Shown: positions 1 to 64,000 of the stretch, piece by piece
Position numbering within the stretch: the stretch's first letter is position 1
How the letters are laid out: each line of letters starts with the position of its first letter
DNA from: Desulfarculaceae bacterium
GTDB lineage: Bacteria > Desulfobacterota > Desulfarculia > Desulfarculales > Desulfarculaceae
Length of the DNA: 64,000 bases
Assembly (NCBI GenBank): GCA_020444545.1
Contig: JAHLKT010000006.1
Location: 124,001 to 188,000 of the forward strand
Direction of reading: 5' to 3'
Program-made: the position numbers and the translations under genes
The notes under the pieces: model-generated
What the model was told of the DNA's origin: nothing
Databases searched by the model: none
What the model saw: the letters and a program-made list of their open reading frames with translations, nothing else

Positions 1-273
1 GAAGAAAACCGCGAAGATCAGAACCTTCAACAGGTTCTGCACCAGGCCGTGGGCCACGGGGGCCACGGGCAGGCCCTGGATGAGCACCGCCGCCACCAGG
101 GTGCCCGCCCAGGTGGTCAGGTGCACCAGGAGCAGAAAGGCGATGGGGCTGGCCAGGTCGCCCCGGTTGCCCATTTGCCTGAAAAATTGCCTGGGTTTGA
201 GGGCCGCGGCCATGGCCACCGCCAGGAAATTGGACGGCTGGCGCCAGTCGAAATCCTTGATCATCTGGACCAC
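1..273 (-). CDS. Yip1-like integral membrane protein, N-terminal part (cut by window edge)
   Basis: The reading frame runs off the left edge; 91 codons are visible. The protein begins with a short polar stretch (IKDFDWRQPSNFLAVAMAA), has a KPRQFFRQM segment typical of the start of Yip1-domain proteins, then two hydrophobic stretches (about residues 43-65 and 75-91). A GTG start at 273 is preferred because GGGAGG lies five to six bases upstream; an ATG at 264 is the alternative. It diverges from the gene at 454. Yip1 proteins are multi-pass membrane proteins of mostly unknown bacterial function. Family call rests on pattern only. Confidence 0.6.
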   Translation of the reverse strand, partial: MVQMIKDFDWRQPSNFLAVAMAAALKPRQFFRQMGNRGDLASPIAFLLLVHLTTWAGTLVAAVLIQGLPVAPVAHGLVQNLLKVLIFAVFF

Positions 274-379
274 GGAACCCTCCCGGAAAAGTTAGCCGCT
301 TGGGGCACGCTAAGCCATGGGCCCCGTTGTGTCAAGAAGGGGAGCCGCCGCCCCGGGCGGAGGTGGGCAAGTTGTTGGT

Positions 380-408
380 TTGACCAGCGCCACGGTGATA
401 TATTACTA
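380..408 (+). promoter_or_regulatory. Candidate sigma-70 promoter for the exported protein at 454
   Basis: TTGACC (380-385) and TTACTA (403-408) are separated by 17 bases, about 45 bases ahead of the start codon. The -10 match is modest. Confidence 0.35.
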
Positions 409-453
409 AGTGTACGGCGCTGGGTCCGCGCTGCTGGTGAGGAGGAATTCAGC

Positions 454-1164
454 TTGAAGTTTCGCCTGATTCCGGCGTTACTGCTGGTGATGTTATGGTC
501 AGGCTTGACGGCGTGCCCCGCCGGGGCCTTTCCCTTTTCCAGCAGCAGTCTGGTAGAGAGCGACGTCAAGTACCAGGCGGTGCGGTTCGACGACTTCTCG
601 GACGAGCCCTTCATCCGCGGCCTAGGCTGGGACCTCTACATCGACCTCGATGAATTCCCCCTGATCACCGCCGAGCTGGTTCGCGACGAGGCCTGGCTGA
701 AGCTGGTCAAGTTCGAGCGCGACACCAGCACCATCCTGCCGGTGCTTTCGGCCCAGCTGTTCCTGACCTACCGCGACATAAGCATCAAGCAGGTGCAGCG
801 CATCCGGGAAGCGGTCTATCAGAAGATGAGCCGCATCTCTCCCCACAAGCTGCCCGACCCCGGCATCCCGGTGCTCTTGCGCCTAATGTTCCCCGGCCAG
901 GCCAAGGGAGACGTGATCGGCCTGCTGGAGAAGGAGGCCCGGCGGCGGGGCATAAACCGCAACCAGTACGGCAACCTGCTGTCCTGGCTGTTCGAGGAGG
1001 AGGGCCTGTTCTCGGGCAACGAGTGGGACTGGGAGAACTTCCTGCCCCGTCTGCTCTCGGTGGTGGCCCTGGTGGTGGCGGGCCTGTTCCTCATCGAGTT
1101 CCTGCGCTTTTTGGCCAACCTGGGAATGCGCGCCGTGGGCAACATGGACAAGCGCAAGCGCTGA
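454..1164 (+). CDS. Exported or membrane-anchored protein of unknown function
   Basis: 236 residues from a TTG start at 454, chosen because GAGGAGG sits just upstream and because the N-terminus then reads as a signal peptide (basic KFR, a hydrophobic LIPALLLVMLW core, then AGA before the mature part). The mature protein is about 200 residues, acidic, with no motif I recognise. A single hydrophobic segment near the C-terminus (LLSVVALVVAGLFLIEFL, roughly residues 195-218) is followed by a basic tail ending DKRKR, which would leave the bulk of the protein outside the membrane and a short tail inside. No operon partner: it ends convergently with the small gene at 1227. Function unknown. Confidence 0.6.
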   Translation: MKFRLIPALLLVMLWSGLTACPAGAFPFSSSSLVESDVKYQAVRFDDFSDEPFIRGLGWDLYIDLDEFPLITAELVRDEAWLKLVKFERDTSTILPVLSAQLFLTYRDISIKQVQRIREAVYQKMSRISPHKLPDPGIPVLLRLMFPGQAKGDVIGLLEKEARRRGINRNQYGNLLSWLFEEEGLFSGNEWDWENFLPRLLSVVALVVAGLFLIEFLRFLANLGMRAVGNMDKRKR

Positions 1165-1176
1165 TCCCCAAAAGCG

Positions 1177-1208
1177 AAAGGGGCGGCCCCAGCTGGGACA
1201 TCCCCTTT
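1177..1208. terminator. Possible hairpin between convergent genes
   Basis: AAAGGGG (1177-1183) and CCCCTTT (1202-1208) can pair across the 62-base convergent gap. The loop is long and partly self-complementary, so this is weak. Confidence 0.3.
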
Positions 1209-1226
1209 TCCCGAATTCAGGCCCCG

Positions 1227-1403
1227 CTACTTCTCGTAGTGGTCCTCCGCCAGGTAGGGGTTCACCTTGCCGCACTTGTTGCAGAGGTAGTAGTTCTGCT
1301 TGTGCAGGGCGTCTTCCAGTTTTTCCATGGGGGTCTGGGCGTACTCCGGGGCCAGGATCTCGTTGTCGCAGCCCTCGGTTTTGCACTTTACGTAAATGGC
1401 CAT
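1227..1403 (-). CDS. Small zinc-ribbon-like protein (58 aa)
   Basis: 58 residues starting MAIYVKCKTEGCDNEI and ending EDHYEK. Two cysteine pairs, CKTEGC near residue 7 and CNKCG near residue 42, are spaced as in a small treble-clef or zinc-ribbon fold. No enzyme motif. ATG start at 1403. Such proteins can be metal-binding adaptor or nucleic-acid-binding domains, but nothing nearby says which. It is convergent with the exported protein and divergent from queA. Confidence 0.6.
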   Translation of the reverse strand: MAIYVKCKTEGCDNEILAPEYAQTPMEKLEDALHKQNYYLCNKCGKVNPYLAEDHYEK

Positions 1404-1546
1404 CAGCCCGCTCCGGCTATTGGTTTTATGGGGGCGCCCGCTTGGGCGGCGATAACACCTGCCTATGGTTGTTTGGCAAGCGGCCCTCTGTCAAGCAAAA
1501 AGCCTCATTGCCACGGGAATCAAGCAGTTGCCCCCGATAGCCGAGC

Positions 1547-1575
1547 TTGACAAGGCCCGGTCCGCGCAATATTAT
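1547..1575 (+). promoter_or_regulatory. Near-consensus sigma-70 promoter for queA-tgt-yajC-secDF
   Basis: TTGACA (1547-1552), a 17-base spacer and TATTAT (1570-1575). Transcription would begin near 1582, giving a leader of about 100 bases that contains a GCCGGG/CCCGGC hairpin (1634-1651). The gap 1404-1681 otherwise holds nothing I can name. Confidence 0.7.
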
Positions 1576-1681
1576 TCATAGTTCGACTTTGAGCGGAGCC
1601 CGCGCCCGAGAGGCCGGGATAACCAGTTGAATTGCCGGGAAAACACCCGGCGGATTGTTTGCAAACCACTCCACGGGACCC

Positions 1682-2773
1682 ATGCCCCAGACCAGCCGCC
1701 CATACCCTGGCTCAGCCTCCGACCCGGCAGCCTACGATTATAGCCTGCCGCCGGAGATGATCGCCCAAAGCCCGGCCCGCCGCCGGGTCATGGCCCGGCT
1801 GATGAGCCTGCCCCGGGACGGCGGCGCGGTGGGCCACCACAAGGTGGCCGCGCTGACCAAGCTTCTCAGGCCCGGCGACCTCTTGGTGCTCAACGACACC
1901 CAGGTGGTTCCCGCCCGCCTGAGCGCCATGAAGCCCACCGGCGGCAAGGTGGAGTTACTGCTCCTTTCGCCGGCCCAGCCCCAGCGCCGGGAGGCGGACG
2001 GCCGCGAGCTGCACCAGTGCCTGATGCGCTCCCATAGGCCCATCAAGGAAGGGGCGCGCCTGATCCTGCCCGGCGAGCCCGAGATGGAGCTGAGGGTTCT
2101 GGGCAAGGGCGAGCGGGGCAAGACCCTGGTGGAGTTCCCGGCCCCGGCCCTGGCTCTGGCCGCCGGGCGGGGGGCCACGCCCCTGCCGCCTTACATCAAG
2201 CGGCCCGATGGGCCGGACTCCCAGGACCAGGGCCGCTACCAGACCGTTTATGCCGCTCATCCCGGAGCGGTGGCCGCGCCCACCGCCGGCCTGCACCTGA
2301 GCCAGGCTCTCTTGGCCGCGCTGGCCCGCCGGGGCATCGAGCACACCCGCCTGACCCTGCACGTGGGCTACGGCACCTTTGCCGAGCCCGACCCGGCCGA
2401 CCTGGCTGCGGGGCGTCTGCACGCCGAGTGGGTGCGGGTGCCCGAAGAGGCCAGCCAAGCCGTGGCCGCGGCCAAAAAGCGCGGAGGGCGGGTCATCGCC
2501 GTGGGCACCACCAGCCTCCGGGCCTTGGAGTTCAAGGCCGGGCCGGGAGGCGTGCCCCAGGCCGGGGAGGGCTGGTGCGAGCTTCTGATCGCGCCGGGGC
2601 ACCAGTTCCGCGCGGCCGACGGCATCATCACCAATTTCCATTTGCCCCGCACCACCTTGCTCATGCTGGTGGCCGCCCTGGCCGGGCGCGAGAGGCTGCT
2701 GGCCGCCTATGCCGAGGCCATGGAGCGGGGCTACCGCTTCTACAGCTACGGCGACGCCATGCTGGTGGTGTGA
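1682..2773 (+). CDS. queA: S-adenosylmethionine:tRNA ribosyltransferase-isomerase
   Basis: 363 residues. QueA transfers and rearranges the ribosyl part of S-adenosylmethionine onto preQ1 in tRNA to make epoxyqueuosine. Recognised by the family N-terminus DYSLPPEMIAQSPA followed by R-rich and LLRPGDLLVLNDTQVVPARL segments, PTAGLHL in the middle, HVGYGTF, and the C-terminal TNFHLPRTTLLMLV and YRFYSYGDAML. Start ATG 1682 rather than 1655 because it gives the usual family length plus a short leader peptide. It is one base away from tgt, which acts just before it in the pathway. queE lies separately at 23487. Confidence 0.96.
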   Translation: MPQTSRPYPGSASDPAAYDYSLPPEMIAQSPARRRVMARLMSLPRDGGAVGHHKVAALTKLLRPGDLLVLNDTQVVPARLSAMKPTGGKVELLLLSPAQPQRREADGRELHQCLMRSHRPIKEGARLILPGEPEMELRVLGKGERGKTLVEFPAPALALAAGRGATPLPPYIKRPDGPDSQDQGRYQTVYAAHPGAVAAPTAGLHLSQALLAALARRGIEHTRLTLHVGYGTFAEPDPADLAAGRLHAEWVRVPEEASQAVAAAKKRGGRVIAVGTTSLRALEFKAGPGGVPQAGEGWCELLIAPGHQFRAADGIITNFHLPRTTLLMLVAALAGRERLLAAYAEAMERGYRFYSYGDAMLVV

Positions 2774-2774
2774 G

Positions 2775-3908
2775 ATGGGCCGCCTGAGCGTCGACATAAG
2801 CGCCCGCGACGGCAAGGCCCGCACGGGGGTGTTGACTACCCGCAAAGGGCCGGTGCGCTTGCCCGCCTTCATGCCCGTGGGCACCCAGGGCACGGTCAAG
2901 GGGCTCTTGCCCGAAGAAGTCTCGGCCCTGGGCGCGGACATGATCCTGGGCAACACCTATCATCTGATGATCCGGCCCGGGGTGGAGACAGTGCGCGCCC
3001 TGGGCGGGCTGCACGGCTTCATGGACTGGCCCGGCCCCATCCTCACCGACAGCGGCGGGTTTCAGGTGTTTTCCCTGAGCGGCCTGTGCAACCTGGACGA
3101 GGAGGGGGTGAGCTTCCGCTCCCATCTGGACGGCGCCCTGCTGCGCCTGACCCCGGAGACGGTGGTCGAGGCCCAGGAGGGCCTGGGCTCGGACCTGATG
3201 ATGATGCTCGACGAGTGTCCCCCGCCGGGATCGCCCCGGGAATACCTGGAGAAATCCCTGGCCCGCGACGCCCGATGGGCGGCCCGCGCCCTGTCCGCGC
3301 GCAGCGAAAAGGGTGGGGCCCTGCTGGGCATTGTGCAGGGTGGGGTGTATAGTGACCTGCGAAGCATGTCCGTGGAGTTGCTCTGCTCCCTGGACCTGGA
3401 TGGCTACGCCCTGGGCGGCCTGAGCGTGGGCGAGCCCAAGGAACGGATGATGGAGGTAATCGAGCAGACCGTGCCCCAACTACCGGCAGACAAACCGGTG
3501 TACCTCATGGGAGTGGGGGAGCCCGCGGACCTGGTGCGCTGCGCCGGGCTGGGGGTGGACCTGTTCGACTGCGTGTTGCCTACCCGCATGGCGCGCAACG
3601 GCACCCTGCTAACCGCGCGGGGTCGCCTGAACCTGAAGAACAGCCGCTTCAAGGACGACCCGGCCCCCATAGAGGAGGGCTGCGAGTGCCTCGCCTGCCG
3701 GCGTTTCAGCCGGGGTTATTTGCGGCACCTGTTCAATGCGCGCGAGTTGTTGGCTTATCGCTTGAATACCATCCACAATCTGCACTACATTCTGAATCTG
3801 ATGGCCGGCCTGAGGAAGGCCATCGCTGAAAACAGATACCAAAGCTATGCCCGCGAGATTCTGGCGGGGCTGGAGCCCTCCGGCCAGGCGCGGGCAGCCT
3901 TAACCTAG
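2775..3908 (+). CDS. tgt: Queuine tRNA-ribosyltransferase (tRNA-guanine transglycosylase)
   Basis: 377 residues, full length. Tgt swaps guanine 34 of the GUN-anticodon tRNAs for preQ1. Visible family marks are PAFMPVGTQGTVKGL, the substrate-pocket DSGGFQVFSL with the general-base aspartate, GIVQGG, ALGGLSVGE, LPTRMARNG with the nucleophilic aspartate just upstream (DLFDCVLPTR), and the zinc site CECLACRRFSRGYLRHL followed by a histidine at HNL. ATG 2775 follows the queA stop after one base, so the two are translationally coupled. Confidence 0.97.
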   Translation: MGRLSVDISARDGKARTGVLTTRKGPVRLPAFMPVGTQGTVKGLLPEEVSALGADMILGNTYHLMIRPGVETVRALGGLHGFMDWPGPILTDSGGFQVFSLSGLCNLDEEGVSFRSHLDGALLRLTPETVVEAQEGLGSDLMMMLDECPPPGSPREYLEKSLARDARWAARALSARSEKGGALLGIVQGGVYSDLRSMSVELLCSLDLDGYALGGLSVGEPKERMMEVIEQTVPQLPADKPVYLMGVGEPADLVRCAGLGVDLFDCVLPTRMARNGTLLTARGRLNLKNSRFKDDPAPIEEGCECLACRRFSRGYLRHLFNARELLAYRLNTIHNLHYILNLMAGLRKAIAENRYQSYAREILAGLEPSGQARAALT

Positions 3909-3918
3909 GGAGGAAACG

Positions 3919-4296
3919 ATGTTCGACCTTTTCAACACCGGGGTAGCCTGGGCGATGTCCGCTGGCGGCAAATCTGGCGGCGGCGAAAGCGCCGGCGGAC
4001 TGGGCGGCCTGCTCTCCGGCCCCATCCCCATGCTGGTTCTGATGTTCGTGATCTTCTACTTCCTGCTCATCCGTCCCCAGCAGAAGAAGGCCAAGGCCCA
4101 CAAGGAGTTGTTGGCCAACCTGCGCAAGGGCGACAAGGTGCTGACCAACGGCGGCATCTACGGGCGCATCACCGGCCTGGACGACACCACCCTGACCATC
4201 GAGATCGCTCCCCAGGTGCGCATCAAGGTCAGCCGGGGGCACGTGGCCGGCGTGGCCGGCGGCGATACTCCTCCGCCCCAGCCGCCCAAGAAGTAG
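3919..4296 (+). CDS. yajC: Preprotein translocase subunit YajC
   Basis: 125 residues. YajC is a small single-span inner-membrane protein that associates with SecDF. It shows one membrane segment (MLVLMFVIFYFLLIRPQQKK, about residues 38-57) whose RPQQKKAK ending is the family signature, then KGDKVLTNGGIYGRI. A glycine-rich stretch of about 15 residues precedes the membrane span and a proline-rich tail ends the protein. AGGGAGG lies just ahead of the ATG. The order tgt-yajC-secD-secF is widely conserved. Confidence 0.95.
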   Translation: MFDLFNTGVAWAMSAGGKSGGGESAGGLGGLLSGPIPMLVLMFVIFYFLLIRPQQKKAKAHKELLANLRKGDKVLTNGGIYGRITGLDDTTLTIEIAPQVRIKVSRGHVAGVAGGDTPPPQPPKK

Positions 4297-4318
4297 CGGT
4301 CAGTCCACAGTTCCCTTT

Positions 4319-4347
4319 CCCCGCGCCGGCGCCCGCCGGGCGCGGGG
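4319..4347. promoter_or_regulatory. Strong GC hairpin between yajC and secD
   Basis: CCCCGCGCC (4319-4327) pairs perfectly with GGCGCGGGG (4339-4347) over an 11-base loop. There is no following T-run, so it is not a normal intrinsic terminator; it could stabilise or attenuate the secD part of the transcript. Confidence 0.5.
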
Positions 4348-4370
4348 GGTTCATGCGTTAGGAGCGGACC

Positions 4371-5975
4371 TTGCCTAAGAACTTCGCCATGAAAGCCACC
4401 CTGGTGGGGGTGGTCATCATCCTGGCCTTGTTGTATTTGGTGCCCACCCTGGGCGGCAAGCTGCCCAGTTGGTGGACCAACTACCTGCCCGCCGACAAGA
4501 TCCACCTGGGGCTCGACCTCCAGGGCGGCATGCACCTCATCCTCGAGGTGGAGACCGCCAAGGCGGTGGAAGCCGCGGTGGAACGGACCAGCCAGGAGCT
4601 GGTGCGCAGGATGCACGAGGATAAAATCCGCGCCATCCGGCCCCAGACCGAGCCGGGCAACAAGATCGCCATCACCTTGCTGCACGAAAACGACCGGGCC
4701 AAGTTGGAAGACCTGATCAAGCAGAGCTACCCGGACTACAAGGTGGCTTCGGCCCGCACCCTGAGCGACGGCAAGATCGCCATGACTCTCCAGCTCAGCG
4801 CCGCGGCGATCAAGCACATCGCCGAGCAGGCCTCCACCCAGGCCCTGGAGACGATCCGCAACCGCGTGGACCAGTTCGGTGTTAGCGAGCCGGAGATTCT
4901 GCCACAGGCCGACGGGCGCATCCTGATCCAGCTCCCGGGCATCAAGGACCCCCAGCGCGCGGTGGCCCTCATCGGCAAGACCGCTCAGCTGGAGTTCAAG
5001 CTGGTGGACGAATCGGCCAACCCGGCCACGGTGACCAAGGCCACCCTGCCGCCGGGCGACGAGCTGTTGTACGTCTACCGCCGCGACCGGGCCACCGGCC
5101 GCACCAGCAAGGACCCCATCGTGGTGCACCGCCGCGTGGCCATGACCGGGGCCAACATCACCGACGCGCGAGTGCAGATCGACTCGCAATACAACGAGCC
5201 CTACGTGTCCATCTCCTTTGACAGCCGCGGGGCCCGCCAGTTCGCCGACGTGACCAGCCGCAACGTGAAGAAGCGCCTGGCCATCGTCCTGGACGGCAAG
5301 GTGCAGTCCGCTCCGGTGATTCAAGAAGCCATCACCGGCGGCGAGGCGCGCATCACCGGCGACTTCTCCATGGAAGAGGCCCGCGACCTGGCGGTGGTGC
5401 TGCGCTCCGGCGCCCTGCCGGCTCCGGTCAGGATCCTCGAGGAAAGGACCGTGGGCCCCAGCCTGGGCCGCGACTCCATCAACCAGGGCATCACCTCCAT
5501 GGCGGTGGGCTTCCTGCTGGTGGTGTTGTTCATCCTGATCTACTACCGCCTTGGCGGGGTGGTGGCCGACCTGGCCCTGTTGCTCAACCTGGTGCTGATC
5601 ACCGCCGCCCTGGCCGCTTTCCAGGCCACCCTGACCCTGCCGGGCATCGCGGGCATCATCCTCACCATCGGCATGGCGGTGGACGCCAACGTGCTGATCT
5701 TCGAGAGGGTGCGCGAGGAGCTCAGGATGGGCAAGACGCCTTTCGCGGCGGTGGAAGCCGGTTACGGCAAGGCGACGCTCACCATTCTGGACGCCAACAT
5801 AACCACCCTGATCGCCGCCCTGGTGCTGTTCCAGTTCGGGACCGGGCCCATCAGGGGCTTCGCGGTCACCTTGTCCATAGGTATCGCCAGCTCCCTGTTC
5901 ACGGCCATTACCTTCACCCGGCTGTTGTTCGACCTTTATCTGCACCAGTTCAGGCCCAAGAAACTCCTGATCTAG
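4371..5975 (+). CDS. secD: Protein translocase subunit SecD
   Basis: 534 residues. SecD with SecF uses the proton motive force to help export through SecYEG. An N-terminal span (about residues 8-26) is followed by the LGLDLQGGMHLILEV signature, a large periplasmic domain, and five C-terminal spans containing GMAVDANVLIFERVREE with the conserved aspartate. TTG at 4371 is taken as the start because GGAG lies six bases upstream; an ATG at 4389 is possible. It is followed by secF after 22 bases. Confidence 0.96.
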   Translation: MPKNFAMKATLVGVVIILALLYLVPTLGGKLPSWWTNYLPADKIHLGLDLQGGMHLILEVETAKAVEAAVERTSQELVRRMHEDKIRAIRPQTEPGNKIAITLLHENDRAKLEDLIKQSYPDYKVASARTLSDGKIAMTLQLSAAAIKHIAEQASTQALETIRNRVDQFGVSEPEILPQADGRILIQLPGIKDPQRAVALIGKTAQLEFKLVDESANPATVTKATLPPGDELLYVYRRDRATGRTSKDPIVVHRRVAMTGANITDARVQIDSQYNEPYVSISFDSRGARQFADVTSRNVKKRLAIVLDGKVQSAPVIQEAITGGEARITGDFSMEEARDLAVVLRSGALPAPVRILEERTVGPSLGRDSINQGITSMAVGFLLVVLFILIYYRLGGVVADLALLLNLVLITAALAAFQATLTLPGIAGIILTIGMAVDANVLIFERVREELRMGKTPFAAVEAGYGKATLTILDANITTLIAALVLFQFGTGPIRGFAVTLSIGIASSLFTAITFTRLLFDLYLHQFRPKKLLI

Positions 5976-5997
5976 GTTTGCCCAACCCGGAGCACCC

Positions 5998-7212
5998 ATG
6001 GAATTCATTAAACCGGACGTAAATATCAATTTCGTTGGGCAGCGCTTCAAGGCGTTCATCCTCAGCGGCCTGCTGATCCTGGCCACGGTGGTGAGCCTGT
6101 TTGCCCACGGCGGCCCCAACCTGGGCATCGACTTCGCCGGCGGCATTCTGGTGCAGGTGCGTTTCACCGAGAGCACCGACGCGGCGGCCATCAAGAAGGC
6201 GCTGGCGCCCCTGGGCATGAACCAGGCCATGGTGCAGAGCTTCGGCGGAGAGGGGCGCAAGGAGTTCCTCATCCGCGACGAGAACCAGGGGCTCAAGCTG
6301 CAAGGCCTCTCGGACCGGGTGCGCCAGACCCTGGCCAAGACCTACGGCGAAGGCAAGGTGGAGGTGCGCCGGGTGGAGATGGTGGGCCCCAAGGTGGGGG
6401 CCGACCTGCGTGAGAAGGCCTTGCTGGCCATTTTCTACGCCATCCTCTTGATCGTGGTGTACATCTCCGGCCGCTTCGAGCAGAAGTGGGGCCTGGCCGC
6501 GGTAATGGCCGCGGTGCTGGTGGGCGCCACCCTGCTGGTGGAGGCGCTCATCGGGGCCGCGGGAGGCAGCCAAGGCGGCGGAACGGTTCTGCTGATCTTA
6601 ACCGCCTTGATCGTCACGGTGGCGTTGTGCTGGCTTCTGAAGCTGCGCTACGCCTTGGGAGCCATCGTGGCCCTGATCCACGACGTGCTCATCACCGTGG
6701 GCGTGTTCAGCTTGCTGGACAAGGAATTCACCCTGGCCACGGTGGCTGCCCTGCTGACCATCATCGGTTACTCGCTCAACGACACCATCATCGTCTACGA
6801 CCGCATCCGCGAGAACCTGAAGCGGCCGGGCAAGCTGGAGCTGGGCGAGATCATCAACGCCTCGGTGAACCAGACCCTGAGCCGCACCATCCTCACCTCG
6901 GGCACCACCCTGGTGGTGCTGTTGAGCCTCTACGTGCTCGGCGGCGGGGTGATCCAGGACTTTGCCCTGGCCCTGTTGATAGGCGTGGTGGTGGGAACCT
7001 ATTCCTCCATCTTCGTGGCCAGCCCCATCCTGCTGCTGCTGCCCGAGGGCGACACGGTGTTCACCCGCCGCCGCCCCCGGCCCGCGGCCCAGCCGAGGCC
7101 CGAGCCGGTGGTGGAGGCCGCCTCGCCGGCCGTGCCGGTGAGCGCGGCCAAGCAGGCCAGCGCCCGCAAGCGCAAGGGCAAGAAATCCGGCAAGAAGCGC
7201 CGCAAGCGCTAG
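5998..7212 (+). CDS. secF: Protein translocase subunit SecF, with an extra membrane segment pair and basic tail
   Basis: 404 residues, roughly 100 longer than a typical SecF. The family marks are present: N-terminal span, NLGIDFAGGILVQV, and GYSLNDTIIVYDRIREN with the functional aspartate. The extra length has two sources. Between about residues 162 and 216, where SecF normally reads straight from the RFE motif into RYALGAI-HD, there is an insertion with two additional hydrophobic stretches (about 167-185 and 196-214). The C-terminus adds about 50 residues rich in Pro, Ala, Lys and Arg, ending KKRRKR. Two added spans would keep the topology unchanged. Confidence 0.93.
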   Translation: MEFIKPDVNINFVGQRFKAFILSGLLILATVVSLFAHGGPNLGIDFAGGILVQVRFTESTDAAAIKKALAPLGMNQAMVQSFGGEGRKEFLIRDENQGLKLQGLSDRVRQTLAKTYGEGKVEVRRVEMVGPKVGADLREKALLAIFYAILLIVVYISGRFEQKWGLAAVMAAVLVGATLLVEALIGAAGGSQGGGTVLLILTALIVTVALCWLLKLRYALGAIVALIHDVLITVGVFSLLDKEFTLATVAALLTIIGYSLNDTIIVYDRIRENLKRPGKLELGEIINASVNQTLSRTILTSGTTLVVLLSLYVLGGGVIQDFALALLIGVVVGTYSSIFVASPILLLLPEGDTVFTRRRPRPAAQPRPEPVVEAASPAVPVSAAKQASARKRKGKKSGKKRRKR

Positions 7213-7226
7213 CCGGGTAACCGAGA

Positions 7227-7246
7227 GCGGGGCGCCGCCGCCCCGC
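7227..7246. other. Perfect GC hairpin after secF
   Basis: GCGGGGCG (7227-7234) and CGCCCCGC (7239-7246) form an 8-bp stem with a four-base loop, 15 bases after the secF stop. No T-run follows, so it is a possible processing or Rho-assisted 3' end only. Confidence 0.35.
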
Positions 7247-7309
7247 CGGGAGGAAGCCCGCCGGATTGGGGCTTGATACACAGGCGCGAGCCAGCTAACG
7301 TGGTAGGTC

Positions 7310-8107
7310 ATGGGCCGGATCATTACCATTGCCAATCAGAAGGGCGGGGTGGGCAAGACCACCACGGCGGTCAACCTGGCCGCCAGCCTGGCCGTGGCCG
7401 GCCAGCCCGTCCTGCTGGTGGACTGCGACCCCCAGGGCAACGCCACCAGCGGCCTGGGCGTGGAGATCGAGCCCGACGGCAAGACCCTGTATCACGTGAT
7501 GATCGGCCAGGCCACCGCCGAGCAGGCGGTGCGCTCCACCGACCTGGAGCACCTGCACCTGCTGGGCTCGGACGTGAACCTCTTCGGGGCCGAGGTGGAG
7601 CTGGCCGGACGGCCCGGCCGCGAGCGCCTCTTGGGTGAGGCCCTGGCCCCCCTGGCCCACCGCTACCGCTTCATCTTGCTGGACTGCCCGCCTTCCCTGG
7701 GGCTACTCACCCTCAACGCGCTCACCGCCTGCCAGGGGGTTCTGGTCCCCTTGCAGACCGAGTATTACGCCCTGGAGGGGCTGACCCAGCTTTTGCACAC
7801 CATCGCCCGGGTGCGGCGCACCCTCAACCCGTCCATGCGCCTGGAGGGCATCCTCCTGACCATGTTCGACGGCCGCAACAACCTCTCCCATCAGGTGACC
7901 GAGGACGTGCGGGGGCATTTCAAGGACATGGTCTACGAGACGGTGGTGCCGCGCAATGTGCGCCTTTCCGAAGCGCCCAGCCACGGCCTGCCGGCGCTGT
8001 TGTACGACCCCCGCTGCGCCGGGGCCCAGAGTTATCAGCAACTGGCCGATGAGGTCATAGCCGGTCCGCGCGGCAGCGGCGCTCCGGCCGAGGGCAGGGC
8101 GGCATGA
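7310..8107 (+). CDS. parA: Chromosome partitioning ATPase ParA/Soj
   Basis: 265 residues. ParA is a deviant-Walker ATPase that binds DNA non-specifically and moves ParB-parS complexes. The N-terminus has [21 protein letters not shown] with the signature lysine, then [31 protein letters not shown] and the [12 protein letters not shown] segment, as in chromosomal Soj proteins. Its stop overlaps the parB start by four bases (ATGA). I saw no parS site in the window, and the neighbours are not the usual gidAB origin set, so closeness to the origin is not shown. Confidence 0.93.
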
Positions 8108-9009
8108 GCGAGAATTTCGAGGAAAAGAAAAAGCCCCAACGCCGCAAGGCCCCGGCCCTGGGGCGCGGCCTGGCCGCTCTTTTGGGCGATGACGATTACC
8201 CCGACGGCGGGCTGGCCAACGAGCCGGGGCCCGGCGAGCGGGTGGTGGAGCTGCCCCTGGAGCGCCTGGAGCCCAACCCCTATCAGCCGCGCCGCCTGTT
8301 CGACAAGGACGCCCTCGAGGCCCTGTCCGACTCCATCGCCGAGCACGGCGTACTCCAGCCCCTGGTGGTCCGGCCGGTGGACGGCGGCTACCAGGTCATC
8401 GCCGGCGAGCGCCGCCTGCGCGCCAGCCAGATGGCCGGGCTCCTTGCGGTGCCGGTGGTGGTGCGCCGGGCCACGGACCAACAGGCGCTTCTGTTGGCCC
8501 TGTTGGAAAACCTCCAGCGCGAGGATCTGAACCCCCTGGAAGAGGCCCACGCCTACCGCCGCCTGACCGCCGAGTTCGAGCTGAGCCAGGAGGACATCGC
8601 CTCTGGCGTGGGGCGCGACCGCTCCACCGTGGCCAACAGCCTGCGTCTGTTGAAGCTGCCGCCCGAGCTGCAAAAGGACCTGGCCACCGGCCTGATGAGC
8701 GCCGGCCACGCCCGGGCCCTGCTCTCGCTGGGCAACGAGCAGGCCATGCGCATAGCCCGCGACGAGATCGTGGCCAAAGGCCTGTCGGTGCGCGCGGCCG
8801 AGGCGCTGGTCAAGAAGATGAGCGCCGCTCCGGCCCCGCCCAAGCCGCCCACCCAGGAAGAGGTGCACTTGGGCAGCCTGGCCGAGGACCTGCGCTACCG
8901 CCTGGGCGCGCCGGTGGAGATAAAGCGCAAGGGCAAGAAGGGCTCCATCACCATCCGCTTCTCCTCCAACAAGGAACTGGAACGCCTGCTGGAAATGCTT
9001 TCCTCCTAG
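8104..9009 (+). CDS. parB: Chromosome partitioning protein ParB (CTP-switch DNA clamp)
   Basis: 301 residues. Starts with the classic [14 protein letters not shown], then the N-terminal nuclease-like domain with [10 protein letters not shown], the CTP-binding [11 protein letters not shown] box and the [20 protein letters not shown] segment, then the HTH region ([23 protein letters not shown] cut here in the middle), [13 protein letters not shown], and a C-terminal dimerisation region ending [10 protein letters not shown]. All parts are intact. It is coupled to parA and followed after four bases by the NYN gene. Confidence 0.94.
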
Positions 9010-9013
9010 TTCC

Positions 9014-9514
9014 ATGCGCCTGGTAATCGACGGCTACAACCTCATCCACACCATTCCCGAGCTGGCCTTTGCCTCGGATCAAGGCCAGGGGCGCGAGGCG
9101 CTCATCGAGGCCCTGCGGCTCTACCGCAAACGGCGGCCCCACAAGATAAGCGTGATTTTCGACGGCGGCCTGGAGCCCGGTGGCACGGCCACCCGGGCGG
9201 CCGGGGTGCCGGTGAAGTTCTCCGGGGCCGAGCGCTCGGCCGACGACGTCATCGCGGCCATGGCCGCCCAGGAGGGCAACGGGCTAACCGTGGTGACCAG
9301 CGACCGCGAGCTGGCCGGGCGCTGCCGGGTGCACGGCGCGGTGGTGCTCTCGTCCGAGGAGTTCGGCGACCGCCTGCTGGAGGTGGCCCTGGGCGGTGCG
9401 GGCCTGGGCGTGGAAGAGGACGAGGGCTGGGACTTCAGCACCAAAAAGAAGGGGCCCGCCAAGCGCCTGCCCAAGGGGCAGCGCAAGAAGGCCCGCAGAA
9501 AGGGAAGACTGTAA
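9014..9514 (+). CDS. NYN-domain RNase-like protein (YacP/Rae1 type)
   Basis: 166 residues. Begins MRLVIDGYNLIHTIPEL, the start of the PIN-like NYN fold with its first metal-binding aspartate, followed by KISVIFDGG, SADDVIAAMA and VVTSDRELAGR, which supply the other acidic residues. The Bacillus homologue Rae1 is a ribosome-associated endoribonuclease, so an RNA role is plausible. The last 25 residues are Lys/Arg rich (KKKGPAKRLPKG), suggesting nucleic-acid contact. Likely co-transcribed with parAB. Confidence 0.85.
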   Translation: MRLVIDGYNLIHTIPELAFASDQGQGREALIEALRLYRKRRPHKISVIFDGGLEPGGTATRAAGVPVKFSGAERSADDVIAAMAAQEGNGLTVVTSDRELAGRCRVHGAVVLSSEEFGDRLLEVALGGAGLGVEEDEGWDFSTKKKGPAKRLPKGQRKKARRKGRL

Positions 9515-9630
9515 AGCAGGCAGGGCCGTAAATGAAAATAGCGAGAGTTTTATGGTTAAAATGATAGAAGAAAGTTCTCAGCTGATATCCTGCAGCAGCC
9601 AAAAACAAATGTTGAGAAGGGTGGGGACGG
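9515..9630. other. AT-richer gap at the left edge of a compositional island
   Basis: 116 bases markedly richer in A and T than the flanking genes, with no gene I can support. It marks the change from the parAB operon to the foreign-looking gene at 9631. Confidence 0.4.
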
Positions 9631-10290
9631 ATGGATCGCAAATCAAACCTGCTGCCACCAGTGGAGTCGACGAACGAGGACGAGCGCTTCGCCAAAGAGG
9701 CTATAGAAGCGCATGAGCGGTGGGAGCGGGAGCGTCAAGCTGTGGAGCAGGCACATTATGAAGAGATGCGACCAATCAAAGAGCATCTCGAAAAGGCACG
9801 CCAACTTGTAATCGAGAGCGGCGTCGGTGAGGCAGCCTGCTCTATCCTCCGGATAATGTGGCACTGGCCATCGAAGTCGGAGCGCGACGATTGGCAGACA
9901 CCGATTCCGGTCGATGGGCTTGACGGTGGCCAAATACCTAGACGCGAGCACGGTGCTCTGGGGGGCAAGTCGCTGGGCTGGACTTGGGACGGAGATACAT
10001 ACCAGATGGCGTTGGAGATCCGCAAAAATTACACAGACGACGACTTTGAGACGGGCGATCTACGTATGTGGGTGGCCGATGCAATGGTGATGCACCTAGA
10101 CGTCTCTCTGCAGCTCTCGGATGGATATGATAGTTGGCGTGTGTTTGGTGTTAGCGCGTTCAAAGCGGGACCCTGGATGGCTCAGCTCAATGAATTAGCC
10201 GGGCGTCTTCGAGTAGCGGAAGGGCAGGGGCTGAGGGATTACGAAAAAGAATTTTATGGCGAAAAAGCCAAGAAGATTGACCTAGACTAG
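9631..10290 (+). CDS. Hypothetical protein of foreign composition
   Basis: 219 residues, unrecognised. The first third is a charged helix likely to form a coiled coil (AHERWERERQAVEQAHYEEM and following), the middle is rich in Trp and Asp (MWHWPSKSERDDW, SLGWTWDGDTY), and the C-terminus is charged (YEKEFYGEKAKKIDLD). No signal peptide or membrane span. GGTGGGGACGG lies ahead of the ATG. Codon use is unlike the neighbours (many A/T-ending codons such as AAA, ATA, GAT, TTA) and the flanks are AT-rich, which suggests recent acquisition. No mobility gene or repeat was found beside it. Confidence 0.55.
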   Translation: MDRKSNLLPPVESTNEDERFAKEAIEAHERWERERQAVEQAHYEEMRPIKEHLEKARQLVIESGVGEAACSILRIMWHWPSKSERDDWQTPIPVDGLDGGQIPRREHGALGGKSLGWTWDGDTYQMALEIRKNYTDDDFETGDLRMWVADAMVMHLDVSLQLSDGYDSWRVFGVSAFKAGPWMAQLNELAGRLRVAEGQGLRDYEKEFYGEKAKKIDLD

Positions 10291-10409
10291 TAACCGTTTC
10301 GCCAAATCAATCGCGTTTTGTTTTTCCCTACTTTTTCAAGACATCTTAAAAAAGATCGTTTTTTATGGATGGGCGCGTCGCGTAAGACTAGCGCTTCCTG
10401 TATGGCCGC
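10291..10409. other. AT-rich convergent gap with an A/T hairpin
   Basis: Between convergent genes. It contains AAAAAAGATC directly followed by GTTTTTT around 10349-10366, a short A/T hairpin that could end transcription in either direction. No gene seen. Confidence 0.35.
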
Positions 10410-10994
10410 CTAGCGCCAGCCGTGCTCCTGCCCAGCTCTCAGACGGACGATATTCTCCCGATGCTTGTAAATGATCATCAGGCTCATGAGGCTGGCCGCT
10501 GCCATGTAGGCCACCGGCGCGCCGAAGAGCCACAGCCAGAACACCGAGCTGACCCCGCCCACCATGGAGCCCAGGGACATGTGGCGGCTGATCAGGGCCA
10601 CCGCGATGAGGGCCAGGCCCGAGGCTAGGGCCGCCCAGGGGGCCAGGCCCAACAGGGCGCCCAAAAAGGTGGCCACGCCCTTGCCGCCCTTGAAACGCAG
10701 ATAGATGGGCCAGCAATGGCCCACAAAGGCGGCCACGCCCACGGCCGCGGCCCAGGCCGGGGTGAGCATGTCCACCGCCAGGGCGGTGGGCACCGCGCCC
10801 TTGGCCACGTCCAGGGCCAGGGTGATGATCCCGGCGGCCTTGCCCGCCTGGCGCGAGACGTTGGTGGCCCCGATGTTGCCCGAGCCGCCCCGCCGGGGGT
10901 CCACCCCGCCGAACAGCCGGGCCACCAGGAGCCCGAAGGGGATCGCGCCCAAAAGGTAGCCGCCCAACACCAAGCCTAGCCCGCCGCTGGTCAT
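10410..10994 (-). CDS. plsY: Acyl-phosphate:glycerol-3-phosphate acyltransferase
   Basis: 194 residues, normal length. PlsY makes lysophosphatidic acid from acyl-phosphate and glycerol-3-phosphate in the inner membrane. Recognised by GYLLGAIPFGLLVAR, the first active-site motif GGSGNIGATNVSR, the HCWPIYLRFKGGKGVAT motif, and the third loop where KHRENIVRL closes the protein. Five hydrophobic spans. Single gene, divergent from the DUF3842 gene by 101 bases. Confidence 0.95.
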   Translation of the reverse strand: MTSGGLGLVLGGYLLGAIPFGLLVARLFGGVDPRRGGSGNIGATNVSRQAGKAAGIITLALDVAKGAVPTALAVDMLTPAWAAAVGVAAFVGHCWPIYLRFKGGKGVATFLGALLGLAPWAALASGLALIAVALISRHMSLGSMVGGVSSVFWLWLFGAPVAYMAAASLMSLMIIYKHRENIVRLRAGQEHGWR

Positions 10995-11095
10995 TTGTTT
11001 TTTTCCCCAACCTCGACGCGCATGGACAACTCCCCTTTGGCAGGCTTGCTAGCAGATGTAGCTCAGTGTATTCTCATTTAATCAAGGAGGCAACC

Positions 11096-11515
11096 TTGCG
11101 CATCTGCGTTATCGACGGACAGGGCGGCGGAATCGGCAGCGTGATCATCCGCCGCCTGAAAGATGAATTCGGCGAGCAGGTCCAGGTTTTGGCCTTGGGC
11201 AGCAACGCCATAGCCACCGCTCAGATGATGAAGGCCGGCGCCAACCGGGGCGCCACCGGCGAAAACGCCATCATCTGGAGCATCCAAGACGCCGACGTGA
11301 TCATCGGCCCCATAAGCATCGTGCTGGCCAACGCCATGATGGGCGAGATCACCCCCAAGGTGGCCGCGGAGGTGGCGTCCTGCAAGGCCAAGAAATTCCT
11401 TTTGCCCCTCACCCAGGAAAACGTGGAAGTGGCCAGCGTCATACGCGAACCTCTGCCCCATCAGGTGGATCACATCGTGGGGGTCCGCCTCAAGGAGATG
11501 ATTTCCAATGTGTGA
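11096..11515 (+). CDS. DUF3842 family protein
   Basis: 139 residues from TTG at 11096, chosen because AGGAGG lies five bases upstream and the protein then begins RICVIDGQGGGIGSVIIRRL, the DUF3842 start. The Gly-rich loop and following GSNAIATAQMMKAGANRGATGENA look like a Rossmann-type nucleotide or small-ligand site; the function is unknown. Its end overlaps the CooT gene by eight bases, and DUF3842 genes are often paired with cooT-like genes, so a joint role in nickel or one-carbon metabolism is likely but unproven. Confidence 0.85.
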   Translation: MRICVIDGQGGGIGSVIIRRLKDEFGEQVQVLALGSNAIATAQMMKAGANRGATGENAIIWSIQDADVIIGPISIVLANAMMGEITPKVAAEVASCKAKKFLLPLTQENVEVASVIREPLPHQVDHIVGVRLKEMISNV

Positions 11516-11702
11516 AGCAACCGCCTATATTCTGAACAATGCCGGCGAGGAAGAGCTGTATCTGTCCGACGTGGACCTGATCGAGCCCACCGACGACGGC
11601 AAGCTCCGGCTGGTTTCCATCTACGGCGAACAGAAGACCCTGGCCGGCCGCATAAAGTCCATGTCCCTGGTCAACCACCGGGTGGTGCTGGCCGCGGACT
11701 AG
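11508..11702 (+). CDS. CooT-family nickel-binding protein
   Basis: 64 residues starting MCEATAYIL. The cysteine at position 2 is the nickel ligand known for Rhodospirillum CooT, a small dimeric protein that helps nickel insertion into carbon monoxide dehydrogenase. The rest (LYLSDVDLIEP, KLRLVSIYGEQKTLAGRI, HRVVLAA) follows the small beta-barrel pattern of the family. No carbon monoxide dehydrogenase gene is in the window, so the client enzyme is elsewhere or different. Confidence 0.82.
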   Translation: MCEATAYILNNAGEEELYLSDVDLIEPTDDGKLRLVSIYGEQKTLAGRIKSMSLVNHRVVLAAD

Positions 11703-11735
11703 ACTCCGCCGCGACAATTCGACAAGGGAGGAACC

Positions 11736-12383
11736 ATGGCCGACCAAGCCGCCATCGACAAAGTGGTGGAGGGCCTGCACTGGCTGGGTCACGACAGCTT
11801 TCGCCTGGACACCAGCCAGGGCGCCATCTACTTCGACCCCTATGAGATAAAAGAGGGGCCCGAGGCCGCCCTGATTCTGGTGAGCCACGACCACTTCGAC
11901 CACTGCGTGCCCGAGGACATCGCCAAGATCCAGGGCGAGAACACGGTGATCCTCACCGAGTCCGACAGCGCGGGCAAGCTCACCGGCAAGGTGAAATCCC
12001 TGGTGCCGGGCCAGGAAGTGAAGCTGGGCAAGATCAAGGTCAACACCGTGCCCGCCTACAACCTGGACAAGGAGTTCCATCCCCGGGGCAAGGAGTGGCT
12101 GGGCTTCATCGTCACGGTGGACGGGGTGAAGATCTACCACGCCGGGGACACCGACTACATCCCGGAGATGGACCACCTGCTGGTGGACGTGGCCTTGTTG
12201 CCGGTGAGCGGCACCTACGTGATGACCGCCGACGAGGCGGTGCGCGCGGCTCAGGCCATCGGCCCCAAGCTGGCCATCCCCATGCACTACGGGGCCATCG
12301 TGGGCGACGAGAACGACGCCCAGAAGTTCGCCAAGGCCCTGGAGGGCCTGATGCAGGTGCGTATCCTGCCCAAGGAAGAGTAG
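11736..12383 (+). CDS. UlaG-like metallo-beta-lactamase-fold hydrolase
   Basis: 215 residues. The metal-binding motif SHDHFDHC (about residues 49-56), the downstream YHAGDTDYIPEM and the final PMHYGAIVG histidine match the UlaG/RomA branch of metal-dependent hydrolases. Members hydrolyse lactones or phosphodiesters, but the substrate here cannot be read from the sequence. A good GGGAGG sits ahead of the ATG. It is 33 bases after the CooT gene and probably in the same transcript. Confidence 0.85.
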   Translation: MADQAAIDKVVEGLHWLGHDSFRLDTSQGAIYFDPYEIKEGPEAALILVSHDHFDHCVPEDIAKIQGENTVILTESDSAGKLTGKVKSLVPGQEVKLGKIKVNTVPAYNLDKEFHPRGKEWLGFIVTVDGVKIYHAGDTDYIPEMDHLLVDVALLPVSGTYVMTADEAVRAAQAIGPKLAIPMHYGAIVGDENDAQKFAKALEGLMQVRILPKEE

Positions 12384-12440
12384 GCCCTTGATCGCCGGCT
12401 GCCTGGCCGCACATCCCAGGCACTTCGGTTTGGCGCGCCC

Positions 12441-13307
12441 ATGAGCTGGTTTTGGCTGGCTGTGGGCGCGGCCTTTTTTCTGGCCACCTCCGACTTCCTG
12501 CTCAAGCGCAACTTCTCCGACCTGCCGGTGGGCCAGATGATCCTGGTGCGCCTCTCGGGCCTGCTGCCCGCCGGGCTGGCCCTGCTCTTGCTGGCCCCCA
12601 TCCCGCCCATCAAGCCCCAGTTCTACTGGTCCGTGGCCCTGGCCCTGCCCGCCGAGATTTTGGCCTTGTATCTCTACAACCGGGCCATCCAGGCCTCGCC
12701 CCTGGCCCTGAGCCTGCCGTTCTTGTCCTTTACGCCGCTATTCGTGGCGGTGATCGGCTTCCTGGTGCTGGGCGAGTCCCTGGACGGCTGGGGCCTGGGG
12801 GGCATCGTCTTGGTGGTGATCGGGGCCTACACCCTGAACCTGCACACCATCGGCCAAGGCGGCTGGAGCCAGCCAATTCGGGCCATCTTCCGGGAAAAGG
12901 GCTCCTGGATGATCCTGCTTACCAGCCTGCTCTATGCCTACACCCTGACCATGTGCAAGAACGCCATGTTGGGATCGAGCCCCTGGTTCATGGCCGGGGT
13001 GTACCCCTCGGTGCTGGCGATCCTGGTGGTAGCGGGCATGGGCGTGGCCGGCAGACTGGGCTGGGACTGGCTGAGGCGGCCTTGGGGCGTGGCCGGCGTG
13101 GGCCTGAGCACCGTGGCCATGGTTATCTGCCACTACTGGGCCCTGTCCATGGCCCCGGCCGCCTACATGATCGCGGTAAAGCGCCTTAGCATTCTCATGG
13201 CCGTGGCCTATGGCGGGGTGTTCCTCAAGGAGGCGCGCCTGGGCCAGCATCTCTTGGCCGGTGGGCTCATGGTGGGCGGGGCGGTGGTCATACTTTTGTG
13301 GGGTTGA
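12441..13307 (+). CDS. EamA/DMT-family transporter
   Basis: 288 residues, ten predicted hydrophobic spans in two repeats of five, the EamA arrangement. Markers are LYLYNRAIQASPLALSLPFL in the first repeat with its E at FLVLGESLDGWG, and AAYMIAVKRLSILMAVAYGG with FLKEARLGQHL in the second. Drug/metabolite transporters export amino acids, metabolites or similar; the substrate is unknown. Last gene of the DUF3842-CooT-hydrolase run. Confidence 0.85.
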   Translation: MSWFWLAVGAAFFLATSDFLLKRNFSDLPVGQMILVRLSGLLPAGLALLLLAPIPPIKPQFYWSVALALPAEILALYLYNRAIQASPLALSLPFLSFTPLFVAVIGFLVLGESLDGWGLGGIVLVVIGAYTLNLHTIGQGGWSQPIRAIFREKGSWMILLTSLLYAYTLTMCKNAMLGSSPWFMAGVYPSVLAILVVAGMGVAGRLGWDWLRRPWGVAGVGLSTVAMVICHYWALSMAPAAYMIAVKRLSILMAVAYGGVFLKEARLGQHLLAGGLMVGGAVVILLWG

Positions 13308-13310
13308 GCG

Positions 13311-13890
13311 GGGGAGGGCGAAGAAGCAAAAGAAGAAGAGGCGGGTAAAGGAAGAGGGGGAGAGCCGTCAGAGGGAAGCGTTTGGTGCGGCCATCCCGTC
13401 CACATCAGGTCCGGCCGCCGCTAGACACCGATCATCATGCCCGGTGAGAGCCTTCCGTCCCTGCGGCTCGGCATAACGACATCAAGGCACCAGCTTCCCA
13501 ACTGCCCCCCATGCTTTTTTTTAAAACCTCTTCTTGTCAAATTTGCTCCCTCCCGGCTGCACCGGTGCCAGCGCGGCGGCACAAGAAGCGCGCCAGCAGG
13601 TTGGGGCTCGGGGGATTTCTTGCCGCCTCGTGGGGCGAGGCGGCCCCGACAGGCAAGCTGTCGGGGGCAACAGGAGCGGGTGTTATGGTTTCTGCCGCCC
13701 GCGTCCGGTCAGACCCGCGCTGGCCTCAGGCCAGCTTCGCTCCGCTTAGTACCGCCATCAGACGCCGATCACACCGCCGCCCGGTGACACCCCGCTCCCG
13801 CGTCACTAAATCGCTGCCGCCCAAACCGCCCGCCCCAGCGCTTTCCCTTTATTCTTCACCTTCCAAACTTCTTGTTCTTTACCTGCCCAT
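13311..13890. repeat. Convergent-junction element, copy A (purine arm, structured core, pyrimidine arm)
   Basis: Fills most of a 656-base gap between convergent genes. Left arm 13311-13378 is almost pure purine; right arm 13841-13888 is almost pure pyrimidine, and the two share partly complementary stretches (AGGCGGGTAAAGGAAG against CTTTACCTGCCC). A second pyrimidine tract at 13508-13555 suggests two units joined. Inside, AGACACCGATCA (13423-13434) and AGACGCCGATCA (13760-13771) are direct repeats, each followed by CCCGGTGA. Three strong hairpins lie at 13622-13644, 13644-13666 and 13719-13735. No credible protein gene. Confidence 0.5.
13622..13666. other. Two adjoining perfect 9-bp hairpins inside copy A
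   Basis: GCCGCCTCG (13622-13630) pairs with CGAGGCGGC (13636-13644) over five bases; the adjoining CCCCGACAG (13644-13652) pairs with CTGTCGGGG (13658-13666) over five bases. Their strength suggests a folded RNA or DNA structure. Confidence 0.6.
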
Positions 13891-13963
13891 GGACGCACCC
13901 CTCCCCGCAGCCCCACAGCCGCCATGCCTATTCCTGACTTTTTGTTTTTTGCTCGGGCCCGGC

Positions 13964-15007
13964 CTAGGCCGACTCGCCCTTTAGGATCTTGCTCAGCTTG
14001 CTCATGGAAGTGCCCGGCCCCATGGCGATGAGGGTGTCGCCAACCTCCACCACCGTATCGGCGGGCGGGTTGAAGCGCATGGACCCGTCGGGCTTTTTCA
14101 CGGCCAGGACGATCAGGTCCAGCTTCTGGCGGATGCCCGAGTCCTTGAGGCTCACCCCGGCCAGGGAGGCCTGGGGCCCCACGGTCAGCTCCTCCATGCG
14201 CAGGGGCTGCTCTGTGGTGCTGTGGAAGGTCAGGTCGATGAAATCGGCCACCGAGGGGCGCAGCACGGTCTGGGCCATGCGCCGCGCGCCGATGAAGTAG
14301 GGGCTCACCACCTTGTCGGCCCCGGCGTGCTTGAGCTTGCGCTCGCTGCCCGGCTCGGTGGCCCGCGCGATGATGAACAGGTCGGGCCGCATGTCCTTGG
14401 CGGTGAGCACGATGTACACGTTGTCCGCGTCGGAGCTCACCGTGGCGATGAGGCCCTTGGCCCGCTCCACCCCCGCGGCCAACAGACTCTCGTCCTCGGT
14501 GGCCGAGCCCAGCACGTAGTTGATGCCCTCGGCCTCCAGGCGGCGAGTGACCTCATCCTTGTCGTCGATCACCACCACCTCGCGGCCCGATTCCTTGATC
14601 ATCTCGGTGACCAGGGCGCCGATGCGCCCGTAGCCGCAGACGATGTAATGATCTTTTATGGAGCGGATGGCGCGTTCCAAGCTTCGCCTCCCCATGACCT
14701 GCCTGAGCTTGCCCTCCACCACGAACTGGGCGAAGGCGGTGAGCAGGTAAAAGATGGTGCCCACGCCGGTGAGCATGAGAATCATGGTGAAGATACGGCC
14801 CTGGGTGCCCAGAGGGTGCACCTCGCCGAAGCCCACCGTGGTCACGGTGATCACGGTCATGTAAATGGCTTCCAGCCAGGTGTAGTTCTCCAGGAAGCGG
14901 TAGCCCAGGGTGCCCATGACGATCACCCCGACGCCGCCGGCGATGCCCAGCCATATTTTGGAGAACCCACTCGCCCGTTTGGGCGGGGCGGAGGAGGAGA
15001 TGGGCAA
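13964..15007 (-). CDS. Potassium channel with RCK (TrkA-N/TrkA-C) domains
   Basis: 347 residues. One span near residues 20-38, then a pore helix and selectivity filter TVITVTTVGFGEVHP, a second span (RIFTMILMLTGVGTIFYLL), then a cytoplasmic Rossmann RCK domain (IVCGYGRIGALVTEMI; VVVIDDKDEV) and a TrkA-C part at the end (GDTLIAMGPGTSM). This is the MthK/Kch layout: a two-span potassium channel gated by a ligand in the RCK ring. Start TTG 15007 lacks a clear ribosome site but no other start precedes the first span. It follows the DUF3426 gene by five bases. Confidence 0.9.
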   Translation of the reverse strand: MPISSSAPPKRASGFSKIWLGIAGGVGVIVMGTLGYRFLENYTWLEAIYMTVITVTTVGFGEVHPLGTQGRIFTMILMLTGVGTIFYLLTAFAQFVVEGKLRQVMGRRSLERAIRSIKDHYIVCGYGRIGALVTEMIKESGREVVVIDDKDEVTRRLEAEGINYVLGSATEDESLLAAGVERAKGLIATVSSDADNVYIVLTAKDMRPDLFIIARATEPGSERKLKHAGADKVVSPYFIGARRMAQTVLRPSVADFIDLTFHSTTEQPLRMEELTVGPQASLAGVSLKDSGIRQKLDLIVLAVKKPDGSMRFNPPADTVVEVGDTLIAMGPGTSMSKLSKILKGESA

Positions 15008-15012
15008 GGCGG

Positions 15013-16149
15013 CTACCGCAACACCGGCTTGACGGCCAGCGGCTCGGAGCCGATCACCTCGGCGGTAAACTGGAGCCCCTCCTTGGGCAGGTTGGCGGCC
15101 ACGATCATGAAAGGCAGGGACTCGCCCGGCGCGGCCACGTAGGGCCGTCCGTCCAGGCCCAGGTCGCTGGCCAGGCGGCGCTCGATCACCCCCAGGCTCA
15201 TGAACTTGAGCTCCGCCGGGGTGAACACGCTGCCCGCGTAGGAGCTGGCCCGCTTGACCACCTTGCCCGTGGCGTTGCGCAGGGTGCCCTGCACCAGTAC
15301 CGAGCGCAGGGGACGGTTGTGGTTGTTGGCCACCTTGCCCTGGATCACGAAGATCTTGCCCGCGGTCTCGTTGTCTTGCAGGAAGCTTTTCACCTCCACC
15401 AGGCTCAGGCGCGGCACCCGGGCCATGGTGCTGCCCGCATTGGCGGGCAGGCCGTCGCCACGGCCGATGAGCGAGGACATGCCAGGCCAGGCGGCCACCT
15501 GGTCCACCACCTCATGGCCCACGCCCAGGCGGGCCATCACCACCACCGTGCCCAGGGCGGTTATGGCGGCCAGGAGCACGATGCCGATGAGCCAGAACAC
15601 CAGTTTGAACAAGGGGCCCCGGGGCGGGCGCTCCGCCTCCACCGGGCGCTCCTCCAGGCCGAAGTCGGCCCGCTCCCGGGCCAGGCCCGCGTCCGCGCTC
15701 TTTACCTGGGTGAGGTCCAGAGCGCCCAGCCGGGGCGGCCCGTGGGTCGGATCGGGCTGGGGCGGGGTCCAGTCGGGAGCCTGCTCCTCCACCGCTTCCT
15801 CCGCCTCGATGCGCACCTCGCCGGGGTCCATCTCCAGGGTCTCGGCTTCAAAGGCGGCTTCGGATTGAGCCTCGCCGCTCTCGGGTTCCCCGGCCTCGGG
15901 CGCGGGTTGGCGCGGGGCGTCCTCGCCCATGCCCGGAGCCTCCGCAAGGGCCTCGGCCGGGGGCTCGGGCTCTTCGGAGGGCTGCTCGGCCTCGGCGGGC
16001 TCTTCCTGGGCGGGCGGGGCATCCTGGTCCGGCGGGAACACCTGGAACACCTCGCCGCAGATGCCGCAGCGCACCCATGCGCCTTCGGACGGAATCTTGG
16101 TCTCGTCCAGCTTGAAGTCGGTACCGCAGGTGTGGCAATGAACCATCAT
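15013..16149 (-). CDS. Zinc-ribbon/DUF3426 single-span membrane protein
   Basis: 378 residues. The N-terminus is an MJ0042-type zinc ribbon: CHTCGTDFKL, then CGICGEVFQVFP. A long acidic, Pro/Ala/Glu-rich linker (about residues 42-165) leads to one span (FWLIGIVLLAAITALGTVVV, about 186-206) and a C-terminal DUF3426 domain with KIFVIQGKVANNHNRPLRSVLV. The fold places the ribbon in the cytoplasm and DUF3426 outside. The family has no assigned function; it is often beside channel or regulatory genes. Confidence 0.85.
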   Translation of the reverse strand: MMVHCHTCGTDFKLDETKIPSEGAWVRCGICGEVFQVFPPDQDAPPAQEEPAEAEQPSEEPEPPAEALAEAPGMGEDAPRQPAPEAGEPESGEAQSEAAFEAETLEMDPGEVRIEAEEAVEEQAPDWTPPQPDPTHGPPRLGALDLTQVKSADAGLARERADFGLEERPVEAERPPRGPLFKLVFWLIGIVLLAAITALGTVVVMARLGVGHEVVDQVAAWPGMSSLIGRGDGLPANAGSTMARVPRLSLVEVKSFLQDNETAGKIFVIQGKVANNHNRPLRSVLVQGTLRNATGKVVKRASSYAGSVFTPAELKFMSLGVIERRLASDLGLDGRPYVAAPGESLPFMIVAANLPKEGLQFTAEVIGSEPLAVKPVLR

Positions 16150-16156
16150 AAGCGTA

Positions 16157-16696
16157 TCAATCGAGATTGCAGTCAGTTATCTCATATATGCCCGGCAAGA
16201 AACGATAGCGTTCGTCGTAGTCCAGGCCATAACCCACCAAGAAGCCGCCGGGCACGTGGAAGCCCACGTAATCGGCGTCGAACTCCACCTCGCGCCGCTC
16301 GGCCTTGTCCACCAGCACGCAGAACCTGACCGAACTGGGGCCCAGGGACATGAGGTACTCCTTGAGCCAGGACAGGGTCAGCCCGGTGTCCACGATGTCC
16401 TCCACCACCAGGACCGGCCGCCCTTCCAGGGATATGCCGGGCGGGGTGGTCATCTCCACCCTGCCGCTGGAGGTGTCCGAGGAGCCGTAGGAGGACAGGC
16501 GCACGAAGTCGATCTCCAGAGGCAGGTCCAGGCGGCGCACCAGGTCGCTCATGAAGATGAAGCAGCCCTTGAGCACCCCCACCACCACGGGCTCGGTGTC
16601 CGCGTAGTCCTCGGCCACCTGGGCGGCGATGGCCTGCACCCGGCGCTGGATGACATCTGGTGAGAATACGAGCTTGATGGGCGTTTGTCCGGCCAA
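16157..16696 (-). CDS. hpt: Hypoxanthine phosphoribosyltransferase
   Basis: 179 residues, normal length. Salvages hypoxanthine (and guanine) using PRPP. The PRPP-binding motif VLVVEDIVDTGLTLSWL is intact, with VGVLKGCFIFMSDLVR near the N-terminus and VGYGLDYDERYRFLPGI near the C-terminus, all as in bacterial Hpt. Start is TTG 16696 with GGGAG eight bases upstream. First gene of the hpt-DUF3426-channel run on this strand; it is separated from frdB by the terminator at 16834. Confidence 0.94.
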   Translation of the reverse strand: MAGQTPIKLVFSPDVIQRRVQAIAAQVAEDYADTEPVVVGVLKGCFIFMSDLVRRLDLPLEIDFVRLSSYGSSDTSSGRVEMTTPPGISLEGRPVLVVEDIVDTGLTLSWLKEYLMSLGPSSVRFCVLVDKAERREVEFDADYVGFHVPGGFLVGYGLDYDERYRFLPGIYEITDCNLD

Positions 16697-16833
16697 GTGC
16701 CGCTCTCCCGCGTCCCGGACGAGCGGCCTACAGCCAAACGCCCGGTTTCAGTAGTTTTTACATTAACAAGGCTAGACCAGTCCCGCTAAGGCTGTCAAAC
16801 ACAAAACCCCACGGTGGGCCTGGGCCGGGGCGT

Positions 16834-16863
16834 AAAAAAGGGGCCGCCCGGCTGGGCGGCCCC
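16834..16863 (-). terminator. Intrinsic terminator of the fum-frd operon
   Basis: Read on the minus strand, a perfect 10-bp GC stem (16854-16863 with 16840-16849, four-base loop) is followed by six U (16834-16839), 21 bases after the frdB stop. Confidence 0.88.
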
Positions 16864-16883
16864 TTGGCTGATCGCGTCAGGCC

Positions 16884-17648
16884 CTAGAAGCGGCGCTCGC
16901 GGCCGGTCACTTTGGGCTTGAACAGGTTCTTGAGGCCCTGGAAGGCCATCTTGCGGCGCAGGATGCCCAACTGGTCTTGCAGGGGGATCTCGCGGGGGCA
17001 GACGTCCTCGCAGGCCAACAGGCCCATGCAGCCGAACACGCCCTGGTCGTTGCCCACCACCTCGAAGTATTCGGAGTTGGTGCGCTGGTCGCGCGGGTCC
17101 ATGATGAAGCGCGCGATACGGTTCAGGGCAAAGGCACCCACGAAGTCAGGGCGCATGTTGGCCGTGCCGCAGGAAGCCACGCAGCAGCCGCACTCGATGC
17201 AACGCTCCAACTCGAAGATGGCGTTGGCCAGGTCGTTCTCCATGCGTTCCTCGATGGCCTGGGCATCGAAGTCCTGGTCGTTGTGGATCCAGGACTCGAT
17301 CTTGGTGTTGGTCTCGCGGAACCAGGTGCCCGTGTCCACCGACAGGTCGCCCACCAGCTTGAACACCGGCAGGGGCATGAGGGTGATCTCGGTGGGCAGC
17401 TCGGAGGTCAGGGTCTTGCAGGCCAGGCCCGGCCGCCCGTTGATGATCATGCCGCAGGAGCCGCAGATGGCCATGCGGCAGGCGAAGTCGAAGATCAAGG
17501 ACGGGTCCTGCTCTTCGCGGATCTTGTTGAGCGCGATAAACAGGGTGAGGCTGGGGGTCTCCTCAAGGGTGAAGGTGTCGGTATGAGGAACCGAGTTGGG
17601 GTCCTCGGGGTTGAAACGGAATATGTTGAATTTAAGCGTCCTGCTCAT
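16884..17648 (-). CDS. frdB: Fumarate reductase/succinate dehydrogenase iron-sulfur subunit
   Basis: 254 residues. Carries electrons between the flavin subunit and the membrane quinone site. The 2Fe-2S domain shows CRMAICGSCGMIINGRPGLAC (two halves), and the C-terminal ferredoxin domain shows CIECGCCVASC and CMGLLACEDVCP for the 4Fe-4S and 3Fe-4S centres. It follows frdA after two bases and ends the operon. The form resembles the Wolinella-type enzyme with a single di-heme cytochrome b subunit. Confidence 0.95.
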   Translation of the reverse strand: MSRTLKFNIFRFNPEDPNSVPHTDTFTLEETPSLTLFIALNKIREEQDPSLIFDFACRMAICGSCGMIINGRPGLACKTLTSELPTEITLMPLPVFKLVGDLSVDTGTWFRETNTKIESWIHNDQDFDAQAIEERMENDLANAIFELERCIECGCCVASCGTANMRPDFVGAFALNRIARFIMDPRDQRTNSEYFEVVGNDQGVFGCMGLLACEDVCPREIPLQDQLGILRRKMAFQGLKNLFKPKVTGRERRF

Positions 17649-17650
17649 GG

Positions 17651-19495
17651 CTAGTCCTCTTTCGGCGCGTCCATGGGAATGATCTCGGTCTTGCCATAGC
17701 CGCGGTCACCCGGCGGCAGGTACATGACCTGGGTGGACGGCTCGTACTTGAGCTCGGGCAAGTCCGCCTCCAGGTCGGTCCAGTAGGCCAGGGTGCGGTT
17801 GAGCCAGTCACGGTCGTTGCGCGCGGGGTAGTCGTCGCGGGCATGACAGCCGCGGCTCTCGGTGCGCATCTGGGCGCCGTAGGCCACGCAGATGGCCAGG
17901 CGCACCATGCCCGGCATCTTGAGCGCCAGGGCCAGCTCGGGGTTGGCCCCGATGCCGTTGGACTTGAGCCCGATCTTCAAAGCCTTGGCGTAGATCTCGC
18001 GCAGGGTGTCCACCGCGGCTTGCAGATCGTCGCCGTTGCGGAAGATGCCCACCTTGTCCATCATGACCTGCTGCATGGCGTCCTTGATGGCGTAGACGTT
18101 CTCATTGCCGTCCGCGCCGCGCACCAGGCGCTCGATGCGCTCGGCGTCGGCCGCCAGGGCCTGGGTGGCCAGCTCGGTCTTGAAGGTGACTTCGGCTCCC
18201 TTGAGGAACTCGGCCACCTTGATGCCCACGTGGCGGCCGGCCACGATGGTCTCGGCCAGGGAGTTGCCGCCCAGGCGGTTGAAGCCGTGCATGTCCCAGC
18301 AGGAGCTCTCGCCGGCCGAGAACAGGCCCTTGAGCCCGTAGGCCGCGCCGTCGCTGTTGGTGCGCACCCCGCCCATGGAGTAGTGCTGGGCCGGGCGCAC
18401 CGGGATGAGCTGGGTGATGGGGTTGACCCCCAGGAAGTGGCGGCAGAGGTCGTATACCTCGCGCAGCTTGGTGGTGATGTGCTTCTCGCCCAGGTGGCGG
18501 ATGTCCAGCCAGAGATGGTCGCCGTAGGGGGAGGGCACGCCCTTGCCCTGGGCGATGTGATACATCATCCAGCGGCTAACCACGTCGCGGGAGGCGAGCT
18601 CGGCCTTGGCCGGCTCGTACTTGTCCATGAAGCGCTTCTCGTCCACGTCCAACAAGGTGCCGCCGTCGCCCCGGCAACCCTCGGTCACCAGGATGTTGGT
18701 GGGCACCACGCCGGTAGGATGGAACTGCACCGCCTCGGGGTTGCCGAAGGGCACCAGGCCGGTGTCCAGGGCGATGATGTGGCCGCCGCCCTCGTTGATC
18801 ACCGTGTTGGTGGTCTCGGAGTAGAGCCGGCCGTAGCCGCCGGTGGCGATGAGGGTGGCCTTGGCCAGGTAGACCCGGAGCTTGCCGGTCTTCAGGTCGC
18901 GGGCCACGCAGCCCATGCAGTTTTCGCCGTCGTGGATCAGGCTGATCGCCTCCACCCGGTCGTGCACGTGCACGCCCAAGGAGGTGATCTTATTGTCCAG
19001 GGTGTAGAGCAGGGTGTGGCCGGTGCCGTCGGCGGTGTAGCAGGTGCGCCATTTGGCGGTGCCGCCGAAGGCGCGGGCGGTGATCAGGCCGTGCTTCTCT
19101 TTCTTCTCCTCGGCCTCGAACTCCTCGCCGCCCTTCCAGTACTTGGCCTTGCCGGCCACCACGCGGTTCCAAGGCATGCCCCAGTGGGCCGCCTCGCGCA
19201 CCGCGATGGGCGCGGTGTCGGCGAAGATGCGGGCGCATTCCTGGTCGCAGCCCCAGTCCGAGCCCTTCACCGTGTCGGCGAAGTGCACGTCCGGGCTGTC
19301 GCCCTCGCCCATGGCGCAGTTGCCCAGCGCCGCCTGCATGCCGCCCTCGGCCGCGCAGGAGTGGGAGCGCCGGGCGGGCACCAGGCTCAGGAGGATGGCG
19401 TCGAACCCGGCCGCGGCGGCCTCGATGGCCACGCGCTCGCCGGCCAGTCCGGCGCCCACGCAGAGAAGATCAGTGTAGAAAGTTTCGTGTTCCAT
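17651..19495 (-). CDS. frdA: Fumarate reductase/succinate dehydrogenase flavoprotein subunit
   Basis: 614 residues. Catalyses fumarate reduction or succinate oxidation. FAD-binding CVGAGLAGERVAIEAAAAG at the N-terminus, ARRSHSCAAEGGMQAALGN with the histidine that binds FAD covalently, the KHGLITARAFGGTAKWRTC region typical of the Wolinella/delta type, HPTGVVPT and the active-site arginine region RPAQHYSMGGVRTN, then GFNRLGGNSLAE. The direction of the reaction in the cell cannot be told from sequence; in deltaproteobacteria such enzymes can run both ways. Confidence 0.96.
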   Translation of the reverse strand: MEHETFYTDLLCVGAGLAGERVAIEAAAAGFDAILLSLVPARRSHSCAAEGGMQAALGNCAMGEGDSPDVHFADTVKGSDWGCDQECARIFADTAPIAVREAAHWGMPWNRVVAGKAKYWKGGEEFEAEEKKEKHGLITARAFGGTAKWRTCYTADGTGHTLLYTLDNKITSLGVHVHDRVEAISLIHDGENCMGCVARDLKTGKLRVYLAKATLIATGGYGRLYSETTNTVINEGGGHIIALDTGLVPFGNPEAVQFHPTGVVPTNILVTEGCRGDGGTLLDVDEKRFMDKYEPAKAELASRDVVSRWMMYHIAQGKGVPSPYGDHLWLDIRHLGEKHITTKLREVYDLCRHFLGVNPITQLIPVRPAQHYSMGGVRTNSDGAAYGLKGLFSAGESSCWDMHGFNRLGGNSLAETIVAGRHVGIKVAEFLKGAEVTFKTELATQALAADAERIERLVRGADGNENVYAIKDAMQQVMMDKVGIFRNGDDLQAAVDTLREIYAKALKIGLKSNGIGANPELALALKMPGMVRLAICVAYGAQMRTESRGCHARDDYPARNDRDWLNRTLAYWTDLEADLPELKYEPSTQVMYLPPGDRGYGKTEIIPMDAPKED

Positions 19496-19507
19496 GGTGT
19501 CTCCTCC

Positions 19508-20173
19508 CTAATTGCCCGCAATCGGCAGGGTCCACAGCCGAATGATGGTGATCAAGCCGATGAGGATAAACACCCCGGTCCAGATGTTCTCGAACCGGTG
19601 GAAGCCCTTGCGGGTGGCCCGCTTGATGAAGCCCCACTTCACCGCGATGCGGTAGAAGCCGATGCCCACGTGCAGCTCCACGCAGGGCAGCAGGATCAGG
19701 TAGAACACGCCCCAGAAGCCGCCCTGCACCCGCATGGCGCTCTTGGCCGCGGTGATGGGCAGGTTGGTCAGAACGGTCCAGATGTGGATGGAGCCCATGA
19801 TCAGGATGATCATGGCGGTGACCGCCTGGACGACCCACAGCCAGGTGTCGGTGTGGTGCAGCATCCGGGCGTGGCGCCAGATGACGCCCTGGGCGTCGCT
19901 GGTGTAGGGGATCTTGCGGGCGGCCAGGATGAAGTGAATGATCATGGTGGCGCCGATGAGGGGCCCGCCCACCTGGGCCATGTAGGTGGCCTCGAAGAAA
20001 TGGGCGATGGTGTTCATCACGTTGGCGCCCAGGTTCACGCTGGCCACCAGGACCATGTGGCTCCACATGAACAGGATCAGGCCGGCCCCGGTGAGCATCT
20101 GGATCCAATCCAGATAGGCGCTCGCCCGGCTGGGGGGTTTGACGAATATAGCGGTGTCTACGCTACTACTCAT
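19508..20173 (-). CDS. frdC: Fumarate reductase cytochrome b subunit
   Basis: 221 residues with five hydrophobic spans. Anchors FrdAB and exchanges electrons with menaquinone through two b hemes. Candidate heme ligands are visible in the spans: LFMWSHMVLVA, IAHFFEATYMAQ, ATMIIHFILAA and ILIMGSIHIWTVL. It is shorter than the Wolinella protein but has the same arrangement. First frd gene, 54 bases after the fumarase beta gene. Confidence 0.9.
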   Translation of the reverse strand: MSSSVDTAIFVKPPSRASAYLDWIQMLTGAGLILFMWSHMVLVASVNLGANVMNTIAHFFEATYMAQVGGPLIGATMIIHFILAARKIPYTSDAQGVIWRHARMLHHTDTWLWVVQAVTAMIILIMGSIHIWTVLTNLPITAAKSAMRVQGGFWGVFYLILLPCVELHVGIGFYRIAVKWGFIKRATRKGFHRFENIWTGVFILIGLITIIRLWTLPIAGN

Positions 20174-20227
20174 GATTGCTCTTGCCTCGCTTGATGTCCC
20201 GCTGCCCGGGGCAGCGGCGGTTATGGA

Positions 20228-20785
20228 TTAGGAGCGCGCGTAAGTCAGGCGTCCCTGCTCATACAGGTCGCCGCCGTGCACGTCGTTGACTACGAAAAGG
20301 GGCATGTCTTCAACCACCAGGCGGCGCACCGCCTCGGGGCCCAGTTCGGGGTAGGCGATGACCTCGGCCTCCTTGATGCAGCGGGCCATGAGCGCGCCCG
20401 CCCCGCCGATGGCGGCCAAATACACCGCCTTGTGCTCCATCATGGCCTTTTTGACCTCGGTGTTGCGCTTGCCCTTGCCGATCATGGCCTTGAGCCCCTG
20501 CTTTATCAGGGTGGGGGCGTAGGCGTCCATGCGGTAGCTGGTGGTGGGGCCGGCCGCGCCGATGACCCGGCCGGGAGGGGCCGGGGAGGGGCCCACGTAG
20601 AAGATCATGGCGCCTTCCAGGGGGAAGGGCGGCTCCTGGCCCGCGGCCAGGGCATCCACGATGCGCTTGTGGGCCGCGTCGCGGCCGGTGTAGATGGTGC
20701 CGCTGACCAGCACCTTGTCGCCCGCGGCCAGGGAGCTCACGTCCTCGTCGGTGAGCGGCGGATTCAGCTTGATGAGCTCGCTCAT
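20228..20785 (-). CDS. Class I fumarate hydratase, beta subunit (C-terminal domain)
   Basis: 185 residues from ATG 20785. Matches the TtdB/FumA C-terminal domain: DKVLVSGTIYTGRDAAHKRI, FYVGPSPAPPGRVIGAAGPTTSYRMD, KAMIGKGKR and AIGGAGALMARCIKEAEV. With the alpha subunit it forms the 4Fe-4S fumarase that interconverts fumarate and malate. The start overlaps the alpha stop by four bases. A tartrate dehydratase activity is formally possible, but the neighbouring frd genes argue for fumarase. Confidence 0.92.
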   Translation of the reverse strand: MSELIKLNPPLTDEDVSSLAAGDKVLVSGTIYTGRDAAHKRIVDALAAGQEPPFPLEGAMIFYVGPSPAPPGRVIGAAGPTTSYRMDAYAPTLIKQGLKAMIGKGKRNTEVKKAMMEHKAVYLAAIGGAGALMARCIKEAEVIAYPELGPEAVRRLVVEDMPLFVVNDVHGGDLYEQGRLTYARS

Positions 20786-21630
20786 AGCACGGCCTCCTTG
20801 TGGCGCGCGGCGTGACACTGGATGTTCACCGCCACCGGCAGGCTGGCGATGTGACAGGGCGCGATGTCCACAAAGACCTTGAGGCAGGTGGTGGCCCCGC
20901 CCAGGCCGGCCGGGCCGATGCCCAGGGTGTTCACGTCCTCCAGCAGCACCTGCTCCAGCTCGGCGGCCTCGGGGTCGGGGTTCACCGAATCCAGCTCGCG
21001 CAAAAGGGTGCGCTTGGCGCGCATGGCCGCGGTGTCGAAGGTGCCGCCCACGGCCACCCCCAGGATGATGGGGGGGCAGGGGTTGGGGCCGGCGGCCTCC
21101 ACGGTCTCCATGACCGCTTTCTTTACGCCGGCCAGGCCCACCGCCGGGGTGAGCAAAAACACCTTGGACATGTTCTCGCTGCCCCCGCCCTTGGGCACCA
21201 CCCACAGGTGCACCTTGTCGCCGGGCACGATGCGGGTGTGCACGATGGCCGGGGTGTTGTCGCCGGTGTTGGCCCGGGTGAAGGGGTGACAGGAACTCTT
21301 GCGAAGATAGTTTTCCTCATAGCCGCGCCGGACGCCGTCGTTCACCGCTTCGGTGAGGTCGCCCCCCACCAGGTGAACGTCCTGTCCGACATCCACGAAG
21401 ATCACGGCCAGGCCGCAGTCTTGGCAGATGGGCATCTTCTCCGCGGCGGCTATGTCCGCGTTTTCCAAAAGGCGGCCCAGGACCTCCCGGCCCACCGCCG
21501 ACGGCTCGTCGGTCTGGGCCCGGGTGAACGCCTGGCGCACGTCCTCGGGTAGGTATAGGTTGGCCTCGCCGCAAAGGCGGGCCACGGCGTCGGCAACTGC
21601 CGACACCTCAACGGTGCGTGGACTTGCCAA
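20782..21630 (-). CDS. Class I fumarate hydratase, alpha subunit (N-terminal domain)
   Basis: 282 residues. Three cluster cysteines are visible in MPICQDCGLAVIFVDVG, NPCPPIILGVAVGG and the segment before KSSCHPFTRANTGDNTPA. The start is taken as TTG 21630 because GGGAG lies six bases upstream and the protein then begins at a sensible point; longer forms would read through the leader repeats. First gene of the fumarase-frd operon, which supplies both steps between malate and succinate. Confidence 0.92.
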   Translation of the reverse strand: MASPRTVEVSAVADAVARLCGEANLYLPEDVRQAFTRAQTDEPSAVGREVLGRLLENADIAAAEKMPICQDCGLAVIFVDVGQDVHLVGGDLTEAVNDGVRRGYEENYLRKSSCHPFTRANTGDNTPAIVHTRIVPGDKVHLWVVPKGGGSENMSKVFLLTPAVGLAGVKKAVMETVEAAGPNPCPPIILGVAVGGTFDTAAMRAKRTLLRELDSVNPDPEAAELEQVLLEDVNTLGIGPAGLGGATTCLKVFVDIAPCHIASLPVAVNIQCHAARHKEAVL

Positions 21631-21645
21631 TTTATTCTCCCGTTT

Positions 21646-21691
21646 TTCTGGCGGACGGGGCCCGCAGATTTCTGGCGGACAGGGCCCGCAA
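21646..21691. repeat. Two 24-bp tandem repeats in the fumarase leader
   Basis: TTCTGGCGGAC-GGGGCCCGCA at 21646 and TTCTGGCGGAC-AGGGCCCGCA at 21670 differ at one of about 21 bases and lie between the promoter and the ribosome site of the fumarase gene. Each contains GGGCCC and can form a small GCGG/CCGC hairpin. Confidence 0.7.
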
Positions 21692-21710
21692 AACCTCAAT
21701 TGCACTACAA

Positions 21711-21739
21711 TTAGTATCTATCCGCCCCTCCAGTGTCAA
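21711..21739 (-). promoter_or_regulatory. Promoter for fumarase-fumarate reductase operon
   Basis: On the minus strand TTGACA (21739-21734), 17-base spacer, TACTAA (21716-21711). Transcription would start near 21704, giving a leader of about 73 bases that carries the tandem repeats. Confidence 0.6.
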
Positions 21740-21798
21740 CCCCGTGCCCGAGCTTGTGAGCAAAATTCATTCAGGGGACGCCGGAGGGCGGCAACAGC

Positions 21799-22542
21799 TT
21801 AGAATCGATCGTATAATCGGCGCAAGAAAGCGGGGGGGAATCCGAGGTAAAAGGCTCCCACCACCAGCGAGTTCAGCCCGGTGGTGGCGATGGCCCCGCG
21901 GCGCTGCCAGCGCCGGGCCGAGGTGATGACCGGGGCCGGGGAAAGCGCCACCCGGCCCAGGGGCCGCAGGCGGCGGATCATCTCGCAGTCTTCCATGATG
22001 GGCAGCTCCGGGAAACCGCCCGCCCACCGGAACACGCGGCGGGTGAGGAACAGGCCCTGGTCGCCGTAGGGCATGCCCGCCAGGCGGCAGCGGGCGGCCA
22101 CGCTCAGCTCGATGAACCTGAGCCCGGCCGGGCGGTGGTCCAGGCGAAAGCGAAAGGCCCCGGCCGCCACTCCGGGCAGGCCCAGGACGCGGCGCACCTC
22201 GTGTTGCCAGCCGGGCGGCAGAATGCTGTCCGCGTGCAGGAACAACAGTATCTCGCCGCCGGCCGCGATCGCCCCGGCGTTCATCTGGGCGGCCCGTCCC
22301 TTGGCCGCGCGGATCACCCGCGCCCCGGCCGCGCGGGCCCGCTGGGCCGTGTCGTCGCGGCTGCCCCCGTCCACCACCAAGACCTCCGCTCCCGGCGCGC
22401 TCCGGGCCGAGGCCACCGCCGCGCCCACGGCGTCCTGCTCATTCCAGGCCGGGATGATTACGCTTATGCCCCCGGCGAGGGGGCCGGGGTTTGGGAGTGC
22501 GCGGAGCGTGGGAATCTCCTCGATTGCCGGGCGGCGGCTCAG
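21799..22542 (-). CDS. TIGR04283-type family 2 glycosyltransferase
   Basis: About 240 residues. GT-A fold: ISVIIPAWNEQDAVGAAVAS, EVLVVDGGSRDDTAQ, RAAQMNAGAIAAGGEILLFL followed by HADSILPPGW (DXD-like), then GMPYGDQGLFLTRRVF and LPIMEDCEMIRRLRPLGR. These marks fit the TIGR04283 group, whose acceptor is unknown. There is no ATG, GTG or TTG in the useful region: the frame can begin at CTG 22542 (overlapping the previous stop TGA), ATC 22524 or ATT 22515. Translational coupling to the upstream gene at a non-standard start is the simplest reading. Product confident, start uncertain. Confidence 0.8.
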   Translation of the reverse strand: MSRRPAIEEIPTLRALPNPGPLAGGISVIIPAWNEQDAVGAAVASARSAPGAEVLVVDGGSRDDTAQRARAAGARVIRAAKGRAAQMNAGAIAAGGEILLFLHADSILPPGWQHEVRRVLGLPGVAAGAFRFRLDHRPAGLRFIELSVAARCRLAGMPYGDQGLFLTRRVFRWAGGFPELPIMEDCEMIRRLRPLGRVALSPAPVITSARRWQRRGAIATTGLNSLVVGAFYLGFPPAFLRRLYDRF

Positions 22543-23309
22543 GAGCCTCGGGTCTCTTCGCCCAGCATCACCGGCTGGATGGTGTTGTGCAGGCCCACCT
22601 GGAAGCCGAAGAGCACCGGGTGCTCTCCCTTGAGATGCTCCAGATAAGCCAGCCACAAGCTGGCCAGCCTGGTCAGGGCCTTGCCCGCGTCCGAGGCCAG
22701 GTGCGCCGCAGCGCTATCGGGCAGGGCGTCCACCGGCCCCCGGAAGTGGGTCTCTTCGATGAGATGGAACAGGGCCAGCAGGCAGCGGTACAGGCTTTCG
22801 AATTCCAGCATCAGCGGGTTGCGGGTCATGGAGATGATGTCGCTCTCCCGGTCGGCCAGCATGTCCAACAGGTTGGCCAGCTCCTCGCGGTCAGGCCGCA
22901 TCTCCAGCTTTAGGTGGGCCACATCCCGGCGGGCGTGGCGGAAGTGGCTCGCCTTCCAGCTCTTGTCCACCAGCAGGCCTTCCTCCAGTTCCTCGCGGTT
23001 CTCCACCAGGGTGAGCATGTTGAGCATGATGTCCAGGCCCATCTGGCGGAAGAAGATGCCCAAAAACATGTTCAGCCGCTTGCGGCGCTCGATCTTTTCG
23101 CGGGCCTGAATAAGTTCGTCCAGGATCAGGCCCAGGACCAGGGCGTGGATGGGCAGGAACGAAAGGTGCAGGTAGAAGTACTTGGAGATGTAGGTCAGAT
23201 CGCCGGTGATGCCCCACCAGCCCAGGTAGAAGATGGCCGAGATGGCCAGCAGGCCCAAGGCGATGGTGCCCCTGTTGAAAAACTTCTTGTCCATCGCCAT
23301 ATAAGGCAA
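22539..23309 (-). CDS. Membrane-anchored helical protein of unknown function
   Basis: 256 residues from TTG 23309 with AAGGAG seven bases upstream. Two spans near the N-terminus (about 14-34 and 45-65) are followed by a long, charged, mostly helical cytoplasmic part (ELIQAREKIERRKRLNMFL; LEEGLLVDKSWKASHF). No catalytic motif seen. It overlaps the glycosyltransferase start, which suggests joint expression. The two-span plus helical-bundle plan resembles small sensor or scaffold proteins, but I cannot assign a family. Confidence 0.65.
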   Translation of the reverse strand: MPYMAMDKKFFNRGTIALGLLAISAIFYLGWWGITGDLTYISKYFYLHLSFLPIHALVLGLILDELIQAREKIERRKRLNMFLGIFFRQMGLDIMLNMLTLVENREELEEGLLVDKSWKASHFRHARRDVAHLKLEMRPDREELANLLDMLADRESDIISMTRNPLMLEFESLYRCLLALFHLIEETHFRGPVDALPDSAAAHLASDAGKALTRLASLWLAYLEHLKGEHPVLFGFQVGLHNTIQPVMLGEETRGS

Positions 23310-23432
23310 GGCTGCGCTCCTTGAAGGGCCGGGCCGCGCGGGGCGTTCCGGAAAATAATTCTCGATTGCTCCATGCTAACCCAAACGGCCCCCCGCGCCA
23401 AGGGGCCCCTGGCCGCCCGGCCCAGCCAAGGC

Positions 23433-23460
23433 TTGGGCAAGGAGGCCGGGGTCATATAGA
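23433..23460 (+). promoter_or_regulatory. Promoter for queE
   Basis: TTGGGC (23433-23438), 16-base spacer, TATAGA (23455-23460). The implied start of transcription near 23467 favours the GTG 23487 start of queE over codons at 23463 or 23469. Confidence 0.5.
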
Positions 23461-23486
23461 ATGTGCCCATGACCAAGGGAGGCGCC

Positions 23487-24128
23487 GTGCTTTTGGAAGT
23501 GTGCGAAATATTCCTCAGCCTGCAAGGCGAGTCCAGCTTCATGGGCCTGCCCTGCGTGTTCGTGCGCCTGTCCGGCTGCCCCCTAAGCTGCGCCTGGTGC
23601 GATACCGCCTATGCCAAGGCCCCGGGCGAGATGATGCCCCTGCCCGAGATCGCGGAAAAGGTGGGCCAGTACGGCGTGGGTCTGGTGGAGCTCACCGGCG
23701 GCGAGCCCCTGGTGCAGCTGGCCGCCCCAGAGCTCATGGCCATGCTCAGCGCCGAGGGCTACACCGTACTCTTGGAAACCAGCGGGGCGATCAGCATCGC
23801 CCCGGTGCCCGAAGCGGTGCATCTGATCATGGACCTAAAGTGCCCCTCGTCGGGCATGCACGAAAAAATGCACTGGCCCAACCTGGACATGCTTCGGGAG
23901 CACCACCAGGTCAAGTTCGTGCTGGCCGACCGCGCGGACTACGAATACGCCAAGGGGCTCATGGAGCGTTACCACCTCCCCGAGCGGGCCCAGGTGCTGC
24001 TCTCCTGCGTGCACGGCGCGGTGGAACCGGCCCATGTGGCCGAGTGGATGCTGGCCGACCGCCTGGAGGCGCGCTTCCAGCTGCCCCTGCACAAGCAGCT
24101 GTGGCCGGGCCGCGATCGCGGGGTCTAG
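23487..24128 (+). CDS. queE: 7-carboxy-7-deazaguanine synthase
   Basis: 213 residues. Radical-SAM enzyme that contracts the ring of 6-carboxytetrahydropterin on the way to preQ0 and queuosine. Begins VLLEVCEIFLSLQGESS and has the cluster motif in CPLSCAWCDTAYA, then VELTGGEPLVQ and LLETSGA. Start GTG 23487 is chosen because AAGGGAGG lies four bases upstream; GTG 23463 or ATG 23469 would add eight or six residues. queA and tgt are at 1682-3908; queC and queD are not in the window. Confidence 0.92.
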   Translation: MLLEVCEIFLSLQGESSFMGLPCVFVRLSGCPLSCAWCDTAYAKAPGEMMPLPEIAEKVGQYGVGLVELTGGEPLVQLAAPELMAMLSAEGYTVLLETSGAISIAPVPEAVHLIMDLKCPSSGMHEKMHWPNLDMLREHHQVKFVLADRADYEYAKGLMERYHLPERAQVLLSCVHGAVEPAHVAEWMLADRLEARFQLPLHKQLWPGRDRGV

Positions 24129-24382
24129 GAGAAAGAGAAAAGATAAAGAGAGAAGAGGTTGGGAATAGGGGGCGGGGGAGGGGGCCCTGCTCATGCGCGG
24201 CGGCGGGGTGTCGGTGGGGCGTCCGACTGGAACCGGCCCTGACGCCTCCTTAACGGCGCACCAGCTATAACGCGGGCCCCACGTGACCCCGCCTCTACAG
24301 CGGGCCCGCCGGGATTAGCCCGGCGCATAGCATTGCACCGAGCCTTCTTCCCTTCCTAACAACTCTTTTCTTTCCCTGCCCC
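24129..24382. repeat. Convergent-junction element, copy B
   Basis: Lies between queE and the octaheme cytochrome gene, which converge. Left arm 24129-24182 is purine-rich (AAAGAGAAAAGATAAAGAG and onwards); right arm 24341-24382 is pyrimidine-rich (CTTCTTCCCTTCC, CTCTTTTCTTTCCC). The arms are roughly complementary. The core (24183-24340) is GC-rich with no supported gene. Same layout as copies A and C. Confidence 0.5.
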
Positions 24383-24390
24383 ACAAGCAA

Positions 24391-24417
24391 GCGCCCCGCC
24401 GTTTTCCGGCGAGGCGC
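24391..24417 (-). terminator. Terminator hairpin after the octaheme cytochrome gene
   Basis: GCGCCCCGCCG (24391-24401) and CGGCGAGGCGC (24407-24417) pair with one mismatch. On the minus strand the U-rich stretch that follows is short, so strength is moderate. Confidence 0.6.
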
Positions 24418-24440
24418 TGTTCTTATATAGATGTTCGCGG

Positions 24441-25931
24441 CTACTTCTTCTGGCGCAGCTCCAGCCAGTCGTGCATCTGCTGCACCGTATTGCCCAGCTC
24501 CCAGCGCCCCTGGTCGAACACCCCCATGTCCGCGCCCATCATGGCCGAGGCGAAGCGGGTGGAGTTGGCGTAGAAGAGCCATTGCTGGGTCCACACCCGC
24601 TCGATGTATTCGTCGAACGGGCTCTGCCCCTGGGCCAGGCCCTTGGCCAGGCCCTGGTCCCAGGCGGCCAGCATCAGGCGCGTGGCGGCCAGGACCATGG
24701 CGTCCGCGTCCTTGGTGCTCTGCTCCAGGCGGGCGAACTGCCCCTGCACCCAGCCCTTGGAGTGACAGGCGCCGCACACCTTGGCCATGCGCGCCTTGCG
24801 CTCGGCCTGCTCGCCCGGCCCGATGAGGAACTTGGCCGCCGGCTGCCCGCTCAGGGTGGTGGCCAGGCTCAGGCCGTCGGCGTTTTTTATCTTCCAGGTC
24901 TCGGGCTCCTTGGGCATGGGGTGGGAGGAGATCAGCCCCAGCAGGCGCACCCAGATGCGGTCGGTCATCTGGTGGCTGCGCGCGGCTATCTGGTTGCCCG
25001 CCGCGTCCACCAGCAGGCTGGCGTGGCAGGCGGCGCAGGTGGGCGCGGTGAAGTCCTTGCCCGGCGTCCAGGGCACCTTGGCCATGTCCCACTGCTTGTG
25101 CATGGCGTAGAAGATGTTGCCGTGCTTGGAGACCTGATAGACCTTGTACACCGGCACGTCCGGCCCCTTATGGCACTCGGAGCAGGTGTAGGGCGAGCGG
25201 GCCATCTCTATGGCGAACTGGTGCCGGGTGTGGCAGGCGCTGCACGAGCCCAGGCTGTTGTCCGGGTTCTTGCGCCCCACCCCCCGGTTGGGCCAACCGC
25301 TCAGCTTGGGGAAGCTCATCTCGCCGAAGTTGGGGTCATCGCGCTTTACCATGCCCAGCACCTTCACTTCGGTGCCGTGGCAATAGAGACAGGACTCGGC
25401 CTCCGTGGCCGGGTGGGGCTGGGCCGTGGCCACCTTGATCCCGGTCACGCTCATCACCCCGTTCACCTGGTTGGCCAGGTTCATGTACACCGGGTTGTTG
25501 AGCAGGTTGCCCCGGGCGTGGGCCATGAGATTTTTGTTGTATTGCTGCTCTTCAATGGGGTGGCAGGTGGCGCAGTCCTTGGGCGAGACCACCACGTGCA
25601 CCTTGGCGTCGCCGTGGTCAAAGGTGTCGGCGTGGGTCTTGGGGTTCAGGGTGTGGCACTCGGCGCAGCCCACAGCCACGTTCATCAGCGCGGCCGGGAC
25701 CTTCTTGGCCGACACCCGCCGGGCCGCCTCTGGCTCCTTGAGGGCCTGGGCCACCGTCTTTTGGGCCATGCGCCCCCGCCGCCAGTCGGCCACGATGGCC
25801 GGGGTGGCGTCGGCGTGGCAGTCCAGGCAGGCCTGGGTGGCCTCGCTGATGGGGGCGTCGGCCCCCAGGGCCGGGACGGCCAGGAAAGAGGCGAGGCACA
25901 GGCAGGCCAGCAAACAGAACAGGGGACGCAT
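24441..25931 (-). CDS. Octaheme cytochrome c of the hydroxylamine oxidoreductase (HAO) family
   Basis: 496 residues with a signal peptide (cut after ALGA, about residue 24), so periplasmic. Eight CXXCH heme sites begin at residues 35, 89, 120, 181, 230, 250, 299 and 386; the fourth (CLYCH) sits where HAO carries its catalytic heme. The long helical C-terminus (WTQQWLFYANSTRFASAMMG) also fits the family. HAO relatives of this kind, without the cross-linking tyrosine, reduce nitrite or hydroxylamine in anaerobes, but I cannot prove absence of the tyrosine or fix the substrate by eye. No quinol dehydrogenase partner (NrfH/NapC) is adjacent; ferritin follows upstream. Confidence 0.82.
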   Translation of the reverse strand: MRPLFCLLACLCLASFLAVPALGADAPISEATQACLDCHADATPAIVADWRRGRMAQKTVAQALKEPEAARRVSAKKVPAALMNVAVGCAECHTLNPKTHADTFDHGDAKVHVVVSPKDCATCHPIEEQQYNKNLMAHARGNLLNNPVYMNLANQVNGVMSVTGIKVATAQPHPATEAESCLYCHGTEVKVLGMVKRDDPNFGEMSFPKLSGWPNRGVGRKNPDNSLGSCSACHTRHQFAIEMARSPYTCSECHKGPDVPVYKVYQVSKHGNIFYAMHKQWDMAKVPWTPGKDFTAPTCAACHASLLVDAAGNQIAARSHQMTDRIWVRLLGLISSHPMPKEPETWKIKNADGLSLATTLSGQPAAKFLIGPGEQAERKARMAKVCGACHSKGWVQGQFARLEQSTKDADAMVLAATRLMLAAWDQGLAKGLAQGQSPFDEYIERVWTQQWLFYANSTRFASAMMGADMGVFDQGRWELGNTVQQMHDWLELRQKK

Positions 25932-25947
25932 GGCGGCTCCTAGGGGG

Positions 25948-26463
25948 CTAGATGGTCAGCCAGATGGGCGGGGTGAATACCCGGGCGGCCAGCTCGTTGT
26001 CCAGCATGAGGATGGTGCCGGGGTTGTCCGCCGCGTGCTTCATCTTGCCCACCATGTCCGCGGCCGAGGACTCCTCCTCCACCTGCTCGTCGATGAACCA
26101 CTTCAAGAAGCTCACCGTGGCGTGGTCCTTGATCTCCATGGCCAGGTCCATGAGCCCGTTGATCAGGCCGGTCACCTTGGCCTCGTGGGCGGCCACGGCC
26201 GAGAACACGGCCAGGGGGCTGTCCCACTCGGTGGGCGGGCCGTCGATGGCGCTCAAGGTCACCCGGCCGCCGCGCTCGTTCACGTACTTGTAGAACTTGA
26301 AAACGTGGGTCCACTCCTCCTGGGACTGCACCCGCATCCAGTGGGACATGCCCGGCAGCTGCTGAGCGTCGAACCAGGTGGCCATGGACATGTACAGATA
26401 GGCCGAGTAGATCTCAGCGTTGATCTGGCCGTTGATGGCGGCCTCCATTTTTTGGTCGAGCAT
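25948..26463 (-). CDS. Bacterial ferritin (FtnA type)
   Basis: 171 residues. Iron-storage four-helix protein. Starts MLDQKMEAAINGQINAEIYSAYLYMSM (shown in part), with ferroxidase residues visible as E in NAEIYSAYLY, the EEWTHVFKFYKYVNERGG helix (glutamate and histidine) and EQVEEESSAADMV. ATG 26463 is chosen for its CGGGAG site; the frame is open further upstream but lacks support. Co-directional with, and 16 bases ahead of, the octaheme cytochrome gene. Confidence 0.92.
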   Translation of the reverse strand: MLDQKMEAAINGQINAEIYSAYLYMSMATWFDAQQLPGMSHWMRVQSQEEWTHVFKFYKYVNERGGRVTLSAIDGPPTEWDSPLAVFSAVAAHEAKVTGLINGLMDLAMEIKDHATVSFLKWFIDEQVEEESSAADMVGKMKHAADNPGTILMLDNELAARVFTPPIWLTI

Positions 26464-26569
26464 AACCGGCTCCCGGATGGTGGTTGATTGGGCGGGGCGC
26501 TCCCCCAAAGGAGAACGCTTATCTAAAAACTACCTATTTCGCCTGTCCGGCACAAGCGGAGATAATTCA

Positions 26570-26606
26570 CAAAAAACCCGCCGCCCCGGCGAAGCGGGAC
26601 GGCGGG
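26570..26606 (-). terminator. Intrinsic terminator after carbonic anhydrase
   Basis: CCCGCCG (26577-26583) pairs with CGGCGGG (26600-26606); read on the minus strand the stem is followed by six U (26571-26576). Confidence 0.8.
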
Positions 26607-26630
26607 CGGTCGCTTGCGGTTTGCTGGGCC

Positions 26631-27416
26631 CTAGTTGATGGTCACCGTGGCCTTCATGGCCCGCTTGGGGTTCTTCTCGGCCGCCTTGAGTATCTCGTCC
26701 ACCTTGGCCTGGGGCAGCCAGTGCACCTTGCCGTCGGCCAGGTCGTAGAGGGCGCCCTTCACCAACACCTTCTTGGCCGCCGCCATCTCGCGGGTGGCCG
26801 CGCTGTTCACGAACAAGTCGCTAATGGCCTGGTACACGTTCTGCTCGATGGCAAAGGGCACCACCTCCGCTCCCTTAGCCTGGGGGTGGGCCTTCATGGC
26901 CGCGGCCACCGCCGGGAAGATGGGCTTGACCAGGGGCGGGATGTTGCTTTCCAGGGTCATTTTCTGGCCCTGGGAGGCGGCGGTCACTGCGGCCACCGCG
27001 CCGCAGCGGGTGTGGCCCAGGACCACCAGCACCGGGGTGTACACGTGGGCCAGGCCGTACTCGATGGTGCCGATCTCATCGGTCTGGGCCACGTTGCCCG
27101 CCACGCGGATCACGAACAGGTCCATGATGCCCGCGTCGAAGATCATCTCCACCGGCACCCGCGAGTCCGAGCAGCTCAGGATGGTGGCGTAGGCGTGCTC
27201 GCCCTGGTTGCCAACGTTGGCCAGCTGGATTCGGGCCGCGTCCTGGTGCTTGCGCAGGGGCTTGCCGTCGATGAAGCGCGCGTTGCCGTCCTTGAGCATT
27301 TGCAGGGCTTTTTCCGGCGAGGGTTTGACGTACTTGCCAGCGGCCAGGGCCGGGGACAGGCAGGTCAAGCCGAACAGGGCGCTCAGTGCCAAGACGGCCC
27401 AAGTCTTTTTAGGCAT
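26631..27416 (-). CDS. Periplasmic beta-class carbonic anhydrase
   Basis: 261 residues with a clear signal peptide (KKTWAVLALSALFGLTCL, then SPALAAG). Zinc ligands are in ILSCSDSRVPVE and LGHTRCGAV, the beta-class signature, with the Asp-Arg pair intact. It interconverts carbon dioxide and bicarbonate outside the cytoplasm. ATG 27416 is preferred over an in-frame TTG six bases earlier because of the AAGGA spacing. Bounded by terminators on both sides, so it is a single-gene unit. A bicarbonate supply for carboxylation or acetogenic or sulfate-reducing growth is plausible. Confidence 0.92.
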   Translation of the reverse strand: MPKKTWAVLALSALFGLTCLSPALAAGKYVKPSPEKALQMLKDGNARFIDGKPLRKHQDAARIQLANVGNQGEHAYATILSCSDSRVPVEMIFDAGIMDLFVIRVAGNVAQTDEIGTIEYGLAHVYTPVLVVLGHTRCGAVAAVTAASQGQKMTLESNIPPLVKPIFPAVAAAMKAHPQAKGAEVVPFAIEQNVYQAISDLFVNSAATREMAAAKKVLVKGALYDLADGKVHWLPQAKVDEILKAAEKNPKRAMKATVTIN

Positions 27417-27536
27417 TTCCAAATTCCTTTATGTATAGCGGGCCTCGCCGCTGGGTGGGGTTGCCCCGGTGCCGAACCGGCTGGGGCCTATACTTAATTG
27501 TAAGCCCTCGCTCCGGCCGAAGTACGCATGAATCAT

Positions 27537-27572
27537 AAAAAAACCCGCCGCCCCGGGGTGCGGGGCGGCGGG
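27537..27572 (-). terminator. Intrinsic terminator after the pycB-like gene
   Basis: An 11-bp perfect GC stem (27544-27554 with 27562-27572) followed on the minus strand by seven U (27537-27543). Confidence 0.88.
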
Positions 27573-27600
27573 TGAATGGGCTGGTTTCAGCGGGGGCCGC

Positions 27601-29097
27601 TTACTTGGCCAAGAGCTCCTTCTTGCACTTGGCCAGGGCCTCGTCTTCGGCCTTGACCTGCTCCAGGGTCTTGGGCTCCATGGCCGCGGGCCGGGGAGCC
27701 ACCCCGTGCTTGATCTTAACGAACTCGGTGCCGGTCTGGTCGTAGATGGCCGCGGTCATCACGTCGAACTTGTCGGTGTCGGGGATATCGGCCACGCGGG
27801 CCTTGGCCGCTTCCATCTCCGGCTCCAGGATGTCGGCCGGGCGGGCGTCAAAGGGCTCCTTGCCATACTTGTAGCCCTTGAGAATCTTGGCCCGCAGCTC
27901 GGGGTCCACCTTAGTGGGGGTCTTGCCGTAGAGGCCGTAGGCCAGGCCCTTGGTCTCGTTGGTCACCATCTTGTACTTGCCGAACAACACGTTCAACACC
28001 GCCTGCACGCCCACGATCTGGCTGGTGGGGGTGACCAGGGGAGGGGTGCCCAGCTCGTGGCGGGTGTTGGCCACTTCCGCGTACACCTCGTCCAGGCGGT
28101 CCAGGGCGTTGGCGTCCCTGAGCTGGCTTTGCAGGTTGGAGATCATGCCGCCGGGCACCTGGTGCACCAGCACGTTGGTGTCGATGGGGGCCATCTTGTT
28201 GGGCATCCAGTAGTCGCGGTACTTGGGCGCCACCTTCTCCAGCTCCTGGGCCGCCTTGAGCAGCAGGTCCAGGTTCAGGCCGGGATCGCGCGGGGTGCCT
28301 TCCAGGGCCACCATGATCGGCTCCACCGCCGGGTGGCTGGTGCGCAGGGCAAAGGGCGCGATGCAGGTGTCGATGATGTCCACGCCCGCCTCGGCCGCCT
28401 TGAGCATGGCCATGCAGGCCATGCCGCTGGTGTAGTGGCTGTGCAGGTGGATGGGGGTCTTGGTGGCCTTCTTGAGGGCGCTGACCAGCTTGAAGGCGTC
28501 GTAGGGCGCGATGATGCCGGCCATGTCCTTGATGCAGATGCTGTCCGCGCCCATGTCGTCGAGCTGCCTGGCCTTGTCCAGGTAATACTCCAGGTTGAAC
28601 ACCGGACCGCCCATCTTGCGCTCGGTCAGAGTGTAGCAGATGGTGCCCTGGAAGTGCTCGCCGTTGGCCTTGACGCGCTCCACCACCGTCTCGAAGTTGC
28701 GGTAGTCATTGAGCGCGTCGAACACGCGGAACACGTTGATGCCCGCCTCGCAGGACAGGTCCACGAATTCGCGGGCCACGTCGTCGGCGTAGTTGCGGTA
28801 GCCCACCAGGTTCTGGCCCCGGAGCAGCATGGAGAAGGGGGTCTTGGGGGCATACTTGCGCAGGGTGCGGGGGCGCTCCCAGGGGTCCTCGCCCAAGAAG
28901 CGGCTCATGGCGTCGAAGGTGGCCCCGCCCCATACCTCCATGGCCCAGAACCCGGCGTCGTCCATCAGCTCGATGGCCGGAATCATGTCCTCGGTGCGCA
29001 TCCGGGTCGCGAACAGGCTCTGGGTGCCGTCGCGCAGGGTGAGGTCCTGAACCTTCAGCGGTGTGGGGTTGCCGCCCCAATCAAAATCCTGCGTCAT
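27601..29097 (-). CDS. Pyruvate carboxylase subunit B / oxaloacetate decarboxylase alpha-type carboxyltransferase
   Basis: 498 residues. Carboxyltransferase that moves carboxyl groups between biotin and pyruvate. Seen: LTLRDGTQSLFATRMRTEDM, MEVWGGATFDAM, the metal-site KDMAGIIAPYDAFKLVSALK, HLHSHYTSGMA, and the PycA/OadA conserved C-part. It ends without the biotinyl domain (no MKM lysine motif), so a separate carrier protein is needed. Strong AAGGAGGGG site before ATG 29097. Whether it works in anaplerosis or sodium-pumping decarboxylation cannot be read from this locus. Confidence 0.93.
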   Translation of the reverse strand: MTQDFDWGGNPTPLKVQDLTLRDGTQSLFATRMRTEDMIPAIELMDDAGFWAMEVWGGATFDAMSRFLGEDPWERPRTLRKYAPKTPFSMLLRGQNLVGYRNYADDVAREFVDLSCEAGINVFRVFDALNDYRNFETVVERVKANGEHFQGTICYTLTERKMGGPVFNLEYYLDKARQLDDMGADSICIKDMAGIIAPYDAFKLVSALKKATKTPIHLHSHYTSGMACMAMLKAAEAGVDIIDTCIAPFALRTSHPAVEPIMVALEGTPRDPGLNLDLLLKAAQELEKVAPKYRDYWMPNKMAPIDTNVLVHQVPGGMISNLQSQLRDANALDRLDEVYAEVANTRHELGTPPLVTPTSQIVGVQAVLNVLFGKYKMVTNETKGLAYGLYGKTPTKVDPELRAKILKGYKYGKEPFDARPADILEPEMEAAKARVADIPDTDKFDVMTAAIYDQTGTEFVKIKHGVAPRPAAMEPKTLEQVKAEDEALAKCKKELLAK

Positions 29098-29211
29098 GCT
29101 TATCCCCTCCTTTTTGCCCCGGCGGCAAGCCGGAGATCTAAATTGCATTGCTTGATTTATTGCCCGGAGAGCCGGACTCGCTCGATCCGTTTCTGCCGGA
29201 TGGAACTCTTA

Positions 29212-29240
29212 ACTTTAAAGGCGACCCGGGGTTCAGTCAA
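29212..29240 (-). promoter_or_regulatory. Promoter for the pycB-like gene
   Basis: On the minus strand TTGACT (29240-29235), 17-base spacer, TAAAGT (29217-29212). Divergent from the promoter at 29264. Confidence 0.6.
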
Positions 29241-29263
29241 GAGACGCCCGAATGGCGGCCCTC

Positions 29264-29292
29264 TTGTTAATGCCGCTGCGCGGTGCTATGGT
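29264..29292 (+). promoter_or_regulatory. Promoter for the DHH phosphoesterase gene
   Basis: TTGTTA (29264-29269), 17-base spacer, TATGGT (29287-29292), back to back with the pycB-like promoter. Confidence 0.55.
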
Positions 29293-29346
29293 TTATTCGC
29301 CCCTATCAACCGGATGAGGGGTTTTATTTTTTTTCAAGGGATGGCA

Positions 29347-30381
29347 ATGGCCAAGGCACCCGCGAAAAACGGCGGCAAGACCCGCCGGCCGGGCGAGATG
29401 GTAAAGCGCCTGCTGGGGCGTTTCGGGCCCGAGGACCGCGTGCTAATCGTGATCGCGGCCGACCCCGACGCCCTGGCCTCGGCCCTGGCCTTCAAGCGCC
29501 TGTTGTGGCGTAAAGCGGCCAACGTGACCATTGCCAACGTGAACACCATCACCCGGCCCGACAACCTGGCCATGGTGCGCCTGCTCTCCATCCCCCTGGT
29601 GTCCTTGTCGGAGGTGGACCCCGCCGCCTTCAGCAAGAAGGTGATGCTCGACAGCCAGCCTCACCACCACGAGGCCTTCAAGGAGCTCAAACTGGACGTG
29701 ATCATCGATCACCATCCCTTGGGCGACGCCTCCAGCGCGGCGGGCTTCGTGGACATACGCCCCCGCTACGGGGCCACCTCCAGCATGATGACCGAGTATC
29801 TCCGGGGCGCGCGCATCAAGCCCTCCAGCCGCCTGGCCACCGCGCTCACCTACGGCATCAAGACCGACACTGCCAGCTTTGGCCGCCCCTCCCTCTTGGA
29901 GGACGTGCAGGCCTTCCAATATCTGTTCCCCAAGTCCAACGGCTCGGTGCTGCGCAAGATCGAGTTCAGCGAGATGCGCCTGAAGGACCTGGCCCTGTTG
30001 CACCTGGCCCTGGACCGCTTCGTGGTGCGCAAGCACTCCATGTACGTGCACCTGGGCGACGTATCCTCGCCGGACAACCTGGTGCAGATCGCCGACTTCT
30101 TCCTTCGGGTGGACTCGGTGGACACCTGCGCGGTGAGCGGGGTGCACCAGGACAAGCTGGTGGTGATCATGCGCAGCGCGGCCTACCGCACCAACGTGGG
30201 CACCATCGCCGAGGCGGCCTTTGGCGACGTGGGCCCGGCCGGCGGCCACAAGGCCATGGCCCGGGCCGAGATACCCATCGCGGCGATCAGGAAATCGTGC
30301 AAGGAAGCCACCGACGAGTCCATGGCCCGCTTTGTCATGCGCCGCCTGGCCAAGGCGGCCAACCCTAAGAAAAAAGACTAG
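29347..30381 (+). CDS. DHH-family phosphoesterase (nanoRNase/RecJ-like)
   Basis: 344 residues. DHH motifs: IVIAADPDALASALAFKRLL near the start, VMLDSQPHHHEAF, and LDVIIDHHPLGDASSAAGFV, which carry the manganese ligands; a DHHA1-like C-terminus follows (CAVSGVHQDKLVVIMRS; AFGDVGPAGGHKAMARAEI). Relatives cleave short RNA, cyclic dinucleotides or phosphoadenosine phosphate; the exact substrate is not evident. Start ATG 29347 fits the AAGGG site; ATG 29341 is possible. The reading frame is open far upstream, but that part is antisense to the pycB-like gene. Confidence 0.88.
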   Translation: MAKAPAKNGGKTRRPGEMVKRLLGRFGPEDRVLIVIAADPDALASALAFKRLLWRKAANVTIANVNTITRPDNLAMVRLLSIPLVSLSEVDPAAFSKKVMLDSQPHHHEAFKELKLDVIIDHHPLGDASSAAGFVDIRPRYGATSSMMTEYLRGARIKPSSRLATALTYGIKTDTASFGRPSLLEDVQAFQYLFPKSNGSVLRKIEFSEMRLKDLALLHLALDRFVVRKHSMYVHLGDVSSPDNLVQIADFFLRVDSVDTCAVSGVHQDKLVVIMRSAAYRTNVGTIAEAAFGDVGPAGGHKAMARAEIPIAAIRKSCKEATDESMARFVMRRLAKAANPKKKD

Positions 30382-30412
30382 GCCCCGCGTCCCCTCTACA
30401 AATAAACCTCTT

Positions 30413-30426
30413 TAACCGAACGGTTA
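30413..30426. promoter_or_regulatory. Interrupted palindrome, possible repressor operator
   Basis: TAACCG-AA-CGGTTA, six-base arms with two-base centre, resembling half-sites of TetR-type operators. Followed by GTAAAGTTAAAGTTAA-type repeats and a TATAGG (30448-30453) upstream of the gene at 30575. Confidence 0.4.
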
Positions 30427-30574
30427 GTTGGTAAAGTTAAAGTTAATTATAGGTGGCTGGGTGCCTTCCCAGCCCTGCCTCTGAACCCGGCCGGGCGGCG
30501 AGCCCGGTGGTATAATCCACATCACCGGAGCGCGCTCATGCCGCGCTAATCGCAACCCTTGGCAACGGGTCGAC

Positions 30575-30916
30575 ATGCTCCGCATCATCACAAGTATGCT
30601 CGGGGTGCTGGGGCTCAGCGTGATCATCACCGAGTCGCTAAACCACTTCCATCTTTTCGGCTTTCCCCTGAAGATTCCCTACCTGGCCGTTCCCGGCTTG
30701 CTCATCTACCTCTGGTACGAGTTCAGCGAGAACATCCTGCCCGGATGGATGGAGCGGCGGCCCGGGTCCGTGCCCAAACTGGCCCGGATGATCCAGGCCA
30801 ACCGGATCGTCATCTTTCTTTTGTTCATCGGCTTGGCGGTGCTCCTGCCCCTGCTCTGGTGGGGGGTGATAAGGAAAATGGCCGCCATGGCCAACCAGGG
30901 TAAGGTGGTCTATTAG
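30575..30916 (+). CDS. Small two-span membrane protein of unknown function
   Basis: 113 residues with three hydrophobic stretches: a short one at the N-terminus (ITSMLGVLGLSVIIT), one around residues 38-50 (PYLAVPGLLIYLWY) and one near 78-98 (IVIFLLFIGLAVLLPLLWW). No motif I know. Its 3' neighbour fabH is convergent, 73 bases away. It stands alone behind the palindrome at 30413 and an AT-rich leader. Confidence 0.55.
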   Translation: MLRIITSMLGVLGLSVIITESLNHFHLFGFPLKIPYLAVPGLLIYLWYEFSENILPGWMERRPGSVPKLARMIQANRIVIFLLFIGLAVLLPLLWWGVIRKMAAMANQGKVVY

Positions 30917-30989
30917 TCCCCTAAATGCGTAAGCGCCGCCCGCCCGGAGGCGAAAGCGGCGCTCGTGGCACGAATATGTGTGTTGGGCC

Positions 30990-31982
30990 CTAGAACTCGA
31001 TCAGGGCGCTGCCCCAGGTGAGCCCGCCGCCGAAAACGGTGATCACCGCCCGGTCGCCGGGTTTGATGCGGCCGCTGGACACGGCCTCGGCCAGGGCGAT
31101 GGCGCTGGAGGCCGAGGAAATGTTGCCGTAGCGGTCCACCGTGATCACGAAGCGCTCGAAGTCCACGTCCAAACGCTTGGCCACGGCCTGGAGCATACGC
31201 AGGTTGGCCTGGTGGGGGATGAAGTGGTCCACGTCGTCCAGGGTCAGGCCGTGGCGCTCCAGCATGATGGTCGCCGACTCGGCGAAGTACTTCACCGCCA
31301 CCCGCACCGAGGCCGAGGCCTCGATCATCTTCAGGGTGTGCAGCTTGGCGTCCACTGATTCGTAGGTAATGGGCGTGGTCTTGGAACCGCCGCCGGGCAT
31401 GAGCAGGTTCTGACCGTTGGCCCCGTCGGTGCCCAGGTAGGTGTCCACCAGGCGGGGCCTGGCCGTGTCGTCGGCCGCGGTGAGCACCGCCGCGCCGGCC
31501 CCGTCGCCCCACAGGATGCAGTTGGAGCGGTCGGTCCAGTCCTGCACCCGGCTCATGACCTCGCTGGCCACCACCAAAACCGTCTTGGCCATGCCGCACT
31601 GAATGTAGCGGGAGGCCACGTCCAGGCCAAAGACAAATCCGCTGCACGCGGCGGTCACGTCGAAGCTGATCGCCTGGGGCGCGTCCATCTTGGCCTGTAG
31701 CCAGTTGGCCGCCGAGGGGCAGTGGGTGTCCGGGGTGATGGTGGCCATGATGATGTAGTCCAGGTCCGCGTCGCTCACCCCGGCCATCTCCATGGCCTGG
31801 CGGGCGGCGGGCAGGGCCAGGTCGCTGGCCGCCTGGTCAGGGGCGGCCACGCGGCGCTCGCTCACGCCGGTGCGCTTCACGATCCAGTCGTGGGTGGTGT
31901 CCAGGGTCTGTTCAAGGTCGTAGTTGGTCAGAACTTTTTCGGGCAGATAACAACCGGTGCCCGCGAGACGGATGGGGACCAT
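30990..31982 (-). CDS. fabH: Beta-ketoacyl-ACP synthase III (FabH family)
   Basis: 330 residues. Condenses an acyl-CoA with malonyl-ACP. The catalytic triad is visible: Cys in VTAACSGFVFGLDVA, His in FIPHQANLRML and Asn in YGNISSASSAIAL; the N-terminal LPEKVLTNYDLEQTLDTTHD and RTGVSERRVAA also fit. Normal length. It lies outside any fatty-acid operon and behind a hairpin after ppdK, so a special starter unit or secondary product role is possible. Confidence 0.92.
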   Translation of the reverse strand: MVPIRLAGTGCYLPEKVLTNYDLEQTLDTTHDWIVKRTGVSERRVAAPDQAASDLALPAARQAMEMAGVSDADLDYIIMATITPDTHCPSAANWLQAKMDAPQAISFDVTAACSGFVFGLDVASRYIQCGMAKTVLVVASEVMSRVQDWTDRSNCILWGDGAGAAVLTAADDTARPRLVDTYLGTDGANGQNLLMPGGGSKTTPITYESVDAKLHTLKMIEASASVRVAVKYFAESATIMLERHGLTLDDVDHFIPHQANLRMLQAVAKRLDVDFERFVITVDRYGNISSASSAIALAEAVSSGRIKPGDRAVITVFGGGLTWGSALIEF

Positions 31983-32008
31983 CGGACTCTCCGCGACTGT
32001 GCGCCAGC

Positions 32009-32042
32009 GGGCCGCGCTCCCCGCTTTTGGGGAGCGCGGCCC
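32009..32042 (-). terminator. 14-bp GC hairpin between ppdK and fabH
   Basis: GGGCCGCGCTCCCC (32009-32022) pairs perfectly with 32029-32042 over a six-base loop. No U-run follows on the minus strand, so it may end ppdK transcription with Rho or act as a processing site. Confidence 0.55.
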
Positions 32043-32058
32043 GTTGTAGGTTTATGGA

Positions 32059-34797
<2,739 letters not shown>

Positions 34798-34826
34798 GGT
34801 AGTCCTCCTAGGACACTAATAACACT

Positions 34827-34858
34827 AAAAGAAAGCCCACAGGGCCCGGCGAGGCCCT
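34827..34858 (-). terminator. Terminator after the aminotransferase-hom operon
   Basis: AGGGCC (34841-34846) pairs with GGCCCT (34853-34858); a U-rich stretch follows on the minus strand (34827-34834). Confidence 0.6.
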
Positions 34859-34947
34859 TTGAGAATTACGCCGGTTGCGGGCGGCTACAGACACAAGATC
34901 GTTGCATAATAACACAGGCCCCAGGACCCCCACCAGGGAGCCGGGGA

Positions 34948-35367
34948 TTAGTTCTCCAAGTGCGGTTCCAACAGCGGCGCGACCCAGGAGGGCAGGGGCT
35001 TCACCCTGCCGGTTTGGTCCACGCAGCCGTGCACCGTGAAGCCGGACACCAGCAAGGTTTCCTCGGCACCTTCTTGGTCCGCCTTGCCCAATATCCGGTA
35101 ATCGAAGCGCAGGGAGGCCCGCTTGATCCAAGCCACCTCGGCTTCGACAAAAATTAGCTGATCATAAATTGCCGAGTGGTGATAACGCAAGTGGGCTTCG
35201 GTGACCGCCAGGTGCAAACCCTCGGCGGCCAGATCGGTGTAGGGGCGCCCGGTGGAGCGCATCAGCTCGGCGCGGCCCAGCTCGAAAAAACGCAGATAAT
35301 TGCCGTAGTACACCACGTTCATGGCGTCCACGTCGCCGAATAGGGGCCGCGCGGCCACGCGGTGCAT
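34948..35367 (-). CDS. Acyl-CoA thioesterase of the YbgC/FadM type
   Basis: 139 residues, hotdog fold. The start matches the family: MHRVAARPLFGDVDAMNVVYY (in part), with the catalytic aspartate in DVDAMNVVYYGNYLRFFE. No signal peptide. It overlaps the previous gene by one base (TAATG), so is coupled to it, and ends the operon at the terminator at 34827. Substrate unknown. Confidence 0.88.
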   Translation of the reverse strand: MHRVAARPLFGDVDAMNVVYYGNYLRFFELGRAELMRSTGRPYTDLAAEGLHLAVTEAHLRYHHSAIYDQLIFVEAEVAWIKRASLRFDYRILGKADQEGAEETLLVSGFTVHGCVDQTGRVKPLPSWVAPLLEPHLEN

Positions 35368-36563
35368 TAGAAGCCCTCCACCAGCCGTTCCACCAAGCGG
35401 TGAGCCTGGCTCTCCAGCTCGCCCCGGGCCGCGTCGGCCTCGTTGTAGGCCTGGCCGGCGGCGCGGAGATTCTCGGAATCGTAGAGCACGTAGGGCACCG
35501 CCTGGGTGCCGTGGGTGCGGGTGGCCAGCGGGGTGTAGTGGTCCGTGGCCAGGAGCACCCGGTGCGGGCCCATCTCGGCGATACCCGCCATGAGCGGGCC
35601 CACCACCTGGGCGTCGAAGGCCTCGATGGCCTCCATCTTCTGCTCCAGCTTGCCGCCGTGGCTGGCCTCGTCCGGGGCCTCCACGTGCACGTAGGCTAGA
35701 TCGCCGTTGACCAGGCCCTTGAGCGCGGCCTCGACCTTGCCGGCGTAATTGGTGTCCAGCCAGCCGGTGGCCCCGGGCACCTCCACCACGCTCAGCCCGG
35801 CCAAAACGCCCAGGCCCTTGATAAGGTCCACCGCGCTGATAACCACCCCGCCCAGGCCGAAACGCTGGCCATAGGTGGGGAAGCTGGGCTTGGTGCCCTG
35901 GCCCCACAGCCAGATGCTGTTGGCCGGCACCAGCCCCTGGGCCGCGCGCTCGGCGTTGGCCGGGTGGCTCTCCAGGATGGGCCAGGAGGCGCGGGTCAGC
36001 TCGGTGACCAGCTCCAGGCCGCCGGTGCCGCCCAGCACGTCGTCCACCGACTGGCCGGAGCGGTCGTGGGGGGGCACCGTGGCCGCGCCCAGGGGGCCGT
36101 CCTGCCACACCAGCAGGTGGCGGTAGCTCACGCCGGGGTGGAAGGTAAGGCCCTCGCGGCCCAGCTCGCGCTGCAAGGACTCGATGAGCCGGGCGGCGGT
36201 GGCGCTGTCGATGTGCCCGGCCGAATACTCGGCCATCACGATTTGCCCGCCTTGCCGTTCCAGGTTAACCAGGTTGCAGCGGAAGGCGATCTCGCCCGGC
36301 CCCAGGTCCACGCCCATGGCCGCCGCCTCGATGGGCGAGCGGCCGGTGTGGTACACCGCCGGGTCATAGCCCAGCAGGGACATGTTGGCCGTGTCGCTGC
36401 CCGGCTCCTTGCCGGTGGGGATGGTCTGGGCCCGGCCCAGGAGCCCCTGGGCGGCCAGGCGGTCCATGTTGGGTGTGTGGGCCGCCTGTAAAGGCGTGCG
36501 GCCCTCCAGCGCGGCCAGGGGCTCGTCGCCCATGCCGTCGCCCACCAGGATCAGATACTTCAT
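35367..36563 (-). CDS. ApgM-family phosphotransferase, probable homoserine kinase
   Basis: 398 residues of the archaeal-type 2,3-bisphosphoglycerate-independent phosphoglycerate mutase family. Metal and nucleophile motifs are seen: LVGDGMGDEPL at the start, GKEPGSDTANMSLLGYDP with the phosphorylated serine, and GDLAYVHVEAPDEASHGG and LLATDHYTPLATRTHG at the C-terminal side. The TIGR02535 branch of this family replaces homoserine kinase in some deltaproteobacteria. Two facts support that here: it lies next to homoserine dehydrogenase, and a classical mutase (gpmI) is present at 53574. The kinase role is an inference. Confidence 0.8.
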   Translation of the reverse strand: MKYLILVGDGMGDEPLAALEGRTPLQAAHTPNMDRLAAQGLLGRAQTIPTGKEPGSDTANMSLLGYDPAVYHTGRSPIEAAAMGVDLGPGEIAFRCNLVNLERQGGQIVMAEYSAGHIDSATAARLIESLQRELGREGLTFHPGVSYRHLLVWQDGPLGAATVPPHDRSGQSVDDVLGGTGGLELVTELTRASWPILESHPANAERAAQGLVPANSIWLWGQGTKPSFPTYGQRFGLGGVVISAVDLIKGLGVLAGLSVVEVPGATGWLDTNYAGKVEAALKGLVNGDLAYVHVEAPDEASHGGKLEQKMEAIEAFDAQVVGPLMAGIAEMGPHRVLLATDHYTPLATRTHGTQAVPYVLYDSENLRAAGQAYNEADAARGELESQAHRLVERLVEGF

Positions 36564-36583
36564 ATGCCTTGTCCGTGCCCGGC

Positions 36584-37888
36584 TCAGGCCACCCGGATAA
36601 CCACGGTGGGCTCGGCGATGACCGGCAGGGCGTCGATCTGTTTGAGGGCGCGGCGCAGGGAGGCCTCGCGGGCGTGATGGGTGAGCATCACGATGGGCAC
36701 CGCTCCCTGGTCCTGGCGGCCCTTTTGGGTCACTTTCTCGATGCTGATGCCGTACTCGCCCAGCTCGCGGGCGATGGCCGCCAGCACGCCGGGTTGGTCC
36801 TTGGCCGCGAAGCGGCAGTAGTACTGGGTCTCCACCTCGTCCAGGGGAGCCAGCTCCAGGCGGCGGCCTCCGTCGGCCACGGTGCCCAGGGGCGGCACCC
36901 GGCCGGGCACCCCGGCCACGATGTCGCGGGCCAGCTCCAGCACGTCGCCCACCACCGCCGAGGCGGTGGGGCGGCGGCCGGCCCCCTTGCCGTACAAGAG
37001 CACCGGGCCCACCCAGTCGCCGTCGATGTGCAGGGCGTTGAACACCCCGTCCACCGAGGCCAGGGGATGGTCATAAGGCACCAGGGCCGGGTGCACCCGC
37101 GCCTCCACCTGCTCGTTTTGGTTATTGAGCACCGCCAGGAGTTTGATCTTGAAGCCGAACTCCCCGGCGTACTCGATGTCCAGAGGGGTGATGTGGGTGA
37201 TGCCCTCGGTGGGCACCGCCTCCAGGCGGGGCTGGGCCCCGGTCACCAGGGCGGCCACGATGGCCAGCTTGTGGGCGGTGTCGGTGCCCTCGATGTCAAA
37301 GGTGGGGTCCGCCTCGGCATAGCCCTTGGCCTGAGCCTCGGCCAGCACCTTGTCGAATGGCTCCCCGGCCGCGGTCATGCGGCTGAGGATGAAGTTGCAG
37401 GTGCCGTTCAGGATGCCCAGGCAGGAGTTGACGTGGTTGGCCGCCAGGCTGTCGCGTAGCGGCCGCACCAGGGGGATGCCCCCGCCCACCGAGGCCTCGA
37501 AGGATATGCCCACGCCATGGCGCCGCGCCGCTTGGAACAGCTCCACCCCGTGGTTGGCCAAAAGGGCCTTGTTGGCCGTGGCCACGGCCTTGCCGTGGTT
37601 CAGGGCGGCCAGCACCAGGCCGCGGGCCGGCTCCAGGCCGCCGATGGTCTCCACCACCAGGTCGATGGTGGGGTCTTCCACCACCTGCCAGGCGTCGTCC
37701 ACGAACACCGAATCGTCCAGGCCCAGCTCCCGGGCCCGGGCGGGCTCCAGGTCCGCCGCCTTGGCCAAGACCAGCTCGGCCCCCAAATAGGCCGAGAGCC
37801 GGTCTTTTTTGTCCAGGAGCAGACGGGCCACGCCGCCGCCCACGATGCCCAGGCCCAGCAGGCCCACTCTTACGCTATTACGGGCCAT
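36584..37888 (-). CDS. hom: Homoserine dehydrogenase
   Basis: 434 residues. Reduces aspartate semialdehyde to homoserine. N-terminal NAD(P) site VGLLGLGIVGGGVARLL, the catalytic region FEASVGGGIPLVRPLRDSL and NHVNSCLGILNGTCNFIL, GYAEADPTFDIEGTDTAHKL, and a C-terminal ACT domain for feedback control. ATG 37888 is chosen for its GAGG spacing; GTG 37900 would overlap the aminotransferase stop. Sits between the aminotransferase and the probable homoserine kinase. Confidence 0.94.
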   Translation of the reverse strand: MARNSVRVGLLGLGIVGGGVARLLLDKKDRLSAYLGAELVLAKAADLEPARARELGLDDSVFVDDAWQVVEDPTIDLVVETIGGLEPARGLVLAALNHGKAVATANKALLANHGVELFQAARRHGVGISFEASVGGGIPLVRPLRDSLAANHVNSCLGILNGTCNFILSRMTAAGEPFDKVLAEAQAKGYAEADPTFDIEGTDTAHKLAIVAALVTGAQPRLEAVPTEGITHITPLDIEYAGEFGFKIKLLAVLNNQNEQVEARVHPALVPYDHPLASVDGVFNALHIDGDWVGPVLLYGKGAGRRPTASAVVGDVLELARDIVAGVPGRVPPLGTVADGGRRLELAPLDEVETQYYCRFAAKDQPGVLAAIARELGEYGISIEKVTQKGRQDQGAVPIVMLTHHAREASLRRALKQIDALPVIAEPTVVIRVA

Positions 37889-37896
37889 TGCAAGCC

Positions 37897-39075
37897 TCAC
37901 TCGCTAGCCTGGAAGAACCTCCGCAGCCCCCTGATGGCCTGGTTGATGCGCTGCTCGTTCTCCACCAGGGCGAAACGCACGAAGTCGTCGCCATACTCGC
38001 CGAAGCCCAGGCCCGGGCTAACCGCCACCTTGGCCTCGCGGATGAGCATCTTGGCGAACTCCACCGAGCCCATGTGGGCCCAGCGCGGAGGAATCTTGGC
38101 CCAGAGGAACATGGTGGCCAGGGGGTTGTCCACCTCCCAGCCGATGCGGTTCAGGCCCGAAACCAGGGCGTCGCGGCGCACCTTGTAGGTGTCCACGATC
38201 TCCTGGACGCAGCTCTGGTCCTCGTTCAGGGCGATGATGCCCGCGATCTGGATGGGCTGGAACACGCCATAGTCCAGATAGCTCTTGATGCGGGTCAGGG
38301 CCTGGATCATCTCCGGGTTGCCCACGCAATACCCCAGGCGCCAGCCGGCCATGGAATAGGACTTGGACATGCTGAACAGCTCCACCGCGATGTCCTTGGC
38401 ACCCGGCACCTGGAGGATGCTGGGAGCCTCGTAGCCGTCGAAGGTCAGGTCGGCGTAGGCGAAGTCATGCACAATCCAGATCTCGTGCTTCCGGCAGAAA
38501 TCCACGATTTTCTGCATGAACTCCATGTCCACCACCATGCCGGTGGGGTTCTGGGGGAAGCTGATGATCAGCATCTTGGGCTGGGGCCAGGTCTGCCGGA
38601 AGGCGGTGAGCAGGTCGTCGAAAAAGTCCCGCCCGGGCAGCAGGGGCACCGAGCGCAGGTCGCCGCCGGCGATCACCACGCTGTAGGGATGGATCGGGTA
38701 GGTGGGGCTGGGCACCAGCACCACGTCGCCGGGGCTGATGGTGGCCAGCACCAGGTGGCTCAGGCCCTCCTTGGCGCCGATGGTGGCCACGGCCTCGGTG
38801 TCGGGGTCGAGTTCCACGCCGTAACGGCGCGCGTACCAGTGACAAATAGCATGGCGCAGCTTGGTGATGCCCTTGGAAGCCGAGTAGCGGTGGTTGGTGC
38901 CCTTACGGGCCGCTTCCACCAATTTCTCCACTACGTGCGGGGGAGTGGACAAATCGGGGTTGCCCATTCCCAGGTCGATGATGTCCTCGCCGCGATGGCG
39001 GGCCTCCATTTTGAGCTCGTTGACCACCGCGAACACGTAGGGCGGCAGCCGCTTCATACGCCGGAACTCTTGCAT
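37897..39075 (-). CDS. Class I/II pyridoxal-phosphate aminotransferase (AlaC/alanine-type)
   Basis: 392 residues. PLP enzyme with the binding motif [21 protein letters not shown] (lysine in SKS) and the substrate arginine region [13 protein letters not shown]. The N-terminal [20 protein letters not shown] and [13 protein letters not shown] match the alanine/aspartate-type branch common in deltaproteobacteria before hom. It likely makes or removes alanine or aspartate for the same amino-acid pathway. First gene of the operon, behind the promoter at 39152. Confidence 0.9.
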
Positions 39076-39151
39076 GTCCAGTTCCCAGTTGAAAGGGTGA
39101 TTAAATTGTCACCGGAGGGGCTAACTAGCGTTAACTTCCGTTGAATCACGA

Positions 39152-39180
39152 AATTTATCCCAGGGTATGCCCTGTGTCAA
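39152..39180 (-). promoter_or_regulatory. Promoter of the aminotransferase-hom operon with an internal palindrome
   Basis: On the minus strand TTGACA (39180-39175), 17-base spacer, TAAATT (39157-39152). CAGGG (39161-39165) and CCCTG (39170-39174) form a palindrome inside the spacer, a likely place for a repressor. Confidence 0.55.
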
Positions 39181-39242
39181 GATGGCCCGGAGGCTGGAAA
39201 ATTCCTTTTGGGCCCGGCGAGGTGGGATTTCAAAATTGGCAC

Positions 39243-39272
39243 TTGACCTATCTCGCATCACAATCCTAACAT
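39243..39272 (+). promoter_or_regulatory. Candidate promoter for the diguanylate cyclase gene
   Basis: TTGACC (39243-39248), 18-base spacer, TAACAT (39267-39272). Confidence 0.4.
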
Positions 39273-39341
39273 AACAAATTCTCAATAACCTTGCCCGCCG
39301 CCATCGTTTATGCCGGAGCCCGCCCTTTCCAGGCTGGATTT

Positions 39342-40400
39342 ATGGCTAAATTGAATATCGTAAGCAGCCAAAATAAATACTTTTTATCTGGACCAGCCAC
39401 GGCCGGGGATGAGCCGGACCCAACTCTGGCGCCCCCCTGGCCGGAGCCGAGCCTGTCCGAAAGGCTGGAGTGCGAGGGGGCCAAGGGAGTGGGCCGGCCG
39501 CCGGGCCGCCTTTTGGTGGTGGACGCCGATCCCGAATCCCGGGCGGTGATGACCCGGCTGTTGGGGGCCCAGGGACACGCGGTGCGCACCGCGGCCAACG
39601 GGGTGGAGGCCCTGCGCCTGCTGGACCGCCACCCCGAGGTGGAGTTGGTCCTCAGCGACCTGGACACCCCGGTGCTGGACGGCCTGGGCCTGTTGCGCGT
39701 GTTGGAGACCCGGGGCGAGCTGCGGCGGCACCCGGTGGTGATCATCAGCTCGGTGGACGACATGCCCCGGGTGGTGAGCTGCCTCTCCTCCGGGGCCATG
39801 GACTTTGTGCGCAAGCCCTTTTATCCCGAGGAAATGGTGCTCAGGGTGCGCAACGCGCTAAACCTGAACCGCAGCCTGCTCAACCTCACCTCCCTGGCTC
39901 ACCGCGACTCTCTCACCGGGCTCTACAACCAACGCCTGTTCATGGAAACCCTGGCGCGGGAGCTTTCCCGTTCCCAGCGCAGCGGGCATCCGGTGGGCCT
40001 GTTGTTCGCGGACCTGGACCGCTTCAAGCGGGTCAACGACATGTACGGCCACCTGGTGGGCGACGAGGTGCTCAAGGAGTTCGCCCGCCGCGCCCGGCAG
40101 ACCGCGCGGTCCAGCGACTTCGTGGCCCGCTATGGCGGCGAGGAGTTCACCATCATGGCCCCGGACGCCGACCCCGAGGGGCTCTGGTATCTGGCCGAGC
40201 GCCTGCGCCAGGCCACCATGGAGCCCTTCACCACCTCCAAGGGCGAGGTGCGCATTACGGTGAGCGTCGGCGGCGCGGTCCACGACCCCCACCGGTCCGG
40301 CGAGCCGGATCACAAACAACTTTTGGCCTTGTCCGACGCGGCCCTGTACAGGGCCAAGAAGGCGGGGCGCAACCGGGTGGTAATCGAGGGGCTGGAATGA
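39342..40400 (+). CDS. Response regulator with GGDEF diguanylate cyclase domain (PleD-like)
   Basis: 352 residues. An N-terminal receiver domain (acidic pocket VVDADPESR, phospho-acceptor region LVLSDLDTPVLDGLG, VIISS and VRKPF) is followed by a GGDEF domain with active-site YGGEEF and an intact inhibitory RSSD site five residues ahead of it. It should make cyclic di-GMP when phosphorylated and be shut off by product. No sensor kinase is in the window. ATG 39342 is preferred; a TTG at 39291 would add 17 residues. Confidence 0.9.
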   Translation: MAKLNIVSSQNKYFLSGPATAGDEPDPTLAPPWPEPSLSERLECEGAKGVGRPPGRLLVVDADPESRAVMTRLLGAQGHAVRTAANGVEALRLLDRHPEVELVLSDLDTPVLDGLGLLRVLETRGELRRHPVVIISSVDDMPRVVSCLSSGAMDFVRKPFYPEEMVLRVRNALNLNRSLLNLTSLAHRDSLTGLYNQRLFMETLARELSRSQRSGHPVGLLFADLDRFKRVNDMYGHLVGDEVLKEFARRARQTARSSDFVARYGGEEFTIMAPDADPEGLWYLAERLRQATMEPFTTSKGEVRITVSVGGAVHDPHRSGEPDHKQLLALSDAALYRAKKAGRNRVVIEGLE

Positions 40401-40449
40401 GCGGAGTCCAAGGCCGCCCCGGGCCTGCCCTCGGGGTGCGAGCGGAGCA

Positions 40450-40824
40450 TTGACCAAACTACTCTGGATAGCCCTGGCCGGTTCCCTGGGAACCCTGGCC
40501 CGCTACGGGCTGGGCGGGCTCATGCAGCGCCTGCTGCCCTGGCCCTTCCCCTGGGGCACCCTCACCGTGAACCTGGTGGGGAGCTTTCTCTTTGGGCTGG
40601 TGTGGGCCCTGGCCGCCGAGCGCAGCATCATCAGCGCCGAGGCGCGCATCATCGTGCTGGGCGGCTTCATGGGCGCCTTCACCACCTTCTCCACCTTCAT
40701 GTTCGAAACCGGCGAGCTTCTGCGCGACTCGCAGTACATGTTGGCCGCGGGCAACCTGGTGCTGCAAAACGTGGCCGGCATTATCGCCGTGTTCGCGGGC
40801 TGGGCCCTGGCCCGCGCCCTCTAA
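40450..40824 (+). CDS. crcB: Fluoride channel CrcB/Fluc
   Basis: 124 residues, four spans. Passive fluoride exporter. Seen: GSLGTLARYGLGGLMQR, the NLVGSFLFGL segment with the pore asparagine, and GFMGAFTTFSTFMFETGELL with the fluoride-lining phenylalanines. Start TTG 40450 with GGAG two bases upstream is close but workable. A single full gene rather than the split pair. The DUF190 gene follows, as in many CrcB loci. No fluoride riboswitch was seen. Confidence 0.92.
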   Translation: MTKLLWIALAGSLGTLARYGLGGLMQRLLPWPFPWGTLTVNLVGSFLFGLVWALAAERSIISAEARIIVLGGFMGAFTTFSTFMFETGELLRDSQYMLAAGNLVLQNVAGIIAVFAGWALARAL

Positions 40825-40843
40825 CGCCTGGGAGGCAAGGATC

Positions 40844-41194
40844 ATGACGCTGCCCGAGGAAGCCAAGCTGCTCAGGATATTCGTGGGCGAAAGCGACAAG
40901 CACGGCGGCAAGCTGTTGTATCAACTCATCGTGGAAAAGGCGCGCGAGGACGGCCTGGCCGGGGCCACGGCCTATCGCTGCATGTTGGGCTTCGGGGCCA
41001 ACAGCCGCATCCACAGCGACAAGATCCTGCGCCTAAGCGAGGACCTGCCCGTGGTGGTGGAGATCGTGGACAGCGAGGAGAAGATCAACGCCTTCCTCCC
41101 CTGGCTGGACGGGGTCATCGCCGAGGGCCTGGTCACTCTGGAAAAGGCCCAGGTTATCCACTACCGCCACAACCAGAAGACCGCTCCGGCCTAG
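40844..41194 (+). CDS. DUF190 (PII-like) protein
   Basis: 116 residues starting TLPEEAKLLRIFVGESDKHG. DUF190 has a ferredoxin-like fold resembling PII signal proteins and is a frequent partner of CrcB; ENIVEKAREDGLAGATAYRC-like and FGANSRIHSDKILRLS segments are typical. ATG 40844 with GGGAGG upstream, 19 bases after crcB. Probably a regulator of fluoride export or of the local signal system; not proven. Confidence 0.88.
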   Translation: MTLPEEAKLLRIFVGESDKHGGKLLYQLIVEKAREDGLAGATAYRCMLGFGANSRIHSDKILRLSEDLPVVVEIVDSEEKINAFLPWLDGVIAEGLVTLEKAQVIHYRHNQKTAPA

Positions 41195-41321
41195 CCGCCG
41201 CCCCCCGCCGGGCACACAAACCTTGCGCCTCGCCGGGGGCCGGGGGTATGGTCTGAAAAGGCGTGCTCCAGGGCCCTCAAGGCCCTGCTTTCCATATCCC
41301 CATCCTGCGAGGAGCCCAGCG

Positions 41322-43058
41322 GTGAGCCTCAATGTAGTTATCATCGGCGCGGTGGCCGCCGGTCCCAAGGCCGGCTGCCGCATCAAGCGCCTCATGCCTT
41401 CCTCCTCGGTCATAATGCTGGACCGGGACTCCATTATTTCCTACGGCGGCTGCGGCATCCCCTTCTACGTGTCGGGCGACGTGGCCGAGCTAAAGGGCCT
41501 TACTTCCACCAGCTTCCACATGGAGCGCAATCCCGCCTTTTTCGCCGGGGCCAAGGGCATCGACGTGCGTCCCTCCACCGAGGCGCTGAGCATCGATCGC
41601 GCGGCCAAGACGGTGCGGGTCAAGGAGCTGGCCTCGGGCGAAGAGAGAGATCTCCCCTACGACAAGCTGGTCATCGCCACGGGCAGCGAGCCTTTCGTGC
41701 CGCCCATCCCCGGGGCCGACCTGGCCGGGGTCACTCCGGTGGCCAACTTGCACCAGGCCCAGGCCATCAAGAACTCGGTGAGCCGCGGCGAGGTGGGCAG
41801 CGCGGCCATCATCGGGGCCGGGGCCACCGGCCTGGAGATGGCCGAGGCCCTGGCCGACCTCTGGGGCGTGGAGGTGCATGTCTTTGAGATGGCCCCCCAG
41901 ATTTTGCCCGGCCTGGCCGACCAGGAAATGGCCCGCATGATGGAATGCCATCTGGCCGCCCAGGAAGGGGTGCATCTGCACCTGGGGGCCAAGGTGGAGG
42001 CCATCGAGGGCGACGAGGAAGGCCACGTCAAGGCAATCAGGGCCGACGGCCAGACCTTCGAGGTGGAGCAGGTGATACTGGCCACCGGGGTGCGGCCCAA
42101 CGCGGCCCTGGCCCAGGCGGCCGGCTTGGAGCTGGCTGAAAACGGCGGCATCCAGGTCAATGAATTCATGCAGACCAGCGACCCGGACGTGTACGCGGGC
42201 GGCGACTGCGTGAGCGTCACCAACCTGGTCTCCGGCCAGCCCATCTACCTGCCCGCCGGCTCCCTGGCCAACCGCCAGGGCCGGGTCATCGCCAGCAACG
42301 TGTGCGGCGGCGCGGCCAAGTTCCCCGGCGCGGCGGGCTCCTGGTGCATCAAGCTCTTCGGCCTGTCCCTGGCCCGCACTGGGCTCAACCAGGCCGCAGC
42401 CGAGGCCCTGGGCCTGGAGTGTGTGGCTCCCCTGGTGGTGCAGGCCGACCGGGCCCACTTCCACCCGGACAACAAGCTCATGTATCTCAAGCTGGTGGTG
42501 GAGAAGGGCACCCGCCGGGTGCTGGGCCTCACCGCCCTGGGCGAGAACGGCGACGCGGTGGTGGGCCGGGTCAACGCGGTGGCCGGGCTGCTGGCCCATG
42601 GCGCGCTGCTGGATGAAGTCAGCAACCTGGAGCTGGCCTACAGCCCGCCCCTGGGCGCGGCGGTGGATGTCTTGAACGCGGCGGCCAACACCTGCGAGAA
42701 CATGCTGGACGGCCATCTGCGGCCCATGGGCCCCGAGGAGTTCAGCCGCCGCCTGGCCGAGGGCCTCGGCGGCAACACGGTTTTCCTGGACATGCGGGCC
42801 ATGGACAATGCCAAGCCCTATCTGGAGTGCCTGGCGCCCCAGTGGTGTCACCTGCCCCAGGAGACCCTGCGCGATCATTTGGACGAGGTGCCCCGCGACA
42901 AGGACGTGGTCCTGGTGTGCAACTCCGGGGTGCGCTCCTACGAGGCCCAGGCCATGCTCAACGACGCGGGCATAACCAACACCTACAACCTCTCGGGCGG
43001 GGTGGCGGCGGTCAAGAAATGGGGCGAGCCCATTTTGCCCGAGGAGGGCGACAAATGA
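41322..43058 (+). CDS. CoA-disulfide reductase-type FAD oxidoreductase fused to rhodanese
   Basis: 578 residues. N-terminal pyridine nucleotide-disulfide oxidoreductase with the reactive cysteine in ISYGGCGIPFYVSGDV (CoA-disulfide reductase signature), FAD and NAD sites (VVIIGAVAAGPKAG; AAIIGAGATGLEMAEAL) and a C-terminal rhodanese domain whose active cysteine is in VVLVCNSGVRSYEAQ. Such fusions reduce CoA disulfide or persulfide and polysulfide, moving sulfane sulfur between enzymes. Start GTG 41322, with GCGAGGAG seven bases upstream. First of four co-directional genes; it overlaps the next by four bases. Confidence 0.9.
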   Translation: MSLNVVIIGAVAAGPKAGCRIKRLMPSSSVIMLDRDSIISYGGCGIPFYVSGDVAELKGLTSTSFHMERNPAFFAGAKGIDVRPSTEALSIDRAAKTVRVKELASGEERDLPYDKLVIATGSEPFVPPIPGADLAGVTPVANLHQAQAIKNSVSRGEVGSAAIIGAGATGLEMAEALADLWGVEVHVFEMAPQILPGLADQEMARMMECHLAAQEGVHLHLGAKVEAIEGDEEGHVKAIRADGQTFEVEQVILATGVRPNAALAQAAGLELAENGGIQVNEFMQTSDPDVYAGGDCVSVTNLVSGQPIYLPAGSLANRQGRVIASNVCGGAAKFPGAAGSWCIKLFGLSLARTGLNQAAAEALGLECVAPLVVQADRAHFHPDNKLMYLKLVVEKGTRRVLGLTALGENGDAVVGRVNAVAGLLAHGALLDEVSNLELAYSPPLGAAVDVLNAAANTCENMLDGHLRPMGPEEFSRRLAEGLGGNTVFLDMRAMDNAKPYLECLAPQWCHLPQETLRDHLDEVPRDKDVVLVCNSGVRSYEAQAMLNDAGITNTYNLSGGVAAVKKWGEPILPEEGDK

Positions 43059-43786
43059 GCAAGTTCAAGATTCATCCCATCGTGGTGGGCCTCAACGCCA
43101 CGGACCAGGGGATCATGACCTATCTGCGGGGCTACGGCCAGGCCATCCACATCCCCATCTACGTCTTTTATCTGGAAGGCGGCGACCACAAGATCCTCGT
43201 CGACACCGGCCTGGAGGACTTCATGATCCCCGAGGGGCTGGAGGATCAACTGGGCCTCAAGGCCGAGTATTTCGAGGACGGCCTGGCCCGCCTGGGCCTG
43301 AAGCCCGAGGACATCGACATCATCATCCACACCCATCTGCACAACGACCACTGCGAGAACGACGCCCTGTGCGACAAGGCCAAGCTCTACGTGCAGAAGG
43401 ACGAGCTGGATTTCATGAACGACCCCCACACTCTGGACCACCGCTACGATCCCGAGTATTTGGAGGGGCGCGAGGTGGTGGCCCTGGAGGGCGAGGCCGA
43501 GATCGTGCCCGGGGTCAAGGTGGTCCCCACCCCAGGGCACACCCCCGGCGGCCAATCGGTGGTGGTGGATACGCAGGATAGCGGCAAGGTGCTGATCACC
43601 GGCTTTTGCTGCAACGAGAAAAACTTCCCCAGCGCGGGGCCGGCGGTGTGCCCGGGAGTGCACACCGACGCGCTCGCCGCCTGGGACACGGTCAACCGGG
43701 TCAAGGCCATGGCCGAGGCCGGGGAGATCGATCTCATCGTGCCCTGCCACGCCCTGTGGCCGGGACAGCAAGGCGTCATCGCCTGA
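43055..43786 (+). CDS. AHL-lactonase-like metallo-beta-lactamase-fold hydrolase
   Basis: 243 residues. Metal site HTHLHNDHCEND, then PTPGHTPGGQSVVV and HALWPGQQG at the end, all conserved in the N-acyl homoserine lactonase family (class of AttM/AiiA-like hydrolases). Because the partner genes deal with disulfides and sulfur, hydrolysis of a thioester or lactone of a CoA-like or sulfur-bearing compound is also possible. No signal peptide. Coupled to the reductase-rhodanese by a four-base overlap. Confidence 0.82.
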   Translation: MSKFKIHPIVVGLNATDQGIMTYLRGYGQAIHIPIYVFYLEGGDHKILVDTGLEDFMIPEGLEDQLGLKAEYFEDGLARLGLKPEDIDIIIHTHLHNDHCENDALCDKAKLYVQKDELDFMNDPHTLDHRYDPEYLEGREVVALEGEAEIVPGVKVVPTPGHTPGGQSVVVDTQDSGKVLITGFCCNEKNFPSAGPAVCPGVHTDALAAWDTVNRVKAMAEAGEIDLIVPCHALWPGQQGVIA

Positions 43787-43798
43787 TCGGAAAGGCCA

Positions 43799-43978
43799 GT
43801 GCCGGAAGACAAAGGGCAAAAACACCAGGACGCGACAACCCGCCTCGGTTCGGTAAAGTTCGAGGTGCACGGCTCCGAGGTCCTGGAGAAGCAAGTCAAG
43901 CAAAGCGGCAACTCGGGCCGCATCTACCTGCCGCCCAACTGGGTGGGCAAGCGGGTGAAGATCATCCGCCTGGACTAG
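43799..43978 (+). CDS. DUF2080 'transposase-associated' small protein (59 aa)
   Basis: 59 residues from GTG 43799, with GGAAAGG upstream, 13 bases after the hydrolase. The second half reads VHGSEVLEKQVKQSGNSGRI then YLPPNWVGKRVKIIRLD, the DUF2080 pattern (GNSG-YLP-WIGKRVKVI). The name comes from co-occurrence with transposases in archaea, but none is found here; the fold resembles AbrB-like DNA-binding or antitoxin proteins. Too short for routine gene callers, and placed between two metabolic genes. It is possibly a regulator of this operon. Confidence 0.72.
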   Translation: MPEDKGQKHQDATTRLGSVKFEVHGSEVLEKQVKQSGNSGRIYLPPNWVGKRVKIIRLD

Positions 43979-43991
43979 CGGAAACATCAAA

Positions 43992-45425
43992 ATGAAAAAC
44001 GAACTGATCGTGGTGGGCGCGGGCCCGGGCGGCTACGTGGCCGCGCTCAAGGCCGCCTCCCTGGGGGCTAAAGTAACCCTGATCGAGCAGGCCTCGGTGG
44101 GCGGCACCTGCCTGCACTGGGGATGCATCCCCACCAAGGCCCTGCGCGCCAGCGCCATGGCCCTGGACCAGGCGCGGCGTTTGGAAGAGTACGGCCTGGT
44201 GCCCGGCGGCGAGCCCACCTTGGACCTGGGCGCGGTCATGGCCCGCAAGGACAAGGTGGTGGCCACCCAGACCACGGGTCTGGAAAAGCTCCTGGCCTCC
44301 TGGGGCGTGGAGCTGGTCTACGGCAAGGCCCGCCTGCTGGGCCCCAACCGGGTGGAGGTCTCCTCGGACGAGGGGACCACGGCCCTGGACTGCGAGCGCC
44401 TGATCCTGGCCCCCGGCTCCCAACCGGCGGACCTGCCCGGCCTGGAGCGCGACGGGACCTTGGTGCTCAACTCGGACGACGCCCTGCATCTGGGCGAGAT
44501 TCCCGAGTCCCTGATCATCGTGGGCGGCGGGGTGGTGGGCTGCGAGCTGGCCTTCATCCTTAGCACCTTTGGTTGCCAAGTCACCGTGGTGGAGGCCCTG
44601 GACCGACTGCTGCCCATTCCTTCCCTGGATGCCGAGATATCCAAGCTGCTCCTCAGGGAAATGAAGAAGCGCAAGATCGCGGTGCACACCAACAAGGTGG
44701 TCTCTCGCCTGGAGCGCGGCCCGGAGGGCGTAACCGCCGTGCTGGAGCCGCCGCCCTGGCTGGAGCCTCCGGCAAAGCCGGTGAAGCCGGTGGAGCTCAA
44801 GGCCGCCAAGGTGCTGGTCTCGGTGGGCCGCCGCCCGGCCGGGGAGGGCCTGGGCCTGGCCGAGGCGGGTCTGTCCCTGGACAAGGGCGCGGTGCGGGTC
44901 GACGCCGAGCTGGCCGCCGCGCCGGGGGTCTATGCGGTGGGCGACGTGCTGGGCGCTTCGCGGCCGCTGCTGGCCCACATGGCCTCGGCCGAGGCCAAGG
45001 TGGCCGCGGCCAACGCCCTGGGAAGCTCCGAGGCAATGGACTATTCGGTGGTCCCGGCCGTGGCCTTCACCGCGCCCGAGATCGCCTGGGTGGGGCTCAG
45101 CCTGGAGCAGGCCCAAGCGCAAGGGTTCGAGGCCGAGGCCGCTTCCTTCCTGCCGCGCGGGCTGGGCATGGCCCAGGCCCTAGGCGAGCTGGCCGGGGTA
45201 ATACGCCTGGTCTACGACAAGCCCAGCGGCAAGCTCCTGGGGGCCCATCTCATGGGGGCCCATGCCGGGGAGATGGTGCACGAGTGCGCCTTGGCCCTCA
45301 AGCTGGGGGCCACGGCGGCCGACATCGCCCACACCATCCACGCCCACCCCACCATGAGCGAGGCCCTGGCCGAAGCCGCCGAGGGCGCGCTGGGCGCCTG
45401 CCTGCACATGCCCCCGCCCAAGTAG
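43992..45425 (+). CDS. lpdA: Dihydrolipoamide dehydrogenase-like flavoprotein
   Basis: 477 residues. FAD site VVGAGPGGYVAALKAASLGA, redox-active disulfide in GGTCLHWGCIPTKAL, NAD site IVGGGVVGCELAFIL, and the C-terminal catalytic IHAHPTMSEALAEAA. It oxidises dihydrolipoamide or a related dithiol with NAD. No 2-oxoacid dehydrogenase or glycine cleavage genes are adjacent; its place behind a CoA-disulfide reductase-rhodanese suggests a dithiol/sulfur role is also possible. Confidence 0.9.
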   Translation: MKNELIVVGAGPGGYVAALKAASLGAKVTLIEQASVGGTCLHWGCIPTKALRASAMALDQARRLEEYGLVPGGEPTLDLGAVMARKDKVVATQTTGLEKLLASWGVELVYGKARLLGPNRVEVSSDEGTTALDCERLILAPGSQPADLPGLERDGTLVLNSDDALHLGEIPESLIIVGGGVVGCELAFILSTFGCQVTVVEALDRLLPIPSLDAEISKLLLREMKKRKIAVHTNKVVSRLERGPEGVTAVLEPPPWLEPPAKPVKPVELKAAKVLVSVGRRPAGEGLGLAEAGLSLDKGAVRVDAELAAAPGVYAVGDVLGASRPLLAHMASAEAKVAAANALGSSEAMDYSVVPAVAFTAPEIAWVGLSLEQAQAQGFEAEAASFLPRGLGMAQALGELAGVIRLVYDKPSGKLLGAHLMGAHAGEMVHECALALKLGATAADIAHTIHAHPTMSEALAEAAEGALGACLHMPPPK

Positions 45426-45436
45426 GACGGCTAGCC

Positions 45437-45479
45437 AAAAAAAAACGAGGCCGCCGGAGAGAAGCTCTCTCCGGCGGCC
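45437..45479 (-). terminator. Perfect intrinsic terminator of the exported protein gene
   Basis: A 14-bp perfect stem (45449-45462 with 45466-45479, loop AGC) is followed on the minus strand by nine U (45437-45445). It ends the gene at 45508. Confidence 0.92.
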
Positions 45480-45507
45480 GCTGCGTTCGGGGGTTGTCAG
45501 GCGGGGA

Positions 45508-46026
45508 TCATGGCCCCACGCCGGCCATGCGCTCCAGGCGCAACAGGCGCATCTCCACGGACTTGAGGCTGAACTCGATGTCCTCCAAGCGCTTGAGGAT
45601 CTTGTCCATGCGCTTGACCAGGTCCTCGGGCACCACCATCTGAGTGCCCGCCGGGGCCGAGGCCGTGGCCGCGCCGCCGCCGGTCACCGCGCCGGGCTTG
45701 TACATGGGCGTGGCCGAAGCCACAGCCTTCTTGGTGGGCTTGGTGATCATGCGGGCGTCCACGATGTCGCCCCGGTACAGGTTGACCAGCACCTTGTCGT
45801 TCTTGATCACCACGGTCTGGAAGGGCAGCCAGTCGTAGACCAGTTCCTGATCGGAGGGGTTGTCGATGCGCCACTCGCTGCCGTCCATGAGCACCACCAG
45901 GGTGCCGACCTCCTTGACCGACTTGATGAGCGCCTTCTTGGCCTCGGCCTGGGCGCTGCCCGCCATGAGGCCCAGCAAAAGCAGAGCCAGGCTGATAAGT
46001 AAAACGATCCTGCGTTGCAGGGGCAT
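45508..46026 (-). CDS. Exported protein of unknown function with C-terminal coiled coil
   Basis: 172 residues from ATG 46026. Signal peptide RRIVLLISLALLLLGLMAG, cut near SAQA. The mature part begins with a small beta-rich domain (VGTLVVLMDGSEWRIDNPSDQ in parts; WLPFQTVVIKNDKVLVNL), then an Ala/Thr/Gly linker and a 30-residue helical coiled coil (LVKRMDKILKRLEDIEFSL). No enzyme motif seen. Stands alone between two transcription ends; a leader GGAG is just ahead of the start. Confidence 0.65.
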   Translation of the reverse strand: MPLQRRIVLLISLALLLLGLMAGSAQAEAKKALIKSVKEVGTLVVLMDGSEWRIDNPSDQELVYDWLPFQTVVIKNDKVLVNLYRGDIVDARMITKPTKKAVASATPMYKPGAVTGGGAATASAPAGTQMVVPEDLVKRMDKILKRLEDIEFSLKSVEMRLLRLERMAGVGP

Positions 46027-46252
46027 GGTTGTTCGCTCCTGTGGGTTGCCGGGTAAAATCATGTCTATTTATCTAACCACAAATCGGGCCGGGCTTCGAA
46101 GGTCAATTGTGTTACAGCCCGCCGGGCGGACCGCCCCCGGGAAGACCATTCCCTGACAATATTAGGGCATTTTTGGCCGGGGGCAGTAAACTTAAATTCG
46201 TTGCGCGGGCCAGCCCAAACTCGGCGCAACCAGCGGCCTCCGGGCCGTCCTG

Positions 46253-46281
46253 TTGACACCCCCATACCCCTGTGTTACCAG
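46253..46281 (+). promoter_or_regulatory. Candidate promoter for the ASKHA protein gene
   Basis: TTGACA (46253-46258), 17-base spacer, TACCAG (46276-46281). The -35 is perfect and the -10 weak. The 46063-46348 gap holds nothing else I can name. Confidence 0.4.
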
Positions 46282-46348
46282 GTTTCAATATGGGCTCCGC
46301 GTGGGGCCCCTACTTAATGGGCCAAAACCGTTGTAATGGGGAGTATTC

Positions 46349-48298
46349 ATGAAAGTTCGCTTCGAGCCCTTCGGGGTGGAGGTGGAGGCCCAGGCGGGAG
46401 ACCGCCTGTTGGACCTGGCCCTGGAAGCCGGGGTGCACATCAACGCATCCTGCGGCGGCGAGGGTGTGTGCGGCAAGTGCCGCGTGCATCTGGAGTCCGG
46501 TAATGTCGAGGGCGGCCTCAGCGAGAAAATAAGCGCGGCCGACGCCGAGGCCGGGGTGCGCCTGGCCTGCCAGAGCCGCATCGTGGAAGACATCACCGTG
46601 CTCATCCCGGTGCAGTCGGGCATGGACAAGGTGGGGCTCAATGCCCTGGCCGCGGGTTCGGCCCAGGTGGCCAAGCTCATCGGCGCCGAGGAGTTGAAAG
46701 AGGAGGACCGCTTCGATCCAGCCCTGTCCAAGGTGACGGTGAGCGCGACCCCGCCTTCCCTGGAAGACAACCGCAACGACGTGGCCCGTCTCTTGGGCGC
46801 CTTGCGCGCCGCCGGCGAGAGCCGCTTCGTATTCGACTTCGAAGCCATCCGCGACCTGCCCCACGCCTGGCGCGACGGCGAGTGGACCGTAACCACCACC
46901 ATCGACCGCCCCATCGACCGCGAGACCGGCCGCAACCACGTTATCCGGGTGGAGCCCGGCGACACCTCTGACAAGAACCTGGCCCTGGCCATCGACTTGG
47001 GCACCACCACCGTGTGGGCCCAGCTGCTGGACCTGCACACCGGCGAGATCCTGGGCACCGAGGGCGATTTCAACGAGCAGATCTCCTACGGCGAGGACGT
47101 GATCAGCCGCATCGTCTACGCGGGCAAGCCCGGCGGCATGGAGAAGCTCCAGCAGGCGGCGTCCCGCTCCATCAACAAGGTCATGGCCCAGGTTTCAAAG
47201 CGCACCGGCGTGGACCTGGGCGAGGTGAGCCTGGCCACCCTGGCCGGCAACACCACCATGACCCAGCTTTTCCTGGGCGTGGAGCCCAAGTGGCTGCGCC
47301 TGGACCCCTACGTGCCCAGCGCGGCCTACTACCCGCCGGTAAAGGCCTCGGACTTCGGCCTTGAGCTGCCGGACCACGTGTCCACCCTGGTCTTCCCGGC
47401 GGTGGCCTCCTATGTGGGCGGCGACGTGGTGGCCGGGGTCATGGGCGTGGGCATGCACCGCTCCGAGGCGCTCACCCTGTTCATCGACATGGGCACCAAC
47501 GGCGAGGTGGTGGTGGGCAACCAGGATTGGATGGCCTGCGCGGCGGCCAGCGCGGGGCCCGCCTTTGAGGGCGGCGGCATCAAGTTCGGCATGCGCGCCG
47601 CCCGGGGCGCCATCGAGAACTTCTCGGTGGACCCCTTCACCGGCGAGCCCGCCCTGATCACCGTGGGCCACGCCAAGCCCCGGGGCATCTGCGGCTCGGG
47701 CCTCATCGCCATCGTGGCCAGCCTGCTCATGGCCGGGATCATCGACGAGCGCGGCCGCTTCAACGTGGACCATCCCAGCGACCGGCTGCGCGTGGGCGAT
47801 GACGGCCCGGAATACGTGCTGGCCTGGGCAAAGGACACGGCCATCGACCGCGACATCGCCCTCACCGAGCCGGACGTGGACAACCTCATGCGGGCCAAGG
47901 CGGCCATGTACGCCGCCTATATGACCCTGCTCGAAGGGGTGGGCCTTACCATCCACGACCTGGAGCGGGTCATCCTGGCCGGCGGCTTCGGGCAGTCCAT
48001 CAACCTGGAGCGCGCCATCCTCATTGGCCTGCTGCCCGAGCTGCCTCTGGACAAGTACACCTTCGTGGGCAACGGCTCCCTGCTGGGCTGCCGTTTGGCG
48101 GCCATGAGCAACCCGCTTCGGGCCGAGGTGGGCGGCATCGTGGAGCAGATGACCAACTTCGAGCTTTCGGTGGCCCCGGGCTACATGGACAACTACACCG
48201 GCAGCCAGTTCCTGCCCCACACCGAGGCCAACAGCCTGTTCCCCGAGACCTACCAGCGCTTGCAAGAGGCCAAGGCCGCGGTCAAGGCCGCCGGCTAA
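46349..48298 (+). CDS. RACo-like ferredoxin-ASKHA protein (reductive activator of corrinoid proteins)
   Basis: 649 residues. N-terminal 2Fe-2S ferredoxin (NASCGGEGVCGKCRVHLESG with the last cysteine in LACQSRI), a middle domain, and a C-terminal ASKHA ATPase (LALAIDLGTTTVWAQLLDL; ATLAGNTTMTQLFLGV; FIDMGTNGEVVVGN; RGICGSGLIAIVASLL; LAGGFGQSINLERAILIG). RACo-type proteins use ATP hydrolysis to reduce inactive cob(II)amide corrinoid proteins. No corrinoid protein or methyltransferase is adjacent, so the client is elsewhere. Confidence 0.9.
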   Translation: MKVRFEPFGVEVEAQAGDRLLDLALEAGVHINASCGGEGVCGKCRVHLESGNVEGGLSEKISAADAEAGVRLACQSRIVEDITVLIPVQSGMDKVGLNALAAGSAQVAKLIGAEELKEEDRFDPALSKVTVSATPPSLEDNRNDVARLLGALRAAGESRFVFDFEAIRDLPHAWRDGEWTVTTTIDRPIDRETGRNHVIRVEPGDTSDKNLALAIDLGTTTVWAQLLDLHTGEILGTEGDFNEQISYGEDVISRIVYAGKPGGMEKLQQAASRSINKVMAQVSKRTGVDLGEVSLATLAGNTTMTQLFLGVEPKWLRLDPYVPSAAYYPPVKASDFGLELPDHVSTLVFPAVASYVGGDVVAGVMGVGMHRSEALTLFIDMGTNGEVVVGNQDWMACAAASAGPAFEGGGIKFGMRAARGAIENFSVDPFTGEPALITVGHAKPRGICGSGLIAIVASLLMAGIIDERGRFNVDHPSDRLRVGDDGPEYVLAWAKDTAIDRDIALTEPDVDNLMRAKAAMYAAYMTLLEGVGLTIHDLERVILAGGFGQSINLERAILIGLLPELPLDKYTFVGNGSLLGCRLAAMSNPLRAEVGGIVEQMTNFELSVAPGYMDNYTGSQFLPHTEANSLFPETYQRLQEAKAAVKAAG

Positions 48299-48321
48299 GC
48301 CGAACTTTACTAGTGCAACGG

Positions 48322-48349
48322 GCGCCTCTCTTCGGAGAGGCGCTTTTTT
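48322..48349 (+). terminator. Intrinsic terminator of the ASKHA gene
   Basis: GCGCCTCTC (48322-48330), TTCG loop, GAGAGGCGC (48335-48343), then six T. Textbook form. Confidence 0.93.
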
Positions 48350-48352
48350 ATT

Positions 48353-48634
48353 GGGGCGAAAGGGAGGGGGGAGAGAGAAAAGAGGGGAGAAGTCGGTGAA
48401 GGAAAAGAGGGGAAACGGGTGGCGCGGCGTTGTTGCCAGCTCGGGCGTCGGTGATGGCAGCGCGCGTGGGACGAACTGGGCGTCCTGAGAGCGCCGCCGT
48501 GTGGTGGCGAGGGCGAGAGGATCAGGAGAACGGATAGGAGTGGGGGAGCTGGCGGCTGCCTGGAGTGCGCACAACAGACGGCGCGGAGCACAACCGACCT
48601 TTAGCTTTTCACCGACCTCTTATTGCCTTCTCTG
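48353..48634. repeat. Convergent-junction element, copy C
   Basis: Lies between the ASKHA gene terminator and the EndoIII-like gene, which converge. Left arm 48353-48417 is purine-rich (GGGAGGGGGGAGAGAG and onwards), right arm about 48590-48634 is pyrimidine-rich. TCGGTGAA (48393-48400) in the left arm has its exact complement TTCACCGA (48608-48615) in the right arm, inside longer partial complementarity. The core reads GCCATCACCGACGCC on the minus strand (48458-48444), close to GCCATCAGACGCC in copy A (13754-13766). No supported gene. Confidence 0.5.
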
Positions 48635-48651
48635 GCCGAAACCGCCTCGCC

Positions 48652-49314
48652 TCACAGTTCCACCAAGGGCAGCCAGTCCTGAGCCGGGCATCCCTCGCAG
48701 CGCGGGTTGGTCTTCTTGCAGCGCTCCTTGCCCAGGCGCACCAACAGGGCGTGGTACTCGTTGAACAGCGCCACCTCGGCGGGCAGGGCGTCCATGAACA
48801 CCTCTTGCAGCTCGAAGTAGCCCATATCCGGCTCGGCCAGGCAGTGGCGGCCCAGGATGCGGAAGGTGTAGGCGTCCACCACGAACACCGGCTTTTGCGC
48901 CGCGTACAGGGCGATGCTGTCCGCGGTCTCCGGGCCCACGCCTTTCACCTCCAGCAAGCTGCGCCGCACCGTGTCCGTGCCCTGGGAGAAGAACCACTCC
49001 AGGTCGCCATCCCAACGCTCATGGATCATGGCCAACAGGTTGGCCAGGCGCTTGGCCTTTAGGTTGTAGTAGCCCGCCGGGCGGATCAGTTCGGCCAGCT
49101 TTTGCGGGGGCAGGGCGCTCAGGGCGGGCAGGGAAAGCTCATCGGCCCGCTTCAGGTTGGCGATGGCCTTCTCCACATTGCCCCAATTGGTGTTCTGGGT
49201 GAGCACCGCGCCGATCATCACCTCGAAGGGCGTGTCCCCGGGCCACCAGTCCTGAGGGCCGTAGGCGTCCAAAAGGCGCTGATAGAGTTCCTGCAAGAGC
49301 GAGCGGGTGGACAT
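48652..49314 (-). CDS. Endonuclease III-like HhH-GPD DNA glycosylase
   Basis: 220 residues. HhH-GPD fold: VMIGAVLTQNTNWGNVEKAI, the hairpin and GPD loop LEVKGVGPETADSIALY, then FVVDAYTFRILGR with the catalytic aspartate. The lysine that gives Nth lyase activity is replaced by Glu (GPETAD), as in monofunctional MagIII-type alkyladenine glycosylases. The C-terminal cysteines read CKKTNPRCEGC with the fourth cluster cysteine absent, so a normal 4Fe-4S site is doubtful. It probably removes alkylated bases, but the substrate is not shown. Confidence 0.85.
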   Translation of the reverse strand: MSTRSLLQELYQRLLDAYGPQDWWPGDTPFEVMIGAVLTQNTNWGNVEKAIANLKRADELSLPALSALPPQKLAELIRPAGYYNLKAKRLANLLAMIHERWDGDLEWFFSQGTDTVRRSLLEVKGVGPETADSIALYAAQKPVFVVDAYTFRILGRHCLAEPDMGYFELQEVFMDALPAEVALFNEYHALLVRLGKERCKKTNPRCEGCPAQDWLPLVEL

Positions 49315-49387
49315 GAAACGAGCCTCTTTCTCGGAGTTTGGAGGCCAAGCCTAACACGCGCCTCCGGCCCGCGCCAAGCCGCTCAAC

Positions 49388-49414
49388 TTGACAAGCACAG
49401 GGGCCGCGTATAAC
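49388..49414 (+). promoter_or_regulatory. Candidate promoter for the EF-G paralogue
   Basis: TTGACA (49388-49393) and TATAAC (49409-49414) with a short 15-base spacer; both boxes are good, spacing is poor. Confidence 0.4.
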
Positions 49415-49485
49415 GTTTATTACCGCCGCCTCCAGCAAAAGGGCGGCGGATTTTTTCGCACCGTCGAGCAAGGAGCACCCCGGCC

Positions 49486-51531
<2,046 letters not shown>

Positions 51532-51537
51532 GCCGCT

Positions 51538-52056
51538 CTACTTCTTCTTGTCGTCCTTGGCCGGCGCGGGCTTGGCCGGAGCCGCCTTCGGCTGGGCCGC
51601 GGCCGCTTCCTTGGCCATGCGCTCCCGCTCGGACTGGATAAAGGCGGTCATTTCGGTGCCCACGATCTTGGCGTTGCCCTGCAACAGGGTGGGCATCTTC
51701 TCGCGGATGGCCTGGCCCTGCTTGGAGCCGTAGAAGGCGGTCAGAGCCTTGAGCTCGTCGGCGGTGAAGACCTCGGCGGCCATGGCCAGCCACTGCTTCT
51801 TGACCCCGGCCATCTTCTTTTTGTCGAAGAACTTGTTGGCCCGCTCCATGAAAGCCTTGCGCTTGTCGGGCGGAAGCTGCTCGGAGACCTTCTGCATGGT
51901 TTCGATGATGCGGTCGTGGGTCTTGGTCAGGTTCCAGTAGCCTTCGGCCGCCTTGACCCGCTGGGCCATTTCCTTGGCGTCGGGCTGGGCGGCCCAGGAG
52001 GACAGGGGCAGGGCCACCAGGCAGGCCAGGCTCAGGATTACCAGCAGTCTTTTCAT
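51538..52056 (-). CDS. DUF2059 exported protein
   Basis: 172 residues. Signal peptide (LLVILSLACLVALPLSSWA) then a helical domain with FTADELKALTAFYGSKQGQAIREKMPTLL (in parts), the DUF2059 core. The tail is Lys/Ala/Pro rich (APAKPAPAKDDKKK). Function of the family is unknown; it is exported and usually a single gene. Convergent with EF-G by six bases and just after the M48 protease gene, with which it may share the transcript. Confidence 0.85.
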   Translation of the reverse strand: MKRLLVILSLACLVALPLSSWAAQPDAKEMAQRVKAAEGYWNLTKTHDRIIETMQKVSEQLPPDKRKAFMERANKFFDKKKMAGVKKQWLAMAAEVFTADELKALTAFYGSKQGQAIREKMPTLLQGNAKIVGTEMTAFIQSERERMAKEAAAAQPKAAPAKPAPAKDDKKK

Positions 52057-52057
52057 C

Positions 52058-53572
52058 TTAACGTCCTTTGCCGCTCATGAACGGCGTGTCGGGTTTTTGC
52101 AAGGCGGGAAAAAGAGAATTCCAGTTCGGCCCTGGCGAGCCTTCTTGCTGCTCCTCCTCCTGCTGCCTCTTCTTCATTCGGCGGTGCGCGGTGTCGTCGA
52201 TCTCTTCCAGGGCCTTCTGGGCCTTTTGTTGCAGCTCCGGCTTGCCGGCCAGCTGGTCCACCGCCCGGTTCAGATGGTAGCGGGCCGAGCGGTAGTTGCG
52301 GCGCTGCTTGAAGGCCAGTCCCAGATACAGCGAGGCCTCGCCCACCATGCCCAGGCGTCCGTAGGTCACCCCCAGTTCGTACATGGCCGCGTGATTGGTC
52401 ACGTCCAGCTTGACCAGCCTAGCAAGCACCTGGCGGGACTTGGCCAGCTCGCCCTCGCGCTGGTAGGCCTGGCCCAGGGCCAGCAGGGCGTCCTGGTCGT
52501 CGGGCTTTAAGTCCAAGGTATGCTGCAACACCACCTCGGCCTCGCGGTTGCGCCCCATCAACAGCAAACACACCCCGTTGGCCCGGAGCTGGTAGGGGTC
52601 GTCGGGCCAGTAGTTCTTGAGGGCCTGCAAAAAGCCCAGGGCCGCGTCGTACTGGTGCTGGCGCATGGACAAAAGGGCCAGGCCGTAGATGGGGTAGGGG
52701 GACTTGGGGTCGGCCAGGCGGCGGCGGGCCAGGGAGGTCCGGGCCTGGGCCTCGCTGTCGTACAGGGCGATGAGCCGGGTCTGAATCAAGAGAAAGCGGT
52801 GGTTGTCATAGTCGTTGGCCTTGCCGCCCCACAGCCGGGTCATGTTGGCCATGTTTTCGATGCGCTGGGGGCTGGTGGGGTGGGTGCGCAGATACACCGG
52901 CACGTTGCCGCCCAGGTACTGCTCCTGCTTCCAGATGCGCTGGAAGCTCCTTTCCATGTCCTGGGGCGGATAGCCCGCGCCGGTGATGGTCTTGAAGGCG
53001 GCCCAGTCGGCCTCTTCCTCGTCCTCGCGGCTGAAGGCCAGCTGCTTGGTCACCCCGCCGGCCACCGAGCCCATGGTCACCGCCTGACCCAGGGCCGGGT
53101 TGACGATTCCGCCCAGCAGGAGCCCGGCCAGCATGCCGGCCAAAGAGGCGATGTTCACCGGGGTGGACTTGTCCAGGCGACGGGCCAGGTGCCGCCGCCA
53201 CACGTGGCCCATCTCGTGGGCCAGCACCCCGGCCAGCTCGCCCTCGCTCTCCAGGGAGATCATCATGCCCCGGAACATGAAGATGTAGCCGCCGGGGATG
53301 GCGAAGGCGTTCAGGTCGGGCAGGTCGGCCACGTAGATGCGGAAAGGAAAGGGCTTGTCCGGGACGTAGACCTCCAGCTTTTTGGCCAGGTCGCGCACGT
53401 ACTCAACGACGTCCGGATCGTCCACCAGAGGAATCTCGGCCATCACCCCTTCGAAGGACTCACGGCCGATCTTGCGCTCTTCCTCCAGGGTGATCATGGC
53501 CCCGGCCGGAGGGGGCACCATCCCCACCAGCAGGGCGGCGATCAGCAGCAGGCACAGCGCGCGCAGGGCCAT
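52058..53572 (-). CDS. Periplasmic M48 metalloprotease with TPR repeats (BepA/YfgC type)
   Basis: 504 residues. Signal peptide, then M48 zinc protease with GVLAHEMGHVWRRHLAR and the third zinc ligand in REDEEEADWAAF; the second half is tetratricopeptide repeats (LLMGRNREAEVVLQHTLDLK; DALLALGQAYQREGELAKSR). This is the BepA layout: an outer-membrane protein assembly chaperone and protease in the periplasm. Its stop is one base from the DUF2059 start side; the gpmI stop lies one base upstream. Confidence 0.92.
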   Translation of the reverse strand: MALRALCLLLIAALLVGMVPPPAGAMITLEEERKIGRESFEGVMAEIPLVDDPDVVEYVRDLAKKLEVYVPDKPFPFRIYVADLPDLNAFAIPGGYIFMFRGMMISLESEGELAGVLAHEMGHVWRRHLARRLDKSTPVNIASLAGMLAGLLLGGIVNPALGQAVTMGSVAGGVTKQLAFSREDEEEADWAAFKTITGAGYPPQDMERSFQRIWKQEQYLGGNVPVYLRTHPTSPQRIENMANMTRLWGGKANDYDNHRFLLIQTRLIALYDSEAQARTSLARRRLADPKSPYPIYGLALLSMRQHQYDAALGFLQALKNYWPDDPYQLRANGVCLLLMGRNREAEVVLQHTLDLKPDDQDALLALGQAYQREGELAKSRQVLARLVKLDVTNHAAMYELGVTYGRLGMVGEASLYLGLAFKQRRNYRSARYHLNRAVDQLAGKPELQQKAQKALEEIDDTAHRRMKKRQQEEEQQEGSPGPNWNSLFPALQKPDTPFMSGKGR

Positions 53573-53573
53573 A

Positions 53574-55136
53574 CTAGCTTCCTTGCTTGAGAAGCAGGCT
53601 CCGTCCGGTCATGGCCGACGGTTGGGCAAGCCCCATCAGCTCCAGCACGGTGGGGGCCACGTCGCACAAGGCTCCGTCGGCGCGCAGCCCGGCCTCCTCG
53701 CGGGAGGGGTCCACCAGGATCAAGGGCACCGGGTTGGACGCGGTGTGGGCGGTGTAGGGTCCCCCGGTGACCGGGTCCACCATCTGCTCGGCGTTGCCGT
53801 GGTCAGCGGTCACCAAGGCCCGCCCCCCGGCCTCCAGGAGCGCGGGCACCACCCGGGCCAGGCACTTGTCCAGGGTCTCCATGGCCTCGATGGCCGCGGC
53901 CAGCACCCCGGTGTGCCCCACCATGTCGCCGTTGGCGTAGTTCATCACTATCAAATCGTAGCGGTCCGCCGCGATGCGCGCCACCACCTCGTCGGTCACC
54001 TCCACCGCGCTCATGGACGGCTTCTGGTCGTAGGTGGCCACCTCCTTGGGCGAGGGCACCAACACCCGGTCTTCGCCAGGCACCGGGTCTTCCATCCCGC
54101 CGTTGAAGAAGAAGGTCACGTGGGCGTATTTCTCGGTCTCGGCGATGTGCAGCTGGCTCTTGCCCGCCGCGCTCACCACCTCGGCCAGGGTCTGTTCCAC
54201 CGTCTGGGGCGGGAAGGCCACCGGCGCGCCCAGGTGCTCGTCATACTGAGTCATGCACACGTAATAGCCCAGCTTGGGGCGGCCGCTCACATCGAACTCT
54301 TTGAAGTCCGGGTCGTTGAACACCCAGGTCAGCTCCCGGGCGCGGTCGGCCCGGAAGTTGAAAAAGATCACCGCGTCGCCGTCGGCGATGCTTCCCATTG
54401 GCTGGCCGTGCTCGTTGATGAGCACCGTGGGCTTGATGAACTCGTCATACTCGCCGTTGGAGTAGTCCTCCTCCACGGCGGTGACCAGATCGCCCGCCTG
54501 GCGGCCCTGGCCCTTGACCAAGGCGTCGTAGGCCTTCTCCACCCGGTCCCAGCGCTTGTCGCGGTCCATGCCCCAGTAGCGCCCCCCCACGCTGGCGATG
54601 CGCCCGGCGGGGTGCTGGTTGAGGAAGTCCTCGAGCTGCTTGAGGTAGCCCGCCCCGGAGTCGGGCGGGGTGTCGCGACCGTCCAAAAAGGCGTGGATGT
54701 AGATGCGCTCAACTCCGGCGGCCTCGGCCGCGGCGATGATCGCCTCCAAGTGGGTGATGAGGGAGTGCACCCCGCCGTCGCTCAGCAGGCCCAGCAAGTG
54801 CAGGGCGCGGCCGTCCTCTTTGGCCACGGCAAAGGCTTTTTGGAACTCGGGGTTGGCCCCCAGTTCGCCGTTGGCCACGGCCAGGTTGATGCGGGTGATG
54901 TCCTGATACACCACCCGACCGGCCCCCAGGTTCAGGTGCCCCACCTCGGAGTTGCCCATCTGGCCCTCGGGCAGGCCCACCGCCTCGCCGGAGCATTTCA
55001 GGCTGGTGTGGGGGTAATCGGCGAACAGGGAGTCAATGAAGGGCGTCTTGGCCAGGCGGACCGCGTTGCCCTCCTCGCTCTCGTTGATGCCCCAACCGTC
55101 CAGGATTATCAGCGCCACGGGGGCATGTGCGGACAT
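53574..55136 (-). CDS. gpmI: 2,3-bisphosphoglycerate-independent phosphoglycerate mutase
   Basis: 520 residues. Interconverts 3- and 2-phosphoglycerate. Metal site LIILDGWGINESEEGNAV, phospho-serine region GQMGNSEVGHLNLGAGRVV, FLDGRDTPPDSGAGYL, FFNFRADRARELT and the C-terminal VTADHGNAEQM and TAHTSNPVPLI-like segment (here TAHTASNPVPLI). It is the true glycolytic mutase of this genome segment, leaving the ApgM-like protein at 35367 free for another role. Precedes rsfS by 17 bases on the same strand. Confidence 0.96.
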   Translation of the reverse strand: MSAHAPVALIILDGWGINESEEGNAVRLAKTPFIDSLFADYPHTSLKCSGEAVGLPEGQMGNSEVGHLNLGAGRVVYQDITRINLAVANGELGANPEFQKAFAVAKEDGRALHLLGLLSDGGVHSLITHLEAIIAAAEAAGVERIYIHAFLDGRDTPPDSGAGYLKQLEDFLNQHPAGRIASVGGRYWGMDRDKRWDRVEKAYDALVKGQGRQAGDLVTAVEEDYSNGEYDEFIKPTVLINEHGQPMGSIADGDAVIFFNFRADRARELTWVFNDPDFKEFDVSGRPKLGYYVCMTQYDEHLGAPVAFPPQTVEQTLAEVVSAAGKSQLHIAETEKYAHVTFFFNGGMEDPVPGEDRVLVPSPKEVATYDQKPSMSAVEVTDEVVARIAADRYDLIVMNYANGDMVGHTGVLAAAIEAMETLDKCLARVVPALLEAGGRALVTADHGNAEQMVDPVTGGPYTAHTASNPVPLILVDPSREEAGLRADGALCDVAPTVLELMGLAQPSAMTGRSLLLKQGS

Positions 55137-55153
55137 GGTCTTCTCCAGATGCC

Positions 55154-55588
55154 TTAGTCGCCCTGCTTTTCGGCCTTATGGGGAACCAGGCCGTCCAGGA
55201 CAACCGGGTCCAGCTCCACCCGGGGAGCGTCGCCCCACAGGGAGTCCAGGTCGTAAAACTCGCGCACCGGCTGGTGGAAAACGTGCACCACCACCTCGCC
55301 GAAGTCCAACAGGATCCAGGTGCCTTCCTTGAACCCCTCGACGCCCAGGGCGGGGCGGCCCGCCTTTTTGAGCACCCGAGCCACATTCTCGCCCACCGAG
55401 CTGGCCTGGCGGGTGGAGCGGCCGCTTACCAGGAGGAAGTAGTCGGCATAGCCGGTCAGCGCGCCTACTTCCAAAAGCAGCGGGTCCTCGCCCTTCTTGT
55501 CCAGGGCGGCCGCCGCGCAGAGTAGGGCCAGCTCCCGGGGAGTGGCGGGTTTGGGCGGGCGGTTGCGGTTGCGCTGGCTGGTGCTCAC
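55154..55588 (-). CDS. rsfS: Ribosomal silencing factor RsfS
   Basis: 144 residues. Blocks joining of ribosomal subunits by binding L14. The family block is seen as KKGEDPLLLEVGALTGYADYFLLVSG, STRQASSVGENV, then WILLDFGEVVVHVFHQPVREFYDLDSLWGD. GTG start 55588 overlaps the nadD stop by four bases (GTGA). Member of the conserved rsfS-nadD-proA-proB-obgE set. Confidence 0.94.
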   Translation of the reverse strand: MSTSQRNRNRPPKPATPRELALLCAAAALDKKGEDPLLLEVGALTGYADYFLLVSGRSTRQASSVGENVARVLKKAGRPALGVEGFKEGTWILLDFGEVVVHVFHQPVREFYDLDSLWGDAPRVELDPVVLDGLVPHKAEKQGD

Positions 55589-56244
55589 CTGGCCTGGCCC
55601 TGATCGACGTATAGTTTCATGGATTTAATATAGTCTTCCACCGCCTGGGGTACAAGAAAGCTTATGGAGCGCCCGGTGGCCACCCGGCGCTTGATGTCCG
55701 TGCTGGAGATGTCCAACAGGGTGGTGGACATGGGGCGCACCCCGTGTCCGCCGGGCAGGCGGAACCACCCGTTGCCGTCGGGCTCGAAGGCCGGGTCCAG
55801 CTCGGTGCGCAGATAGTCCAGCAGGTCCCAGCGGGGCGAGGCCGGCCGGTCCATGACCACGAAGTCGGCCAGCTCCAAGAGGCGGTCCGGCCGATACCAG
55901 GAGTGCAGATAGAAAAACTGATCCGTGCCCAACAGGAAGTACAGCTCGTGGCCGGGGTAGTCCAGCTTGAGCTGCTCCAGGGTGTCCACCGTCCGGCTGT
56001 GCCCCCCGCGCACCACCTCCAGCTCGCTCACCTCGAACACCGGGTGGTCTTTCACCGCCAGATGCACCATGGCCAAACGGTGGGTAGTGTTGGCCCACAC
56101 CCGCTTGTTGTGGGGCGGGCTGGCGCAGGGCATGAACAAGACCCGGTCCAGACCCAGCTCCTCGCTCACCTCCTCGGCGGAGCGCAGGTGGGCCATATGG
56201 ATGGGATCGAAAGTCCCCCCGCAGATCCCCAGCTTTTTGGCCAT
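55585..56244 (-). CDS. nadD: Nicotinate-nucleotide adenylyltransferase
   Basis: 219 residues. Adenylates nicotinate mononucleotide in NAD synthesis. Starts AKKLGICGGTFDPIHMAHL with the nucleotide-binding GGTFDPIH motif, with FMPCASPPHN and the C-terminal ISSTDIKRRVATGRSISFLV. ATG 56244 shares its A with the proA stop (TAATG). Normal length. Confidence 0.95.
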   Translation of the reverse strand: MAKKLGICGGTFDPIHMAHLRSAEEVSEELGLDRVLFMPCASPPHNKRVWANTTHRLAMVHLAVKDHPVFEVSELEVVRGGHSRTVDTLEQLKLDYPGHELYFLLGTDQFFYLHSWYRPDRLLELADFVVMDRPASPRWDLLDYLRTELDPAFEPDGNGWFRLPGGHGVRPMSTTLLDISSTDIKRRVATGRSISFLVPQAVEDYIKSMKLYVDQGQAR

Positions 56245-57500
56245 TAGCCCCGCACCTGGCCGTCGCCGTAAGCGATGAACTTGGTGGTGGTCAGCTCGGT
56301 GAGGCCCATGGGCCCGAAGGCGTGCAGCTTGCCGGTGTTGATGCCGATCTCGGCCCCCAGGCCCAGCTCGCCGCCGTCGTTGAAGCGGGTCGAGGCGTTC
56401 ACCAGCACCAGGGAGGAATCCACGCTGTTGATGAAGCGGCGGCCCCGCTCGTAGTCGCGGGTCACGATGGCCTCGGTGTGCTGGCTGCCGTAGCGGGCGA
56501 TGTGGTCCATGGCCTCGTCCATGCTCTCCACCACCTTGACCGACAGGATCAGGTCCTCGTACTCGGTGGGCCAGTCTTCTTCCGTGGCGGGCACCGCGCC
56601 GGGCACCAGCTCCAGGGTGCGGGGGCAGCCGCGCAGCTCGGTGCCCTGGGCCATGAGCGCCTCGGCCGCCTGGGGCAGGAAGGCCTCCGCCTCGTCGGCG
56701 TGCACCAGCATGGTCTCCAAGGCGTTGCACACTCCCGGGCGCTGGCACTTGGCGTTGACCGCGATGTTCACCGCCATGTCCAGGTCCGCGCCCTGGTCCA
56801 CGTACAGATGGCACACGCCCTTGTAGTGCTTGAGCACCGGGATGGAGCTGTTCTCGGCCACGAAGCGGATGAGCCCCTCGCCGCCTCGGGGGATGATCAC
56901 GTCCACCAGGCCGTCTTGCTTGAGCAGAGCCATGGTGGCCGCCCGGTCGGTGGTGGGGATCAAACGCGCCGCCGCGCCGGGCAGACCGTTGGCCTCCAGG
57001 GCCTGGGAGATCAGCTCGGCCAGGAACAAATTGGAGTTGATGGCCTCCTTGCCGCCTTTCAAGACCACCGCGTTGCCGCTCTTCAGGCACAGCCCGGCCG
57101 CGTCCACGGTCACGTTGGGCCGCGACTCGTAGATGAAACCGATGACCCCCAGGGGGATGCGCTGGCGGCCCACCAGCAGGCCGTTGGGGCGGCGCTGCAT
57201 GCCGGTGACCTCGCCCACCGGGTCGGGCAGGGCGGCCACCTCGCGCAGGCCCTGGGCCATGGAGGCGATGACCTGGTCCGAAAGGGTGAGGCGGTCCAGG
57301 AAGGCCGCGCTCATGCCGCTTTCCCGGCCCGCGGCCAGGTCCTTGGCGTTGATTTCCTGGATGGCGGGCGCGTTGGCCTCCAGGGCTTCGGCCAGGCTAA
57401 GTAGGGCCTGGTTCTTAACCCCGCTGGGGGCCACGGCCAGGGCCCGCGCCGCTTGGCGCGCCTCCCGGCACAGCTCGCTTACTAGCTGCTCAACAGACAT
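56244..57500 (-). CDS. proA: Gamma-glutamyl phosphate reductase
   Basis: 418 residues. Second step of proline synthesis. Family marks: [30 protein letters not shown] (in parts), [21 protein letters not shown], and the active cysteine in [20 protein letters not shown] 57500 is chosen over upstream open frame; it overlaps the proB end by 19 bases. Complete. Confidence 0.96.
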
Positions 57501-58645
57501 GCCACGCTCTCCTCGTCCTCCAGGTCGAACATCACCAAATTGTCGCGGTGGATCACCTCGTCGTAATCCTTGTAGCCCAGGCGGCTCTCGATCTCGTCCG
57601 AGCGAAGGCCCATGATCTGCTCCAGCTCCTCGCTGGCGTAGTTGGTCAGCCCCACCCCGATGACCGTCTCGCCGGGCCCCAGCACCCGCACCGCCGCCCC
57701 GGCCAGGAAAGAGCCCCGCACCGCGCGGATGCCCGCGGCCAACAGGCTCTTGCCCTTTTCGCACAGGGGCCGCACCGCGCCTTCGTCCACCACCAGCTCG
57801 CCGGCGGGCTCGGAGTCAAAGGCGATCCAGGCCTTGCGCCGGGACAGGGGCTCGTGGTGGGGCAGGAACAGGGTGCCCCGCATTTCGCCGGCGGTCAACT
57901 CGTCCAGGATGCCGTCCACCGTGCCGTTGGCCACGATGGTGGCAGCGCCGCAGCGGGCGGCCTTCTCGGCGGCCTTCACCTTGCTGAGCACCCCGCCGCG
58001 CCCCACCGAGCCGGGCTGGGAGCTGGCGGCCTGCAAAAGCTCGTGGGTCACCTTCTCCACCCGGGGGATCAGCCTGGCCTCGGGGTTGCTGCGGGGGTCG
58101 GCGTCCAGGATGCCTTCCACGTTGGTCAGGTTGACCAAGAGGTCCGCGGCCAGCAGGTTGGTCAGGGTGGCGGCCAGGTTGTCGTTGTCGCCCAGCTTGA
58201 TCTCGGCCACGGCCACGGTGTCGTTCTCGTTGACGATGGGCAAGACCCCCCAGTCCAGCAAGGTGAACAGGGTGTTGCGCGCGTTGAGGTAGCGCTTGCG
58301 CCGGTGCAGGTCCCCGCCGGTGAGAAGCACCTGGGCCACCTTGACCCCGTGCTCGGCAAAGGCGTCCTCATAGGCCTGCATGAGCCGCGATTGGCCCAGG
58401 GCGGCGGCGGCCTGCTTTTCGGGGATGGAGGAAGGCACGAAGCCGGGCCGAAGCTTGGCGGCGCCGCTGGACACCGCGCCGGAGGACACCAGCACCACCT
58501 GGCGGCCGCTGGCCAGCAAGCGGGCGATCTGCCCGGCCAGCTGGCCCACCCGGTTGAGGTCCAGACCCTGGGAGCCGGTCAGCACCCCGGAGCCCACCTT
58601 TACCACCACGCGGCGGCTGGCCTGAATGATCTCGGCCCTATTCAC
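57482..58645 (-). CDS. proB: Glutamate 5-kinase with PUA domain
   Basis: 387 residues. First step of proline synthesis. Kinase domain with [50 protein letters not shown] (in parts), [19 protein letters not shown]; a C-terminal PUA domain starts near residue 285. GTG start 58645 overlaps the obgE stop by eight bases. Followed by proA in the usual order. Confidence 0.96.
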
Positions 58646-59672
58646 CGCTCTCCTCCTCTTCGGCGGGCTCTTCCTCTGGGGCCATGGCCGCCAAACGATC
58701 GGCCAGCTCCTCCATGAGCCCGGGCACTCCCTCGCCCTCCATGGCGCTGATGGGCCACACGGCCAGGCCCGCCTCTTGGCAGGTTTGTCGGAAGGCGGGC
58801 AGATTCTCCTGCGCGGCCTCCAGGTCCATCTTGTTGGCCGCCACCAGCCCGGCCCGCTCGGCCAGGGCGGGGTCGTAGGCCCTGAGCTCCTCGCGCACGG
58901 TCCACAGGTCCGCCGCCGGGTCCTCGCCGCTCAGGTCCACCACGAACAAAAACAGCCTGGTGCGCTCCACGTGCTTGAGAAAGCGCAGCCCCAGACCCGC
59001 GCCCTCGTGAGCCCCGGCCACCAGGCCGGGCACGTCGGCGATGGTGAAGGGCGCGCGCTCTTCCAACTGTACCACCCCCAGGTTGGGGGTCAGGGTAGTA
59101 AATGGATAGTCCGCCACCTTGGGCCGCGCCGCGCTGGCCGCGCTGATCAGGCTGGACTTGCCCGCGTTGGGCAGGCCCACCAGGCCCACCTCGGCCAGGA
59201 GCTTCAGCTCCAGGCGAAGGGTGCGCTTGACGCCTTCCTCGCCGGGCTGGGCGAAGCGGGGGGCGCGGTTGGTGCTGGTGGCGAAGTGGGCGTTGCCCTT
59301 GCCGCCCCGGCCGCCGGTGGCCACCGCCACCTCCTGGCCGTCGGCGCTGAGGTCGGCCACCAGCTCGCCGGTGTCCACGTCGTAGACTTCGGTGCCCACC
59401 GGCACCTTGACCAGCTTGTCCTCGCCGGCCTTGCCGTACTTGTTGGAGCCTTGGCCGTGGGTGCCGCGTTGGGCCCGAAAATGTCTGAGATAGCTGTGGT
59501 CGGAAAGGGTGGTGACGCGGTTGCTGGCCCGCAAGATGACATGGCCGCCCCGGCCGCCGTCGCCGCCGTCGGGGCCGCCTTTTGGCCGGAAGCGCTCGCG
59601 CAGGAAACTGACGCAGCCGTTGCCGCCGTCGCCTGCCGCCACCTCGATGATGGCCTCGTCCACGAAGCGCAT
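58638..59672 (-). CDS. obgE: GTPase Obg (CgtA)
   Basis: 344 residues. Ribosome-assembly and stress GTPase. Gly-rich N-terminal Obg domain ([20 protein letters not shown]), G1 [15 protein letters not shown]3 [22 protein letters not shown]-terminal tail is short and Glu-rich ([12 protein letters not shown]). A CCCCGGCGCCGGGG palindrome (59681-59694) lies just ahead of the start and could mask the ribosome site. In the usual order after rpmA. Confidence 0.96.
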
Positions 59673-59696
59673 GACTACTGCCCCGGCGCCGGGGTT

Positions 59697-59747
59697 AAAA
59701 AAAAGCCAAGGGCGGCCCGGGCGCCATCAGCGCCGCCACGGCCGCCC
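59697..59747 (-). terminator. Terminator after rplU-rpmA
   Basis: GGGCGGCC (59710-59717) pairs with GGCCGCCC (59740-59747), with an inner GGCGC/GCGCC stem, followed on the minus strand by eight U (59697-59704). Partial readthrough into obgE is likely. Confidence 0.8.
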
Positions 59748-59760
59748 CAACAAAGGCCTC

Positions 59761-60015
59761 TTAAGCGGGATAAACGCTGACCTGCTTGCGGTCGCGGCCC
59801 AGCCTTTCGAACTTCACCGTGCCTTCGATGGTGGCGAAGATGGTGTAGTCGCGGCCCATGCCCACGCCCTTGCCGGGGTGGATCTTGGTGCCGCACTGGC
59901 GCACGATGATGCTGCCGGCCGTAACCAGCTTGCCCTCGCCGCTCTTGATGCCCAGCCTCTTGCCCGCGGTGTCGCGGCCGTTGCGCGAGCTGCCGCCTGC
60001 TTTTTTATGAGCCAT
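59761..60015 (-). CDS. rpmA: Large ribosomal subunit protein bL27
   Basis: 84 residues. The start [21 protein letters not shown] and [21 protein letters not shown] are the bL27 signature; the N-terminal arm reaches the peptidyl transferase centre. Complete and of normal length, 29 bases after rplU. Confidence 0.98.
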
Positions 60016-60044
60016 GGTTCGACTCCCCGAATGCTAAAGCGGCC

Positions 60045-60356
60045 CTAGGCCGAGATTTCGTTGATACGCACCGCAGTGAAGTGCTGGCGATGGCCCCGCT
60101 TGACCTGGTAGCCCTTGCGCCGCTTCTTCTTGAACACGGTGACCTTCTTGGCCTTGCCCTGCTCAAGGATGGTGGCCTTGATGCTGGCGCCGTCGATGTA
60201 GGGCTGACCGATGGTGGGCTCGCCCTCGCCGCCCAGCATGAGCACCGGAGCAAGCTCCACGGTGTCGCCCACTTCGCCGGCGAGCTTTTCCAAGCGGAGC
60301 ACTTGGCCCGCTTCAACTTTGTATTGTTTACCGCCAGTGGCGATTACCGCGTACAT
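60045..60356 (-). CDS. rplU: Large ribosomal subunit protein bL21
   Basis: 103 residues. Starts MYAVIATGGKQYKVEAGQVL and ends KKKRRKGYQVKRGHRQHFTAVRI, the standard bL21 form. First gene of the rplU-rpmA-obgE-proB-proA-nadD-rsfS run, behind the promoter at 60388. Confidence 0.98.
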   Translation of the reverse strand: MYAVIATGGKQYKVEAGQVLRLEKLAGEVGDTVELAPVLMLGGEGEPTIGQPYIDGASIKATILEQGKAKKVTVFKKKRRKGYQVKRGHRQHFTAVRINEISA

Positions 60357-60387
60357 GGGAGAGCACCTCCAAAAATTAAGAAGGTGA

Positions 60388-60415
60388 AGTATAGCAAAAG
60401 TCTAGGCCCTGTCAA
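60388..60415 (-). promoter_or_regulatory. Strong promoter for rplU-rpmA and following genes
   Basis: On the minus strand TTGACA (60415-60410), 16-base spacer, TATACT (60393-60388), about 30 bases ahead of rplU. Confidence 0.8.
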
Positions 60416-60490
60416 GGGATGCGCCACCCTGCGTGGCGCGGTGTTTGCCATTGATACACCAGGGGAGGTGGTCGCGCAAGCCTTTGGCCT

Positions 60491-60535
60491 CAAAATAAAA
60501 GCCGGGCCACCGCGTGGATTGCGCGGCGGCCCGGC
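60491..60535 (-). terminator. Terminator after hflC
   Basis: GCCGGGCC (60501-60508) with GGCCCGGC (60528-60535) and an inner CCGCG/CGCGG pair; followed on the minus strand by a U-rich run (60492-60500). Confidence 0.8.
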
Positions 60536-60555
60536 GGGGTTACGAATCTAGAGCC

Positions 60556-61539
60556 CTACTTGGGGGCCCTGAGGTACTTGTAGAAGTCGCTGTCCGTGGA
60601 CAGGATCAGGTCGGTGCGCTGGCCGTCCTCGGCGCCGTAGGCCTCCAGGGTCTTGAACAGCGCGAAGAACTCCGCGTCGCGGCCATAGGCCTGGCCGTAG
60701 ATGCTGGTGGCCTTGGCGTCGGCCTGGCCCTCGATCTTCTGGGCCTTCTTGTAGGCCTCGGAGCGGATGCGGGCCAGCTCCTTCTGCATCTGGCCCAGGA
60801 TGCGGCGCTTTTCGCCCTCGCCCTCGGAGCGGTACTGGCTGGCGATGCGCTTGCGCTCGGAGATCATGCGCTCAAACACCTGTTTCTGCACGCTTTCCAC
60901 GTAGTTGATGCGCTTGATCTCGATGTCCACCACCTCGATGCCGTACTGAGGGGTCAGCTTGGCCGCCTCGGCCAACATGCTCCGGGTGATGGTCTTGCGC
61001 CCAATCTTGACCTCTTTGTCGATGCGCGCCTGGTCGTCCTCGGTGCCGGGCACCGGCTTGGCGGTGGGGTAGTTCTCATACCCCGAGGTCTGGGTGCGGT
61101 ACACCGGCTTCCAGTCGCTGGAGCGCACCAGCTCCACCAGGAGGTTGGAGCTCACCTGGTCGCGCACCACCGAGTCGATGATGTCGTCCAAGCGGCTCAG
61201 CGCCCCGCGCTCGGTGGACACGGTCTGCAAGAAGCGCAACGGGTCGGTGATGCGCCAGCGGGCGGTGGTGTCCACCCAGATGTATTTTTTGTCCCGGGTG
61301 GGGATCTGGTTGGGCGAGCCGTCCCACTTCAACAGGCGCTTCTCAAAGGTGTGCACCTCCTGAATCATGGGAATCTTGAAATACATGCCGGCCTGCTGGT
61401 AGGGGCCGCCCACCGGCTTGCCGAACTGGGTGAGTATGGCCTGCTTGCCTTCCTTGACAATGAAGAACGAGCCCGAAGCCGTCAACACGGCGATGAGCAG
61501 CAGGACGATGATGGGCAGTCCCTTCTTGGCGGCGCTCAT
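60556..61539 (-). CDS. hflC: Protease modulator HflC (SPFH domain)
   Basis: 327 residues. N-terminal span (LPIIVLLLIAVLTASGSFFI) then an SPFH/band-7 domain, with KRLLKWDGSPNQIPTRDKKYIWVDTTARW (in parts), and a Glu/Arg coiled coil. With HflK it forms the large dome around FtsH that controls its access to substrates. ATG 61539 shares its A with the hflK stop (TGATG). It is likely in the cell membrane facing outward. Confidence 0.95.
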   Translation of the reverse strand: MSAAKKGLPIIVLLLIAVLTASGSFFIVKEGKQAILTQFGKPVGGPYQQAGMYFKIPMIQEVHTFEKRLLKWDGSPNQIPTRDKKYIWVDTTARWRITDPLRFLQTVSTERGALSRLDDIIDSVVRDQVSSNLLVELVRSSDWKPVYRTQTSGYENYPTAKPVPGTEDDQARIDKEVKIGRKTITRSMLAEAAKLTPQYGIEVVDIEIKRINYVESVQKQVFERMISERKRIASQYRSEGEGEKRRILGQMQKELARIRSEAYKKAQKIEGQADAKATSIYGQAYGRDAEFFALFKTLEAYGAEDGQRTDLILSTDSDFYKYLRAPK

Positions 61540-62588
61540 CACTTCACCCCCTTTCCGGTGCTCGGCTGAACCCCGGGGGCCAGGTTGAGCATGGGCAGCA
61601 GGCTGCGCACGTTCTGGTCCACCACGTAGACCTTGTCCGCCTTGTCGATCATGCGTTGCATGGCCTCCAGGTACAGGCGGCGGCGGGTGACGTCCTTGGC
61701 GGTGAGGTAGCTGGCCAAGACATCCTCGAAGCGCTTGGCCTCGCCCTGGGCGCGGTTGATCTTCTCGGTGGCGTAGCCCTCGGCCTCGGTGACCACGCGG
61801 GAAGCCTCGCCCAACGCCTTGGGAATCTCGCGGTTATAGGCCTCCTGGGCCTCGTTGATCATGCGCTCCTTTTGCTGGCGCGCCTCGTTGACCTCGTTGA
61901 AGGCGGGCTGCACCGGCGGGGGCGGGTTGACGTCCTGGAGCTTGACCGTGACGATCTGCACCCCGGTCTTGTAGGAGTCCAGAAGCGACTGAAGGTCCGT
62001 CTGCGCCTTGGCCGCGATCTCCACGCGCTGCAAGGTGAGCACCTGGTCGCTCAGGCGGTTGCCCACGATCTGGCGCATCACCGACTCGGAAAGGTCGCGG
62101 ATGGCGGCCACGGGGTCGCGCACCGCGAACAGCCACAGGCGCGGGTCGCGGATCTTGTACTGCACGATCCACTTGACCTCGATGACGTTGAGGTCGCCGG
62201 TGAGCATCAAGGATTCGTCGGAGTATCCCTTTTCGGAGAAACGGCTGCGGATGCCGGGGTTGATCCCCCGGAAGCCGAACTCCTCCTTGAACACGCGGCC
62301 GGTCTTGACGTTGATGGCCTGCTCAATGCCGAAAGGCAGCTTGAAGTGCAGGCCCGGGCCGTTCTCCCGGGAGAAAGCTCCCAAGCGCAACACGATGCCG
62401 GTCTCCTCGGGGCCCACGGTGTAATAGGCCGTGGAGCCGAGGATGATGGCGGCGACCACCAACACCACGATCCACAGGCCTTTGGCCCGTTTGAAACCCG
62501 GCATTTTGCTCTTGAAATCAGCGATGACCTTGTTCAGGTCGGGCTCCCGGCCGGTCCCCCTTGGTGGGGGAGTCCAGTCCATGGGCAT
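61539..62588 (-). CDS. hflK: Protease modulator HflK (SPFH domain)
   Basis: 349 residues. Pro-rich N-terminus (MDWTPPPRGTGREPD), one span (GLWIVVLVVAAIILGSTAYY), the SPFH region (GPEETGIVLRLGAFSRENGPG), then a long helical region (EVNEARQQKERMINEAQEAY) as in HflK. Partner of hflC; the two genes overlap by one base. AGGTGAGC lies just ahead of the ATG at 62588. FtsH is not in the window. Confidence 0.95.
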   Translation of the reverse strand: MPMDWTPPPRGTGREPDLNKVIADFKSKMPGFKRAKGLWIVVLVVAAIILGSTAYYTVGPEETGIVLRLGAFSRENGPGLHFKLPFGIEQAINVKTGRVFKEEFGFRGINPGIRSRFSEKGYSDESLMLTGDLNVIEVKWIVQYKIRDPRLWLFAVRDPVAAIRDLSESVMRQIVGNRLSDQVLTLQRVEIAAKAQTDLQSLLDSYKTGVQIVTVKLQDVNPPPPVQPAFNEVNEARQQKERMINEAQEAYNREIPKALGEASRVVTEAEGYATEKINRAQGEAKRFEDVLASYLTAKDVTRRRLYLEAMQRMIDKADKVYVVDQNVRSLLPMLNLAPGVQPSTGKGVK

Positions 62589-62846
62589 ATGCTCACCTCG
62601 TAGGGGCTGGGTAGGTAAAAAATACTACAATTACGAAATACTATCAGCCACCCGGCGGGGGGGCAAGGTATTCCGGGCAGCCGGGCGGGCAAGGCAATAT
62701 GGCCCCGCCTCTTGATCGCGGGGGCTCTGGGCCGCGATTCCTCTTTAAATCACGGCTTGCGCAAGAATCGGATTGGTCTGGTCCCGCCTTGCAGGCATGC
62801 TAAGGGTCGAAGCGGAGGTGAAGGGGGTACAGGAGGAATTAAGCCC

Positions 62847-63683
62847 ATGGACCGGGATTACCAACGCATCGAGCAGGCCATCGCCTATTTGGAAGAGCAT
62901 GCGCCGGAGCAGCCCAGCCTGTCCCAAACCGCCGCCGCCCTGAGGCTGAGCCCTTTTCATTTTCAGCGGCTTTTCAAGCGTTACGCCGGGGTCAGCCCCA
63001 AGCGTTTCCTGCAATTTTGCACCGCCCAGGAGGCCCGCCGCCTTCTCGGGCAATCCACGCCCGTGTTGGAGGCTGCCTTTGAGCTGGGGCTGTCCTCGCC
63101 CAGCCGGCTGCACGATCTAACCCTGACGGTGTATGCCCTCACTCCGGGCGAGGTGGCCCTGGCCGGAGCGGGAATCGAAATACGCCACGGCTTTCACGAC
63201 ACCCCCTTTGGCCGTTGCCTCCTGGGGCTGAGCCCCCGGGGAGTGTGCTGGCTTTCTTTCGGCGACGCTGGGGATGACAAGCAAGCCTTGCAAGACTTGG
63301 CGCGGTGCTGGCCCAAGGCCGACTTGCGCCGGGACCAGAAGGCCACCGCGCCGGTGGTGGCCCGGATTTTTCAACCCCAGGAAGACCAGGCGGCCGCCCC
63401 CCTGCCTCTGCTGCTCAAGGGCAGCAACTTTCAGCTTCAGGTGTGGCAGGCCCTGCTGCGCATCCCCTCGGGGGCCTTCACCACCTATGGCGACCTGGCC
63501 CAACGCCTGGGGCGGCCGGGCGCGGCCCGGGCCGTGGGCAATGCGGCCGGGGCCAATTCCATCGCCTACCTGATCCCCTGTCACCGGGTTCTGCGCTCCA
63601 GCGGAGCCCTGGGCGGCTACCGCTGGGGGATGCAGCGCAAAAAGGTGATGATAGCCCGCGAGGCGGCCCGGATATCGGGTTAG
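62847..63683 (+). CDS. AraC-HTH/MGMT fusion (Ada-like DNA alkylation response protein)
   Basis: 278 residues. Residues 1-95 are an AraC-type double helix-turn-helix (TAAALRLSPFHFQRLFKRYAGVSPKRFLQ in parts; AAFELGLSSPSRLHDLT). The C-terminal half is O6-methylguanine-DNA methyltransferase with the alkyl acceptor cysteine in YLIPCHRVLRSSGALGGY. The N-terminal zinc Ada domain is missing, so the phosphotriester-sensing cysteine is not present and the trigger for any gene control is unclear. ATG 62847 has AGGAGG ten bases upstream. Confidence 0.9.
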   Translation: MDRDYQRIEQAIAYLEEHAPEQPSLSQTAAALRLSPFHFQRLFKRYAGVSPKRFLQFCTAQEARRLLGQSTPVLEAAFELGLSSPSRLHDLTLTVYALTPGEVALAGAGIEIRHGFHDTPFGRCLLGLSPRGVCWLSFGDAGDDKQALQDLARCWPKADLRRDQKATAPVVARIFQPQEDQAAAPLPLLLKGSNFQLQVWQALLRIPSGAFTTYGDLAQRLGRPGAARAVGNAAGANSIAYLIPCHRVLRSSGALGGYRWGMQRKKVMIAREAARISG

Positions 63684-63693
63684 GCGAGGCCGC

Positions 63694-64000
63694 TCAGGCG
63701 TCCACCTTTTGGGGCGGGCGCTTGGCCGGGGCGTACTTGACCAGGAGAATCAGGCCCGGGATGGCCGCCAGGGTGCAGAAAATGAAGAAGCCCGGCCAGC
63801 CCATGTACTGGGCCATCCAGCCGGTGGGCGCGCTGGCCACCACCCGGGGGATGCCGATGAGGCTGGAGAGCAGGGCGTACTGGGTGGCGGTAAAGCGCTT
63901 GTCGGTGAGGGTGGCCATGAAGGCCAGGAAGGCCGCCGTGCCCATGCCCGAGGCAAGGTTCTCAAAGGCGATCACCGCGGCCAAGGCCCATATCTGGTGG
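63694..64000 (-). CDS. AmpG-like MFS permease, C-terminal part (cut by window edge)
   Basis: 102 visible residues. The signature of AmpG is present: IAFENLASGMGTAAFLAFMATL, DKRFTATQYALLSSLIGIPRV and PTGWMAQYMGWPGFFIFCTLA, then the PGLILL span. AmpG brings muropeptides from the periplasm into the cytoplasm for recycling. The frame runs off the right edge, so the N-terminal half is not seen. Convergent with the MGMT gene, ten bases apart. Confidence 0.85.
   Translation of the reverse strand, partial: HQIWALAAVIAFENLASGMGTAAFLAFMATLTDKRFTATQYALLSSLIGIPRVVASAPTGWMAQYMGWPGFFIFCTLAAIPGLILLVKYAPAKRPPQKVDA

Follow-up and report, generated by a model that had tools for sequence, protein, structure and literature searches.

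A dispersed two-hairpin REP between convergent genes of a Desulfarculaceae bacterium and its association with one group of RAYT transposases

The convergent junction and its features

The element described here lies in a window of 64,000 nt (the whole stretch of DNA that was analyzed; positions refer to it unless a contig or locus is given), between two convergent genes. These genes, for an EamA-family transporter and a potassium channel with TrkA domains, leave a gap of 656 nt that holds the studied stretch, 13311-13890, for most of its length; no tRNA or tmRNA was found. When the gap was searched by BLAST against its own genome (4.38 Mb in 11 contigs), only its positions 300 to 370 were matched elsewhere (E ≤ 0.001). 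There were 23 further places, and all of them match this same segment, which comprises two hairpins and short flanks. We refer to the hairpin element as a REP (repetitive extragenic palindrome) for the reasons given below. The features of the junction are as follows.

12441-13307, forward strand: gene for an EamA-family transporter, the left neighbor (Pfam PF00892)
13310-13364, forward strand: purine tract outside the REP, unexplained (purine-tract scan of the window)
13543-13590, reverse strand: possible decayed inverted partner of the REP, in which a 5-bp stem comes after TTCTTG; it faces the intact copy head to head, 23 nt from its head
13614-13673, forward strand: REP of family I, with head GATTTCTTG, two adjoining hairpins and tail GCAACAG (79.1 bits with model R1, whose own alignment includes this copy)
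13619-13622, forward strand: CTTG foot at the base of hairpin 1, a putative guide (TTTCTTG, ahead of hairpin 1, is invariant in 25 aligned copies; C[CT]TG occurs at RAYT genes of other species)
13623-13643, forward strand: hairpin 1, 8 bp (two-sided changes at six of eight pairs in 25 copies; DNA fold)
13644-13666, forward strand: hairpin 2, 9 bp (98.7% of cells paired; one pair is C-G in 14 copies and U-A in 11)
13667-13673, forward strand: conserved tail, a putative cut region (C, A, C and A of.CA.CA invariant in 25 copies)
13964-15007, reverse strand: gene for a potassium channel with TrkA domains, the right neighbor (Pfam PF02254, PF07885 and PF02080)

All of the features named in a preliminary description of this stretch are present at their positions, and it is their weight that differs. 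The two adjoining 9-bp stems at 13622-13666 are far above chance, with two such stems observed against a mean of 0.028 in 500 dinucleotide shuffles of 13311-13890, of which two reached the same number. The stems cannot both be 9 bp simultaneously, since the ninth pair of hairpin 1, 13622-13644, competes with hairpin 2 and C13644 is claimed by both; the DNA fold gives the two as alternatives. Folded as DNA, the 60-nt element at 13614-13673 has a z score of -5.31, equaled by none of 200 shuffles.

The direct repeat AGAC[A/G]CCGATCA does match at 11 of 12 positions, but on its own it carries only the weight expected by chance: such pairs occur at a mean of 1.09 per shuffle, and 46.5% of 200 shuffles contain one. 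As the boundary of a unit it was therefore set aside. The near-perfect palindrome at 13719-13735 is likewise present, with a 7-bp stem and a 3-nt loop, but stands at chance level (0.36 such stems expected per shuffle). The purine tract at 13310-13364 is real, and is one of three in the window; the others are at 24127-24184 and 48353-48415. Each lies within or adjoins a convergent junction, and their arms resemble each other weakly (38 nt, E = 1.8e-4). A scan of the window for pyrimidine tracts at equal score gave none. The idea that purine arms mark convergent gene ends in general was rejected: mean purine content was 0.53 across the 36 ends of 18 junctions, with seven ends above 0.6 and five below 0.4. 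With 60 nt, the REP makes up a small part of the 656-nt junction, most of which remains without explanation.

A dispersed, covarying repeat and its placement

The matches of the window copy provided 25 copies, whose alignment ignored structure. The covariance model derived from it found at least 80 matches in the genome at E ≤ 0.01, a lower bound because 150 of 8,224 first-look candidates were scored. Within the 64-kb window, 13614-13673 is the sole full match to the model, and no second REP was found. A match on the minus strand at 13644-13666 (E = 0.06) was discarded as a second REP; it is hairpin 2 read backwards.

Hairpin 1 is variable in sequence among the 25 copies and keeps its pairing. 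Its outer pair is C-G in 14 copies and U-A in 11, and the next is C-G in 17 and U-A in 7. Compensatory, two-sided changes occupy 46 cells, compared to 19.5 in shuffles, with none of 500 shuffles as high, and sliding the structure along the alignment drops the paired share from 91% to 35-46%. The number of pair types was not above that in shuffles (500 of 500 as high). A control pattern read backwards was also common in the genome, at 94 and 101 compared to 151 and 156 for the true pattern, and thus short motifs by themselves prove little.

Two subfamilies can be told apart by head, second stem and tail. Family I, to which the window copy belongs, has a head ..TTTCTTG, stem 2 CCCCGA and tail CARCAR, and 36 of the 80 copies carry all three marks; family II, with ..CCTC[CT]TG, CCCAGA and CACCC, accounts for 16. 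At least one of the three marks differs in the remaining 28. Where both ends could be classed, head and tail were concordant in 65 of 66 copies. One hybrid (C1:759929-759977) joins a family-II head and stem-2 start to a family-I tail, possibly by recombination between the subfamilies.

Other short repeats are also dispersed in these genomes. One of them carries GTCATTGCGAGGAGC on one strand, has GGCAATC-like ends and occurs in many copies in this genome (for example at L033:1623-1698, contig C3) and in G001 and G003; it recalls the CGTC-tagged REPs discussed below. The window holds no GTCATTGCGAGGAGC repeat, with 2.43 matches of up to three mismatches expected by chance. Another, palindromic, carries GGGGCGGGGTTTATCCCCGCCC on each arm and is found in many copies, at L033:1317-1391 and at other places of this genome and G003, and a repeat of about 117 nt (L044:1331-1447) has many copies across the genus, with matches in seven other genomes of the genus.

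The copies are extragenic, in that none of the best 30 of the 80 lies inside a gene called by our crude caller. Reduced by hand to 24 distinct junctions, these 30 copies occupy 15 convergent, 8 co-directional and 1 divergent junction. The convergent share is well above that in the window (15/24 versus 8/51; Fisher p = 9e-5, with the crude gene caller and with the window's own junction counted in both sets). In the eight co-directional junctions, the REP lies on the strand of the genes in four and on the opposite strand in four, which fits a DNA element better than an RNA.

The junction is longer here than in relatives. Stop codons of the same two genes are 0, 5, 5 and 22 nt apart in the same-genus genomes G004, G005, G007 and G006, compared to 656 nt here; G001 had no EamA match at this junction, G002 a DNA match to part only, and G003 no usable match. 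At a second site (C3:560653-560783), the flanks are 7 nt apart in G005, and a related REP is kept in G006; at a third (C7:121465-121681), they are 26 nt apart in G003. The compared junctions either grew here or shrank in the relatives. What the short junctions reflect is growth or loss of the junction, not insertion of the REP alone.

REP copies also occur as inverted pairs. Neighbors less than 400 nt apart (n = 33) are arranged head to head in 11 cases, tail to tail in 10 and in the same direction in 12; at gaps of 60 nt or less, 19 of 23 neighbors are inverted (p = 0.0013, with triplets sharing members). This arrangement is that of REPINs, for which the text of PMC3116915 interprets a REP standing alone as what is left of a pair. 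The window copy is single. The stretch at 13543-13590 may be the decayed half of such a pair: its resemblance is equaled by 9 of 20,000 shuffles and by 24 of 12,786 stretches of the window, and it scores only 5.5 bits with the covariance model (E = 0.31). On that reading, the window copy probably goes back to an old inverted pair (REPIN) that lost its second half to decay. The preliminary description had offered a decayed mobile repeat as one possibility. For the 60-nt core this comes close: the core is a REP with copies across the genome and a tie to a transposase (see below), but this copy looks intact, and decay applies only to the putative partner, which does look decayed.

A RAYT for each subfamily and the weighing of explanations

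The genome has two Y1 transposase genes, on contigs C7 and C1, and copies of the REP flank both. Both products exceed the NCBIfam cut-off of 80 bits for REP_Tyr_transpos (NF047646), at 112 and 113.5 bits, and the C7 protein, the one used in this comparison, matches the solved structure of E. coli TnpAREP (4er8) at E = 3.5e-5. HUH and Y motifs are present in each: MPDHVH in both, with DHVH, WK and YMHQNP in the C7 gene and DHVH, WQ and YMHNNP in the C1 gene. The RAYTs considered here are 170-186 aa long, the C7 protein being 170 aa. Each REP subfamily adjoins its own RAYT gene.

G000:C7:111383-111895: RAYT gene on the family-I side, with five family-I copies adjoining (G000 is the genome of the window)
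C1:51133-51693: RAYT gene on the family-II side, with two family-II copies adjoining

The association extends to other species. Ten of 60 genomes, this one included, have matches to the REP model at E ≤ 1e-4. RAYT-like loci found by protein similarity, 38 in all (27, then 11 more) and drawn from Desulfobacterota, two Planctomycetota and one Bacteroidota, were scanned within 500 nt for a C[CT]TG foot with two adjoining hairpins; the scan covered RAYT-like places with an assigned locus. Such a unit was present at 13 of the 38. In the first set, 12 of 27 loci had it and 15 lacked it, and all 12 belong to one RAYT group, with MPDH[VI]H and YxHxNP; shuffling these 27 stretches gave 0.7 matches per round. 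The further 11 loci gave one match, at L110, which lacks the usual head or tail and looks like chance. Across the whole window the foot and two-hairpin pattern matches 12 times, the REP included, and so single matches can be chance, as is probably the case for one of the two at L088.

On a maximum-likelihood tree the RAYT group comprises 14 rows, with support (88/86) below the starred level, and the REP label needs three changes, compared to a mean of 9.1 when shuffled (0 of 500 as low). The two rows of the group outside the 12 are L186, which has MPNHVH and no such REP, and L115, whose very long branch makes its placement unsure. Around L115, from Flexibacter, inverted single hairpins are found, but the 500 nt scanned contain no two hairpins with a C[CT]TG foot. 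Two of the 12 loci are from Planctomycetaceae, at 47% and 45% identity. Because the head.CCTCTTG and the tail CCACCC recur in several genera, family I, the form in the window, looks derived.

We favor the explanation that the hairpin element is a dispersed, non-autonomous DNA repeat, a REP, of which the window copy is one of about 80, and we put the probability of this REP and RAYT explanation as a whole at roughly 0.85. One can picture the 60-nt REP folding as single-stranded DNA, with its two adjoining hairpins held between the CTTG foot and the conserved tail. The cognate RAYT encoded on contig C7 would recognize, cut and strand-transfer it in trans, and copies would accumulate between genes, mostly convergent ones. 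What the data show directly is the dispersal, the covarying paired structure, the tie of REP form to one RAYT group in several species and a junction longer than that of relatives; recognition as a single strand, cutting and mobility are steps that we infer, and the REP is probably mobile. The E. coli enzyme, TnpAREP, binds and cuts single-stranded REP, as described in the text of PMC8266576.

That leaves the possibility that the hairpins act as RNA. Structured RNA, in the form of a small RNA or a 3′ UTR element kept for its function and dispersed only secondarily, would account for the compensatory changes equally well, as these suit RNA pairing no less than DNA pairing, and convergent junctions, 15 of the 24 here, are where transcript 3′ ends lie. 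We nonetheless consider it very unlikely. No Rfam family reached its gathering score in the window, and neither a sigma-70-like promoter, the one kind scanned for, nor a terminator-like site was found in 13200-14100. Nor does the stretch have an excess of RNA structure (z = -0.89 for the 583 nt of 13308-13890, with 15 of 100 shuffles as good). The even split of strands in co-directional junctions and the association with one RAYT group across species argue in the same direction, and the structured small RNA raised in the preliminary description is left without support. That description had also judged the structure to be more than a simple terminator needs, which is fair; no T-run follows the stems. 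A related idea is that a former REP now serves as a bidirectional terminator, or a barrier to transcript ends, between the convergent genes. The position of the element and the over-representation of convergent junctions, as scored with the crude caller, would suit this role, but 13200-14100 contains no site where a stem is followed by a T-run and nothing else that resembles a terminator; the text of PMC3733652 also places REPs of other genomes at convergent ends, and the placement may reflect tolerance alone. We see only a slim chance for it. Taken as a whole, the evidence favors a dispersed DNA repeat over a small RNA or a terminator.

It could also be that the REP sits within a larger composite whose flanks, 13415-13583 and 13751-13917, arose by direct duplication long ago; two joined units had been suspected earlier. 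Here the outcome depends on the scoring. Permissive alignment of the flanks was matched by none of 1,000 dinucleotide shuffles and by 15 to 16 of 2,000 block shuffles, and the 12-mer together with the shared CCCGGTGA was found in only 4 of 3,000 shuffles (a test picked after inspection of the data). Under strict scoring, however, 49 of 1,000 and 155 to 169 of 2,000 shuffles did as well. Of 20 comparisons between intergenic stretches in the window, 2 to 5 scored equally high, and the genome contains no further copy of 13395-13505 (the best match after itself has E = 0.12). The flank alignment is not clearly above real intergenic controls of the window, and we regard such a duplication as unlikely.

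Relation to known REPs

The dispersed REP described here has much in common with the GT[AG]G REPs and REPINs of E. coli, Pseudomonas and Stenotrophomonas and their RAYT (TnpAREP). As these are described in the texts of PMC6006769 and PMC3116915, they too are short intergenic palindromes in many copies, often in inverted pairs, that flank a cognate HUH/Y1 transposase, with one transposase per REP family. They differ in that the foot here is C[CT]TG (with CTTG, not GT[AG]G, invariant in the 25 copies), the hairpins are two and adjoining, and a 3′ tail is conserved. In the entries consulted, the REP table of PMC2817692 has feet of the GTAG/GTGG kind and CTTG inside hairpins only.

"Atypical" REPs come closer in some respects. 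These belong to TnpAY1 subclass 2.6 (group 5 of Bertels) and to class 3, with foot CnGA, and have non-GTAG structures beside the gene and copies elsewhere (main text of PMC6006769). The Y motif of subclass 2.6, YIH[QN]NP (table 1 of PMC6006769), is near the YMH[QN]NP found here; the subclass, mostly from Bacteroidetes in that text, has NH[LIV]H and WQ, compared to MPDH[VI]H here, with WK in the C7 gene and WQ in the C1 gene. The text calls its REPs atypical without giving sequence letters. TIRtrons are tyrosine transposases flanked by repeats, some of them double palindromes and some forming dimers or families (text of PMC3733652), but they share the motif GGGGWSAS, and most TIRYTs are of subclass 2.1 with a median of 238 aa (texts of PMC3733652 and PMC6006769), compared to 170-186 aa here. 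CGTC-tagged REPs are dispersed tagged palindromes as well, with another tag, and are reported in the text of PMC3733652 without a dedicated transposase. Neither the CGTC tag nor the CnGA foot is seen in the 25-copy alignment.

The feet named in the parts of PMC6006769, PMC3733652 and PMC2817692 that we consulted are GT[AG]G, CGTC and CnGA, and the main texts of PMC6006769, PMC3733652 and PMC8266576 do not contain the string "CTTG". Our literature search, with supplements and most subscription papers outside its reach, met no CTTG-footed or two-hairpin REPs. The form of the REP differs from the main published REP classes. The "double palindromic" terminal inverted repeats in the legend to figure 9 of PMC3733652 may already include units like this one.

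How the foot might work can be imagined from Marinomonas REPs, on which a guide rule was tested; as set out in the text of PMC8266576, the cut can be determined by cross-pairing with bases of the foot, which has four (A3G4 with CT, T2G4 with CA). By this rule the CTTG foot would select a CA cut, its T3G4 pairing with the CA of the tail. This is a guess by analogy. The family-I tail has an invariant CA, and CCACCC contains CA as well; of the tails at L105 and L112, not all agree with the idea.

More speculatively, REPs with a C[CT]TG foot, two hairpins and a tail may form a separate class, served by one RAYT group and found in at least two phyla. They would follow another guide rule, with CTTG directing a CA cut in the tail, and having guide and cut side on one REP would allow a single unit to move, not only an inverted pair. 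The subfamilies, one with head ACCTC[CT]TG and tail CCACCC and the other with head ATTTCTTG and tail CCARCAG, would then represent a naturally occurring switch in which head and tail change together. We hold this proposal as tentative and would not wager on it, the more so since the "double palindromic" repeats could be a prior description of such units.

Pairs of REP and RAYT serve as models of domesticated single-strand transposases and of long-lived selfish repeats. A two-hairpin class with a different foot, together with two sister subfamilies in a single genome that differ jointly in head and tail, is a natural experiment on how a RAYT selects the REP it acts on and the place where it cuts. 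The pairing is not uniform across relatives. G001 and G006 have 10 and 5 REP matches, respectively, and no REP_Tyr_transpos match at E ≤ 0.001; in these genomes the repeats may have outlived their transposase. A relative from the same class, G031, has at least three kinds of RAYT-like gene, with 11 matches in one genome, and its loci include both the E. coli-like type (YIHYNP) and the two-hairpin type.

Follow-up and report, generated by a model that had tools for sequence, protein, structure and literature searches.

The convergent gap at positions 48299-48651 of the window (the whole stretch of 64,000 nucleotides analysed here, C6:124001-188000 of the 4.38-Mb, GC-rich Desulfarculaceae genome G000) carries one copy of a family of purine-armed repeats. 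The family is real and apparently undescribed, and our search of the literature turned up no account of purine arms paired in this way where genes converge. We interpret it, with evenly balanced confidence, as a genus-restricted, dispersed paired repeat that resembles REP dimers and that would survive mainly between convergent genes because it is tolerated there.

Organization of the copies in the window

The target gap (353 bp) lies between an acsV-like gene (46349-48298, plus strand), which is of the AcsV corrinoid-activation type with a score below the curated cut-off, and a gene for an HhH-GPD DNA glycosylase (48652-49314, minus strand). The acsV-like gene has an ordinary intrinsic terminator, made of a hairpin and a T run (48322-48349, plus strand), which is located upstream of the arm and is conserved in genome G005; the purine tract comes after it. 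The left GA-rich arm is a tract of 75 nt with at least 86% purines (48348-48422, plus strand), whose motif window (48379-48410) is degenerate, with a weight matrix (PSSM) score of 14.4. The right arm, AATAAGAGGTCGGTGAAAAG (48598-48629, minus strand), scores 20.2 and faces the left arm at a motif-to-motif distance of 235 bp. The spacer (48411-48597), which separates the 32-nt windows of the two arms by 187 bp, has a diverged ortholog in G005; it shows no likeness to the other copies and its fold is not unusual.

The other long convergent gaps of the window are those of copy A (13308-13963, 656 bp) and copy B (24129-24440, 312 bp). The preliminary description of all three gaps, with a purine arm after the plus-strand gene and a pyrimidine arm before the end of the minus-strand gene, was confirmed. 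In copy B, the left arm AAGAGGTTGGGAA (24145-24176, plus strand, PSSM 27.9) and the right arm (24342-24373, minus strand, PSSM 21.7) are 213 bp apart from motif to motif. In copy A, the left arm (13328-13359, plus strand, PSSM 23.3) and an internal inward-facing arm, AAGAGGTTTTAAA (13509-13540, minus strand, PSSM 22.5), form an element of 197 bp, and the right-hand arm, AAGAAGTTTGGAA (13850-13881, minus strand), scores 29.9. BLASTN between the copies bore out the expected similarity for the arms and found essentially nothing outside them. A single homologous element was rejected, the target gap matching only itself in BLASTN against its own genome and the cores sharing nothing.

In the target gap, TCGGTGAA at 48393-48400 does have its exact complement, TTCACCGA, at 48608-48615. 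The special status given to this complementarity did not hold up: the longest exact match between the arms (9 nt) was reached by 33 of 400 composition shuffles and by one of the right ends of 21 other gaps.

Our own gene caller agreed with the convergent gene ends previously listed for the window, except for 9515-10409, which it leaves open; a 219-aa ORF at 9631-10290 yields the 119-bp gap reported there. This ORF, rejected by the caller, is in DNA of lower G+C than its surroundings and is probably a recently acquired gene.

Conserved arms and unrelated spacers

The arms carry a common 13-mer, AAGAGGTTKGGAA, followed by about 8 purines. When at most one mismatch was allowed and the reversed pattern was used as a control, whole genomes contained 26 copies versus 3 (G000), 15 versus 1 (G005) and 70 versus 2 (G007), while G001, G002, G003, G004 and G006 had 4-7 copies versus 0-2 reversed ones. 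The purine-extended 13-mer was absent from 12 genomes belonging to six other genera of the family. With the 32-nt weight matrix, which was partly built from the arms of these very gaps so that the counts against the reversed control are the cleaner evidence, 18 of the 24 matches scoring at least 16 in 864 kb of G000 were in convergent gaps and 4 were in genes. Neighbouring sites, scored at a lower matrix threshold of 14, were inward in 38 cases, direct in 9 and outward in none. Their spacing was mostly 195-242 bp in G000 and G005; for G007 the usual range was 218-312 bp.

The arms have a sharp inner edge. Across 42 elements, the purine bias fades outwards over about 30 nt, and there was no target-site duplication above a swapped-flank null. 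The missing duplication and the lack of a sharp outer end are as expected of HUH elements. The arms are nearly free of C on the sense strand and grade from A-rich outside to G-rich inside. Their consensus, AAGAGGTTKGGAA and the purines that follow, has no self-complement, the sequence before it in the purine arms contains no palindrome, and neither a GTAG nor a CGTC tag is present at the aligned arm positions. Two arms from one element resemble each other no more closely than arms taken from separate elements, and no co-variation was found between them. The elements do have the organisation of a REP dimer or REPIN, with two units inverted around a spacer, intergenic and at 3' ends.

The spacers have no sequence common to any two copies. 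The motifs GCCATCA and GACGCC, put forward as a shared core, occur in 3 and 5 of 28 cores, respectively, and no core k-mer exceeded its frequency in shuffles. A hypervariable or cassette-swapped core had been suspected, since orthologous cores align near background despite a fourfold identity of 0.76-0.83. This idea was rejected: some arm-free convergent gaps are equally unalignable, and the core at the glycosylase junction keeps a homologous signal. For these two reasons the core is probably ordinary DNA with a fast turnover. A phage or plasmid origin was also rejected, with four exact motif matches in IMG/VR, about the chance number by our estimate, and no plasmid match.

Distribution among intergenic regions

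Tracts, defined as 36-mers with at least 86% purines or pyrimidines, were counted in 864 kb of G000 (about 20% of the genome, the sample to which the gap counts of G000 refer), with genes called, as throughout the analysis, by a home-made hexamer-based caller and not taken from a reference annotation. Among gaps of at least 250 bp, they were found in 8 of 22 convergent, 2 of 45 tandem and 1 of 34 divergent gaps. Arms are thus not a feature of every long convergent junction, as had been claimed; the remaining long convergent gaps contain tRNAs, other repeats or low-GC ORFs. The enrichment at convergent pairs did extend beyond the window, where tracts occurred in 5 of 18 convergent gaps of this length versus 3 of 75 others (2 of 45 tandem and 1 of 30 divergent; Fisher p=0.006). 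Coding DNA had just 8 tracts in 777 kb.

Gene contexts in G007 rest on short contigs, and its loci were picked for carrying the motif, so that the numbers show where elements are located and not the share of gaps of each kind: the arm-bearing gaps comprised 15 convergent, 5 divergent and 12 tandem ones, and 9 of the 12 tandem gaps had both arms. The association with head-on gene ends in the preliminary description is therefore not exclusive. The refutation that this description had set for itself, the same arms at tandem or divergent junctions, is borne out in part, with 17 of 32 arm-bearing gaps non-convergent, although convergent gaps are still over-represented (15/32, where the gap counts of G000 predict 32/248).

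An unrelated control repeat of G000, CATTGCGAGG...GCAATCTC, showed a similar distribution, GCAATCTC being present in 7 of 22 convergent, 1 of 45 tandem and 0 of 34 divergent gaps of at least 250 bp. Since unrelated repeats are equally confined to convergent junctions, location alone is poor evidence for a function in termination. The normalised conservation score between G000 and G005 was 0.18 for convergent gaps and about 0.55 for other gaps, and this poor conservation as a class marks convergent gaps as the tolerant places of G000.

A dispersed repeat second to the purine-arm family, GTCATTGCGAGGAGCGGCGG ... GCAATCTC, is nearly confined to convergent gaps in G000 (for example C1:211630-211887, 230277-230711 and 318883-319319). 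It was also seen at many loci of G007 (L126, L139, L147, L158, L243 and L258) and is nested there inside about five purine-arm elements. In the comparison of G000 with G005, both the sequence and the length of convergent gaps have changed much more than those of tandem or divergent gaps, with lengths of 782 versus 222, 435 versus 73, 437 versus 77 and 322 versus 1208 bp.

Distribution among species of the genus

The elements at the glycosylase junction and at the C6:111045 junction are common to G000, G005 and the outgroup G007, and neither junction has an element in G001, G003, G006 or, where it was covered, G004. At the 24441 junction, G000 and G005 have a clear element and G007 and G002 a degenerate one, and the element is missing from G001, G003 and G006 (and from G004 where covered). 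The C2:55713 gap measures 280-297 bp in G000 and G005 versus 2-6 bp in G001, G003, G004 and G006, and nearly all copies are missing from the sister clade that these four genomes make up. The rooted acsV tree placed G002 outside, L006 (probably G007) with or next to G002, and the G003/G004 lineage as sister to G000 and G005 with full support; a four-gene tree grouped G001 and G006 with G003 and G004. The trees and the shared junctions together indicate that the junction elements are probably ancestral and that the sister clade lost its copies, the alternative being an independent gain of elements at hot spots. When G000 and G005 were compared, arm similarity was higher between orthologous elements than between different loci (p=0.03), and the cores gave little or no signal.

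Another repeat, with GGCTTCGTCAG / TGGCGAAGCC ends and GCCGGACGCCTTG inside, fills convergent gaps that lack the purine-arm element in the clade of G001, G003, G004 and G006. It is located downstream of acsV in L003 and L004, and also in L146, L144 and C1:24591-24844.

Possible relation to Y1 transposases

Genes for Y1 transposases (Y1_Tnp, TnpA-REP type) were found in G000 (2), G002 (2), G007 (3) and G006 (1, partial), and none was found in G001, G003, G004 and G005. Units of the form GGGTGGCC-hairpin-TTGCGNAGCAAC-AAGAGGTT flank the Y1 genes at G000 C1:51226, G007 C386:14273 and G002 C3:5287, and the two units of G000 face inward, about 100 bp apart. The purine arms share AAGAGGTT with the ends of these repeats, yet without the preceding hairpin, the arm-only sequence AAGAGGTTTGGAA contrasting with hairpin-AAGAGGTT. 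Some purine-arm gaps hold hairpin-AAGAGGTT units as well (L134, L135, L138, C1:68409 and C1:73346). G005 has elements without a Y1 gene, while G002 has Y1 genes and few elements. The AAGAGGTT match, a tag of 8 bases found after the fact, and the inward arrangement common to both kinds of repeat are a lead to a possible connection between the arms and Y1 transposases and not a proof of it.

The hairpin repeats that flank Y1 genes in three species, GGGTGGCCCAGACAGC..GCTGTCTGGG-TTGCGNAGCAAC-AAGAGGTT (L097:1440-1680, L269:1100-2030 and L271:1330-2070), appear to form a REP family that is specific to this genus and has not been described before.

Explanations of the purine-arm family

Among the readings offered at the outset (a two-way terminator, a structured 3' RNA and a dispersed MITE-like repeat), the dispersed repeat is the best supported, because of the shared 13-mer, the inward pairs, the 25-70 copies per genome, the presence and absence among species and the unrelated repeat that is equally confined. 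The two inward-facing sites (AAGAGGTTKGGAA and about 8 purines), with mostly 195-310 bp of unrelated DNA between them, would be the recognition arms of a REPIN/BIME-like system, and a Y1 transposase may recognise the arms or have spread them. Copies would have spread in the past, some before the lineages of G007 and of the window's genome split, and would have survived mostly in convergent gaps, where insertions leave promoters undisturbed; tolerance would then be the cause of the convergent bias, and any effect on transcription would be secondary. Several observations count against this explanation. Copies that arise by transposition usually have their interior in common, whereas each spacer here differs from all others. 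The arms lack the hairpin of the Y1-flanking repeats, the AAGAGGTT match is only 8 bases long and was found after the fact, and Y1 genes and elements do not go together in G005 and G002. The identical motif amid unrelated spacers, together with the arm conservation between G000 and G005, points to some constraint on the arms.

The leading alternative, which we consider possible but unlikely, is a two-way terminator or antisense guard, in which Rho or a weak RNA-DNA hybrid would stop read-through before its antisense entry into the neighbouring gene. The opposing transcript would read the arm as a G-free, C/U-rich and then U-rich stretch, resembling a rut site, and the composition of the arms, with their almost C-free sense strand, fits in this antisense-entry direction. 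Known rut sites are rich in YC, have U/C>G and often lie antisense (PMC12350095). Both G000 and G007 also show an enrichment of arms at convergent ends, Rho is present, and among long convergent gaps 4 of 5 with strong arms, but 0 of 5 without arms, have retained their length in the comparison of G000 with G005. The arms contain no intrinsic terminator (GC hairpin and T run), and at 12 of 13 strong-arm ends no canonical terminator was found within 200 nt; however, most non-arm ends are without one too (107/142), and since the difference is not significant the idea that arms replace canonical terminators was rejected. Weak arms, moreover, follow ordinary terminators, and a rut site does not predict a sequence-specific 13-mer. 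A dedicated function as two-way terminator is not supported, given the paired arms in tandem and divergent gaps of G007 and the sister clade, which manages the same junctions without elements. Loss of Rho was rejected as the reason for this absence, since 7 of 8 genomes have a Rho match above the cut-off, among them genomes of the clade without elements.

A paired DNA insulator, in which a dedicated protein would bind both inward sites and close off the converging units, and whose sites would have vanished in one clade with the protein, seems to us doubtful. We regard as improbable the proposal that the arms are paired DNA-binding sites where transcription ends, occupied by a nucleoid, supercoiling or roadblock protein and lost with this factor in G001, G003, G004 and G006. 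Such sites would agree with the asymmetric motif, the inward pairs with a preferred spacing, the sharp inner and soft outer edge, the arms without covariation and the loss across junctions in one clade, but there is no candidate factor and the spacing is broad. The BIMEs of E. coli bind gyrase, but gyrase sites of the E. coli type are not known to have such a motif. If the arms are protein sites, the genus provides natural comparisons with and without them at identical junctions.

A structured RNA of about 230 nt in the 3' UTR, closed by a helix between the arms, is very unlikely. The consensus sequences of the two arms complement each other, and folding predictions for single sequences pair them, but an element's own arms paired no better than swapped ones (p=0.72/0.96 with n=16; p=0.58/0.83 with n=20 and 22), the cores fold like shuffles and share no motif, and Rfam gave no match anywhere in the window. 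Strand-biased mutation or purine loading at 3' ends, which could account for the purine skew on the 3' sides of long convergent gaps, scarcely deserves consideration, since the count of a specific 13-mer with TTT inside a purine tract (26 versus 3) refutes composition as the whole explanation and tandem 3' ends have no skew.

Comparison with known systems

Bidirectional intrinsic terminators (A-tract, hairpin, T-tract) resemble the purine-arm elements in being located at convergent ends with a purine side near each stop codon and a pyrimidine side distal to it. They differ in that the arms described here are 50-75 nt of GA/CT instead of A/T runs, that the spacer of about 170-190 bp has no shared or unusually stable hairpin, and that the elements also occur in tandem and divergent gaps of G007. 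MITEs and other miniature elements bounded by TIRs, such as TIMEs, are likewise dispersed, measure about 200-300 bp, have inward-facing arms and are present or absent according to the species. Unlike them, the purine-arm copies have no shared interior, target-site duplication or sharp outer end, and the arms within one copy are no more alike than those of separate copies.

The closest likeness is to REP dimers, REPINs and BIMEs, which also consist of a short conserved unit in inverted pairs around an unrelated spacer and are intergenic. REP dimers are found mostly at convergent or unidirectional 3' ends near the stop codon (PMC3733652, PMC1525189). They number hundreds, versus 25-70 copies for the purine-arm family, in which the unit is a non-palindromic purine stretch without a GTAG/CGTC tag and the spacing is mostly 195-310 bp. 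In the strict sense the family falls outside the REP class, since the arm is not palindromic and the unit forms no stem-loop. The repeats that flank the Y1 genes of this genus end in the AAGAGGTT that the purine arms also contain. The family adds a paired, non-palindromic and purine-rich type to the known intergenic repeats of 3' ends, and the shared AAGAGGTT may connect it with REP-type transposases.
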